Below, one piece after another: positions 1-46,463 of a DNA stretch of 46,463 bases. The translations under genes were made by a program, and so were the position numbers. The notes beneath the pieces are model-generated. The model worked only from the letters and a program-made list of their open reading frames with translations, ran no database searches and was not told the DNA's origin. Positions within the stretch are counted from its first letter, which is position 1. Every line of letters begins with the position of its first letter. Origin of the DNA: Acidimicrobiia bacterium. GTDB lineage: Bacteria; Actinomycetota; Acidimicrobiia; Spongiisociales; UBA5794. Location of the stretch: NCBI GenBank assembly GCA_030066875.1, contig JASJAS010000035.1, forward strand, positions 1 to 46,463, written 5' to 3'.

Positions 1-1304
1 ACGTTGTCGGACGCGTGGTAGTAGCGCGCCTGCCCTGTCGGGGTCGTGTAGATGCCGGTGTCTGAGTCGTAAACGCCTCCGGTGAGGAACTTGAGCATGA
101 GGTAGGGCAGTGTTGTCCCACCCTTGCGTAGGTTCATTTCGAGTGCATAGTGCTTCCATCCCTCAGGACGACGCACCGAAACGAAGTCGACGCTGAACCG
201 CCCGATCACGCCCGCGGTGGACAACTCGTCAGCAACCAGGTGGGCGGCGTCGTGGATGTCTCCGCGATAGTCGGGGTGCGCCGGGAAAGTGCAGCCGAGG
301 AAGACTTGGCCGGTGCGACCGCCCAACACCTGATCGTGACTCGACACGATCTGATGTCCGCCGGTGGGATCGATGCGACACTGCACCGAGGGTGAGGCCT
401 TGTCTCCTTCGAGATACTCCTCGACTATGCCACCCATCTCGCGGTACTTGGCCATATAGGGCTCCCAGCTCTCCCCGTCGGCCTCGAAGCTCAACCTCTC
501 GAAGATGGTTCGCTTGACCCAAGCCTCGAGATCGGATCCGTCGGGAGCGCCATAGAAATCGAACATGGCGTTGCCTTCGCCGGAGAAGCCCTCGTTGAGC
601 TTGACGACTGCGCGCTGGAGCGTCGGATCGCGGCCCCGCAGCTCGGCCAGTGCCCCGACGACATCGCTTTCGTCACGGAGATGTTCGGCACCGGCCGGAT
701 AGTCGATGCCCACGCGCCCGAACAGCTCACGTCCGTGGCTCTTGTCGCCAATGTGATTGAGTGCGGGATCGCAGGCGTACAACGGGATTCCGAGCTGCAC
801 TGCCAGCGATCGCTCCATGTGGGTGGCGTTGAAACATGTGATGTGAGCCGAGCTTCTGTCGGGAATGGCGTCGGAGATCCGGCGAATGAGCCGCGGCCGA
901 TCGAGGATCTTCTGAGTGAGCGGATCGGGAGAGCCGTCGTCGCAATCGAGCAGGGTGAGCCGGTTGCGGGCATGACGACCGGGGACGCCCGGAAGCAAGT
1001 GGATGTAATAGTCGATGATCGACGGGTGGATCGGCTGGCTGGTCACGTAGACGACGTTGGTGTTGGGGAGGCGAAGCAGCATCAGCAGGCACAACATCCG
1101 CTCCTCGTAGTGCCGTACACCTCGGATCTTCCGCAGCTCGATCGGATCGAGGCTCAGGCTGGGAACGACGACGACGGTGCGGGGGAATTGGTCGTCGCTG
1201 AACACCCGGCGAAACATGGGGGCGAGGCGATCCTGGATGGTGGCGAACGCGCCTAGTTCCTCGGGTGACCCGGGCAGCGGCTGCAAGTGTTGTCCTGGTA
1301 GCAC
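1..1304 (-). CDS. PGM1-like ATP-grasp peptide ligase (3' end cut by window)
   Basis: The frame is open from a GTG at 1304 to the left edge, giving about 434 residues with no stop, so the C-terminus lies outside. An in-frame TAA sits just upstream. GTG is chosen because GGAGGGA lies about 8 nt before it. The first ~150 residues (RTVVVVPSLSLDP, TNVVYVTSQPIHPSIIDYY) look like the pre-ATP-grasp domain of peptide-ligase PGM1-related proteins. Later come VVKLNEGFSGEGN, a likely ATP-grasp lysine and glycine-rich strand, and ALEMNLRKGGTTLPY near residue 388, which has the Glu-x-Asn metal-binding pattern. Members of this family join a carboxylate to an amine using ATP; the substrate here is unknown. 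It lies 100 nt behind the PQQ-type lipoprotein gene on the same strand and could be co-transcribed. The family call rests on remembered motifs. Confidence 0.8.
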   Translation of the reverse strand, partial: MLPGQHLQPLPGSPEELGAFATIQDRLAPMFRRVFSDDQFPRTVVVVPSLSLDPIELRKIRGVRHYEERMLCLLMLLRLPNTNVVYVTSQPIHPSIIDYYIHLLPGVPGRHARNRLTLLDCDDGSPDPLTQKILDRPRLIRRISDAIPDRSSAHITCFNATHMERSLAVQLGIPLYACDPALNHIGDKSHGRELFGRVGIDYPAGAEHLRDESDVVGALAELRGRDPTLQRAVVKLNEGFSGEGNAMFDFYGAPDGSDLEAWVKRTIFERLSFEADGESWEPYMAKYREMGGIVEEYLEGDKASPSVQCRIDPTGGHQIVSSHDQVLGGRTGQVFLGCTFPAHPDYRGDIHDAAHLVADELSTAGVIGRFSVDFVSVRRPEGWKHYALEMNLRKGGTTLPYLMLKFLTGGVYDSDTGIYTTPTGQARYYHASDN

Positions 1305-1404
1305 TATCGATGCTCCCTCCGGTTACACAATATCTGGAGGTGGGGCACCATGTCGAAGAAAAACCAGGCAATACGGACGGTTGGCTACGAAGCACAAGGT
1401 TCAG

Positions 1405-2679
1405 CTACGTCTCGGCTCTGATCGGAACCAGCTTCCACACGTCACCGCCCCAGGTTCCGATGTACAACTCGCCGAAGCCATCAACACCGAATGTGTTGAC
1501 CTGGCCCGGATCGAGTTCTGGCCACTCCCGCACATCGACCGCCGCCCCACCCTCGTAACGGAAGGAGCGGATCCAGCCGGTGCACCAATCCGAGTAGAAG
1601 TAGGTGCCGTTCAGTTCCGGAATATCCGCGCCCCGATAGACATATCCCCCGGTGATCGAACACCCGTCGCTGTGGCCGTACTCCACCACCGGGAGCACGG
1701 TCTCGGTTTCTTCGCATTCTGGGTGGGAAAAGCAGCGCGATCCCTCCCGATAGGCCCAACCGAAGTTGGCGCCGCCCTGGTCGAGGGAGACGACATTGAC
1801 CTCTTCCCAATCTTGCTGTCCGACATCGGCAATGAACATCGAGTTGGATTCGGCATCGATGGAGAAGCGCCAGGGGTTGCGCAACCCATACGCCCAGACC
1901 TCGGGGGCTCCTCCCCCATCGACGAACGGGTTGTCGCCGGGGACCGCATAGGGTTCACCACCATCGACATCGATGCGGAGAATTGTGCCGAACAGCGTGT
2001 CTGACTTCTGTCCATTGTGGCCGCCGTCGCCGCCATCTCCCACAGCAACATACAGGTAGCCGTCGGGACCGAACTCCAGCATCCCGGCGTTGTGCCGCTC
2101 GGTAGGCTGATCGAACAGCATCAGCTCTCGGTATGAGCCGGGATCGGCAAAGGCGGGGTCGGAGCCGACTGTGTACTCGGCGAGGCGGGTGTCGTCATTC
2201 TCGTCGGAGAAGTAGACGTAGAAGCGGCCGTTATCGGCATAGGAGGGATGGAATGCCAGGCCGAGGAGGCCCTGCTCGATGCCGTTGGCCCGCACCCGGT
2301 CGCTCAGGTCGAGAAACGGGTCTTCCTGGACCTCACCACCGGCGCCAACCACCTCGATCCTCCCCTCCCGATGGGCAACGAAAAGACGGCTGTCACCGTG
2401 GGGGGCCGCAATCGCCAGCGGCCAATCGATGGCGGCAAACAGCACCAGCTCGACGCCGAGCAGCTCCGGAGGTGGCTGGGTGGTCGTCGTTGTCGTCGTG
2501 GTCGATGTGGTTGCGGCCGTTGCCGGTCTCGCTTCGGTGGTGACCACAGCCGCCGTGGTTGTAGTCGTCGGCTGGACCGTTGTGGATGGCACCGCGGCCA
2601 CCGTCGGCTCCGTCGAGTCGTTTCCTGAGCACGCCGCGGTGAGCAGACCCAGGGCAACCGCCAACGACAGGAACCTCAT
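1405..2679 (-). CDS. PQQ-dependent sugar dehydrogenase-like lipoprotein
   Basis: The 424-aa product starts with a lipoprotein signal peptide (lipobox LTAAC, Cys17), then a Ser/Thr-rich linker to about residue 70. The rest is a glucose/sorbosone dehydrogenase-type six-bladed propeller. Diagnostic segments are EQGLLGLAFHPSYADNGRFY, VAVGDGGDGG, AYGLRNPWRFSID, FIADVGQQDWEEVN and FGWAYREG. Family members oxidise the C1 of aldoses with PQQ outside the membrane, but many homologues have no proven activity. No PQQ biosynthesis genes are in the window. Family assignment is strong; substrate is unknown. The ATG at 2679 has only a weak ribosome binding site, but the signal peptide begins right after it. 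Confidence 0.88.
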   Translation of the reverse strand: MRFLSLAVALGLLTAACSGNDSTEPTVAAVPSTTVQPTTTTTAAVVTTEARPATAATTSTTTTTTTTQPPPELLGVELVLFAAIDWPLAIAAPHGDSRLFVAHREGRIEVVGAGGEVQEDPFLDLSDRVRANGIEQGLLGLAFHPSYADNGRFYVYFSDENDDTRLAEYTVGSDPAFADPGSYRELMLFDQPTERHNAGMLEFGPDGYLYVAVGDGGDGGHNGQKSDTLFGTILRIDVDGGEPYAVPGDNPFVDGGGAPEVWAYGLRNPWRFSIDAESNSMFIADVGQQDWEEVNVVSLDQGGANFGWAYREGSRCFSHPECEETETVLPVVEYGHSDGCSITGGYVYRGADIPELNGTYFYSDWCTGWIRSFRYEGGAAVDVREWPELDPGQVNTFGVDGFGELYIGTWGGDVWKLVPIRAET

Positions 2680-2709
2680 GGACTCAGGCTAACGCTCCGC
2701 GGTGACGCC

Positions 2710-5568
2710 TCAATCGACGATCCCGTCGGTATAGACGTCCATCGGCGGGCAAGCGCACACAACGTTGCGGTCTCCGTAGGCCCCGTCGATGCGCCCTACC
2801 GGCGGCCAGTATTTGTCTACCCGCAACCCGGGCACCGGAAACGCTGCTTCCTCTCTGCTGTAGCCGTGCTCCCACTCGTCGTCGACGACGTCGGCGGCGG
2901 TGTGGGGTGCGTTGCGCAGCGGGCTGTCCTCGAGACTGACCGCACCGGTAGCTATCGCGTCGACTTCGCCGCGGATCGCCAGCATGGCGTCGATGAACCT
3001 GTCCAATTCGGCCAGGCTCTCCGACTCGGTCGGTTCGACCATGAGTGTGCCCGCCACCGGGAACGACATCGTGGGGGCGTGGAATCCGTAGTCGATGAGC
3101 CGTTTGGCAAAGTCGTCGGCGGTCACACCGGTATCGCTCCTGATGCCCCGCAGATCGAGTATGCATTCGTGGGCAACGAGCCCGCTGCTTCCGGTATACA
3201 GCACCGGGTAGGCATCGCCGAGCCGGGCCGCCACGTAGTTGGCGGACAGGATCGCGACCTCCGTAGCCTTGGCTAGTCCCGCGCCGCCCATCAATGCGAT
3301 GTAGGCCCAGGAGATCGAGAGAACCCCAGCCGATCCCCACGGTGCAGCCGCAACCGCACCGACCCCATCACGGAAGCCGGCTTGATCATCAACCAGGGGA
3401 TGGCCCGGTAGAAACGACTCGAGGTGAGCCTTGACGCCGATCGGGCCGATACCTGGGCCGCCGCCACCGTGCGGTATGGCAAAAGTCTTGTGCAGGTTGA
3501 GATGCGACACATCGCCACCGAACTCGCCGGGCTTGGCTAGACCGAGAAGCGCATTCAGGTTGGCCCCGTCGATGTAGACCTGGCCACCATGCTCGTGAAC
3601 GATGTCGCACACTTGACGCACCGACTCTTCGAAGACGCCGTGAGTTGAGGGATAGGTGATCATCAAGGCTGCCAGCCGGTCGCTGTGAGCGGCCGACTTG
3701 GCCTTCAGGTCGTCGAGGTCGACATTCCCGGCACCGTCGGTGGCAACGAGGACCACCTGCAGCCCGGCCATTACCGCGCTCGCCGGGTTTGTGCCGTGCG
3801 CCGACGCCGGGATCAGGCAGACATCGCGGCCGCTTTCACCCCGACTCTCGTGGTACGACCTGATTGCCAGCAAACCGGCGTATTCACCCTGGGAACCGGC
3901 GTTCGGCTGCAGCGAGACCGCATCGTATCCGGTGGCTTCCGCAAGCCAGCGCTCCAAGTCGGCGATCATCTCGAGGTACCCGGACGCTTGGTCCAACGGA
4001 GCAAATGGATGAATGTCCGCGAACTCGGGCCAGGTGACTGCGGCCATCTCGGTGGCGGCGTTGAGCTTCATCGTGCACGAACCGAGCGGGATCATCGAGC
4101 GGTCGAGTGCGATGTCACGCTGCTGTAGCTTGCGCAGATATCGCATCATCTCGGTCTCACTGCGATAGAGATGGAATACCTCGTGCGTCAGAAACGGCGT
4201 GCCTCTCCGCAGGTCGTCCGGGATTCCGCTGCCGTTCGCAGCGCCACTCCCGTCGACAAAGAATGACTCGACGACGGCAGCGACCACAGCCTCATCGGTC
4301 GTTTCGTCGAATGACACGGCGACGTGATCGCTATCGACAAGACGGAGATTGATGCGCCTGTCCTCGGCTGCCGCGACCACCTCCTCTGCCCTGCCCGGTG
4401 TCCTCACCGTCAGAGTGTCGAACCAAGAGTCGTTATCGAGTTGAAGACCGCCGGCTTGCAGGCGGGCGGCCAGGGTCGACGTCAGCTCATGAACCCGCTC
4501 GGCAATGGCCCGCAACCCCTCAGGGCCATGCCACACGGCATAGAGTCCTGCCATGACGGCCAGCAACGCCTGCGCAGTACAGATATTCGACGTCGCTTTC
4601 TCCCGCCTGATGTGCTGTTCGCGCGTCGTCAGAGCCAGCCGCAGCGCCATCCGATTCTTCATGTCCTTGGACACCCCGACCAGGCGACCGGGAAGAGATC
4701 GCTTGTAGGCATCCCGCGTTGCGATGAACGCGGCATGAGGCCCGCCAAACATCATCGGCACACCAAACCGCTGCGACGAACCGACCGCGACGTCGGCCCC
4801 CATATCCCCCGGCGGGGTAAGCAGAGTGAGGGCAAGCAGATCGGTGGCGACCGCCACCATCACTCCGGCCTCCTTGAGGTTTGCGATGAGCGGGCGATAG
4901 TCGCGAACGGCTCCGCTGCTCCCGGGGTACTGGAGAACCACGCCAAAGAAGCCCGTCGGGTCGATGGTCTCCGCGTCACCCACGACCACTTCGATGGCCA
5001 GCGGCAGCGCCCGGGTCTGCACAACCTGGATCACCTGGGGATGACACTCGGCATCGACGAAGAACGCCTCCGCCTTGCTCTTCGACACTCGTCGCAACAT
5101 CGTCATCGCCTCGGCAACCGCCGTGGCCTCATCCAGAAGGGAGGCGTTGGCGATGTCGAGCCCAGTGAGGTCGCCAACCATCGTCTGGAAGTTGAGCATC
5201 GCCTCGAGCCTGCCTTGTGAGATCTCGGGTTGGTAGGGCGTGTAGGAGGTGTACCACCCCGGGTTCTCCAGGACGTTGCGGAGGATCACCGAAGGAGTGT
5301 GGGTGCCGTAGTAGCCCATGCCGATGAGTGAGGTGTAGACCGCGTTCTCCGCACCAAGACGCCGTAGCCTGGCAAGCACGCCCGGTTCGGTATCCGCGGC
5401 CGGCAGATCGAGGTCTTCATCTATACGGATCGACTGGGGAACTGCTCGAGCCGTCAGCTCTTCGAGCGAATCGAGACCGATGGCCGCGAGCATGTGGGCA
5501 ATGTCCGAAGCGTTTGGTCCGATGTGGCGATCAACGAAGCTGGCACTCTTCTTCTGTACCGGTGACAT
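2710..5568 (-). CDS. gcvP: Glycine dehydrogenase (decarboxylating), glycine cleavage P protein
   Basis: This 952-aa protein is a full-length fused P protein with both halves in one chain. It decarboxylates glycine with PLP and passes the aminomethyl group to lipoyl-GcvH. The N-terminus ([18 protein letters not shown]) is typical, as are [20 protein letters not shown] and [11 protein letters not shown]. The PLP lysine lies in [18 protein letters not shown], at about residue 694. It starts with ATG after AGGAGG in the leader. No gcvT or gcvH is adjacent, so the other subunits must be elsewhere. Expression is probably glycine-controlled through the tandem riboswitch directly upstream. Confidence in identity is very high. 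Confidence 0.98.
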
Positions 5569-5626
5569 TGTTGGCGCACCTCCTCGATGAGACAGCAGGA
5601 CGGAGTATTCCGGTCCTCACCCCTCT

Positions 5627-5818
5627 CTGTCGTCGGTGCCTGAGAGATTCACCGGAAGCTCCGGCTTTCCCCTTCGGCGGGGTCTATCGACCCTCTCTCC
5701 AGAGGCGCCTCTTCCGTACGGTTCTACTGCCTGAGAGTTTCCTGGGGCGGTTGCTCCTTCGGCGCCGAACCCGAGAGCGCGTGCGCTGTCGGCGGTTCGG
5801 ACTCTCCCGCACGGTGTC
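5627..5818 (-). promoter_or_regulatory. Tandem glycine riboswitch upstream of gcvP
   Basis: On the minus strand two glycine aptamers follow each other. Aptamer 1 (about 5815 down to 5727) has GCGGGAGAGTCC, then GCGCCGAAGGAGCAACC and ends AAACTCTCAGGC. Aptamer 2 (about 5710 down to 5630) has CTCTGGAGAGAGGGTC, CGCCGAAGGGGAAAGCC and ends GAATCTCTCAGGCACC. These are the family's conserved core and closing strands. About 60 nt separate the second aptamer from the gcvP ATG. That stretch can fold AGGAC with GTCCT, so an expression platform acting on termination or the ribosome site is possible. Glycine normally turns gcv genes on through this class. It fills most of the 350-base gap between gcvP and the next gene. 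Confidence 0.95.
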
Positions 5819-5919
5819 ATCGGTTGTGCGCTTCTGACTGTACACGATGAAGCCCGAGCGCAACACGGCGACCGCGCCGGCTGCTGCAGCGGATATGGTT
5901 TGGCTAAGAAAGGAGACGC

Positions 5920-6195
5920 ATGACACGACTCGACACCGCCGCCCGCTCCGAGTTCTTGGCTTCGCACCCTGAGTGGGCACTAGAAGGAGAGACGATCACC
6001 AAGACGTTCGTACTTCGAGACTTCAATGAAGCACTCGGGTTCGTAACCAGGGTGGGATTGCTGTCCGAGGTTGCGGACCACCATCCCGACATCGACATCC
6101 GCTGGAACAAGGTGACCGTTGCGCTGTCCACCCACAGCGAGAATGCCCTCACAGACAAAGATGTCAACCTTGCCGAGGAGATCGAGAGTCTCTAA
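5920..6195 (+). CDS. phhB: Pterin-4a-carbinolamine dehydratase
   Basis: The 91-aa product has the family's normal size. It contains the active-site stretch ADHHPDIDIRWNKVTVALST, with the paired histidines followed by Pro, and a second histidine in THSENALTDKD. The enzyme dehydrates 4a-hydroxytetrahydropterin after aromatic amino-acid hydroxylation. Many bacteria carry it without such a hydroxylase, and none is seen here. The ATG at 5920 follows AAAGGAGACGC, a strong ribosome binding site. It is transcribed away from gcvP. Confidence 0.93.
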   Translation: MTRLDTAARSEFLASHPEWALEGETITKTFVLRDFNEALGFVTRVGLLSEVADHHPDIDIRWNKVTVALSTHSENALTDKDVNLAEEIESL

Positions 6196-6252
6196 CAGCG
6201 CTGGGCAACCGAAAACTCTCGATCGCGAGCCTCCCGAGCCGATAATCGCCTT

Positions 6253-6864
6253 ATGCAGCGCTGCCGGATCCTCGTAGTGGCCCTTCTTGTCGCCGCAAGC
6301 GCGTGTAGCGACGGCGGGGACGATGCCACCCAATTCGCTGCAGAATCGACGAGCTCCACGACCACCTCACAACCAACCCCAACGCCAGCACCGACAGCAA
6401 CGACGGGGCCGACCACGACCACCCCATCCACCACGACAACATCCACAACGACCTCGACGACGACCACCACAACGACCACAACGACAACCACCACAACGAC
6501 CACTACGACCGTCGCCCCGACGACGACAACAACAACGACAACGGCCGCCCCCACTACAACGACAACATCGGTCGACTACGTCGCCCTGGGTTCCGAGCTC
6601 GCCACCAACTTGGGCTGTCGCGTATGCCATTCGACGGACGGAACGGTAGGGCTCGGGCCGTCGTGGGCCGGAGTCGGCGGGGCAACCGTAACTCTCGACG
6701 ACGGGTCCACGGTGACGGCCACTGCGGCCTACTTGGAGGAATCGATCAGGTCGCCGGACGCCCAGATCGTCGCCGGTTTCACCGCAGGAGTCATGCAAAA
6801 CAACTACTCGGGTTTGAGCAACGACGAGATCTCCGCACTGATCGCCTATATCGCGTCGCGCTAG
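6253..6864 (+). CDS. Cytochrome c lipoprotein with poly-threonine linker
   Basis: The 203-aa product begins with a lipoprotein signal peptide (VALLVAASAC, then SDGGDD). Residues ~35-110 are almost pure Thr with a few Pro and Ala. The C-terminal ~90 residues form one small cytochrome c domain. CRVCH is the haem-binding CxxCH site, and Met in GVMQNNYSGLS is the probable second axial ligand. The domain resembles the cytochrome c tail of subunit II of some cytochrome c oxidases (LGPSWAGVGG, YLEESIRSPDAQIV, LIAYIASR), but no copper-binding cupredoxin part is present. It is likely a surface-tethered electron carrier; the partner is unknown. Start is ATG 6253. Confidence 0.85.
   Translation: MQRCRILVVALLVAASACSDGGDDATQFAAESTSSTTTSQPTPTPAPTATTGPTTTTPSTTTTSTTTSTTTTTTTTTTTTTTTTTTVAPTTTTTTTTAAPTTTTTSVDYVALGSELATNLGCRVCHSTDGTVGLGPSWAGVGGATVTLDDGSTVTATAAYLEESIRSPDAQIVAGFTAGVMQNNYSGLSNDEISALIAYIASR
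6425..6560 (+). repeat. Low-complexity ACN (Thr codon) tract
   Basis: A run of ACA/ACG/ACC triplets, broken by a few Pro and Ala codons, encodes the Thr-rich linker of the cytochrome lipoprotein. It makes long false open frames on the opposite strand (poly-Val and poly-Arg). Confidence 0.9.
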
Positions 6865-6877
6865 CTTGCAGTGAGAA

Positions 6878-7936
6878 TCACGCCGGTTCGTGGTACTTCT
6901 TCTGGTGCTCGGCGGCTGCGCTGCTCATCCAGTCATCACGCTCGATGCGCCCCTTGAAAGCGTCCAGCGCCGCAGTGACGTAGGCGATGTCGTCGGACTC
7001 GAAGTTGGCGATCTGGCGAAAGCTGGTTATGCCAAGCCCTTTGAGTGTGCGTTCCAGCTTGGGACCGATGCCGCGCACCTTCTTGAGATCGTCGTCGGCA
7101 GCCGGACCACCAGCAGCAGTGCGGGCCGCAATCTCGGCAATGTGAGCAAGCCCCTCCTCTTTGGTGGGCTCCACCGCAGATTCCGGCTCTGTTTCGATTG
7201 CAGTCACAGCCGGCTCGACGATCGGCTCGGACGGAACTGTTGCCTCTACCGTGGGCTCAACCTCGGTTCCGCTCGGGACGGCTGCCACCGTAGCGGCCAC
7301 CTCCGATCTCGCTCGAGCCAGGTCTGCGCTCAATTCGTCACGCTCGGAGCCAAGAACCGCAAGTTCGGCTTCGAGGCGTTGGATTTCAGCGTCTTGGGCA
7401 TCAGCGGCCGCGAGCCGCTGCTCGAGCTCGACCTTGCCGGCAAGCTCGACCGTCAACGCATCGACTCGGGTGGACTTCTCGGCCAACTCGGCGGAGAGCC
7501 GCTCGTGTTCGGCCGACTTGGCTTCTGACTCAGCCGAGACCGCGGCCAGCGTCTTCTCGACCTCTTCCTTTTCCGCCAACTGAGAGGAGAGGCGCTCGAC
7601 TTCGGCCTCCTTCTCGGCCAACTCGGCAACGCTGGCCTCGAGCTCGACCGCTGCGGCGGAGCTGGTTTCGAGTTCTCCCTCGAGCTCGGCAAACCGACCC
7701 TGCTCTGCCTTGAGCTCCAGTCGAGCCTTCTCCAGATCCTGTTCGCTCTCGAGCTGGGCCAGCTTGGCCTTCTCGGCACGGTCGCTCTCGTCCGCCAGCT
7801 GGCTCTCGAAGTCGGCGGCGAGAGACTCCTTCTGCAGCCATCGACCAAATACCCAGCCGAGAGCAAAGCCGATCAGCGTTGCTATCAACATGAAGACCAC
7901 GATTTCCCCGGCTGCCCAACCAACTCCATCGAACAT
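6878..7936 (-). CDS. Membrane-anchored coiled-coil protein with C-terminal helix-hairpin-helix domain
   Basis: The 352-aa protein has one N-terminal membrane segment (IVVFMLIATLIGFALGWVFG). Residues ~35-215 are an uninterrupted Glu/Ala/Leu-rich coiled coil, followed by a Val/Pro/Glu-rich linker. The C-terminal ~80 residues (LKKVRGIGPKLERTLKGLGI, then FRQIANFESDDI) are a helix-hairpin-helix fold of the kind at the end of many actinobacterial envelope and ribosome-associated proteins, often labelled nuclease-like without proof. Its ATG directly follows the stop of the OmpA-family gene, with AAGGAG inside that gene's end, so the two are co-translated. Function is unknown; a structural bridge between membrane and nucleoid is a guess. 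Confidence 0.78.
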   Translation of the reverse strand: MFDGVGWAAGEIVVFMLIATLIGFALGWVFGRWLQKESLAADFESQLADESDRAEKAKLAQLESEQDLEKARLELKAEQGRFAELEGELETSSAAAVELEASVAELAEKEAEVERLSSQLAEKEEVEKTLAAVSAESEAKSAEHERLSAELAEKSTRVDALTVELAGKVELEQRLAAADAQDAEIQRLEAELAVLGSERDELSADLARARSEVAATVAAVPSGTEVEPTVEATVPSEPIVEPAVTAIETEPESAVEPTKEEGLAHIAEIAARTAAGGPAADDDLKKVRGIGPKLERTLKGLGITSFRQIANFESDDIAYVTAALDAFKGRIERDDWMSSAAAEHQKKYHEPA

Positions 7937-9355
7937 CTACAGGTCTCCTTCTCTGATCACAAACACGATCCGGCGATTCTCGGCTCGACCGGCTTCTGTC
8001 TCGTTGCTAGCGATCGGTAGCTCCTCCCCGTAGCCGATGGCCGTGAGCCTCTCCGGATCGATACCACCGGCAACAAGGTATGCGACGACGGCGTCCGCCT
8101 GTAGCTGTGACAACTCCAGGTTGTTCGACGGGTCACCCCGGCTATCGGTGTGGCCTTCGACGACAAGCAGCGTAGACGGGTTCGCCATCAGCATCTCGAC
8201 AGCCAAATCTAGGAGACTCGTGATCTCCTCGGAAAGACTGGTCCCGTTCGATTCGAAGATGACGCTCCCATGCAGGAGATCGGTCAGCTCGGACGCGATA
8301 GCCACCGGATTTACTTCGACGTCCGTGACGATTGCCAGCTCTCCGCCGATCACGTCCTCGATGAGTACATCAAGCGCGGTTACCACGTCCTGATCCGGGC
8401 CGAGACCCGTCAGGGTCACCGTCTCGCCTGCAATGTCGATCGTCCACGAATCGAGCCGGCTGGCTATGTCGAGAAGGCCCTCCACCGTTTCGAGCCACAT
8501 CGGACCCGCGACCTCGGCGGTCATCGTTGCGTCCACGATCGTGGCGTTCGGGTGGAGGCGCTCGGCCGCGCCGACGATGCGATCAACCGTCTCCTGGTTG
8601 GGCAGCACTCCCGAGAGAATCACGGTGTCCGGTCCACGCTCTGCCCGGAATGTCGGAGGCGGCAACACCGCAATCGTCAGGTCTGCCTCGATGGGAAGCT
8701 GGCCGGCGAAGATCACTTCGACCTCTTCGATGACCTGATCACGGACAGACTCCGAGATGACCTCACCGCTGAGGGAGAGCACAGATCCGTCTGCCCGGAA
8801 ACCGCCCGATCGGAGATCGCCCATGCCCGCCAGGAGCCCGGGGATTCGGTTCAGCCACGGCTGCATTTCGACGTCTTCGGCTATCAACAGGGCGTCGACT
8901 ACCCGGTCGCTACCGAACTGGACTTCCGCGGCGCCGACGATCTCAGCGGCAATGGTCTCGTCGGGAAGCAACCCGGCTACCGAGACGGCGTCGCCAATCA
9001 CTCGGATCTCGACCGTGGGTACCCGCAGCGGCAACGGTTCGGGTTCAATGACGCGTACCTCGTTGTTGACCTTCCGCACGCCAGGGATGGCGTCGATCGC
9101 CGCGGTGATCTCGGCCGGTACATCCGCAGACTCCACCGCCCCGATCAGACGGGCATCGCGGCCGGAGAAATCGACTGCAACACTGTGGTTGGTTGCCTCG
9201 ACGGCCGCTCTTGCCTGGTCGCGGAGTTGGGTTTCGGCGTTGTCGATACCCCAGACCACAGCGGTGAGAACCACGACGACCCAAACCGCAAGCAGCCAGA
9301 GGATCGACGGGGGGACAGCCGTGCGTTCGGCTCTCCGGTCGTATGCCACACCCAC
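7937..9355 (-). CDS. OmpA-family protein with tandem BON-like repeats (ArfA-like)
   Basis: The 472-aa protein has one N-terminal membrane helix (residues ~18-38). Then come four beta-alpha-beta repeats of the BON/secretin-like type (first: VAVDFSGRDARLIGAVESAD...VRKVNNEVRVIE; later ones start near DAVSVAGLLPDE, DTVILSGVLPNQ and ETVTLTGLGPDQ). Residues ~360-470 form an OmpA C-terminal peptidoglycan-binding domain (VVEGHTDSRGDPSNNLELS, RLTAIGYGEELPI, GRAENRRIVFVI). The layout recalls mycobacterial ArfA/OmpATb, but with more BON-like repeats. It is probably anchored in the cytoplasmic membrane with the OmpA domain gripping the wall. It is the first gene of a two-gene operon with the coiled-coil protein. 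Confidence 0.85.
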   Translation of the reverse strand: MGVAYDRRAERTAVPPSILWLLAVWVVVVLTAVVWGIDNAETQLRDQARAAVEATNHSVAVDFSGRDARLIGAVESADVPAEITAAIDAIPGVRKVNNEVRVIEPEPLPLRVPTVEIRVIGDAVSVAGLLPDETIAAEIVGAAEVQFGSDRVVDALLIAEDVEMQPWLNRIPGLLAGMGDLRSGGFRADGSVLSLSGEVISESVRDQVIEEVEVIFAGQLPIEADLTIAVLPPPTFRAERGPDTVILSGVLPNQETVDRIVGAAERLHPNATIVDATMTAEVAGPMWLETVEGLLDIASRLDSWTIDIAGETVTLTGLGPDQDVVTALDVLIEDVIGGELAIVTDVEVNPVAIASELTDLLHGSVIFESNGTSLSEEITSLLDLAVEMLMANPSTLLVVEGHTDSRGDPSNNLELSQLQADAVVAYLVAGGIDPERLTAIGYGEELPIASNETEAGRAENRRIVFVIREGDL

Positions 9356-9473
9356 TCCTACCTATGGGAACAGCAGGGTTTCCGGGCACCTGCCAGCACA
9401 CCAAAATAACTTGCTCCGGGGCCTACCGCCACTCTGAGTAACCAGTTAGTGACAAAGGTGGAATATGACAATA

Positions 9474-9530
9474 TTGGACTCAAGTTATACCTTTCGTGTA
9501 TACTCAACCTATCCCTAGAACAACCTTGAG
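9474..9530 (+). promoter_or_regulatory. Probable dnaK operon promoter with HspR-type half-sites
   Basis: TTGGAC (9474-9479) and TATACT (9499-9504) could form a -35/-10 pair, with a long 19-nt spacer. ACTCAAG (9478-9484), ACTCAAC (9502-9508) and CTTGAG (9525-9530) are matches to half-sites of the HspR operator HAIR (CTTGAGT-N7-ACTCAAG), though no copy with the standard 7-nt spacing is present. hspR at the end of the operon makes autorepression likely. The rest of the 9356-9566 gap shows no gene. Confidence 0.45.
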
Positions 9531-9566
9531 CCCTGCTTGGGGCGTCATTCGAACAGGAGAACGGCA

Positions 9567-11393
9567 ATGGCAAGAGCGGTAGGCATCGACCTCGGGACTA
9601 CCAACTCGGTGGTAGCGGTACTCGACGGCAGCGACCCCCAAGTGGTCGCAAACGCGGAAGGGCAGCGCACCACACCCTCGGTGGTTGCGTTCGCCAAGAA
9701 CGGCGAGGTCCTAGTTGGAGAGCAGGCAAAGCGCCAGGCGATCACCAACCCCGACCGTACCGTGCGCTCCGTCAAGCGACACATGGGTACCGACTGGTCG
9801 GTCGACATCGACGGCAAGACGTACACGGCACAGGAGATTTCGGCGCGCATCCTGATGAAGCTGAAGCGGGACGCAGAGCAGTATCTCGGAGAGACCATCA
9901 CCGATGCTGTCATCACGGTTCCGGCCTACTTCGGGGATGCGCAGCGGCAAGCCACCAAAGAAGCGGGTCAAATCGCCGGACTGGAAGTCCTCCGCATCGT
10001 CAACGAACCGACCGCCGCTTCCCTCGCCTACGGGATGGACAAGAGCGACGACCACCTCATCTTGGTCTACGACCTCGGTGGCGGAACGTTCGATGTCTCG
10101 GTCCTCGAGATCGGCGAAGGCGTGTTCGAGGTCAAGTCGACCAGTGGCGATACCGGGCTCGGTGGCGACGACTGGGACGAACGGGTCATGGACTGGCTCG
10201 TCACTGAGTTCAAGAACGAGCACGGTGTCGACCTATCCGCCGACCCAATGGCCCTCACCCGTCTCAAGGAGGCGGCCGAAAAGGCGAAGATCGAACTGTC
10301 GTCGGTGTCGGAAACCGAAGTCAATCTCCCCTTCATAACGGCGACCGATGCCGGCCCGATACACATGCTCAAGACACTGACTCGCTCGGAGTTCCGCAAG
10401 CTCACCGACGACCTGGTGGAGCGCACCCGGGCCCCATTCAAAGCTGCGATCAAAGACGCCGGCATATCTGTTGATGAGATCGACCACGTCATCCTGGTCG
10501 GCGGATCGACCCGCATGCCCGCCGTCCAGGAGCTGGTGAAGGAACTTGCCGGCAAGGATCCGCATCAGGGCGTGAATCCCGACGAGGTGGTTGCTTTGGG
10601 TGCTGCGGTACAGGCGGGTGTGCTCAAGGGGGATGTCGGTGGCATCCTTCTGCTCGACGTAACACCATTGACACTCGGCGTCGAAACCGAGGGCGGGGTG
10701 TTCACGAAGATGATCGAGCGCAACACCACCATCCCAACACGGCGCAGCGAGATCTTCACCACTGCAGCGGACAATCAGCCCGAAGTCGAGATTCATGTTC
10801 TCCAGGGAGAACGGGCTATGGCGGCCGACAACAACTCGCTGGGCCGCTTCAAGCTCCCGGGAATCGCGCCCGCACCGCGCGGCGTCCCCCAGATCGAGGT
10901 CACATTCGACATCGATGCGAACGGCATCGTTTCGGTCTCGGCCAAGGATCTCGGCACCGGCAAGAGCCAGCAGGTAACCATCACCGGCGGCACCGCTCTC
11001 GCCCAGGACGAGATCGATCGCATGGTCAACGATGCCGAAGCACACGCCAACGAGGATGCTGAGCGCCGCGAGCTCGCGGAGGCCCGGAACCAGGCGGACC
11101 ACACGGCATATCAGACCGAGAAGCTGCTCGAGGAGCATGGTGACAAACTCACCGATGAGGAGAAGGCACCCATCACGGACAAGATCGCCGAACTCCGCAA
11201 GCTCCTCGAGGACGAGGCCGCTGCCGCCGACCTGAATCGGGTCCGCGAAGAGACCATGAAGGCATCACAGATCCTCGGGCAGAAGATCTACGAAGCTTCC
11301 GCCGCGGAAGCCGCAGCCACCGGCGATGTGGATGAGCCGGCCGGCGACGACGTGGTCGAGGCCGAGATTGTTGACGAAGGCGAAGAGGCATAG
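9567..11393 (+). CDS. dnaK: Chaperone DnaK (Hsp70)
   Basis: The 608-aa product is a full Hsp70: ATPase domain ([50 protein letters not shown]), the hydrophobic linker ([20 protein letters not shown]), the substrate-binding domain and a C-terminal lid ending in an acidic [11 protein letters not shown] tail. It lacks the extra ATPase-domain segment of proteobacterial DnaK, as expected for Gram-positives. Start ATG 9567 is preferred over an in-frame upstream start because it follows AGGAGA and gives [14 protein letters not shown]. The last base of its stop is the first base of the grpE GTG, so the pair is translationally coupled. Confidence 0.98.
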
Positions 11394-12037
11394 TGAACGA
11401 GCAGACCAACCCGAACGACGGAGCGGCGGGTGGACAGATACCCGACGATCTATCTGTTCCGGAACTGACTGCCACCCATGAGGATGCGGGCGAGTTGCTG
11501 ACCCCGACACCCGAGGCCCGGGTCGAGGAGCCAAGCCCTCCCTCCATCGAGCTGCCGGACGATCCCAGCGAGGCGGTCCCGGTGCTGCTGTCTGCTCTCG
11601 GAGAGGTGCAGGTAGAGGCCGCCGGGTACTTGGACACCCTGCAACGCGTCGCCGCAGAGTTCGACAACTTCCGCAAGAGGTCGACAAGGGAACGCGAGGA
11701 AATAGTCGACAGAGCGTCGCAACGTGTCATCGAGAGACTGCTACCGACGCTCGACAGCTTCGACGCAGCCTTGTCGTACCAGGCGCAAACCGAAACGGAA
11801 GAGAAGATCATCGCCGGGATGCAGGACACACACCGCCTCTTCTTAGAGGCGCTCGCAGTCGACGGCTTCGAGCCGATCGCAGCCGACGGGGTGCCCTTTG
11901 ATCCGGCGATCCATGAAGCCGTCGCCGGTCCGGGCGGCATCGGTGACGGCGAACTGATGGTCAGAGAAATGCGTCGCGGCTATACGCTGCGGGGCCGAGT
12001 CGTCAGAGCGGCGTTGGTCGCAGTGGAGCATGCTTGA
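11393..12037 (+). CDS. grpE: GrpE nucleotide exchange factor
   Basis: This 214-aa cofactor releases ADP from DnaK. The N-terminal ~75 residues are a disordered acidic extension. Then comes the long dimer helix ([20 protein letters not shown]) and the beta-rich head ([39 protein letters not shown]), which holds the GrpE signature. It starts with GTG 11393, overlapping the dnaK stop by one base. Confidence 0.96.
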
Positions 12038-12945
12038 AGACGATGCGTAAAGAGTGGCTCGAAACGGATTACTACGCCATCCTCGGCGTAGATTCCAACG
12101 CGTCCTCTAAAGACATCAAGCAGGCCTACCGGAAGCTAGCCCAGAAGTATCACCCCGACACCAACAAGGGCGATCCCGTCGCCGAGAACCGGTTCAAAGA
12201 GGTCAACGAGGCGTACGAAGTCATCGGCGACCCGGAAACCCGCAAGGAGTACGACCACGCCAGACAGATGGGCTACTTCGTCGGTGGGCCCGGTGGCGCG
12301 CAGCAGTACGTGCGGGTAGAAGACCTCATGGGTGGCGGCCGGGGGTCGCCGTTCGACCTGCTCGGCGGTCTTGGCGACCTCTTTGGGCGCCAGGGAGTCG
12401 TGCGAGCGCGAGACGGCGACGACCTCAGTGCCGAAATGCATCTGAGTTTCCACGACGCCATCTCCGGGACGACTCGACAGATCACCGTCTCCGGTCAGAC
12501 GGTAAAGGTCAAGATTCCCAAGGGCGTAGCCGACGGCGCTCGCATCCGGGTTCGCGGCAAGGGTGGACCCGGCCGCAACGGTGGCGCCGCCGGCGACCTT
12601 TATGTAACGGTCCACGTTGCAGAGCACCCGGTGTTCGGCCGGCGCGGCAAGCACCTCACGCTGAGTGTGCCGATCACGTTCGTAGAAGCGGCGCTCGGAG
12701 CCGAGATCGATGTACCGACGCTCGACGGCAAGGTCCGTCTCAAGATCCCCGCCGGGACCCAGAGTGGCAAGACCCTGCGGGTTCGCGGCCACGGCGTGGA
12801 GGATGCCAAAGGGACTCGCGGCGACTTGCTGGTGACCGTAACCGTCAGCGTGCCGGAGAAGCTGACCGAGGAGGGCAAAGAACTGCTGCAGCGCTTCCGG
12901 CTCCAGAACCCAGACGCCAACCCACGATCGCACCTGGGGGTGTGA
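12034..12945 (+). CDS. dnaJ: DnaJ/CbpA-type co-chaperone without zinc finger
   Basis: The 303-aa protein has a J domain (residues ~12-75, [20 protein letters not shown], with HPD in KYHPDTNKG), a Gly-rich stretch (~85-125) and the two C-terminal beta domains ([39 protein letters not shown]). It has no cysteine at all, so the CxxCxGxG zinc-finger module of class I DnaJ is missing and it is class II (CbpA-like). In other actinobacteria this operon position usually holds a zinc-finger DnaJ (recalled). The start is TTG 12034, with GGAG 5 nt upstream and overlapping the grpE stop, or ATG 12043, giving [11 protein letters not shown]. Confidence 0.93.
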
Positions 12946-13352
12946 CCATGACAAAGAGAAGCAATGCCGTGTACATCATCTCGGTCGCAGCCGAGTTGGC
13001 AGGTGTGCACCCCCAGACGCTCCGTATCTATGAGCGAAAAGGTCTCATCGAGCCGTTCCGAACTCCCGGCGGGACGAGACGGTATTCCGACGAAGACCTG
13101 GAGCGGCTCGGACTGATTCAGGAACTGACCGCCGAGGGGGTCAACCTCGAAGGGGTGCGCCAGATACTCGATCTGCAATCTGAGAACAACCGGCTGCGCG
13201 CTCAGGTAGATCGGCTCCGCAGGCTCCTGGGCGAAGCCCAGTCGCGCACCGGAGCCGATGGCCCGCGCGGCGCAACGGTCTTCGAGGTGAACCTGGGACG
13301 CCGCCGCAACCTCCCGGACATCCGGCGCGAGGACCCGTACGGCGAGGTGTAG
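12942..13352 (+). CDS. hspR: HspR, MerR-family heat-shock repressor
   Basis: The 136-aa protein opens with a MerR winged-helix domain ([39 protein letters not shown]), followed by a coiled coil ([17 protein letters not shown]) and a basic tail. These are hallmarks of HspR, which represses the dnaK operon and often clpB by binding HAIR sites, with DnaK as co-repressor. It begins with GTG 12942, overlapping the dnaJ stop (GTGA); ATG 12948 is an alternative. The last codons are tandemly duplicated beyond the stop (see the repeat at 13335-13370). Confidence 0.95.
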
Positions 13353-13370
13353 CCGTACGGCGAGGCATAG
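13335..13370 (+). repeat. 18-bp tandem duplication of the hspR 3' end; possible hairpin
   Basis: CCGTACGGCGAGGTGTAG (13335-13352) is followed at once by CCGTACGGCGAGGCATAG, two bases different. Each copy encodes Pro-Tyr-Gly-Glu-Val/Ala-stop, so the stop codon is duplicated. CCGTACGG is itself palindromic, so the two copies can also pair as an 8-bp stem with a 10-nt loop, a possible weak terminator or 3' stabiliser of the dnaK operon. Confidence 0.75.
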
Positions 13371-13398
13371 CCATCAAGCCAAGGCGCGGCCGGTCGAT

Positions 13399-14043
13399 CT
13401 AGGCAATGAAGGTTTCGCCGTCGTTCTGCTGGATGACGAAGGCTGCCACCAATGTCGGGCGGTTGTCCCAGCTCTCCAATGCAGCGCGGATCTGAGCATT
13501 CGCCGCCGCACAGCGCACCCCCCAATCCAGACCACCGGGGGACGTAATGGCCACCGCCAGCTCCGGTCGTGGAATGAGCACCGCTCCCTCGAGATCAAAA
13601 CCGTCCATCGTGACCACTGCAAGACCAAGCTCGTCACAGCGAGCCACCAGGGCGAGCGCGGTCTCCTTGTCAAAGAAGCCTTCGCCGTCATCGGCGCGAT
13701 ACACGACCTTGTCATCGAACTCATCGGTTAACACTCGGGTAAAGGGATTCTCCTCGTCCCACGCCCCTTCCGGCGCAGCCGCGTTGAGGGCACTCAAGAA
13801 GGCATCACCTTCGGCCTCGAGCATGTCCGCCGGCATGACTATCTGTACCGCAAGCTCGAGTACCCGAAACAGGTCTTCTATCGCGATGTCGTGTACGTCG
13901 CCGGCGTTGTCGGGATAGATCTGGACGATGGCTTCTTCCCCGTCCCAGAAGACCATCCCCACAAAGTCATCTTCCCGCCACAGCTCGACGATCGGCTCAT
14001 CAAAGTCGGGGCGTTCGGTTTCTACGATTCGTAGCGGAAGCAT
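13399..14043 (-). CDS. Conserved-looking hypothetical protein, cytosolic and acidic
   Basis: I do not recognise this 214-aa protein. It is rich in Asp, Glu and hydrophobics, and has no signal peptide or membrane segment. The N-terminal part (VELWREDDFVGMVFWDGEEA, then IVQIYPDNAGDVHDIAIEDL) reads like a compact beta-strand domain followed by a helix. The middle (VVYRADDGEGFFDKETALALV) and C-terminal half look folded. It is read from ATG 14043, divergent from the P-loop-like gene at 14137. High-GC codon use matches the neighbours, so it is probably a real gene. Confidence 0.65.
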   Translation of the reverse strand: MLPLRIVETERPDFDEPIVELWREDDFVGMVFWDGEEAIVQIYPDNAGDVHDIAIEDLFRVLELAVQIVMPADMLEAEGDAFLSALNAAAPEGAWDEENPFTRVLTDEFDDKVVYRADDGEGFFDKETALALVARCDELGLAVVTMDGFDLEGAVLIPRPELAVAITSPGGLDWGVRCAAANAQIRAALESWDNRPTLVAAFVIQQNDGETFIA

Positions 14044-14136
14044 GTGCTGACGTTAACCGATGGTCGGACCAGGTGACTGGCCCACGAGTGGGTAGGCGAG
14101 ATCTCGCTTCGGTAGGTGGAAGGTAGGGTTGAGCGG

Positions 14137-15099
14137 ATGACACTCGACATACTGCTCCTGCTTGCCCTCCCCGCGTCGGGCAAGTCGGAGTTGCGCCGCT
14201 ACATTGCCTCTCTCGACCCGGTCGCGGCGCGTGACGATCTGAACTTCGGCCCGACGACGCAGCTGGACGACTATCCGTACGTCCACATGATGCGCCGCAT
14301 CGCAGCAGAAGTAGCAGCAGCCGGCGAGCCACCCGTCTTCTTCTCCTCGCCCGACGAACCGTTCCTCGATTCCGGTGACTGGGGGACGCTCACTCAGCTG
14401 CTCAACCTCGACTTCGCAGACCTGAGAGACCCCCCAGAAGCGCCCACAGTCGGCGGCGCTTCTTCCTGGCTACTAGATCGCATCGACCAAGCCCGGGAGG
14501 AAGCCGGGCTGGAGCCGCTGCTGGGACGGCTCGGAGCCATGACGCAAAAGAGACTCCACAGCTCGTTGGAGGCCGAAGCGAGGGAGCTGTTCGACAAGAA
14601 GCGGGACGCCATACCAGCCGATCTCGAGGAGATGACGGTGGTCATCGAGTTCGCTCGCGGCGGACCGGAAGGATCGAGGATGCCGCTGGAGGCACCCTAC
14701 GGATACCGCTACTCGCTGGCGCAGCTAGACGACGACATCCTGGAAAGGGCCTCGATCCTCTACGTGTGGGTCGAACCCGAAGAGAGCCGGCGCAAGAACG
14801 TCGAGCGAGCCACTCCCGGCGCGGAAGGCGACGCCTCGATCCTCCACCACGGGGTCCCGGAGGCGGTGATGCGCCGCGAATACGGTACCGACGACCTGAT
14901 GTGGTTGCTGGCGGAAGGTGGCGGAAGCGTCGTCTATGTCGAGAAGAACGAGAGGCACTTTGCCCTGCCGACCGGTGTGTTCGACAACCGAGAAGACCTG
15001 ACGTCGTTCTTGCGGGCCCCTGAGGAGGAGTGGTCCCCGTTCAAGTTGCGTCAGCTCCATCGTGAGCTAGTCAACGCTACCGCCGGACTTCGCACCTAG
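14137..15099 (+). CDS. P-loop NTPase-like protein of unknown function
   Basis: The 320-aa product begins MTLDILLLLALPASGKSELR, a beta strand followed by a Walker A-like loop (ALPASGKS). This suggests a kinase-like or AAA-type nucleotide-binding fold. Later segments include VVIEFARGGPEGSRMPLEAP and ILYVWVEPEESRRKN, a plausible core strand followed by basic residues. No Walker B stands out with certainty. There is no signal peptide or membrane helix. An upstream GTG (14116) would add seven residues, but ATG 14137 puts the strand at the very N-terminus as usual for P-loop proteins. The substrate is unknown; the NTPase call is inference from one motif. Confidence 0.65.
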   Translation: MTLDILLLLALPASGKSELRRYIASLDPVAARDDLNFGPTTQLDDYPYVHMMRRIAAEVAAAGEPPVFFSSPDEPFLDSGDWGTLTQLLNLDFADLRDPPEAPTVGGASSWLLDRIDQAREEAGLEPLLGRLGAMTQKRLHSSLEAEARELFDKKRDAIPADLEEMTVVIEFARGGPEGSRMPLEAPYGYRYSLAQLDDDILERASILYVWVEPEESRRKNVERATPGAEGDASILHHGVPEAVMRREYGTDDLMWLLAEGGGSVVYVEKNERHFALPTGVFDNREDLTSFLRAPEEEWSPFKLRQLHRELVNATAGLRT

Positions 15100-15377
15100 G
15101 AAACGGCGACACCCTTCCAGAAGGCCACCCGATCTTTGATGTCGGCAGCTGCCGGCTTGGGGTCTGCGTAGTACCAGGCGGCTCCCGAATTGACGTCACC
15201 GTCGACAACGATGTCGTAGTAGCTGGCCATCCCCTTCCAGGGGCAACGGGTGCGCCGGCTGCTCGCTACAAAGTGCTCGACAACGATGCTGTCAGGTGGG
15301 AAGTAGTGATTGCCTTCGACAACGACCGTGTCATCGCTCTCGGCTAGAACCGCTCCCCTCCAAGTTGCTATCGGCAC
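15096..15377 (-). CDS. DUF427 domain protein
   Basis: The ~93-aa product matches the DUF427 pattern: TWRGAVLAESDDTVVVEGNH, then PPDSIVVEHFVASSRRTRCP, WKGMASYYDIVVDG, AAWYYADPKPAAADIKDRVA and FWKGVAVS. The function of this small beta-rich family is unknown. GTG 15377 (M-PIATWRG) gives the family's usual N-terminus and lies just after GGAGG; ATG 15428 is an alternative. Longer readings reach into the mscL terminator and are rejected. It is third in a minus-strand run after an ICMT-like gene and mscL. Its C-terminus overlaps the end of the convergent P-loop gene by 4 nt. Confidence 0.85.
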   Translation of the reverse strand: MPIATWRGAVLAESDDTVVVEGNHYFPPDSIVVEHFVASSRRTRCPWKGMASYYDIVVDGDVNSGAAWYYADPKPAAADIKDRVAFWKGVAVS

Positions 15378-15441
15378 CAAACCTCCGTCCTGGCTTCGTC
15401 GTAGAACACCTGATCGCGGCAGTTTCATTCCCGCACAAGCA

Positions 15442-15467
15442 GAGAGGGACCACATTGGGTCCCTCTC
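15442..15467 (-). terminator. Hairpin behind mscL
   Basis: GAGAGGGACC and GGTCCCTCTC form a perfect 10-bp stem around a 6-nt loop, 20 nt after the mscL stop. No clear U-run follows on the minus strand, so it may be a partial terminator ahead of the DUF427 gene. Confidence 0.7.
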
Positions 15468-15486
15468 CAGAGTGCACTGCCGAGTC

Positions 15487-15876
15487 CTACTTGCGCAACA
15501 GGTCCCGAATGTCGGTGAGCAGTTTGACATCTTCGGACGGCTCCGCTGGAGCCTCCTCCTCCTCCTCAGCCTGCTTCTTGTCTTGATAGGCCTTGTAGGG
15601 CTTGACGATGAAGAAGAAGACACCGAGCGCCACCGCCAGGAACTTCACGGCTGCCGTTATGAACGATCCGTAGAGAATCACTGAGTCGTTGATCGTCCAG
15701 GTCAGATTGTCGAAAGTGGGTTCTCCAAAGATGATCCCCACGATCGGCATGACCACGAACTCCACGAGGGCCGCCACCACCGCGCCAAACGCCGCCGCCA
15801 TGACAAAGGCGACTGCCAGAGCGACGATGTCCCCGCTGAATGCAAAGTCCTTGAACTCCTGATAGAGCTTCTTCAC
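15487..15876 (-). CDS. mscL: Large-conductance mechanosensitive channel MscL
   Basis: The 129-aa product is the normal MscL length. It has the N-terminal helix (KKLYQEFKDFAFSGDIVALA), TM1 (AVAFVMAAAFGAVVAALVEF), a periplasmic loop, TM2 (FITAAVKFLAVALGVFFFIV) and a charged cytoplasmic helix (KLLTDIRDLLRK). It opens under membrane tension to release solutes on osmotic downshock. GTG 15876 is chosen because AGGAG lies 6 nt before it; upstream in-frame extension has no family similarity. Confidence 0.96.
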   Translation of the reverse strand: MKKLYQEFKDFAFSGDIVALAVAFVMAAAFGAVVAALVEFVVMPIVGIIFGEPTFDNLTWTINDSVILYGSFITAAVKFLAVALGVFFFIVKPYKAYQDKKQAEEEEEAPAEPSEDVKLLTDIRDLLRK

Positions 15877-15970
15877 TACCCACTCCTTGTTGGTCGACGG
15901 GCCAAATGTACTCCGCAGTAGGACACGCCAACCAGCAGGAAGGTTCCGACAGTTCTGCCTCGCTGGCTCG

Positions 15971-16441
15971 CTAGAGAATCCAGGGGAGAAACCGGTGCCT
16001 GACGCGCTCGCTGTAACCGGCGTATTCAGGGAACCGCGCAACCAACAGCGCTTCTTCATGATTGGTCTTGGCGTAGAAGAAAGGGATCAGCAGCAGCGAC
16101 AAGACGCCTGCCGCAACGTTGCCGCCCCGCAGCGAGAGCCCCAGGAAACCGAGGATGACTCCGCCGTAGATGGGGTGACGGACCAGGGCAAAGGGACCGC
16201 GGTCCATGAGCACCGCACCGTCGACCGGTGCGGGAAGTGGTGTGATCTTCGCCCTGATCGTCCAGGCACCCGTACCGGCCAGCAACACCGCCGCCACAAT
16301 CAATGCCCAACCCGCCAAGCGGAGTGCCGCACCCGGCGTCCGGTTACCGGTAAGGGCCACCACTATCAGCGCAAAGAGCAAGAATTGGGCGATCACCCAC
16401 CAGCCACCCCGGGAAGAGAACCCGTGAAACTTGATAGTCAT
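15971..16441 (-). CDS. ICMT/PEMT-like membrane methyltransferase family protein
   Basis: This 156-aa integral membrane protein has about four hydrophobic segments. The C-terminal half carries the isoprenylcysteine carboxyl methyltransferase/phospholipid methyltransferase signature: [20 protein letters not shown] and [20 protein letters not shown] ending RFLPWI. The His-Pro and paired Glu residues bind S-adenosylmethionine in the family. Bacterial members act on small lipids or remain uncharacterised; the substrate here is unknown. It is first in the run with mscL and DUF427, divergent from clpB with a shared upstream region. Confidence 0.85.
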
Positions 16442-16474
16442 ACACTTAGATTTCTTGTGTGAGTGTGCTAGGAT
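16442..16474 (+). promoter_or_regulatory. Possible clpB promoter, extended -10, with inverted repeat
   Basis: TGCTAGGAT (16466-16474) is a good extended -10, about 40 nt before the clpB ATG; TTAGAT at 16446 is a poor -35 at 17 nt. ACACT (16442-16446) and AGTGT (16462-16466) form a short inverted repeat around the spacer that could be an operator. A standard HAIR site is not present. Confidence 0.35.
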
Positions 16475-16514
16475 TCGAAGCGAACGACACCAACCTAGCG
16501 GGGTTCATTCTTCC

Positions 16515-19091
16515 ATGGACATCAACGCCCTAACCCAGAAGAGCCAGCAGGCCGTACTCGGCGCTCGGGAGAGCGCCGCCCGACGCAACCACCAAGCGGT
16601 GCATCCGCTGCATTTGCTCGATGCGATGCTCGGCCAGACCGACACAATCCTCTACCCCCTGCTCGGGCACCTCAACGTCAACCCGGCTGCACTGCGCAAC
16701 CCAGTCGAGACCGACCTGAATCGAATCCCCCAGGTCTACGGGGATGCCGGTGAGCTCGCTTTCGACCCCGCCACCCTGACCATTCTCAACACTGCAGATT
16801 CGATCAAGACCGGCATGGAGGACCAGTACGTCTCCATCGAGCACCTCTTGCTGGCACTGGCTACCGCGGACGGTGAGGTCGGGAGCATATTGCGAGATGC
16901 GGGGCTGACCCGCGACGCCATCATGGCCGCGCTCGAAGCGGTGCGGGGCGCCCAGCGGGTCACCAGCCAGAATCCGGAAGACACCCTCGCTCCTCTCGAG
17001 AAGTTCGGTCGCGACCTGGTGAAGCTCGCGGCCGACGGCAAGCTCGACCCGGTCATCGGCCGCGACGAAGAGATTCGACGTGTCATACAGGTGCTGAGCC
17101 GGCGCACCAAGAACAACCCGGTTCTGATCGGCGAACCGGGGGTCGGCAAGACCGCGATTGCCGAGGGATTAGCGCAACGGATCGTCGACGGCGACGTACC
17201 CGAGGGCTTGAAGGACAAGCGCATCGTCGCGCTCGACCTCGGAGCCATGGTCGCCGGTGCCAAATATCGCGGCGAGTTCGAAGAGCGCCTCAAGGCGACA
17301 CTCGACGAGATCAAGGCAGCTGAAGGTGGCGTGGTCACGTTCATCGACGAGATGCACACCATCGTCGGCGCCGGAGCCGCCGAGGGGGCCATGGACGCAT
17401 CAAACATGCTCAAACCCATGCTGGCCCGAGGTGAGCTCCACATGATCGGGGCAACAACCCTCGACGAGTATCGCAAGCACATCGAGAAGGACGCGGCTCT
17501 GGAACGACGCTTTGCTCCAGTCATCGTCGACCCGCCGAGCGCAGAGGATACGATCGGCATTCTGCGGGGTTTGAAGGAACGCTACGAGGTGCATCACGGC
17601 GTACGGATCACCGACTCTGCCCTGGTCGCTGCGGCGGTTCTGTCCGATCGCTACATAACTGCTCGCCACCTTCCGGACAAGGCTATCGACCTGATCGACG
17701 AAGCGGGGTCCAGACTCCGCATCGAAATCGACTCAATGCCGGAAGAGATAGATGAGCTGGAGCGGCGGAGACGCCAGCTGGAAGTCGAGCGCAACGCTCT
17801 CGCCAGGGAAGAGGATGAGGCGTCGGCAACGAGGTTGCGTGGCATCGAGGAGGAGCTGGCGGGCCTGGGCGAGGAGCTCGACCGGCTGACCGCCCACTGG
17901 CAGCTCGAGAAGGATGCCATCGACGCGATCCAGACCATCAAGCAAGACATCGAAGAGGCTCGCGCCCAAGCGGAGCGCACCGAGCGCGGCGGCGACCTGC
18001 AAGCCGCGGCTGAGCTGCGCTACGGAAAGCTGCCCGAGCTCGAGCGATCGCTCGAAAGCCGCCAGGATGAACTCGCCAAGCTGCAGGCTGATCTGAAGAT
18101 GCTGAAGGAGGAGGTCGACGAGGAGGACGTTGCCCAGGTAGTCAGCCGTTGGACCGGAATCCCGGTGAGCCGACTCATGGAGGGCGAGGTCGAGAAGCTC
18201 ATCCGGCTCGAAGACCACCTCCACGAGCGGGTTGTCGGCCAAGACGAGGCGGTATCGGTTGTTTCCAACGCGATCCGCCGGGGGCGGGCCGGCCTATCGG
18301 ATCCCCACCGCCCGATCGGATCATTCATCTTCCTCGGTCCGACCGGCGTTGGTAAGACCGAGTTGGCACGTGCGCTGGCCGAATTCCTCTTCGACGATGA
18401 ACGGGCCATGGTTCGCATCGACATGTCGGAGTACATGGAGAGGCATTCCGTGAGCCGGTTGATCGGTGCACCTCCCGGCTACGTGGGCTACGACGAGGGC
18501 GGCCAGTTGACCGAGGCCGTGCGCCGTCGCCCCTATGCGGTCATCCTGCTCGACGAGGTGGAGAAAGCGCACCCGGATGTCTTCAACACGCTGCTGCAGT
18601 TGATGGACGATGGACGGCTCACCGACGGCCAGGGTCACACTGTCGACTTCACCAACGCAGTGCTGATCATGACATCGAACCTGGGCTCGGAGTTCATCGA
18701 CCCGGATCTGCCCCATGAGACTGTGGAAGAACGAGTGATGAACGTGGTTCGCGGTCACTTCCGGCCCGAGTTCCTCAACCGGGTTGACGACATCGTCGTG
18801 TTCTCCCGACTCTCCAAGGACGACTTGCGTCGAATCGTCGACATCCAGTTCGCCACCTTGGGCCAGCGCCTCGCCGCCCGCCGTATCGAGCTGCAACTGA
18901 CCGACGAAGCTGCCACCTGGCTGTCGGAACATGGCTACGACCCCAGCTTTGGGGCTCGCCCGCTGAAGCGGCTGATGCAGAAGGAAATCGCCGACAGGCT
19001 GGCCCTGCAACTACTCGAGGGGCGCTTCTCCGACGGAGACAGGGTCGAGGTCGTGGTTGCGGGCGAAGCATTGGCCTTCATCCCGGGCTGA
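16515..19091 (+). CDS. clpB: ClpB disaggregase (Hsp100)
   Basis: The 858-aa product is a complete ClpB. It has the Clp N domain (residues ~1-150, [20 protein letters not shown]), AAA1 with Walker A GEPGVGKT near residue 204 and Walker [10 protein letters not shown], the middle coiled-coil M domain (~400-530, marking ClpB rather than ClpA), and AAA2 with GPTGVGKT near residue 607 and [15 protein letters not shown]. It works with DnaK to pull proteins out of aggregates. Start ATG 16515 gives the canonical N-terminus; the in-frame upstream extension reads through the promoter. It lies 3.2 kb from the dnaK operon. Confidence 0.98.
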
Positions 19092-19145
19092 TCCGCACCC
19101 GACCGGGAGGACGTCCTCGGGTAGCTACCCCACTAGTGTGCGGGG

Positions 19146-19778
19146 ATGCCCGATGCCGCTTCGCTGACCGTCTTCGTCCTCGCCGCGCTGGCACTGCTCC
19201 TAGTGCCGGGCCCGGCGGTGCTCTACATCATCGCTCGCAGCGTTGACCAAGGGCGCAACGCCGGCCTGGTCTCGGTGGTCGGGGTCGGGCTGGGGTCGAT
19301 GGTTCACGTTGGCGCAGCCGCCCTCGGGCTATCGGCGCTACTGGTGCAGTCCGCAGTGGCGTTCCGCACCGTGAAGTACCTCGGTGCCGCCTATCTCATC
19401 TATCTGGGGATTCGCCGGCTCATCGGTAGGGGTGACGACATCGTGCGGGCCGACGGGTCAAGCCGCAGCCTGCGCCGCATCTTCATTCAGGGAGTGTGGG
19501 TGAACATCCTCAACCCCAAGACGGCACTGTTCTTCTTCGCCTTCCTCCCTCAGTTCGTTAACGTCGATGCCGGCTCGGTGGGGCTGCAGATTCTCTTCCT
19601 CGGAACGCTGCTGGTAACGATGGGCATCGTCACCGACGGGGCCTATGCAATCGCTGCCGGCAGCCTGGGCGACTGGCTGAAGAAGCGGCCCCGGGTAGTC
19701 ACGGCGCAGCGCTGGTTCGCCGGCGGAGTGTTCATCTCTCTCGGTCTTGCCACTGCACTGAGCGGCGGGAAGGACTAG
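19146..19778 (+). CDS. LysE/RhtB-family amino-acid exporter
   Basis: The 210-aa membrane protein has about six hydrophobic segments and the LysE-family N-terminal signature (LLLVPGPAVLYIIARSVDQG). Further conserved parts are GVGLGSMVHVGAAALGLSAL, YLGAAYLIYLGIRRL and GVWVNILNPKTALFFFAFLP with the family's N-x-K. Family members export amino acids such as homoserine, threonine or lysine; the substrate cannot be read from sequence. The ATG at 19146 has a weak ribosome site (GCGGGG). Confidence 0.93.
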   Translation: MPDAASLTVFVLAALALLLVPGPAVLYIIARSVDQGRNAGLVSVVGVGLGSMVHVGAAALGLSALLVQSAVAFRTVKYLGAAYLIYLGIRRLIGRGDDIVRADGSSRSLRRIFIQGVWVNILNPKTALFFFAFLPQFVNVDAGSVGLQILFLGTLLVTMGIVTDGAYAIAAGSLGDWLKKRPRVVTAQRWFAGGVFISLGLATALSGGKD

Positions 19779-19820
19779 CGCTCGGCCGTGTGACGCGAAC
19801 GATGTCCAGGGATCGGGGCA

Positions 19821-20444
19821 CTAGAGCGAGCTCTCCTCGACGAACGTGACCTCGGTATAGCCGACCCCCATCAACAAGCCCTCGATGGTGGTCCGGGCAT
19901 TGGCCTGGGCCTTCTCCAGGATCCCGTGCTCGAGGGCAGACTTCACCAGGATCTCCTCGGCGATCTGGCGGGCCTCAGTCTCGAGTTGGCTATCGCCCTT
20001 GGTGAACAGCCCGGTGTCGCGGTCGTAGACCTGGGTGGCTTCGCTGTCGACCTCGACAAAAATGATCTCCGCCGGCGGGAGCTGGACGGTCACCGAACCG
20101 GTGTTCTCATCAACCTCGAAGTTCGAGGTCGTAACTCGCTCCATGTCGACGCCGCCGCCGATCCGGGCAACTGCAAACAGGAAGATTCGATCCCCTCGAG
20201 CCCAGTTGAGCCAACCGAAGTCATTCCCCTTTTCGACGGTGGTGTACTCCACCATCTCGACGGTGGTCAGCTTGGCGACGTCGCGCACGCTCTCCACAAC
20301 CGTCGGTCCGACCTGGGTATACGGCTCGCCACCCAGACCTTTGAAAGGGCCCCAGTTGGCCAGATTGGCCACAATGAAGAAGACCCCGGCGATCAGAACG
20401 GCGATGACGAGGATCGAGCTTGCTCGGCGTGGTGAGTCGGCCAT
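19821..20444 (-). CDS. DUF4230 membrane-anchored protein
   Basis: The ~207-aa protein has one N-terminal membrane helix (SILVIAVLIAGVFFIVANLA) and an extracytoplasmic domain of the DUF4230 type (TVVESVRDVAKLTTVEMVEY, VTVQLPPAEIIFVEVDSEAT, YDRDTGLFTKGDSQLETEAR, ending with a basic helix and short beta strand). The family has no assigned role. ATG 20444 follows AGGAAAGGG; an in-frame ATG 11 codons upstream is less likely. It converges on the LysE gene and diverges from padR. Confidence 0.82.
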   Translation of the reverse strand: MADSPRRASSILVIAVLIAGVFFIVANLANWGPFKGLGGEPYTQVGPTVVESVRDVAKLTTVEMVEYTTVEKGNDFGWLNWARGDRIFLFAVARIGGGVDMERVTTSNFEVDENTGSVTVQLPPAEIIFVEVDSEATQVYDRDTGLFTKGDSQLETEARQIAEEILVKSALEHGILEKAQANARTTIEGLLMGVGYTEVTFVEESSL

Positions 20445-20544
20445 GGCCCTTTCCTGGTGATGGTCGTTGTCCGGCATCTATTGGACCCTCAATCTGCCAC
20501 AAAGGTTCCGAGTTACGTCTTGCATTACCCGGCATTCCATGGTA

Positions 20545-20581
20545 GTGTGCTACACAAGGTACCCTGGAACGCAGGGTAACC
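20545..20581 (+). promoter_or_regulatory. Candidate PadR operators
   Basis: Two inverted repeats sit side by side upstream of padR: GTGTGCTACAC (20545-20555), and GGTACCCT (20558-20565) facing AGGGTAACC (20573-20581). PadR-family repressors commonly bind short palindromes upstream of their own gene, so autoregulation of the padR operon is likely. The divergent DUF4230 gene could share control. Confidence 0.5.
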
Positions 20582-20618
20582 GGTACAGCAAGATAGTGAA
20601 CGGACTCGGAGGAAGCGC

Positions 20619-20951
20619 GTGGGGCACAGCTCCCAGCTACTCAAAGGTGTTCTCGATATGTGCCTGCTGGCATTGATAGATCAAGAACCAAGCTATGGCT
20701 ACGAGATGGTCGACAAGCTGCAAAGCAACGGTCTCGAGCTCGTCAGCGAGGGAAGCATCTACCCGCTACTCAGCCGGCTACAGAAGCAGGGATATATCGA
20801 GGGCTACTTCGTAGAGTCGACCGGCGGTCCCCCTCGCAAGTACTACAGGATCGCCGAGAAAGGCAGAGAGCAGCTAGCTGACTGGCAAGCCGAATGGAGA
20901 AAACTGTCGGTCGGCGTGGAAGAGGTGTTGAATGGAGACTCAAGTGAGTGA
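20619..20951 (+). CDS. PadR-family transcriptional regulator
   Basis: The 110-aa protein is a short subfamily-2 PadR winged helix: LLKGVLDMCLLALIDQEPSYGYE, EGSIYPLLSRLQKQGYIEGY and GPPRKYYRIAEKGREQL. GTG 20619 follows GGAGGAAGC. Its end overlaps the next gene by 8 or 20 nt depending on which start is used there. PadR regulators paired with HAAS-domain membrane proteins are a common arrangement, so it probably controls the membrane genes downstream. Confidence 0.95.
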   Translation: MGHSSQLLKGVLDMCLLALIDQEPSYGYEMVDKLQSNGLELVSEGSIYPLLSRLQKQGYIEGYFVESTGGPPRKYYRIAEKGREQLADWQAEWRKLSVGVEEVLNGDSSE

Positions 20952-21732
20952 ACGCCTGACCATCAAAGAGATAATTGCGGACTGCGAGCGCTACTGGCTC
21001 GATACCAAGGTGCCGCGATCGCGGGTACGAGAGATGGCGGCAGAACTCCAATCACACCTCCTCGAAGCCACTGCCGAGGGTAAGACGCCCGAAACCGTTG
21101 TCGGCGACGACCTCGCCGAGTTCGCCGAGGCATGGGCCAGCGAGTACCGCGGCCCGGCATCGCTCGACGCTTGGCACAACACCGGCAACCGTGACGAATG
21201 GCGACGCGACATTCGCTCCGCCTACGGCTGGATGGTTATTGCGCTGGTCTTCATAGCGCTTCTAGCAATCTTTGGACCAAAGGAGGAAAACGTGGACGAT
21301 GTTGAAGTCTGGCGATGGATATGGGTTATCGGAGCAGCTTCGTTGGGCGTCGGTGAGATGCTCACGGCCGGCTTCTTCCTGCTGCCGTTCGCAATCGGCG
21401 CAGTGGCCGCCGCCATACTGGCATTCGCCAACGTTTCCGTCCCGATCCAGATCGGAGCATTCATTGGTGCCTCGATAATCTCGCTGTGGGGCATCAAGCG
21501 GTTCGCCTGGCGCTCCCAGGAGCCGGTGCATTCGATCGGAGCCAAGCGCTATGTCGATGCCCGGGCAACCGTCATCGAGAAGATCGATCGTGTGTCCGGC
21601 ACCGGTCGGGTGCGTATGGAAACCGAGCAATGGCGGGCTACCACCAACCTCGACGAGGCGATCGAGATCGGCGTCGAAGTGCGAGTCGTCGACGTGACCG
21701 GGGCCAGACTGGTTGTTGAGCCGATGGAATAG
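20932..21732 (+). CDS. HAAS-domain / NfeD fusion membrane protein, with internal start
   Basis: The continuous 266-aa frame joins two units. Residues ~5-75 are a HAAS/DUF1700-like helical domain (EIIADCERYWLDTKVPRSRV; AAELQSHLLEATAEGKTPET), followed by a membrane helix (YGWMVIALVFIALLAIFG). From residue ~121 comes an NfeD protein: several membrane segments (GAASLGVGEMLTAGFFLLPF, AIGAVAAAILAF) and a C-terminal OB-fold (ARATVIEKIDRVSGTGRVRM, IGVEVRVVDVTGARLVVEPM). AGGAGG at 21281-21286 lies 5 nt before an in-frame GTG at 21292, an excellent internal ribosome site that would make a free 146-aa NfeD. The gene starts at ATG 20932 or GTG 20944. NfeD proteins pair with SPFH proteins, and one follows. 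Confidence 0.85.
   Translation: METQVSERLTIKEIIADCERYWLDTKVPRSRVREMAAELQSHLLEATAEGKTPETVVGDDLAEFAEAWASEYRGPASLDAWHNTGNRDEWRRDIRSAYGWMVIALVFIALLAIFGPKEENVDDVEVWRWIWVIGAASLGVGEMLTAGFFLLPFAIGAVAAAILAFANVSVPIQIGAFIGASIISLWGIKRFAWRSQEPVHSIGAKRYVDARATVIEKIDRVSGTGRVRMETEQWRATTNLDEAIEIGVEVRVVDVTGARLVVEPME
21281..21294 (+). promoter_or_regulatory. Strong internal ribosome binding site and GTG start for NfeD
   Basis: AAAGGAGGAAAACGTG lies in frame inside the HAAS-NfeD gene, with optimal 5-nt spacing between AGGAGG and GTG. It falls exactly at the domain border, just before the NfeD membrane region. It suggests that two genes fused without losing the second start, or that two products are made from one frame. 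Confidence 0.6.
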
Positions 21733-21796
21733 CTCGCCGATAACAGCCGCACACCGAGTTTTTGAGAAAAGTCAGGACAGAAAGGACGAGTGAGAA

Positions 21797-22750
21797 ATGG
21801 AACTCGCTGCAGTAGGGATTGTTGCCTTCTTTGCACTTGTCGTGGTCTATGTCGCGCTGGCGGTCAAGATCGTCAAGCAGCACGAACAGGGCCTCGTTGA
21901 GCGCTTCGGGCGGTACAAGGACACCCGGGATCCGGGCCTGCAATTCATCGTGCCGTTCATCGACAGGCTGCGCCGGGTCGACATGCGAGAGATCGTCGTC
22001 GACGTCCCCCCGCAAGAGGTCATTACCAAGGACAACGTGGTCGTGACCGTCGATGCCGTCGTCTATTACCAGGCGACTGACCCGCAGAAGTTGGTCTACA
22101 ACGTGCAGAACTTTGTTTTGGCCGCGACCAAGCTGGCTCAGACGAACCTGCGTAACGTCGTAGGTGACCTCGATCTGGACGATGCCCTCACCTCACGTGA
22201 GCGGATCAACGCCCAGCTTCGCGAGATCCTCGACGAAGCCACCGATGTCTGGGGTACCAAGGTCGTACGTGTCGAAATCCAGCGGATCGACCCGCCGGCG
22301 GACGTGACCCAGGCCATGCACCGGCAGATGAAGGCCGAGCGTGATCGGCGTGCCATCGTTACCGAGGCCGAGGGTGACAAGAGGTCGAAGATCCTCCAGG
22401 CGGAGGGCGTCAAGCAGGCCAGGATCCTCGAAGCCGAGGGTCAGGCTGAGGCGATCAAGCAGGTTGCCGAGGCGGAGAAGTTCCAGAAGCTCACCGTGGC
22501 CGAGGGTGAAGGCCAAGCCATCGAACGAGTCTTCGGTGCCATCCACACCGGTGATCCGACAGACGACCTCATCGCCATTCGTTACCTCGATGCGCTTCAA
22601 GGAATCGCAAACGGCACCGCCACGAAGATCTTCCTCCCGATGGAGATGAGTGGAATCCTGGGTTCGGTAGGAGCAATCGGCGAACTCTTCAAGGGCGACG
22701 ACGACGGCGAGGTGCGTCGTTCCGCCGATCGGACACCTGGGCAGTTCTAG
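21797..22750 (+). CDS. SPFH/Band 7 (stomatin/QmcA-like) membrane protein
   Basis: The 317-aa protein has one N-terminal membrane helix (IVAFFALVVVYVALAVKIV) and an SPFH domain (LVERFGRYKDTRDPGLQFIV, VDVPPQEVITKDNVVVTVDA, TNLRNVVGDLDLDDALTSRE), then an Ala/Glu/Gln-rich coiled coil (~190-260). Stomatin-like proteins organise membrane microdomains and are encoded with NfeD partners, as here, 64 nt upstream. The short acidic C-terminus is not conserved. Start ATG 21797. Confidence 0.95.
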   Translation: MELAAVGIVAFFALVVVYVALAVKIVKQHEQGLVERFGRYKDTRDPGLQFIVPFIDRLRRVDMREIVVDVPPQEVITKDNVVVTVDAVVYYQATDPQKLVYNVQNFVLAATKLAQTNLRNVVGDLDLDDALTSRERINAQLREILDEATDVWGTKVVRVEIQRIDPPADVTQAMHRQMKAERDRRAIVTEAEGDKRSKILQAEGVKQARILEAEGQAEAIKQVAEAEKFQKLTVAEGEGQAIERVFGAIHTGDPTDDLIAIRYLDALQGIANGTATKIFLPMEMSGILGSVGAIGELFKGDDDGEVRRSADRTPGQF

Positions 22751-22773
22751 TAAGGAGCAATGGCTCGACCACT

Positions 22774-22799
22774 AGGGGCGGCGCACCAGCGTCGCCCCT
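22774..22799. terminator. Hairpin between convergent SPFH and lgt genes
   Basis: AGGGGCGGCGC, loop ACCA, GCGTCGCCCCT forms an 11-bp stem with one mismatch. It lies 24 nt after the SPFH stop and just before the lgt stop, so it can serve both convergent transcripts. Confidence 0.7.
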
Positions 22800-22801
22800 C
22801 T

Positions 22802-23668
22802 CTAGTTCTCGGCCTTCTCCATCGTCTCCGAGTCCTCGCCCGATTCCTCAACCGGTGCAGCTGTGGGTCGGCCTCGCGGAGCCCCGCGACGCTGTGCGAT
22901 GTACAGCAAGATTGCCCCGCCGAGAATCGCCCCGAGCGACACGTATGCGTTGCGCGAGAGGCCCAGGAGCCGGAAGGTGGTATCGGTGCGCAGCAGCTCG
23001 GTCAGGAAGCGGATCGTCCCGTAGACGATCATGTAGATGGGGAAGCTGGCCCCCTTGGCGAGCTTGCCGCGTCGCTCCAGGAAGAGGATCACCGGAACTG
23101 TCACGAACACATTCCACAGCGCCTCGTACAGGAACGTCGGGTGGAAGGTCTCGAAGTCCATGTACTCAGCAGGTCGGTGCACGGGATCGATTTCGACCGC
23201 CCACGGCAGAGTGCTCGGTGTCCCAAACAGCTCCTGATTGAAGTAGTTGCCGAAACGCCCGATCGCTTGCGCCAGGGGCAGACCAACGGCCACGGCATCG
23301 GTGAACTTGAGGAAGTCACCATTCAGCTTGCGCATCATGTACAGGGCCGCAATGGCACCGGCCGTCAGCCCGCCGTAGAGCGCCAGACCGCCCTCCCAGA
23401 TGAAGAGAACGGCGTACCACCGACCCTGATAGCGGGCGGTGTGAGTGGATACATAGGCGAGTCGGGCTCCGGCAAACCCGATGATCACAGTCCACAGAAT
23501 CACCCGATCGAGGATGGCGCCATCGCCTCCGAATTTCTCGTACCGCTTCTGTGTGACGATGGCGGCGACCAGGACGCCGATCCCAATCATGATCCCGTAG
23601 AAGTGGATCGTCAGCGGGCCGATGTCAAAAGTATTGGCAGGGGGCGAGGGTATGGAGGCGAAGATCAC
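22802..23668 (-). CDS. lgt: Prolipoprotein diacylglyceryl transferase
   Basis: The 288-aa membrane protein transfers diacylglycerol from phosphatidylglycerol to the lipobox cysteine of prolipoproteins. It has the Lgt signature (GRFGNYFNQELFGTP), the N-terminal FYGIMIGIGV segment, WEGGLALYGGLTAG and HPTFLYEALWNVFV, with about seven membrane spans. The C-terminal ~30 residues are a charged tail common in actinobacterial Lgt. It would modify the lipoproteins in this window: sugar dehydrogenase, cytochrome, amidase and the amino-acid-binding protein. Confidence 0.97.
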   Translation of the reverse strand: MIFASIPSPPANTFDIGPLTIHFYGIMIGIGVLVAAIVTQKRYEKFGGDGAILDRVILWTVIIGFAGARLAYVSTHTARYQGRWYAVLFIWEGGLALYGGLTAGAIAALYMMRKLNGDFLKFTDAVAVGLPLAQAIGRFGNYFNQELFGTPSTLPWAVEIDPVHRPAEYMDFETFHPTFLYEALWNVFVTVPVILFLERRGKLAKGASFPIYMIVYGTIRFLTELLRTDTTFRLLGLSRNAYVSLGAILGGAILLYIAQRRGAPRGRPTAAPVEESGEDSETMEKAEN

Positions 23669-23723
23669 GGAGCCACAGCCTACAGAGCGTGACTAGCTAC
23701 GGGAGCGCGTTGACTCGGTTCCG

Positions 23724-25019
23724 TCAGTCCGCGTTAGCGAGATGGAGGCCTGGCGGGCTCGATTGGGGAGACCCATCCCGGCTCTCTGATTCCTGAACAA
23801 GGCGCCATCCCAGCAGCAACGTCAGCAGCAACATCGGAAAGCCTGGAGAGAAACCGAGCTGCAGGATGAACGCCTGGGATGCACCCAGTACCCAGATTAT
23901 GGCGATCCAAGGTGTCCACCGAGGGCGTCGCCTGCGGTGAACGGCCACGGCCGCAGTCAGTACAACCATCGCCCCGTCGTGGGACATTGCATGGAGCGAC
24001 AGGAGGAGAATGCCCGGCATCGTGATCGCAAGCAGCGCAGCCAGGTCCGCCGCCGGATCGCGCCACCACAGCACGGACAGGAGCAGCGCGGTCAGTCCTG
24101 CGAGCCCGTAGGCCACCGCAACGGGAAACGAGGATCCGACGCCAAAGATGTTCTCGGCAAAGCCGACAAAGGAGATGCTCGAGTGGCCGTTGATCTCAGC
24201 ATCGATCCGGCCGAAGTCGGCAGCAACCTCGACCCACTCGCCCACCCAGCTCCACCCCCGCAGCGCCACACCGGAAAGGTAGAAGAGGACCGCGCCCAGC
24301 CCGGCTCCAGCAACGACTCGCCATTGACGGCGTAGCAAGAACAGCCCCACCATCGGCACCGCAAACTGCGGCTTGTAGAGCAGCGCGGCAAGCGTCAGGC
24401 CGGCGGCCAGCGAATGCCCATCGTGCATGAGTCGCCATGCACCCACGACCAGCAGCAGCGTGAGCGCCGTATTCGACCCCCCGGTGACGGCTCGAAACAT
24501 CGGCCAGAACAGGAGAGCTGCCGCCATCGCCGCCGGCACTCGACCCCGCAACCACGGGAGCATCGGCCGTGCCAGCAAGATCGCTCCCAAAAGCGCCCCG
24601 GCCATCAGCAGTGCGTGCAGCAAGTACGACCAGTAGTAGTCGACTCCTGCCAACGGCTGGTACAGAAACGCAACCTGCGGGGGATAGGCGAAGAAGCGAG
24701 CAACCTCACCCTCCCCTGCCGGATGCAGTTCACGCTGTGCTTCGATCTGTCGGTCCAACGAGTACAGCGTGTCCCAATCGCCGGCGCTTGCGATCTCTCC
24801 CGCTCCGTAGAAGGCCGGATAGTCGCCACCAAATGCGTCCGTCGGCGTCTCGCTATTCCTGGCACCGAGTGCCCCAAACACAACGGCCAGAGCGAGGGCC
24901 AGCAGGATGGCGATCGGGTAGGCAACGAGCCGGAACGATCCCGATTCTGCTCGAGGCTCGCCGCTGGAGTTCTCGGCTAGCCGGTCTCGCACCGGTGTCG
25001 CCGGCTCACGGTGTGTCAT
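23724..25019 (-). CDS. Glycosyltransferase family 87-like (DUF2029) membrane protein
   Basis: The ~431-aa polytopic protein has about ten or more hydrophobic segments. The first (FRLVAYPIAILLALALAVVF) is followed by a large extracytoplasmic loop with DYPAFYGAGEIASAGDWDTL, the acidic D-containing loop typical of GT87 polyprenyl-phosphate mannosyltransferase-like enzymes. Further matches are FFAYPPQVAFLYQPLAGVDY and KPQFAVPMVGLFLL. It probably adds a sugar from a lipid-phosphate donor outside the membrane; the donor would fit the product of the GT2 gene just upstream. Start ATG 25019 (MTHREPAT) overlaps that gene's end by 14 nt; an earlier in-frame start at 25061 overlaps more. Confidence 0.82.
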   Translation of the reverse strand: MTHREPATPVRDRLAENSSGEPRAESGSFRLVAYPIAILLALALAVVFGALGARNSETPTDAFGGDYPAFYGAGEIASAGDWDTLYSLDRQIEAQRELHPAGEGEVARFFAYPPQVAFLYQPLAGVDYYWSYLLHALLMAGALLGAILLARPMLPWLRGRVPAAMAAALLFWPMFRAVTGGSNTALTLLLVVGAWRLMHDGHSLAAGLTLAALLYKPQFAVPMVGLFLLRRQWRVVAGAGLGAVLFYLSGVALRGWSWVGEWVEVAADFGRIDAEINGHSSISFVGFAENIFGVGSSFPVAVAYGLAGLTALLLSVLWWRDPAADLAALLAITMPGILLLSLHAMSHDGAMVVLTAAVAVHRRRRPRWTPWIAIIWVLGASQAFILQLGFSPGFPMLLLTLLLGWRLVQESESRDGSPQSSPPGLHLANAD

Positions 25020-25731
25020 ACGAGCCTCGCACGAGTCGCAATCGTATCCGTACGACGTCAAGGAATGTCGACAGATACGACAACGCGGTAACTCGGCTGT
25101 CGTCCTTGTGGGCCCACGTCACCGGAACCTCCGCGATCGAGAACCCCAGGTGCCGTGCAATCGCCAGCAATTCAACATCGAAGGCCCAACGGTCGACAAC
25201 TGCCCGGGAGAAGATGGCCTCGGCTGCATCGGCGGAGAACAGCTTGAACCCGCGCTGCGAGTCCCACACTCCCGGCAGCGCAATCAGACGGATCAGCCAG
25301 TTCCCGAATCGTCCAGCCGCAGGCCGCAGACCGCGCTGGGTTCGAGTGACCTTGGCGCCGGGTGCCCCGATCGACGCAAAAGCCACGCCCGACCCACCCA
25401 TCTCGTCCAGTGCCTTGTCCAGCGCTGCCAGTTCCTCGATCGGCGTAGAACCGTCTGCATCCGTGAAGAGGCGGAAGTCTCCAGCAGCTGCTTTCATGCC
25501 GACACGCACTGCATGACCCTTGCCGCGATTCTGCGATGTCTCGAGCACCCTCAGGTTGGGACAGCTGCTTGCGTGCGCGACCTCCGTGGTGGCGTCTCGC
25601 GAACCGTCATCGACGACAATCACTTCGGTTTCGCCGACCCGTGCCGCGGCATACTCGGCAATCGAGTCCAGAGTCGGCCCGAGACGCTGCTCCTCGTTGT
25701 AGCAGGGAATGATGATGGAAAGCAGGGTCAC
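25006..25731 (-). CDS. Family 2 glycosyltransferase, dolichyl-phosphate sugar synthase-like
   Basis: The ~241-aa protein is a GT-A fold transferase: LLSIIIPCYNEEQRLGPTLD, VIVVDDGSRDAT, NRGKGHAVRVGMKAAAGDF, then LFTDADGS, the metal-binding D-x-D-type motif. WDSQRGFKLFSADAAEAIFS and FDVELLAIARHLGFSIAEVP are typical of DPM1/ALG5-like enzymes, which load a sugar on polyprenyl phosphate. No membrane helix follows, unlike GtrB. Start GTG 25731 or TTG 25734. It is coupled to the GT87-like gene. Confidence 0.9.
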   Translation of the reverse strand: MTLLSIIIPCYNEEQRLGPTLDSIAEYAAARVGETEVIVVDDGSRDATTEVAHASSCPNLRVLETSQNRGKGHAVRVGMKAAAGDFRLFTDADGSTPIEELAALDKALDEMGGSGVAFASIGAPGAKVTRTQRGLRPAAGRFGNWLIRLIALPGVWDSQRGFKLFSADAAEAIFSRAVVDRWAFDVELLAIARHLGFSIAEVPVTWAHKDDSRVTALSYLSTFLDVVRIRLRLVRGSYDTP

Positions 25732-25880
25732 CAAGAGCCCCCGAAACTGAAACGGCTTCTGCGCAACCTACAGTCGAGGCGCGTTGAACCGGTTGATCAT
25801 ATATTTGGGTATCGGATCGATCGCCCACGGCTTGAGGGAACCCGACAACGGCGAATTCGGGTCGAGCTGACGGTGGATAA

Positions 25881-26243
25881 CTAGGTAACGGATCGGCCGG
25901 AGACGGTTTCAGCGAACTCCTCGTAGGCACTCCAGGCGTGGGCGGCGTAGATCGACGCCGGACCGCCGCCCATCTGAATCGCAACCGCAATTGCCTCGGC
26001 CATCTCCTCGGCCGATGCGCCCTTCCGGACCGCACTGCGGACATGCGAAGCAACGCAGCCGTCGCATCCCTCTTGGACGGCGATGGCGACCGCCATAAGC
26101 TCCTTCACCTTGGCAGACAGCGCGCCGTCTGCGTAGGCCGCCTGGTAGATCGTTCGAAAACCGTCGTAGACCTCGGCGATGTGCGTCTTGAGACCGGCAG
26201 TCCCGGCTGCGGTCTCCTTCATGATGTCCTTGTACTTGCCCAC
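25881..26243 (-). CDS. Carboxymuconolactone decarboxylase/AhpD-like protein
   Basis: The ~120-aa protein has the CMD-domain core (TIYQAAYADGALSAKVKELM, AVAIAVQEGCDGCVASHVRS) and the CxxCxxxH redox motif of AhpD-like members, followed by GASAEEMAEAIAVAIQMGGG. Such proteins handle peroxide stress or act as small thiol oxidoreductases. GTG 26243 is chosen because AGGAGA lies 5 nt upstream; ATG 26273 would start inside the palindrome at 26271-26290 and is less likely. It diverges from the M20 gene. Confidence 0.88.
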   Translation of the reverse strand: MGKYKDIMKETAAGTAGLKTHIAEVYDGFRTIYQAAYADGALSAKVKELMAVAIAVQEGCDGCVASHVRSAVRKGASAEEMAEAIAVAIQMGGGPASIYAAHAWSAYEEFAETVSGRSVT

Positions 26244-26270
26244 TCTGCTCTCCTGCAGCTCGAACGAACT

Positions 26271-26290
26271 CATATGCTGATCTGCATATG
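26271..26290. promoter_or_regulatory. Palindromic operator between divergent CMD-like and M20 genes
   Basis: CATATGC TGATCT GCATATG has perfect 7-bp arms and a GATC centre (18 of 20 bases symmetrical). It lies 28 nt upstream of the CMD-like GTG and about 65 nt before the M20 start, a fit for a dimeric repressor controlling both. No regulator gene is adjacent. Confidence 0.6.
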
Positions 26291-26355
26291 TTACGGACGA
26301 TTAGCCTGGGGGCATATTCGAGCCAGCGGTCCGACCCGGGCCCGGGAGGTTGAGC

Positions 26356-27513
26356 GTGGATCTCAAGCAGACGGCAAGCCATCGATTTGCCTCGGCGGAA
26401 ACGGAACTCCAGGAGATCTCGCATTGGATGTACCACAACCCCGAAATCGCCTTCGAGGAACACAACACCTCGGCCCGGCTAGTCGAGTTCCTACGCAACA
26501 GCGGATTCGAAGTCGAGTATCCGTCCTTCGGCCTTGACACGGCTTTTGCCGCCCGAGCCGGCAGCCAGGGGCCGGAGGTGGTGATTTGCGCCGAATACGA
26601 CGCCCTTCCTGAGGTGGGCCACGCGTGCGGTCACAACATCATCGCCACCGCAGCGCTCGGGGCCGGCGTAGCCCTGGCCGATGCGGCCGATCAGCTCGGA
26701 TTCAGACTTCGAGTCCAAGGCACCCCGGCGGAGGAGTCCTATGGAGGCAAAGTGGATCTGATCAACAACGCTGCGTTCGAGGGCGCGGCGCTGGCGATGA
26801 TGGTCCACCCCTCGCCGTCCAATGTCGTGGATCCGGCGTTTCTATGTGTGGCCCACACCGACGTCGAGTTCTACGGCAAGGAGTCGCACGCCGCGTTTGC
26901 TCCCCAGCTCGGGGTCAACGCTCTCGATGCCGCGGTGCAGGCGTACGTAAACATCTCGACTCTGCGTCAAACCCTCTACAACACAGACAAAGTCCACGGT
27001 GTGATCAACTACGGCGGTGGTGCCGCCAACGTGATTCCCGCCCACACGTCCATGTCCTGGTACGTGCGAGCCGCTACCCCAGAGCGGCTCGATGAGCTTT
27101 TTGGAAGGGTCGTCGCCTGCTTCGAGGCTGCGGCGAAGGCGACCGGTTGCACGTACGAAGTCAAGCCTTTCGGGCATACCTACACAGACCTCATCTCTGA
27201 CCCGCTGCTGGTCGAGCTGTACCTAGCAAACTCTTTGGCGCTGGGACGGCCGATGGGCCGAGGTGCAGACCGCGACCCCGGTGCGGCAGGCTCGACCGAC
27301 ATGGGCAACGTGAGTCACGAGGTTCCCTCGATCCATCCGATGCTCGACATCGATTGTGCACCTGCGGTCAATCACCAGAAGGAGTTCGCCGCAGCAACGA
27401 TCAAACCGGCCGGTGACCGGGCGATCCGCGACGGGGCCTTGGGTATGGCCTGGACCGTGATCGACGTCGCCGCCCACAACCGCTGGGACGAACTGCGTGC
27501 GATCAAGCGTTGA
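26356..27513 (+). CDS. M20-family amidohydrolase (AbgB/ACY1L2-like)
   Basis: The ~385-aa metallohydrolase has the M20D layout: YHNPEIAFEEHNTSARLVEF, then the metal-binding AEYDALPEVGHACGHNI, the catalytic glutamate in VQGTPAEESYGGK, a dimerisation domain (VEFYGKESHAAFAPQLGVNA), and late metal ligands around GSTDMGNVSHEVPSIHPML. Relatives cleave N-acyl amino acids or p-aminobenzoyl-glutamate; the true substrate is unknown. GTG 26356 follows GGGAGG by 6 nt; TTG 26350 is an alternative. The start region is under the divergent palindrome. Confidence 0.92.
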   Translation: MDLKQTASHRFASAETELQEISHWMYHNPEIAFEEHNTSARLVEFLRNSGFEVEYPSFGLDTAFAARAGSQGPEVVICAEYDALPEVGHACGHNIIATAALGAGVALADAADQLGFRLRVQGTPAEESYGGKVDLINNAAFEGAALAMMVHPSPSNVVDPAFLCVAHTDVEFYGKESHAAFAPQLGVNALDAAVQAYVNISTLRQTLYNTDKVHGVINYGGGAANVIPAHTSMSWYVRAATPERLDELFGRVVACFEAAAKATGCTYEVKPFGHTYTDLISDPLLVELYLANSLALGRPMGRGADRDPGAAGSTDMGNVSHEVPSIHPMLDIDCAPAVNHQKEFAAATIKPAGDRAIRDGALGMAWTVIDVAAHNRWDELRAIKR

Positions 27514-27517
27514 GATT

Positions 27518-27534
27518 CGCAAGCGGCTCTTGCG
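27518..27534 (+). terminator. Short hairpin after the M20 gene
   Basis: CGCAAG-CGGCT-CTTGCG begins a few bases after the stop codon. The 6-bp stem has no T-run, so it may be a weak terminator. Confidence 0.4.
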
Positions 27535-27603
27535 GATGGGAACTGCCAACGTCTCACCCTGTCCGAGCCTCGCGATACGCAAGCACGTGAGGAGCGCGGC
27601 GCG

Positions 27604-28077
27604 GTGACACGCAAGACCAACGCCATGCGGCTGCTCGACCAGGCCGGGATCGCCTTCGAACCGCGCGAATACGCGCTGTCGATCGATGACTTCAGCGCGG
27701 AACGAGTAGCTGACTTGGTGGGGATGGCGCCCGACCAGGTGTTCAAGACTCTGGTGGCAATCGGTGAACGGAGCGGGCCGTGCTTTGCTGTGATCCCGGC
27801 GAATACCGAACTCAACCTCAAGGCTCTGGCTGCGGCACACGGCGACCGCAAGGTGCATTTGGCGTCACTCAGGGAGGTGCTGCCGCTCACCGGCTACGAA
27901 CGGGGTGCGGTCACCGTCATTGGGGCCAAGAAGCCACTGCCGGTCTACGTGGACGAGATCATGGAGTTGTGCGACGAGATCGCTGTGTCTGCCGGAACCA
28001 AGGGTATTCAACTCGTGCTCGCACCTACCGACTACATCGAGTTCACCGGCGCAACAGTCGCGCCGATCGGGGTGTGA
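27604..28077 (+). CDS. ybaK: Cys-tRNA(Pro)/Cys-tRNA(Cys) deacylase, YbaK type
   Basis: The 157-aa product matches YbaK/EbsC: TNAMRLLDQAGIAFEPREY, then GMAPDQVFKTLVAIGERSGP with the conserved lysine, FAVIPANTELNLKALAAAHG, and LTGYERGAVTVIGAKKPLPV followed by VSAGTKGIQLVLAPTDYI. The enzyme clears mischarged Cys-tRNAs in trans. It starts with GTG 27604. It is convergent with the amino-acid transporter operon. Confidence 0.95.
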   Translation: MTRKTNAMRLLDQAGIAFEPREYALSIDDFSAERVADLVGMAPDQVFKTLVAIGERSGPCFAVIPANTELNLKALAAAHGDRKVHLASLREVLPLTGYERGAVTVIGAKKPLPVYVDEIMELCDEIAVSAGTKGIQLVLAPTDYIEFTGATVAPIGV

Positions 28078-28098
28078 GCCCTAGAGAAGGAGAGCTCG

Positions 28099-28845
28099 CT
28101 ACAGAATCTGGCTGAGGAACAACTTGGTGCGGTCGTGTTGCGGGTTCGTGAAGAAGTGCTCTGGAGTACCGTCCTCGACGATCGTTCCGTAGTCGAAGAA
28201 GAGCACCCGGTCGGCCACCTCACGGGCAAACCCCATCTCGTGGGTCACCACGATCATGGTCATCCCGGAGAGGGCCAGCTCCTTCATCACGTCCAGCACC
28301 TCTTTGATCATCTCAGGGTCGAGCGCCGATGTCGGCTCGTCGAACAGCATGACCTTGGGCCGCATCGCCAGCGCGCGAGCAATAGCGACACGCTGCTGCT
28401 GACCACCGGAGAGCTGCCCCGGATACTTCTGCGCTTGCTCGGGAATCCCGACCCTTTCCAACAGCTCGACGCCAATCTGCTCGGCATCTGCACGCGGCAT
28501 CTTCCGTACCCACAGCGGCGCCAAAGTGATGTTGTCCATCACTGTGAGATGGGGAAACAGATTGAACTGCTGAAACACCATCCCCACCTCGGAGCGGATC
28601 TTCTCGATGTTCCGCAGGTCGTTGGTCAGTTCGATGCCGTCAACGATGATCGTGCCCTCTTGATGGGCTTCGAGCCGGTTGATACACCGAATCAGCGTCG
28701 ACTTCCCCGAGCCAGAGGGGCCGATGACCACAACCACTTCCTGTTCCTTGACGGTGGTGGTCACACCTTTGAGGGCCTGGAAATCTCCAAACCACTTCTT
28801 CACACCGTCGCAGACGATGATGTCCTTGGCATCTGGGTTAATCAT
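28099..28845 (-). CDS. aapP: Polar amino-acid ABC transporter ATPase
   Basis: The 248-aa ATPase has Walker [10 protein letters not shown], the Q-loop in [16 protein letters not shown], signature [15 protein letters not shown], Walker [15 protein letters not shown] and switch His in VVTHEMGF. It is of the GlnQ/AapP/HisP group. It is the last gene of a four-gene minus-strand operon (binding protein, two permeases, ATPase) and would power uptake through the two permeases. The symbol follows operon composition. Confidence 0.94.
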
Positions 28846-28859
28846 GAGGCCTCCATCGA

Positions 28860-30746
28860 TTAGCGCTCGCCGACGCCGAGTCTCTTCTCGAGCCTCAAGC
28901 TGATACGAGAGAAAGTAAAGGTAAAGATCCAGTACACGACAGCTGTGAAGATCAGCGTCTCCTTGATCGAGCCGAGGAAGTTGAACGGCTGCGTCTGCGC
29001 CGGAATCACCTGGCGGGCGATATGGAGGATGTCGAACAAGCCGACGATCGTCACCAGCGACGTGTCCTTGAATAGAGCGATGATCTGGCCGACCAACGCC
29101 GGGATGACCGCCCGCAAAGCCTGGGGAAGCGTGATAAACACGGTCATCTGCACCGTGGTGAGACCCACTGCTTGGGCGGCTTCGTATTGTCCCTTAGATA
29201 TGGCCTGGAGCCCACCCCGCACGTTTTCGGCGAGGTAGGCCGCCGAGAAGAAAGCGATCATGATGATGGCTCGGACCACACCGCCGAGTTCAACGCCTTC
29301 GGGGAGCGCCACCGGGAGCATGAGGAACGCCACCAGCAACCACGTGATCAGAGGAACACCGCGAACGAGCTCGATGTAAGCAGTCGACATGATGCGGAAT
29401 ATCGGCATGGTCGAGGTGCGGGCGAGCGCCAGCACAACGCCGATGGGGAACGAAGCGACGATCCCAGTGATGGCGATGATGAACGTCAGGAATAGTCCAC
29501 CAATGAAGAAGTTGCCGGGAACCTCGACAGTCGATTCCGTCGTAGTCAATGTCACCAGATAGATCAAGAGGACTACCCAAGAGGCCCAACCGACGAGGAA
29601 CCTGGTTCTCGAGGCACCTTCCCCACCGAAGGTGGGAGCAGCCAGCGCAAACAGCGCAAGCGACATCAGCAGGAACCTGACTACGTACTCGGTCGACACG
29701 AAGAAGCTCGCCACCGACACCACCACCAAAAGGGCGGCGATGGCGCGACCGGCCTCCCCGGCCGTCTTGGAGGCGAGGAAATTGAGCAACAGCCCGCCCC
29801 CGACAACAAAGAACAGCCCGAGCAGGATGTACCACGGCCAGACCTTGTCGTAGTTGATCGCGGGATCCCGGAGTACGACGAGCGTCAGGAACGGGTACGC
29901 CGCGATCCAGAGCCCAATGATGACCTTCTTGAGCAAATCAACCAGCCCGGGCACTCGTTCCCGCAACAGCACGCCGATCCAATATGCGACAAAGATCGCA
30001 ATGATGATCAGGGTCCAGGGAACGACCGTGCTGGATGCAACGTCCTGGTATTCAATGAACTGCCCGGGAGCCGTCGGGATCAGATCGGGCGCTTCTCCCG
30101 ACTCAGGCCGCACCGGGAACGGAACTTGGAGGATCCAAAGCACCACGACCACTAGACCGAGACCGAGCCCTATCAACCCGTTGACGGACACCGTTTCCTG
30201 TTTCCCGCGTTCGCCGAGCCCGTTGGCCAAGTAATAGCCGATTCCGAGGACCGCCAGTCCGCCGATGATCCAGATGGACTTGGCGGCCGTGCTGAACGGT
30301 CCGAGAATGCCGCCCCCAATCGCTGCGATCCCGACACCCATCAGGATCCGGCCAACCATGCGGGGAGCGATCCTGCCGCCGATGCGGAAGATGGCAAAGG
30401 TCAACGCCAGCAGAACAGCGACGAAGGCAACCGTCAACCAGATGCGGTGGAATTGGTCGATGGGCACTCCGGCTTCGTCTGTCAGTGTGGGATTGTCCCC
30501 GGCCGGGTATGCCTGCGCCATCATCAACCGCATGTTCTTGGTCACCGCGTCCCAGCGACGGTCGTCCGCGAACATGAATGTCATCAAACCTCTGGCCGCA
30601 AACAGTCCGATCAGACCGAAGACCACCGTCAGGATGGTGCTGAACACCGAGTAGAACAGGTTCTGTCGCATCCAGACGATTGGACCCCGCGGCGGCGGCT
30701 CCGGCGCAAGCTCCTCTACGTTCTCGGTGACGATGTGATCGGTCAT
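28860..30746 (-). CDS. aapM: Amino-acid ABC transporter permease, AapM-like, with large N-terminal membrane extension
   Basis: The 628-aa protein is much longer than usual AapM (about 380-400 aa, recalled). The C-terminal ~230 residues are a standard HisM/GlnP permease with the EAA loop ([37 protein letters not shown]) and [15 protein letters not shown]. The N-terminal ~390 residues add a cytoplasmic start, a first helix ([20 protein letters not shown]), and about eight or nine further hydrophobic segments with loops of unknown role. Its ATG lies 1 nt after the upstream permease's stop, so translation is coupled. The extension may enlarge or regulate the complex; see findings. Confidence 0.88.
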
Positions 30747-30747
30747 C

Positions 30748-32352
30748 TCATCGCTCCACGAGTTTCAGCTTGCGGTTGTAGTAGTTGACGATGCCGGAGA
30801 TGACGAGGCTGAGCGTCACGAAGAACGCCATCCAGACCAGCACGATCGGCAACGCCTGGCCGGTTTGGTTGATCGCGGTAAACCCGACGGCAACGATGTC
30901 GGCAAAGGCGACGGCCAGACCCAGGGATGTGTTCTTGGCGAGGTTCAGGTACTGGTTGCCCATCGGGGGAAGAATGATGCGGAAGGCCTGCGGCAGGATG
31001 ATCAAGCGCAGATACTGCGAGCGACGCAGCCCGACCGCCTGGGCGGCCTCGGTCTGGCCTTTGGATACCGCCAGGATCCCGCCGCGAACGATCTCGGCAA
31101 TGAACGACGCCGTATACAGGGTGACCCCAACCCATACCGCAAAGAATGGCGGGGTGATGATTATGCCTGTGGTCCCGAACTGGGTGAAGCCGGCACCGCG
31201 TACTTCGACTACGGGCTTGGAGAACTCGAGCGGACCACCCGCTTCGCCCGTGAACTTGTCGGCCAACCAGTGGAACGCGTTGGCGAATCCGTTGCGGATC
31301 AATTCGGCAACGGTGAGTACATCCCCGCCCGGGGTCTCGATCGTGGCTCCACCGAGGGCAAAAGCGATGAAGGCGATAAAGAGACCAACCAACCCGGCGA
31401 AGATGACCCGGAAGATGTCATCGTCGGTCAGTTTGCCGAAGCCGGCGGGCGTCCGGCGACTCTCGAAGAACTGCCGGATCCACCAGGCAGCACCGAGGAT
31501 TCCGGCCACAGCGATAATGATCGAAACCGTTGCCGAGGGCAGCCCGCCGATGAAATCGCCGATCGCCTCCCACACCGACGAGAGGAACCCGAGGATGGGG
31601 TGCAAGAACCATCCCACGATGCCGAAAGCGACGACCGTACCGAACGCGTAGGTGAGCGAATAGGCCTCCTTACCGGTCTCCTCCATCAACCGGGTTCGCC
31701 AGCGGGCCACGTATCTGGCAACTATCAAGCCCACGAGAACGAAAATGAGCCACGGCCAGAACCCCGTTGAAGGGAATAGCCAAGCCGATGCAAAACCCTT
31801 ATTGGAGGCCTTGAAGAAGTGTTCGCCGACGTCGTCCTGCGTCAGCTCGGCGAGACCGATGGCAAGCGCCGACCAGAAGAAGATCTGCACCAAGAGCGGG
31901 ATATTGCGGATGATCTCGATGTAGACCGTGGCGAGTTTGTTGACGATCCAGTTGCGCGACAGCCGAGCCACCCCGATGATCGTCCCAAGGATGGTGGCGG
32001 CAATGATTCCGGATATCGCTACTCGGAGTGTGTTGACGGCGCCGACAACCAAGGCGCGAGCCCCGCTGTCGGGGTTGACGTCGATCCCTTCCCGGATATT
32101 CACCCCGAACGGGTCGGACAGCCAGTCCCAGCCGAACGAGATACCGCTGTTGGAGAAGTTCTTGGCGGCTTCGCTTCCCAGCAGCCAGAACAGGGCGAGG
32201 ACGACGACCAACGCAAGTACCTGGGCCACCCATTTGATGACAGATACGTTGCGCCAGACCGGGGGGCGCGCGTGCTGTTGAGTCGATACCGCAGTATCGG
32301 CTCCGCCTCCCGCAGCCTTGTTCTCCCTCTCCACGGGCCAGACCATAGCCAC
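30748..32352 (-). CDS. aapQ: Amino-acid ABC transporter permease, AapQ-like, enlarged
   Basis: The 534-aa permease exceeds the usual ~400 aa. N-terminal parts match AapQ: GISFGWDWLSDPFGVNIREG, VGAVNTLRVAISGIIAATIL, VYIEIIRNIPLLVQIFFWSA. A large middle region (~220-390) with extra membrane segments interrupts the chain. The EAA loop is at the C-terminal side ([40 protein letters not shown]). It follows the binding-protein gene after a strong hairpin. Start ATG 32352 (MAMVWPVE); the next Met is two codons in. Confidence 0.88.
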   Translation of the reverse strand: MAMVWPVERENKAAGGGADTAVSTQQHARPPVWRNVSVIKWVAQVLALVVVLALFWLLGSEAAKNFSNSGISFGWDWLSDPFGVNIREGIDVNPDSGARALVVGAVNTLRVAISGIIAATILGTIIGVARLSRNWIVNKLATVYIEIIRNIPLLVQIFFWSALAIGLAELTQDDVGEHFFKASNKGFASAWLFPSTGFWPWLIFVLVGLIVARYVARWRTRLMEETGKEAYSLTYAFGTVVAFGIVGWFLHPILGFLSSVWEAIGDFIGGLPSATVSIIIAVAGILGAAWWIRQFFESRRTPAGFGKLTDDDIFRVIFAGLVGLFIAFIAFALGGATIETPGGDVLTVAELIRNGFANAFHWLADKFTGEAGGPLEFSKPVVEVRGAGFTQFGTTGIIITPPFFAVWVGVTLYTASFIAEIVRGGILAVSKGQTEAAQAVGLRRSQYLRLIILPQAFRIILPPMGNQYLNLAKNTSLGLAVAFADIVAVGFTAINQTGQALPIVLVWMAFFVTLSLVISGIVNYYNRKLKLVER

Positions 32353-32403
32353 CCCGATCGCCGCCGCGCCACTAAAACACTCGCAACCGGGTCGTGAACG
32401 AAC

Positions 32404-32431
32404 GAGAGGGGCGCCGCACGGCGCCCCTCTC
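32404..32431 (-). terminator. Intercistronic hairpin between aapJ and aapQ
   Basis: GAGAGGGGCGCC, loop GCAC, GGCGCCCCTCTC is a perfect 12-bp stem with a 4-nt loop. It lies 24 nt after the aapJ stop and 50 nt before the aapQ start. Placed here it probably trims readthrough or protects the aapJ message, so the binding protein outnumbers the permeases. Confidence 0.75.
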
Positions 32432-32454
32432 GGAGTTTGTTCGTACCGCTCGGG

Positions 32455-33591
32455 TTAGCGAGCCGGCGGTGCGTAGATCATGCCACCTTCGTTGAACTTG
32501 GCATTGAAGGTTCCTTCGCGGAACAGACCAACCGGGTTCAGGTTGCGAGCAAAGATCTCGTCGTAGTTGCCGACCTGGGTGATGACCTGATAGAAGGCAT
32601 CAGCGTTCAGACCCATCTTTGTCTGCAGCTCACCTTCACCGCCGAAGAGGCGGCTCATCTCGGGCCGGGTATCGGCGGGATCCGCATTTGCGGACGTAAC
32701 GCCGTACTCGTCGGCGATGATCGTCGCATAGACGGTCCAGTTGATGATGTCACCCCACTGGGAATCGTTCTGCCGGTAGACCGGACCCAACGGCTCCTTG
32801 GAGATCGGGGCCCGCGGGAAGATGACCCACTCGTCACCTGGGTCCTGCGTGGCCTTGTTACCCACGAGGCCGGAGCCGTCGGTGGTGACCAGGTCACATG
32901 TACCGGCCTGGAACTTCTCCATCGCCTCCGGGAAGGTCTCGACCGTCTCGAGAGTGATGGTGGCACCGGCGACTGCCGCACCCTCACTGATATTCTTCTC
33001 GGTCGTCGTTCCAGCATTGGTGCACAGAACGGCGCCGTCGATATCGGCGAGCGTCGAGTCTTCAGTGAAACCGAAGGAACGCTGGCCCATTACTTGCTGG
33101 CCGTCGTAGAACGTGGTCGGCGCGAAGTCCATCCCGATGTCCGTGTCACGGCTCTGGGTCCAGGTGGTGTTCCGGATGAGAACGTCGATCTCGTTGTTCT
33201 TCAGTGCCTCGAAACGTTCCGCTGCAGTCAGCGCCCGGAACTCGACAGCGTTGGCGTCACCTAGAACTGCCGCGGCGACCGCCCGGCAATAGTCCGCGTC
33301 GAAGCCGGTAACACTACCGTCCGGTTGTGTATCCGAGAATGCAACGGCAGAGCCGCTGACGCCGCAGATGAGCTCGCCGCGAGCCTGGACGGTGGCAAGT
33401 GTGCCTTCTCCGCCCTGACCGACGTCGGCACCGCCGTCACCGTCATCGCCACCGCCGCCGGCTGTGGTCTCTGGTGCTTCGTCTGTGGTTGCAGCCGTCG
33501 TGGTGGTGGCGTCGTCCGACTCCGAAGTACCACCACAAGCTGCAGCGAACAGCGCAAGTACTGCAATCAGTACTGCTAGTCGCTTGATCAT
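32455..33591 (-). CDS. aapJ: Amino-acid ABC transporter substrate-binding lipoprotein
   Basis: The ~378-aa lipoprotein starts at ATG 33591 (GGGAGGG 6 nt upstream) with the signal peptide MIKRLAVLIAVLALFAAAC and an acidic Thr-rich linker. The rest is a family 3 solute-binding protein of the AapJ type: VQARGELICGVSGSAVAFSD, GFDADYCRAVAAAVLGDANA, TAAERFEALKNNEIDVLIRN, FYDGQQVMGQRSFGF and CTNAGTTTEKN. AapJ relatives bind many L-amino acids; the exact ligand is not readable. The earlier in-frame start has no signal peptide. Confidence 0.94.
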   Translation of the reverse strand: MIKRLAVLIAVLALFAAACGGTSESDDATTTTAATTDEAPETTAGGGGDDGDGGADVGQGGEGTLATVQARGELICGVSGSAVAFSDTQPDGSVTGFDADYCRAVAAAVLGDANAVEFRALTAAERFEALKNNEIDVLIRNTTWTQSRDTDIGMDFAPTTFYDGQQVMGQRSFGFTEDSTLADIDGAVLCTNAGTTTEKNISEGAAVAGATITLETVETFPEAMEKFQAGTCDLVTTDGSGLVGNKATQDPGDEWVIFPRAPISKEPLGPVYRQNDSQWGDIINWTVYATIIADEYGVTSANADPADTRPEMSRLFGGEGELQTKMGLNADAFYQVITQVGNYDEIFARNLNPVGLFREGTFNAKFNEGGMIYAPPAR

Positions 33592-33628
33592 GGAGTGCCC
33601 TCCCTCATAGTTTCTTTCTTGCGAAACA

Positions 33629-33644
33629 GCATCCTGGGGGATGC
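33629..33644 (-). other. Small leader hairpin upstream of aapJ
   Basis: GCATCC-TGGG-GGATGC lies in the 141-base gap before aapJ, about 40 nt from its ATG. It could be a 5' UTR stem or the end of the upstream gene's transcript. No clear promoter was recognised in the gap. Confidence 0.3.
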
Positions 33645-33732
33645 GTGCGGGGGAACTTAGCGGCACCGGCGGGTCCGCGCCACCAGAACCTGACAATCTA
33701 TACCAGGCGAGCTGGTAGGAATGATGCGTGGT

Positions 33733-34257
33733 TCAGACGCCCTGGGCGTGGAAAAAGACTCGCCTATCGCGCGCTTGGTCCAATTCGCCGAAGAGAATCC
33801 GTTGCCACTGGCCGAGCAACACTTCGCCATCGACGACGGGCACCGTTACCGAGGGCTGGCCGACCAGCATCTGCCGAACGTGCGCGTGACCGTTGATGAA
33901 CTCGTCCTCCTGGAGGTTCTCGGTGCGGACGGCGTGGTCGTCATGCTCGTAGTAGGCATCCTCCGGCACGACGGCGGCAATGCGCCGCCGAAAGTCGTTG
34001 AGAAATCCCGTCTCGGATTCGTTGATTACGACCGTGGTTGTGGTGTGTGGGCTATAAACCGTCAACTGCCCATGGCGCACTCGAGAACGTGCCACGACCT
34101 CACGGGCCAGGTCGGTGACATCCCAGAACTCGAGCGGCTGGGTCGAGGAGAAGTGCAATGCCTCCGTCCGAATCGCCGGATTCGACGACTCTGCGAGCAC
34201 GGTCAGGGAACCCGCGGGACGGCGGGTCGCCTGCCTGACTGGGATCTGGTCCTTCAA
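33733..34257 (-). CDS. YjbQ/UPF0047 family protein
   Basis: The 174-aa protein carries the YjbQ signature: LTVYSPHTTTTVVINESETG, the metal-site histidines in AYYEHDDHAVR and NGHAHVRQMLVG, and VPVVDGEVLLGQWQRILFGE with RRVFFHAQG at the end. Family members have been linked to thiamin-phosphate synthase-like activity, but the role is not settled. The N-terminal ~30 residues (MKDQIPVRQATRRPAG) look like an extension; internal starts are possible. Confidence 0.9.
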   Translation of the reverse strand: MKDQIPVRQATRRPAGSLTVLAESSNPAIRTEALHFSSTQPLEFWDVTDLAREVVARSRVRHGQLTVYSPHTTTTVVINESETGFLNDFRRRIAAVVPEDAYYEHDDHAVRTENLQEDEFINGHAHVRQMLVGQPSVTVPVVDGEVLLGQWQRILFGELDQARDRRVFFHAQGV

Positions 34258-34369
34258 CGGTCGACTCCGTTTGATGCGAGCGTCAGAACGATACTCGGCG
34301 AGCGAGGTTAGTGGATACCGCCGGTATCTGGCTAGTTATGCGGGGCGACGGCGCGCAACCACCGTGGCT

Positions 34370-34952
34370 TCAGCTTTTTGGTATTCCGCGGGACGGCTGA
34401 GCAGCCAAGCCGCCCCGAAGAAACGCCAGCCGCGATGCAAGCACCGAAGGCGCGCCTTTAGGTCCACGAACCGACAGTTCATCGATGCCCCCCACCAGAT
34501 GATCAGCGATGATCGTTCCCAGTGAGATCGGATCGACCTCAGGAAACTCACCAGCTGCAACTCCCTGTCGACACAGCCGCACCACCTCTGCACGCACCCG
34601 GTCGAACACCGACCAAGCCTCGTCACGCAGCGGCTTGGGTAGCTCCCGGGACACCCTGAACAAGAGCGTTGCCTCAACGGGATGCTCCAGCACGAACCGA
34701 AGGGACCGACCGACCATTTCGGCGACCTGGTCGAGTGCGCTGCCGGCCGGGAGGTCCTCCACTACTCGATCCACGATCGGGGGGAGGCGCTCGTCAATGA
34801 GGACGGCCAGGACGGCCTCCTTGTTGGGGAAGTACTCATAAACGGTGGTTCGTGCAATGCCAGCGCTGTCGGCCAGCAAACCGATCGACGTCCCCGACAG
34901 CCCGTATTTGATGAACGCATCGGCGCCCGCTTGGCCGCTGGGCTACCAGCAT
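34370..34952 (-). pseudogene. TetR-family regulator with damaged N-terminus (probable frameshift)
   Basis: From 34370 the frame reads a TetR regulator: KYGLSGTSIGLLADSAGIAR, TTVYEYFPNKEAVLAVL, then a helical ligand domain. Upstream the same frame shows only about 21 residues after an in-frame TAG (34943-34945), with no ATG or GTG. The only canonical start is TTG 34879, which would lose helix 1 and part of helix 2. A second frame has ATG 34952 reading MLVAQRPSGR before it diverges; the two frames look like halves of one gene separated by a 1-nt-type shift near 34925. Either the gene is broken, the sequence has an error, or a non-standard start is used. It lies next to the inverted repeat at 34974. 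Confidence 0.6.
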
Positions 34953-34973
34953 CAGGGTGGCATTACCCGGATT

Positions 34974-34997
34974 GGGTCAATTGTGACCCGGTACAAT
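34974..34997. promoter_or_regulatory. Inverted repeat and -10 in the TetR/purA divergent promoter
   Basis: GGGTCA-ATTG-TGACCC (34974-34989) has perfect 6-bp arms, 22 nt before the second-frame ATG of the TetR-like gene. TACAAT (34992-34997) is a good -10 about 34 nt before the purA GTG. A TetR dimer bound here would cover the purA promoter. No well-spaced -35 was found, so the purA promoter is only proposed. Confidence 0.5.
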
Positions 34998-35030
34998 CTG
35001 CCCCACCGGTGACCAGTGTCTGGAGGGACC

Positions 35031-36308
35031 GTGCCGACGACCGTACTTATTGGCGCTCAATGGGGCGACGAAGGCAAGGGAAAGGTGACCGATCATCTGT
35101 CGGAAAGCGCCGATGTCGTGGTCCGCTACCAGGGAGGCAACAACGCCGGCCACACCATCGTCGTTGGGGACGAGCGGTTTGCTCTCACCCTGATTCCCAG
35201 CGGCGTGCTCTACCCGCAGGTCACTCCGGTCATCGGCAACGGCTGTGTGATCGACCCCAACGTCCTCGTCACAGAAATGGCCGAACTCGACTCGCGAGGC
35301 ATCGACCCCACAAGGCTCCGCATCTCCGGCAACGCCCATTTGATCATGCCCTACCACCGCAAACTCGACGCTGTGCTGGAGCGTTTCCTCGGGCAACAAC
35401 AGATCGGGACCACCAAACGCGGCATCGGCCCTGCCTACATGGACAAATATTCGCGTCAAGGCATCAGAGTCCAAGATCTCTTTGACCCGAAGATCTTCCG
35501 CCAGAAGCTCGACATCGCCATCAAGGACAAGAACAAGATCCTGACCAAGGTCTACAACTCACTGCCCATCGACGCGGAGCCGATCGCCGAGGAGTATCTC
35601 GACTATGCGGACAGTCTGCGCGACTACGTAACCGACACGTCGCTACTGCTCTGGAGGGCCCAGCAGGCCGGGAAGAAGGTCATCTTCGAAGGCGCCCAGG
35701 GGACATTGCTCGACATCGACCATGGGACCTACCCCTTCGTGACATCCTCCAACCCGACGGCAGGCGGCGCTCCGATCGGCAGCGGTATCGGCCCCAAGAC
35801 CATCGACAAAGTCCTCGGTGTTGCCAAGGCGTATATCACCCGAGTCGGCACCGGACCCTTCCCCACCGAACTGCACGATGATGTCGGAAATCGTATGGTC
35901 GACCTGGGTGGTGAGTTCGGAACAGTGACCGGCCGCCGGCGCCGCTGCGGGTGGCTCGATCTGGTGGCGCTGCGCTACGCGGTGCGAGTCAACGGTCTCA
36001 CTGAGCTTGCCATGACCAAGTTGGACATCCTCTCGCACTTCGACATGCTCAAGGTGGCGGTTGCGTACGACTCGCTTGGTGAGAGATTCGAAGAGTTCCC
36101 TCGACAGCAACGAGTGCTTTACAACTGTCACCCCGTCTATGAGGAGCTGCCCGGGTGGAGCACGGACATCTCCGATGTCCGCAACTACGGCGACCTTCCC
36201 AAGGAAGCCCGGAGCTACATAGAGTACGTGGAGGAAACGATCGGGATCCCGGTGACCATGATCGGGGTTGGACCGGCCCGGGATGCAACAGTGTTGAGGG
36301 CTACATGA
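35031..36308 (+). CDS. purA: Adenylosuccinate synthetase
   Basis: The 425-aa enzyme joins IMP and aspartate with GTP to give adenylosuccinate. Conserved parts are LIGAQWGDEGKGKVTDHL (GTP loop), VVRYQGGNNAGHTIVVG, GIGPAYMDK, VIFEGAQGTLLDIDHGTYPF VTSSNP, and RVGTGPFPTE. Length fits the family. The GTG at 35031 follows GGAGGGACC and gives MPTTVLIGAQWG; the upstream in-frame GTG 35016 is rejected. Its stop overlaps the purD ATG by 4 nt (ATGA). Confidence 0.97.
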   Translation: MPTTVLIGAQWGDEGKGKVTDHLSESADVVVRYQGGNNAGHTIVVGDERFALTLIPSGVLYPQVTPVIGNGCVIDPNVLVTEMAELDSRGIDPTRLRISGNAHLIMPYHRKLDAVLERFLGQQQIGTTKRGIGPAYMDKYSRQGIRVQDLFDPKIFRQKLDIAIKDKNKILTKVYNSLPIDAEPIAEEYLDYADSLRDYVTDTSLLLWRAQQAGKKVIFEGAQGTLLDIDHGTYPFVTSSNPTAGGAPIGSGIGPKTIDKVLGVAKAYITRVGTGPFPTELHDDVGNRMVDLGGEFGTVTGRRRRCGWLDLVALRYAVRVNGLTELAMTKLDILSHFDMLKVAVAYDSLGERFEEFPRQQRVLYNCHPVYEELPGWSTDISDVRNYGDLPKEARSYIEYVEETIGIPVTMIGVGPARDATVLRAT

Positions 36309-37564
36309 GAGTCTTGCTGGTTGGGGGCGGCGGGCGAGAGCACGCGCTCGGGTGGAAGCTCGCCCAGAGCCACATCATTACCGATCTCATCGCGGTACCT
36401 GGCAACCCCGGGTTTGCCCAACTCGGTGCCTGCATACCCGGCATTGATATTCTCGATCCAAATGCGGTAGTCGATCTCGCCTTGGCGAACGCAATCGACC
36501 TCGTGGTCATCGGCCCCGAGTCGCCGCTGGCGGCAGGGGTCGTCGATGCTCTGACTGCCAGCGGCATCCGCGCCTACGGCCCAACCAAGGCCGGAGCCCA
36601 GCTCGAATCATCCAAGGCATTCGCCAAGGAGATCATGCGGCGAGCGGGGGTGCCGACCGCCAACTCGCGAACCTTCACCGACGTAGACGCGGCAATCGAA
36701 TATCTGGAGACCATTCCTGGTCCGTACGTCGTCAAGGCCGATGGCCTCGCCTACGGCAAAGGTGTGTTGGTTACCGAAGACCTGATCGCCGCCCAGGGAT
36801 GGGCCCGCCTCTGCATCGCCGGCGAGTTCGGGGAGGCCGGCTCCACGGTCGTCATCGAGGACTATCTGCCCGGTCCCGAGGTCTCAGTGTTCGCCATATG
36901 CGACGGGACCCGAGCACTCGCCATGGACACCGCCCGCGACTACAAACGCCATCGCGACGGAGGCAAAGGTCCCAACACCGGCGGTATGGGGGCCTACTCC
37001 CCGGCAACCACCGTGCTCGAGAACCTCGTCGATCGCACACTCGACGAGATCATCCAGCCGGTACTGGGCACGCTGGCCGAGGATGGGATTCAGTACCGCG
37101 GATTCCTCTATGCGGGGCTGGTCATCACCGACGAGGGACCCAAAGTTCTCGAGTTCAACTGCAGGTTGGGTGACCCTGAAACGCAGGTGCTGATGAGCCG
37201 GCTGGACGAGGACCTGCTCGAGATTCTGGCCTCGGGAGCTGAAGGGTTTCTGCCCGACGGTCCCCTGAACTGGCACGATCACGCCGCAGTCGATGTCGTC
37301 CTCACTGCGGCCGGGTATCCGGACAATGCGGAGACCGGCCGCGCCATAAGCGGCGTAAACGAGGTCAACGGCATTCCAAACGTTCACGTGTTCCACGCCA
37401 ACACCAGGCGCACCGCCGACGGCTTGGTGACCGCAGGGGGTCGCGTCCTCAACATCGTCGCCACCGGCCGCACAGTTCCGGAAGCCCGTACTCTCGCCTA
37501 CGAGGCCGCCTCCCACATCCACTTCGGCGGGATTCACTACCGCCGCGACGTCGCAGATTCATGA
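36305..37564 (+). CDS. purD: Phosphoribosylamine-glycine ligase (GARS)
   Basis: The 419-aa ATP-grasp enzyme converts phosphoribosylamine and glycine to GAR. Family features are MRVLLVGGGGREHALGWKLA, VVIGPESPLAAGVVDAL, GPYVVKADGLAYGKGVLVTE, RDGGKGPNTGGMGAYSP, and EFNCRLGDPETQVLMSRL. ATG 36305 is supported by the overlap with purA; a long in-frame extension upstream is a shadow of purA. Its stop overlaps the purB ATG. Confidence 0.97.
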   Translation: MRVLLVGGGGREHALGWKLAQSHIITDLIAVPGNPGFAQLGACIPGIDILDPNAVVDLALANAIDLVVIGPESPLAAGVVDALTASGIRAYGPTKAGAQLESSKAFAKEIMRRAGVPTANSRTFTDVDAAIEYLETIPGPYVVKADGLAYGKGVLVTEDLIAAQGWARLCIAGEFGEAGSTVVIEDYLPGPEVSVFAICDGTRALAMDTARDYKRHRDGGKGPNTGGMGAYSPATTVLENLVDRTLDEIIQPVLGTLAEDGIQYRGFLYAGLVITDEGPKVLEFNCRLGDPETQVLMSRLDEDLLEILASGAEGFLPDGPLNWHDHAAVDVVLTAAGYPDNAETGRAISGVNEVNGIPNVHVFHANTRRTADGLVTAGGRVLNIVATGRTVPEARTLAYEAASHIHFGGIHYRRDVADS

Positions 37565-38859
37565 TCCCGCGTTACTCCCTGCCGGAGATGACCCACCTAT
37601 GGAGCGAGCAGCACAAGCTCGAGGTGTGGAAGGAAGTCGAGACGCTCGTCGTCGAGGCGTGGGCCAAGGAGGGGATCGCACCGGCGGATGCTGCCGCGGG
37701 GCTGCGAGCAGCCCCCGAGGTCGATCCTGTCGTGTGGAAAGAGCGCGAGAAGATCACCAACCACGATGTGGCCGCCTTCGTTGACGTCCTCGCCGAGTCG
37801 GTAGCTTCCGGTGGCGAGTGGGTGCACTACGGACTCACCTCATCCGACATGCTCGACACTGCGCAGGGCTACATCCTCAAGGAAGCCGCATCTCTCCTGC
37901 AACGCAGGCTCGATGACCTGCTAGTGGTGATCAAGCGACGGGCAGTCGAACACCGTTCCACAGTCATGATCGGTCGTACCCATGGCATCTGGGCGGAACC
38001 AACCACGTTCGGGCTCAAGGTGGCAACCTGGGCCTTCGAAATCGACCGGGACCGGAGGCGGCTGGCGGCAGCTCGCGTCGCAGTGTCGGTCGGCAAGATC
38101 TCCGGAGCAGTCGGCACCTATGCGCACACCCCTCCCTCTATCGAGTCCTACGTCTGCGACCGGCTTGAGCTCGGTATCGAACCTGCGTCCTCACAGATCA
38201 CCCACCGAGATCGCCACGCGGAGTTCCTGGCAACCCTGGCCCTCATCGGGGCCTCACTCGAGCGTTTCGCCACGGAGATTCGTCATCTGCAGAGGTCTGA
38301 GGTAGGTGAGGCCAGAGAGTCGTTCGGCAAGGGGCAAAAGGGTTCGTCGGCGATGCCCCACAAACGGAACCCGATCGCATCGGAGAACGTGACCGGTCTG
38401 GCAAGGCTGCTGCGCTCCTATGCGTCGTCGGGCTTCGAGAATGTGGCGCTCTGGCACGAGCGAGATATCTCGCATTCTTCTGCTGAGCGGGTCGCCCTTC
38501 CGGATGCTTGCCTGGTGCTCGACTTCGCTCTCGTCCGGATGACCAAGCTGATCGATAACCTCGTCGTCGATGAGGAGCGCATGTTGCACAACCTCGAATC
38601 GACGCGCGGTCTCGTGTTCTCCCAGGCGGTTCTGCTTGCTCTGATCGAAGAACAGGGTATGGCCAGGGACGATGCATATCGGATCGTGCAACGAAACGCG
38701 ATGCGGGCCTGGGACGAAGGTCTTCCGCTGCGTGACCTGCTTGCCGCGGACCCCGACATCAACCTGAGTACCGCGCAGCTCGATCGCTGTTTCAGCGCCG
38801 AGCACTTCCTACGCAATGGCGGAGTCGTCTTCGACCGCCTCGAGGAACTGACCGGCTAG
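37561..38859 (+). CDS. purB: Adenylosuccinate lyase
   Basis: The 432-aa lyase acts twice in purine synthesis, on SAICAR and on adenylosuccinate. Signatures are REKITNHDVAAFVDVLAESV, HYGLTSSDMLDTAQGYIL, GRTHGIWAEPTTFGLKVA and SSAMPHKRNPIASENVTGLA (the fumarase/ASL signature). It closes a three-gene coupled set purA-purD-purB. Confidence 0.97.
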   Translation: MIPRYSLPEMTHLWSEQHKLEVWKEVETLVVEAWAKEGIAPADAAAGLRAAPEVDPVVWKEREKITNHDVAAFVDVLAESVASGGEWVHYGLTSSDMLDTAQGYILKEAASLLQRRLDDLLVVIKRRAVEHRSTVMIGRTHGIWAEPTTFGLKVATWAFEIDRDRRRLAAARVAVSVGKISGAVGTYAHTPPSIESYVCDRLELGIEPASSQITHRDRHAEFLATLALIGASLERFATEIRHLQRSEVGEARESFGKGQKGSSAMPHKRNPIASENVTGLARLLRSYASSGFENVALWHERDISHSSAERVALPDACLVLDFALVRMTKLIDNLVVDEERMLHNLESTRGLVFSQAVLLALIEEQGMARDDAYRIVQRNAMRAWDEGLPLRDLLAADPDINLSTAQLDRCFSAEHFLRNGGVVFDRLEELTG

Positions 38860-38863
38860 CGGT

Positions 38864-38884
38864 GTGCCGGCCGGCCTCCGGCGC
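38864..38884 (+). terminator. GC-rich hairpin after purB
   Basis: GTGCCGG-CCGGCCT-CCGGCGC forms a 7-bp stem with one G-T pair, just past the purB stop. Bases CGGCCGG also allow other folds. No T-run follows. Likely end of the pur operon. Confidence 0.45.
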
Positions 38885-38920
38885 GCAGCGTTTCGACCGA
38901 GCGCCGGGGACCACTCGGAA

Positions 38921-39754
38921 CTAGGCGCTACCCCCCTCGATGGCCGCCACGACGTCCACTGCTTCGGCACCGCATATCGGCTCGAGGTGAAACTCCTGTC
39001 CTTCGAGAGCTGAGGCCACATCCTCCTGCAGCGTTCCGGCAGCGATCAAGCGGTGGAGGTCGTCGCCCGGGCAGGTGGTGCTGGCGTAGTCGCGATGACC
39101 GGCGATTGCGGCAGGATCGATGGCGAACTCGACCGTGCCCCAAGCCAGCACGCGCAACAAGGCTTCGTATTGCGCTGCAGGCAGCTGTTGCCGATCGAAG
39201 TTGCCTTCGCAGCAGATGAGCAGATGTCCTGTCGGGTCGTAGTCGGTTGCGGTGTCCCCCACAGCTGAGACCGGCCTGCCCTCGTAGACGTTTCCTTCGG
39301 CGTCGATGAGGAAGTGATAGGCGATGTCCGCCCAGCCCAGGCTCTGGTGGTAGGCCTGATGCTGGCGAGCCCGGGCCGGGGCCCGTCGATTGGACTCGAG
39401 TTCGACGGCGGTGTGATGAACGGTGATTCGGCTGATGGAGTGGGTGGTGAAGTCCCCTGCGGGCCGCTGCGATCCCCACGCGTCCTTGCAGATCACCGGA
39501 ATGGCCACGAGCGGCGACAACGTGGTAGTTGGGGGTGGTGGTTCGGTTGATGTGGTTGCGACCGGCACCTCCGTGGTGGCGAGCTGGGGGCTCGCTAGCG
39601 TCGTGGTTGTCGATGACGTCGAGGACGACGGCGCACCACTAGTCACAGCGGGCTCAGACCCTGTCGACCAAGCGCCACACCCGGAGATCAATCCGCCGAC
39701 GGCGACACCGCCGACTATCAAGAAGCGCCTTCTGCTGATTGGATCACCGGCCAC
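38921..39754 (-). CDS. Tat-exported lipoprotein N-acetylmuramoyl-L-alanine amidase (PGRP domain)
   Basis: The ~277-aa product has a Tat signal (SRRRFLIVGGVAVGGLISGC) that ends in a lipobox, then a Ser/Thr/Pro linker (~30-85) and an amidase_2/PGRP domain. Zinc ligands are visible: His in ITVHHTAVE, His in AIAGHRDYAS and Cys in TTCPGDDL. Also typical are GWADIAYHFLIDAEGNVYEG and GHLLICCEGNFDRQQ. It should cleave the peptide stem from muramic acid in the wall. GTG 39754 is chosen because AGGAG precedes it by 4 nt and overlaps the upstream stop; an earlier ATG 39817 would overlap the previous gene by 56 nt. Confidence 0.9.
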   Translation of the reverse strand: MAGDPISRRRFLIVGGVAVGGLISGCGAWSTGSEPAVTSGAPSSSTSSTTTTLASPQLATTEVPVATTSTEPPPPTTTLSPLVAIPVICKDAWGSQRPAGDFTTHSISRITVHHTAVELESNRRAPARARQHQAYHQSLGWADIAYHFLIDAEGNVYEGRPVSAVGDTATDYDPTGHLLICCEGNFDRQQLPAAQYEALLRVLAWGTVEFAIDPAAIAGHRDYASTTCPGDDLHRLIAAGTLQEDVASALEGQEFHLEPICGAEAVDVVAAIEGGSA

Positions 39755-39761
39755 CGGGCTC

Positions 39762-41690
39762 CTAGGAAGACTCGATGGCACCCATCGTAGGAGCCACCAG
39801 CGATCGTGCTTGCCCAAGGAAGTCCTGGATCACACCGGCCACAGGTTCGGCTGCCCCCAATGCCGGGCTTCCCGCCGCGGGGCGATAGCGTGCCACCGCG
39901 TCTGCGATATCGCTGAGCCCGCCCACGGTGGGGGTTGCGATGACGCTGTCCAACTCGGCGGGAGCGGCGACCACATCACCAGGTTGGGGGAATGTTGGAA
40001 TCCCGGGCGTTGCACTCCCCGAGTTGTGGAACAGACCGGCCCACAACTGCGGTCCGAATTCAATGGTGGCCGTAGCTCCATCGTTTCTCGCGTACTGGGG
40101 GTCACCGCCGGTTCCGACAATGAGGTTGCTGCTGATATGAACATCGTCATTGCCGCTCGATCCCCCCATGGCGTTGTTGCCGTTCTGCAGGCGGAAGACG
40201 GCGAAGTTGCTCTGCGTCACGATCGTGTTGTTGTAAACCTGGGCCCTGTTGACCCCTCTGATCTCGACAGCCGAATCGTCGAAGTCGGCGATGAGGTTGT
40301 TACGGGCTACCTGGTCGACACCCTCCCAGTTCGAGTGTGCAGGGTTCCAGAATGCGGCGCCTGTGTTGCCGCCCAGCTGGAGCGCAGCGTTGCCCCGGAT
40401 TCCGCGGATGAGGTTGCCCTCTATCAGGATGTCGGATGAGCCACCCTTGAAGAAGATGCCGTGGCTGCCTTGGGCGTTGTCATGAATGTCGTTACCAATC
40501 ACAACTGCACCCGAGACACCGACGCCATCGATCACTGCGTTGTTGATCGCTTCACTGACGTCGTTCCCCTCGAGACAGATGGTCCCTACACCGGCGTTTG
40601 CGTTGTTGTTGCGGTTGATCTTGATGGCCGCCCCCGGTCCCCAGGCCAGATCGTGAATGACCGAATCGCCAACATAGACATGGTGAACATCACTGGATCC
40701 CGGTGCGATGTGAAGGTTGTTCCCACCGCCGTTGCGAATGTCGACGCCGGTCAACGATACGTACGAACCGCTGATGCGGAACTCACCACCGCCGTCCAGA
40801 TCGATCACCGGGTTGGTCTCGGCGGCCGCCCTGATCTGAATCCATGCGTTGGGGATACCCGATCGGGTAATCACCAGGTTGCCGTTGGGTCGATGAGTAC
40901 CTGCCTGCAACACGATGTGATCACCGGGGCTGGCATCCGCAAAGGCTTCTGCAAGCGTCGGGCTTTGCCCGGGAGTGACGACGATCAGCCGGTTCGGTGC
41001 GGCGCTCGTGTCCGGCCGCACGCAGGTGTCTGCGGTAGAAGGGGGAACCAGGGGCGACAAGCCGAGGGCACGTCCCAAGAACGAGGCCATCTGGTCACGA
41101 CGTACCGGGTCGGTTGGACAGAACAGCGTGTTGGCCGGAGGGTTGCAGCCCAAGGTGACGCCTGCCTGGCGCAGCCGATCGATATCGGCCTCGAAGATCG
41201 ATCCGTCGTCATCGGTGAACCAGTCTCCCTTTCCCGGATCGGCGTAGTCAAACGCCCGCACCAGGAAGGCTGCCATCTGCGCCCTGGTAACCGGGCCGCC
41301 GGGACAGAAGCGATCGTTCGCCGGAGGATTGCAGCCGCGGGTAATCCCGGACGCGGCCAGGGCGTTGATATCGGCCTCGAAGGTCGACCCGTTGTCATCG
41401 GTGAAGTAGTCCGTGACGGATGAAGGAAGGTGGAGCGCTCTCGCCACAAATGCGGCCATTTGACCTCGAGTAACCGCAGTTGCCGGACAGTACCGGTCGT
41501 TGACGGGCGGGTTACATCCGCGAGTAATCCCTTCCTCCCGAATGGCTTCGATGTATCCCTCGTGCACGTTGCCGTCATCGTCGATGAATGAGCCGCCGGG
41601 GAGAAGCTGAGCCGCAGCCGCGACTACACCGAAAAGCGAGAAGAATGCGACGGCAATGAGGCGAGCCGGATGTGATTTCGAGTGAGCCAT
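39762..41690 (-). CDS. Secreted protein with three cysteine-containing SLH-like repeats and a beta-helix domain
   Basis: The 642-aa exoprotein has a signal peptide (MAHSKSHPARLIAVAFFSLF, cleaved near VAAAAQ). Three SLH-like repeats of ~57 aa follow (residues ~33-210), each with FTDD/FIDD, a GIT-GCNPP segment, CP, and VTRGQMAAF-type ending; each repeat carries a cysteine pair. Residues ~230-600 form a right-handed parallel beta-helix (SGSYVSLTGVDIRNGGGNNL; IEGNLIRGIRGNAALQLGG; QVYNNTIVTQSNFAVFRLQN), the fold of pectate lyases and other surface polysaccharide proteins. No catalytic set was identified. SLH-like repeats suggest wall attachment. ATG 41690 begins the signal; a 41801 start adds no credible sequence. 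Confidence 0.88.
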   Translation of the reverse strand: MAHSKSHPARLIAVAFFSLFGVVAAAAQLLPGGSFIDDDGNVHEGYIEAIREEGITRGCNPPVNDRYCPATAVTRGQMAAFVARALHLPSSVTDYFTDDNGSTFEADINALAASGITRGCNPPANDRFCPGGPVTRAQMAAFLVRAFDYADPGKGDWFTDDDGSIFEADIDRLRQAGVTLGCNPPANTLFCPTDPVRRDQMASFLGRALGLSPLVPPSTADTCVRPDTSAAPNRLIVVTPGQSPTLAEAFADASPGDHIVLQAGTHRPNGNLVITRSGIPNAWIQIRAAAETNPVIDLDGGGEFRISGSYVSLTGVDIRNGGGNNLHIAPGSSDVHHVYVGDSVIHDLAWGPGAAIKINRNNNANAGVGTICLEGNDVSEAINNAVIDGVGVSGAVVIGNDIHDNAQGSHGIFFKGGSSDILIEGNLIRGIRGNAALQLGGNTGAAFWNPAHSNWEGVDQVARNNLIADFDDSAVEIRGVNRAQVYNNTIVTQSNFAVFRLQNGNNAMGGSSGNDDVHISSNLIVGTGGDPQYARNDGATATIEFGPQLWAGLFHNSGSATPGIPTFPQPGDVVAAPAELDSVIATPTVGGLSDIADAVARYRPAAGSPALGAAEPVAGVIQDFLGQARSLVAPTMGAIESS

Positions 41691-41730
41691 CTCGCCAGTA
41701 TCGCAACCACGGGGGCCTAACCGGGCTGGC

Positions 41731-42147
41731 TCAATCCCGGTTGCGGACGTGTTCCGCCGTCTGGGCGAGCCGTACCTCGAGATAGCCGCGGAGCGGATCA
41801 CGGACGGCTACATCGTCGAGCGCTTCCCGCATGCAACGCATCCACTCCCGTGCCTCTTCCGCACCGATCGGATAGGGAGCGTGCCGCATGCGGAGCCGGG
41901 GGTGGCCCTTGCGTTGCGTGTACAGCTGGGGCCCGCCCATCCAGCCGCTGAGGAACTCGAACAGATTGCGACGGGAGTTGGAATCGTCGGCCGGGAGCAT
42001 CGCCCGCAGCACAGGTGCCTCGGCATCGATTCTGTCGTAGAACCGATCGACGAGGCGCCGCAGCACACTCTCACCACCGAGTTCGGCGTATGGATTTGGT
42101 TCATCTCCCCAAGGGTGACGACCGGCCGGTTGCGGATCGGGCAACAT
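41731..42147 (-). CDS. glbO: Group II truncated haemoglobin (GlbO type)
   Basis: The 138-aa protein matches trHbO: YAELGGESVLRRLVDRFYDR, FEFLSGWMGGPQLYTQRKGH, PRLRMRHAPYPIGAEEAREW with the proximal His in RHAPYPI and the group II Trp in EAREWMRCM. It binds oxygen or other ligands and is common in actinobacteria. It lies 6 nt after the TPR gene and 40 nt before the SLH-like gene on the same strand. Confidence 0.93.
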   Translation of the reverse strand: MLPDPQPAGRHPWGDEPNPYAELGGESVLRRLVDRFYDRIDAEAPVLRAMLPADDSNSRRNLFEFLSGWMGGPQLYTQRKGHPRLRMRHAPYPIGAEEAREWMRCMREALDDVAVRDPLRGYLEVRLAQTAEHVRNRD

Positions 42148-42153
42148 AGAGTC

Positions 42154-42615
42154 TTACCGATCGAGTTCGGCAAGGTCGGCTGCAAGCAGCTCGCGTGCCG
42201 AAGCGTCCACCACTTGCTCGACCAGCTCGGTAGCGGAGGCGAGGTGCTGCCGAGCGTCGTCGCGATTGCCGGCGAGTTCGGCGGCGCGCGCTAGGGCCTC
42301 ATGACCGTAGCCAAGGTAGAACGGACCCAGATCAGCTTTGGCTGCTACCTCGAGAGCGCGCCGCCCGTACTCTTCAGCAAGATCCGGGTTGCCGAGGACG
42401 GCGGCCACTCGCGAGATCTGCCAGTCGCTCACCGAGAAGTTCTTCGGCTCACCAACTTGACACCAGTGATACCGGGACGCGAACGCGGCCGTCAGCATCT
42501 CGGCGTCTTCGCCGTCGGTCCGGTTGTCTTTGTCGAGCAGCTCCCAGGTGCGATTGAACAGCTCGATTGCCAACTGGCGGTGAGTTGCCGCCTCGAGGGC
42601 AATCTCATCGGTCAT
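42154..42615 (-). CDS. TPR-like helical repeat protein
   Basis: The ~153-aa protein is alpha-helical, with TPR-like stretches (WQISRVAAVLGNPDLAEEYG, YLGYGHEALARAAELAGNRD, ARQHLASATELVEQV). It has no signal peptide. ATG 42615 (MTDEIALEAATHRQLA) is preferred because GGGAGA lies 5 nt upstream; 42636 is an alternative. Function is unknown. It is first in the run with the globin. Confidence 0.7.
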   Translation of the reverse strand: MTDEIALEAATHRQLAIELFNRTWELLDKDNRTDGEDAEMLTAAFASRYHWCQVGEPKNFSVSDWQISRVAAVLGNPDLAEEYGRRALEVAAKADLGPFYLGYGHEALARAAELAGNRDDARQHLASATELVEQVVDASARELLAADLAELDR

Positions 42616-42723
42616 GGCCATCTCCCATGTAGTCACCCCAAAATCTACAGGATGGTGGGTGCGGTTACCGGCGTCAGCGAGGCTTCGGGATTACCCAGAG
42701 GCATCAAGTAGGTTGTATCAGTC

Positions 42724-43563
42724 ATGAGCGATGCCAGAACCATGCCCGTTTGCTACCGGCACCCCGACCGGCCGACTTACCTCGCTTGTAGCGAGTGCGG
42801 CCGACACATCTGTCCGGAATGCTCTCACGATGCGCCCGTCGGTCAGAAGTGCCCGGAATGTGTACGCGCCGCGGGCCGTCAGCGGATTGTCAACGCGAGG
42901 AGTGTTACGGCAGGACCGTCGTTTCAGACCAGTCCCGTCGTATTCTCGTTGATCGCTGTCAACGTCGCCATCTACCTAGCGGGTCTGCTGTCCCCGAGCC
43001 TCGAGCTGGAGATGCTGCAGAACTACGCGGCGTGGACCCCGGCCATTGAGGCCGGAGAGTGGTGGCGAGGCCTCAGTGCCGCCTTCCTGCATGGCGGCAC
43101 CATGCACATCCTCTTCAACATGTACTTCCTCTACATATTCGGGCCCCGCCTGGAGCGCCAGGTCGGGTCGGTGGCCTTCTCCGGCATCTATTTGGCCAGT
43201 GCCGCCGGCGGCAGCTTGGCGACCTACCTATTCGGCCCGGCGAACGCCTTGAGCGTTGGAGCCTCCGGAGCCCTCTTCGGTCTATTCGGCGCCTGGCTGT
43301 ATGCGGCATACCGGCAGCGGGGTTCGGCGGCCGGCAGCGCCATGTTCAACCAACTGGGTGCCATCCTGCTGATCAACATGGCGCTCCCTTTGTTCATCCC
43401 GAGGATCGACTGGAGAGCTCACCTCGGAGGCTTGATAACCGGGATCGTTGTGGCATTCCTCTGGGAACAGATCGCCGCCGGGAGTCGGAACGCCCGCCTG
43501 ATCCGGGCAGTAGTTGCGTTCGCAGCTCTCATCGGTCTCCTTGCCTCGCTGGCGATCCTGTAG
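42724..43563 (+). CDS. Rhomboid intramembrane serine protease with N-terminal zinc-binding domain
   Basis: The 279-aa protein starts with a ~45-residue Cys/His-rich domain (YRHPDRPTYLACSECGRHIC, PECSHDAPVGQKCPECVRAA), a zinc ribbon/B-box-like module. The rest is a six-helix rhomboid: SAAFLHGGTMHILFNMYFLY, the catalytic serine in VGASGALFGLFGAWL, and the catalytic His in WRAHLGGLITGIVVAFL. It cleaves membrane proteins within the bilayer. ATG 42724. Confidence 0.95.
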   Translation: MSDARTMPVCYRHPDRPTYLACSECGRHICPECSHDAPVGQKCPECVRAAGRQRIVNARSVTAGPSFQTSPVVFSLIAVNVAIYLAGLLSPSLELEMLQNYAAWTPAIEAGEWWRGLSAAFLHGGTMHILFNMYFLYIFGPRLERQVGSVAFSGIYLASAAGGSLATYLFGPANALSVGASGALFGLFGAWLYAAYRQRGSAAGSAMFNQLGAILLINMALPLFIPRIDWRAHLGGLITGIVVAFLWEQIAAGSRNARLIRAVVAFAALIGLLASLAIL

Positions 43564-43705
43564 TTCGGAGCTGCCTTCTAGCCTCTTCCGGGTCAGTGCC
43601 TGACTAGTCAACTCGCGTATCAGCACGGTGATCTTTAAATACTCCCGATGCCTGCCGATAGGCAGAGTGAGTGGACCCTGAATCCACCGGAAGAAGGCAC
43701 AGTTG

Positions 43706-44359
43706 ATGGACCGCGAGGCCAATCCTCTCGAAGAGATCGAGGACGCTGACCAGGCGGCGGCCGCGATGCGCGCCGAGGCCGCAGAGCAGCTTCAATACGC
43801 GCGCGACCTCGCCAAGCGGGTACGAGCCGAAGCCCTCCACGAACTCGAGGACGCCCGCGAGCGGGTTGCACGAATCGCCGCTCGCGAGGAGGAAATGGCC
43901 GAACGGTGGGCGCAACTCCTCGAGGCCGAGAACGCCCTTGCCGTGTCAAAGGGAGAAGTCGCTGCCGGACCCCCCAGCCTCATCGCTGAGGCCACCGCCG
44001 AAGCTCAACAGATCGTCGCTCGGGCAAACGAAGAGGCTCGACGCATCCGCGAACAGGCCATGCATCTCCTTGCAGTTGCCGAAGGCGAGAAAGCGGAGTC
44101 GCACGAGATCGCCCAGTCCGAAACCGAGAAGGCGGCCGAAGAGGCCGAACGGCTGCGCCGGGAAGCCGAGGCAGAGGCACAGCGGGTTCGCGAAGAGGCC
44201 GAAGCGGCGGCTGCAGCCGGGAGCGAGGACGCCGGCATCTACTCGAAGCGGCGGGGACGCAAGCTGCCGCGGATCGGCGAAAGCGCGTCACACCTCCTCG
44301 CCGAGATGTCGGATCTCAGGGCCAAGTCGGCCGACGAAGAAACCCGCCAGGTCGTCTGA
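43706..44359 (+). CDS. Coiled-coil protein, DivIVA-like in character
   Basis: The ~217-aa protein is nearly all Ala/Glu/Arg helices (DLAKRVRAEALHELEDARER, ATAEAQQIVARANEEARRIR, EKAAEEAERLRREAEAEAQR), ending in a basic SKRRGRKLPRI patch and LLAEMSDLRAKSADEETRQV. It has no signal or membrane segment. It resembles DivIVA/Wag31-type or ATP-synthase-b-like coils in composition only. ATG 43706, next to TTG 43703. The role is unknown; a scaffold is a guess. Confidence 0.75.
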   Translation: MDREANPLEEIEDADQAAAAMRAEAAEQLQYARDLAKRVRAEALHELEDARERVARIAAREEEMAERWAQLLEAENALAVSKGEVAAGPPSLIAEATAEAQQIVARANEEARRIREQAMHLLAVAEGEKAESHEIAQSETEKAAEEAERLRREAEAEAQRVREEAEAAAAAGSEDAGIYSKRRGRKLPRIGESASHLLAEMSDLRAKSADEETRQVV

Positions 44360-44411
44360 TCCGATGGGCTGCGGCCCAGTGGATTGAAGCATCGACTGCA
44401 TGTGAGTCGAC

Positions 44412-45710
44412 TTAGCGGTCGTCACCCTGTGGCGGTGACGCGACCAGGTCGAACAGCATCGCAGCCGGCGAATCCGCGATTCGCACCACCCGCATCTCGA
44501 TGCCGTACCACTTGACTCCGCTCTTGGTCTGATTGTTGAGCCAGGCCAGCGCCTTCAGTTGGTCTTCGTGGAGGGCGGCAGACACCAGAGCGACAGACGC
44601 GGCTCCAGACGAGGCCGCCATGCCCAGGGCGCGGCCGAGATCTGAGTCATCGGCAGTTGCCCTCTGCGAGGAAACGACGACTACGTCCTCGCCGTTGTCG
44701 TCGCGGCCGAGAACACCTGTGGCGCTCTTGGTCGTGAACTGGCGCGCGTCGGAGAGACCGGCCCGCAGACCCAGAACGTCCCCGAGTTGCTGCGAATGTG
44801 CCAAGAACCACGGTGCAAAGTCTTCGGCACCCTGGGCCCACACGCTCTCAGGATCAACGAGCTCGAGCGTACCGAAATCCATCATTACCTCCATCGGAGT
44901 GTCAACGGGAGCGGACGGGAGATCACCATCGTCGTCGTCAGGTACGACCTCTGCGGGCTCGACCTGGCCATCGGGCCCGACATGACTCTCACCTTCGAAA
45001 TCACTGTCTACGGCAGACACCTCATTGCCGGGCGCAATACCCGCCATTGCAGGCTCCCCGGGCACTGGTGCGCCCAGATCAGGCTCGGCGGGAACGGCTG
45101 CCTCTTCCATGGCTGCAAGGTGGGCTTCGGCCTCGCCCCACGATTGTTCGGCGCCGACCCGGGCTCTCTCAGAGAACCCGTCGGTCGAGCCGTTGTACTC
45201 CTCCCAGCGGTCGGGGTCGACAGCGATCGGTTCACCCTCAACGTTGACTGATGTGAACGTAGTCGATCCGGCCTCGGGAACGGTGTTCTCTCGAGCCAAT
45301 GGCTCTCCGCCGTCATCCGGCGCTCGCTCTGCCGTGTCCGCCGCCTCGTTTGCGATGTGCTCCTCGGCGACGGAGTCGTCCACCGGCGGGACTTCCTCCT
45401 CATCCGATTCGAGAGTTGCTTCTGACTCGTCGGGGGACGCCTCATCACCGTTCTGGGGAAGGTGTGCAGCCTCGATTCGGGCGACCGACTGCTCGACTTC
45501 CATGACCCGAGCAGCGTGCAGGATGTCACCGCTGGTCACCTTTCCACCTTCGCCGGTGCCGGCCACAACGTCGACATCAATGAGGCCGCTCTCGACGAGC
45601 CGGCGGGCCCGGGGAGACAACTCCTCGAGAATCAGCTGCGGGTTAGACCCGTCGGCCGACGATCTGGCCTGCTCATATGAACTCTTACGGCGACGACGTC
45701 TGCGTGCCAC
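44412..45710 (-). CDS. PSBD (E3-binding) domain fused to degenerate PD-(D/E)XK-like domain
   Basis: The 432-aa protein starts MARRRRRRKSSYEQ; GTG 45710 follows GGAGGAGG by 7 nt. Residues ~31-68 (LSPRARRLVESGLIDVDVVA, GTGEGGKVTSGDIL) match the peripheral subunit-binding domain of 2-oxoacid dehydrogenase E2 chains, but no lipoyl or acyltransferase domain is present. A ~200-residue acidic, disordered-looking linker follows. From ~276 (DFGTLELVDPESVWAQGAED, FAPWFLAHSQQLGDVLGL, GVLGRDDNGEDVVVVSSQ, LKALAWLNNQTKSGVKWYGI) the chain resembles the nuclease-like N-terminal domain of DUF4268-type proteins. Where relatives have a catalytic acid and an E-N-Q pattern, this chain has SATGVLGRD and VVSSQ, so it is probably inactive. 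No partner gene is adjacent. Confidence 0.8.
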   Translation of the reverse strand: MARRRRRRKSSYEQARSSADGSNPQLILEELSPRARRLVESGLIDVDVVAGTGEGGKVTSGDILHAARVMEVEQSVARIEAAHLPQNGDEASPDESEATLESDEEEVPPVDDSVAEEHIANEAADTAERAPDDGGEPLARENTVPEAGSTTFTSVNVEGEPIAVDPDRWEEYNGSTDGFSERARVGAEQSWGEAEAHLAAMEEAAVPAEPDLGAPVPGEPAMAGIAPGNEVSAVDSDFEGESHVGPDGQVEPAEVVPDDDDGDLPSAPVDTPMEVMMDFGTLELVDPESVWAQGAEDFAPWFLAHSQQLGDVLGLRAGLSDARQFTTKSATGVLGRDDNGEDVVVVSSQRATADDSDLGRALGMAASSGAASVALVSAALHEDQLKALAWLNNQTKSGVKWYGIEMRVVRIADSPAAMLFDLVASPPQGDDR

Positions 45711-45818
45711 GGCAACGCCTCCTCCAGACGGCGGTACGAGGTCGGTGATCTACTAAGCAGGATCGGTTCATCGAGACGAGCCCTTGAGCGCTCAGTTTCA
45801 CTGGTTTGGTAACTCTCT
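45711..45818. other. Gap between DsbA-like and PSBD-fusion genes
   Basis: It holds the GGAGGAGG ribosome site of the PSBD gene and one 10-bp palindrome, TGAGCGCTCA (45785-45794), which may be an operator or chance. No clear promoter was found. Confidence 0.3.
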
Positions 45819-46463
45819 TCAGCATGGACTTTGTATCGAACATGCGCCATCTGCGCTGGTCGGTTGTACTCCTTCAACCCAATGCGCCAGGGCACTGTCA
45901 AAATAGTTCGCGCCGGCGTAGCCGCGGCTCAGCACCTGTATTGATCCGTCGACCGCGAGCAGCACCGTCGGAAAGCCCATCACGCCCAACTCACGGGCTT
46001 CTGCGAAGTCCTCCCATGCCCTCGTGCGAGCCGCCGCCGAACGCAAGTCCTGCATGAACGTTGCCACGTCTACCGGATAGTCGCCGATTAGGCCCGGGTA
46101 CTGCTCGGGGTCGGTGATATCGACACCGTCGACGTAGAAAGCTCGCTGCAGCCCGGCGAAGAAACGAAGGGTCTCCTTCTCGGCCAAACTTCGCATGGTG
46201 ACCACGGCGATGGCAGGAAGCTCGGTGTCGTAGACCCAGTCGTCGCGTTCGAGGGCGAACGGCTCGAAAGGCTGGCCCGACGCCTCAGCGACTCTCTCCC
46301 AGTGATGGGACAACGTCGCCCGCAGTCCGTCGTCGAGCGCAACAGCGTTGGGACCGGGCCGGAGTCCACCAACGATGACACGCACCGCGACGTCGCCGCG
46401 ATCTGCGATGTGTTGGATGACCGGAGCCATACCCCAGCACCACGAGCACATCGGATCGCCGAC
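45819..46463 (-). CDS. DsbA-family thiol-disulfide protein (N-terminus cut by window)
   Basis: The frame is open to the right edge; 215 residues are visible, starting VGDPMCSWCWGMAPVIQ. The CSWC motif is the thioredoxin-fold active site of DsbA/FrnE-like proteins. Further family features are VIVGGLRPGPNAVALDDGLR, the helical insert (SLAEKETLRFFAGLQRAFYV), GVMGFPTVLLAVDG with cis-Pro, and a short Cys-containing tail (GACSIQSPC). It is cytosolic as far as seen. It is transcribed towards the PSBD gene 108 nt away. Confidence 0.92.
   Translation of the reverse strand, partial: VGDPMCSWCWGMAPVIQHIADRGDVAVRVIVGGLRPGPNAVALDDGLRATLSHHWERVAEASGQPFEPFALERDDWVYDTELPAIAVVTMRSLAEKETLRFFAGLQRAFYVDGVDITDPEQYPGLIGDYPVDVATFMQDLRSAAARTRAWEDFAEARELGVMGFPTVLLAVDGSIQVLSRGYAGANYFDSALAHWVEGVQPTSADGACSIQSPC

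Follow-up and report, generated by a model that had tools for sequence, protein, structure and literature searches.

A probable non-catalytic adaptor that unites an E3-binding domain with a pseudo-nuclease in one genus of Acidimicrobiia

Within the window, that is the whole stretch of 46,463 nucleotides of Acidimicrobiia DNA analysed here, one gene joins two domains: an E3-binding or peripheral subunit-binding domain (PSBD), of the kind found in the E2 chains of 2-oxoacid dehydrogenase complexes, and a nuclease-like C-terminal domain (CTD) whose active-site residues have been replaced. On balance we regard the product as a maintained, non-catalytic tethered adaptor, a domesticated pseudo-nuclease. 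The parts are each of a known kind, and it is the combination, together with the domestication of the nuclease half, that appears to be new. The full two-domain protein is present in all of the seven known genomes of the genus, of which the four that bear public names were assembled from metagenomes. From its N-terminus the protein consists of a basic tail, the E3-binding domain, an acidic linker with a central helix, and the pseudo-PD-(D/E)XK domain, laid out as follows.

44412..45710, minus strand: whole gene, 432 amino acids (open reading frame call; orthologues in 7/7 genomes of the genus)
45720..45725, minus strand: Shine-Dalgarno sequence GGAGGA before the GTG (near-identical arrangement in 7/7 orthologues)
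45675..45710, minus strand: basic N-terminal tail MARRR(S)RRRKSSY, residues 1-12 (orthologue alignment)
45465..45629, minus strand: PSBD with extended second helix, residues 28-82, Pfam core 32-64 (PF02817, PDB profile, Foldseek, VIA)
44895..45464, minus strand: acidic Ala/Pro/Gly-rich linker, residues 83-272 (composition, disorder prediction)
45096..45230, minus strand: conserved central linker motif, residues 161-205 (orthologue alignment, model)
44427..44891, minus strand: PD-(D/E)XK domain, predicted to be catalytically dead, residues 274-428 (profiles, model, alignment)

The reading frame opens with GTG, a start that is supported by the Shine-Dalgarno sequence conserved just upstream in the seven orthologues. 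These range in length from 432 to 627 residues.

The E3-binding domain and its tethers

The sole Pfam family in the protein is E3_binding (PF02817), which matches residues 32-64 with 26.6 bits (E 7e-6; Pfam cut-off 23.7 bits) and is found in all seven orthologues at E 0.01 or better, the best value being 2.5e-8. This bears out the first-pass annotation, which had placed a PSBD at about residues 31-68. When a profile of the orthologous N-termini was compared with the PDB, the significant matches were PSBDs of E2 chains (best E 4e-4), and the two weakest rows, at E 0.08, were ribosomal L29. Structural searches with the PSBD part of the full-length model also lead to E3-binding domains: Foldseek returns 2f60 and 3rnm with a probability of 0.99, its E-values alone being without significance, and VIA-align returns 9h1n with Z 6.2 over 54 residues. 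The model, built from five sequences and with a confidence of about 78 in this region, places helices at 33-40 and 60-81; the second helix thus runs on to about residue 81. As had been remarked earlier, the rest of an E2 is missing: a Pfam scan of the protein finds neither a lipoyl domain nor the acyltransferase (2-oxoacid_dh catalytic) domain, whereas both are detected in the E2 encoded in the same genome. Described PSBDs belong to E2 or E3BP chains. A conserved PSBD without the remainder of E2 points either to docking on E3 or E1 outside the classical complexes or to a new use of the PSBD fold.

Which of these applies is best approached through the residues themselves. The loop is a full E2-type G[TS]GxxG, and the basic residues of helix 1 (R34, R36 and R37) are invariant in the orthologues; charged helix-1 side chains of a PSBD have been described to recruit E3 (PMC9974300). 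Judged by helix 1, an E3 or E1 subunit is the most plausible type of docking partner, an assignment we make tentatively. The affinity for E3 may be low or absent, since the basic loop residue, an Arg in the recovered E2s, is K, R or S in the orthologues, the motif GRITRKD of the E2s of the genus has become G[KRS]xTSGD (TRKD to TSGD), and helix 1 carries an acidic E40 where most recovered E2s have Ala. The last two of these changes make a new partner a serious rival: the domain might keep the E3-binding fold and bind something else, for example the coiled-coil protein encoded next door, as part of a structural scaffold that has nothing to do with 2-oxoacid dehydrogenases. Across the PSBDs of the genus TSGDILHAAR and the extended helix E71-E80 do not vary, while the basic loop residues of E2 are lost or variable, which fits such a repurposing; the literature we found nevertheless gives binding to E1 and E3 as what PSBDs dock on. 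We consider a repurposed PSBD possible but rather doubtful, and return to it below.

On either side of the PSBD lie two segments of opposite charge. The 12-residue tail carries a charge of +7 and is invariant across the seven orthologues save for a one-residue insertion. The linker is long and acidic, as the first-pass annotation had said, with a net charge of −47; its length and sequence vary among orthologues, and it is predicted to be disordered except for central helices. Within it the motif PWEDYNGSTxGFSExAxxGAEQSWGEAEAHLAAM, with a predicted helix at 181-204, forms the third conserved element of the protein besides the PSBD and the CTD. The dN/dS ratios by Nei-Gojobori, which are rough as dS is near saturation, are lowest in the CTD, at about 0.04, and come to 0.10 in the PSBD, 0.14 in the central motif and 0.5-0.6 in the remaining linker.

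The basic tail, and a CTD whose fold is that of DNA-cutting enzymes, might also suit a nucleic-acid-binding or nucleoid-associated protein, in which tail and PSBD would bind DNA in the manner of Lsr2 and the dead CTD would hold it uncut. The acidity of the linker and of the CTD (net charge about −11 to −15) speaks against this, even if charge alone is weak evidence, because the catalytic relatives share this acidity (−7 to −18 in 47 of the 48 relatives from phage contigs). The complete E2-type loop and the E2s that make up the sequence neighbours in the PDB weigh against it as well. An Lsr2-type reading of the PSBD finds no profile support in Pfam, NCBIfam or the PDB profile search, and no literature was found that joins a PSBD with Lsr2; the earlier suggestion of an Lsr2-like partner is thus not upheld, and DNA binding by the protein appears unlikely.

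Fold, active site and history of the C-terminal domain

The CTD (residues 274-427) aligns with the first 150 residues of proteins of 314-380 amino acids from other Acidimicrobiia, whose second half is DUF4268 (PF14088, by Pfam on three of them, L008, L009 and L010). Compared with profiles of the N-terminal half of DUF4268 proteins by hhalign, it reaches 99.7% (E 1.5e-25) over 151 columns with zero gaps. PADLOC assigns the relative L008 to PDC-S11, which it lists as a candidate defence system made up of a single gene; the CTD itself matches PDC-S11 at E 1.3e-29 along profile positions 3-155 of 318. DUF4268 was not detected by Pfam in the target, which ends after the nuclease-like N-terminal half. 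In the literature found, DUF4268 receives a passing mention, as an extra domain of GmrSD homologues (PMC4619093).

In the predicted model (pLDDT 83, 32 sequences) the CTD has a PD-(D/E)XK fold. Its closest solved counterpart is EndoMS/NucS, represented by 5gkj with Z 10.6 and 2.3 Å over 102 residues and by 2vld with Z 9.0, scores that exceed those of unrelated rows. With Foldseek alone the CTD has no match at E 0.001 or better, the same EndoMS/NucS structures being ranked without significance, and a PDB sequence search with the CTD relatives gave no match. Both the kinship with the nuclease-like half of DUF4268 proteins and the PD-(D/E)XK fold had been proposed in the first-pass annotation; the profile comparisons agree with the former, and EndoMS/NucS as the best structural match shows the latter call to be right.

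The same annotation had located the loss of the catalytic residues at SATGVLGRD and VVVVSSQ, and this is where the alignment puts it. In all seven genomes the helix-A Glu is replaced by G294, the Asp by G332 (the Gly of SATG), the Glu by S347 and the Asn by S348; position 349, a Gln in intact relatives, is K, Q or R across the genus. The complete set of helix-A Glu, Asp, Glu, Asn and Gln is intact in 48/48 relatives from viral contigs, and the catalytic residues are nearly always kept in those Acidimicrobiia relatives that have letters at these columns. In addition, a His pair and the Tyr of the next helix, conserved in the relatives, read D, D and M in the target. In EndoMS, according to a simulation study, the Mg site includes Glu132 and Glu179 (PMC6829318), the probable counterparts of the helix-A Glu and the motif Glu. 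From the replaced residues we infer that the CTD has no nuclease activity. A shifted alignment that masks an intact triad is ruled out, as the profile-profile alignment runs through its 151 columns without a gap.

There is still the thought that the enzyme remains active with a relocated site, built from the invariant TTKSATG and VVSS[KQR]. Across the genus QFTTKSATGVxGRDD at the former metal site is indeed invariant, and the third motif position keeps a Lys, Gln or Arg, but the acidic metal ligands are gone at all three positions in 7/7 genomes and the alignment offers no obvious replacement. We regard this as the least probable of the readings weighed here.

When did the change occur? In a tree of 75 domains the CTDs of the genus form one clade (support 100/100), whose sister is L008, an intact protein from another family of the order (99/94); given a saturated stem and a long branch, the clade is more secure than the choice of this particular sister. 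The stem measures 3.97 changes per column, and the crown branches measure 0.05-0.17. The pattern is that of a single burst of change that then gave way to strong constraint. Taken with the low dN/dS of the CTD, the long stem and short crown point to a maintained pseudo-nuclease rather than a decaying gene; the same ratios and the intact reading frames in 7/7 genomes rule out a pseudogene. Decay can be seen elsewhere: in other Acidimicrobiia the DUF4268-type nuclease reading frames L020 (G036:C25), L044 (G297:C15) and L055 (G062:C29) are broken by stop codons, as if these copies of the candidate defence gene were decaying.

Outside the genus the fusion was not found among 46 genomes of the family with a profile of PSBD and tail; the matches span the PSBD core only, which is consistent with E2 chains, and those that were translated are E2s or E2-like PSBDs. 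Nor was it found in 296 genomes of the class or 396 of the phylum among the CTD-profile matches read out, which outside the genus are DUF4268-type reading frames or fragments by length and, where scanned with Pfam, contain DUF4268. The genus profile search yielded no CTD loci on viral contigs, and a search of the genus genomes turned up no further DUF4268-type nuclease domain.

This distribution bears on a further idea, a defence decoy or antidote: the dead CTD would heterodimerise with, and poison, active DUF4268/PDC-S11 nucleases of phages or mobile elements. The CTD is homologous to the nuclease part and intact relatives do occur on viral contigs, both of which would suit a decoy. Set against them are the failure to find an intact nuclease in the genus genomes and the setting of the gene, which is under strong purifying selection and lies in a part of the chromosome with conserved synteny, not in a variable island. 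A decoy would also leave the PSBD unexplained, and we consider it very unlikely.

A non-catalytic adaptor, which the first-pass annotation had also proposed, is the most economical reading. The domain pair and the catalytic loss are conserved together throughout the genus, and neither another fold for the PSBD, nor a CTD outside PD-(D/E)XK, nor an intact triad in a shifted alignment emerged. The pattern suggests that a candidate enzyme of phage defence has been turned into an adaptor that does not cut. With its long stem, short crown, lost active site and strong later constraint, it offers a clear case of a candidate defence nuclease becoming a maintained non-catalytic module.

Gene neighbourhood and a possible mode of action

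One candidate partner is encoded next door.

43703..44359, plus strand: coiled-coil protein, 218 amino acids, convergent with the target (family search, alignment)

The gene order rhomboid, coiled-coil gene, target is identical in 7/7 genomes of the genus, and TPR-like and DsbA-like proteins are encoded near the target in most of them. The coiled-coil gene occurs in all seven and in none of 43 other genomes of the family. Its product has no Pfam family; its C-terminal motif YSKRxxRKLPRIGxxAxxxLSxMSxLRA hardly varies within the genus. It matches Scy at 30 bits, against a cut-off of 1040, which probably reflects the coiled coil only. For the repurposed PSBD this neighbour is the second argument, being convergent and adjacent in 7/7 genomes and absent from 43/43 others. 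The joint presence of two genes in one clade may, however, be a single event, and as the whole region is syntenic in the genus, their adjacency adds little.

Further along, 42724-43563 (plus strand) encodes a rhomboid-family protease with a Cys/His-rich N-terminus and a sub-threshold B-box match. A search at E 1e-10 finds it in 45 of 46 family genomes, and outside the genus it often lies beside purine genes; in the sister genera neither the target nor the coiled-coil gene adjoins it, which puts the insertion event beyond reconstruction. At 39762-41801 (minus strand) lies the gene of a 679-residue protein, conserved in the genus, that has a match to S-layer homology; its long remainder looks repeat-like.

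No 2-oxoacid dehydrogenase genes were seen in the target neighbourhoods compared, a point against the adaptor outlined below. In the same genome they lie on another contig (C19), which carries lpd (L028:1111-2481), a SucB-like E2 and a lipB-lipA fusion; that the genome encodes lpd and such an E2 counts in favour of it. The last is a single reading frame of 565 codons for amino acids (L028:3958-5655, equal to G000:C19:11457-13154; LplA-B_cat and Radical_SAM) and follows directly after lpd and the E2 gene.

How might such an adaptor have arisen and work? In the ancestor of one Acidimicrobiia genus, a candidate defence protein of the DUF4268/PDC-S11 type would have been stripped of its metal-binding active site and of the DUF4268 domain at its C-terminus, and the nuclease half would have been fused, via a disordered acidic arm of about 190 residues, to an E2-type PSBD with a basic tail. 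The CTD may now serve as a binding or dimerisation module, for which the coiled-coil protein is one candidate partner. The PSBD would dock on a partner of its own, most plausibly the dihydrolipoamide dehydrogenase (E3) of the genome or E1, and the protein would bring this subunit to something else, much as E3BP or Kgd4/MRPS36 work. Spelled out in full, the idea is that a dead nuclease domain, co-opted from a candidate phage-defence gene, connects an E3 or E1 subunit of a 2-oxoacid dehydrogenase with some other structure of the bacterial cell, perhaps together with the coiled-coil partner. This goes a good deal further than the adaptor reading as such, and we put it forward as speculative.

Comparison with known systems

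We are aware of no described protein built like this, and searches of the open literature found none. Among the known systems that come closest are the DUF4268 (PF14088)/PDC-S11 proteins, whose N-terminal 150 residues are homologous to the CTD. In contrast to them, the target lacks the DUF4268 half, has lost the active site, is fused to a PSBD and is conserved at one syntenic place throughout one genus. The mismatch endonuclease EndoMS/NucS is the closest solved fold, but only its nuclease domain matches, at 16-17% identity, and its catalytic residues are absent from the CTD. RPB5, a subunit of RNA polymerase, has a nuclease-like fold without being a nuclease; its match to the CTD (Z about 6-7.5) lies in the range of common arrangements, and the likeness is one of structure.

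At the other end of the protein, the E2 chains of 2-oxoacid dehydrogenase complexes share the sequence and fold of the PSBD and the logic of a flexible Ala/Pro-rich linker, but the target has neither lipoyl domain nor catalytic core, and its TRKD has become TSGD. With E3BP (protein X) and Kgd4/MRPS36 the likeness is one of concept only, that of a non-catalytic protein tethering E3. E3BP still has its lipoyl domain, along with an E2 core that is dead (PMC6270654), and MRPS36 functionally replaces the PSBD and is without prokaryotic orthologues (PMC9974300). Neither of them carries a nuclease-like domain, unlike the protein described here.
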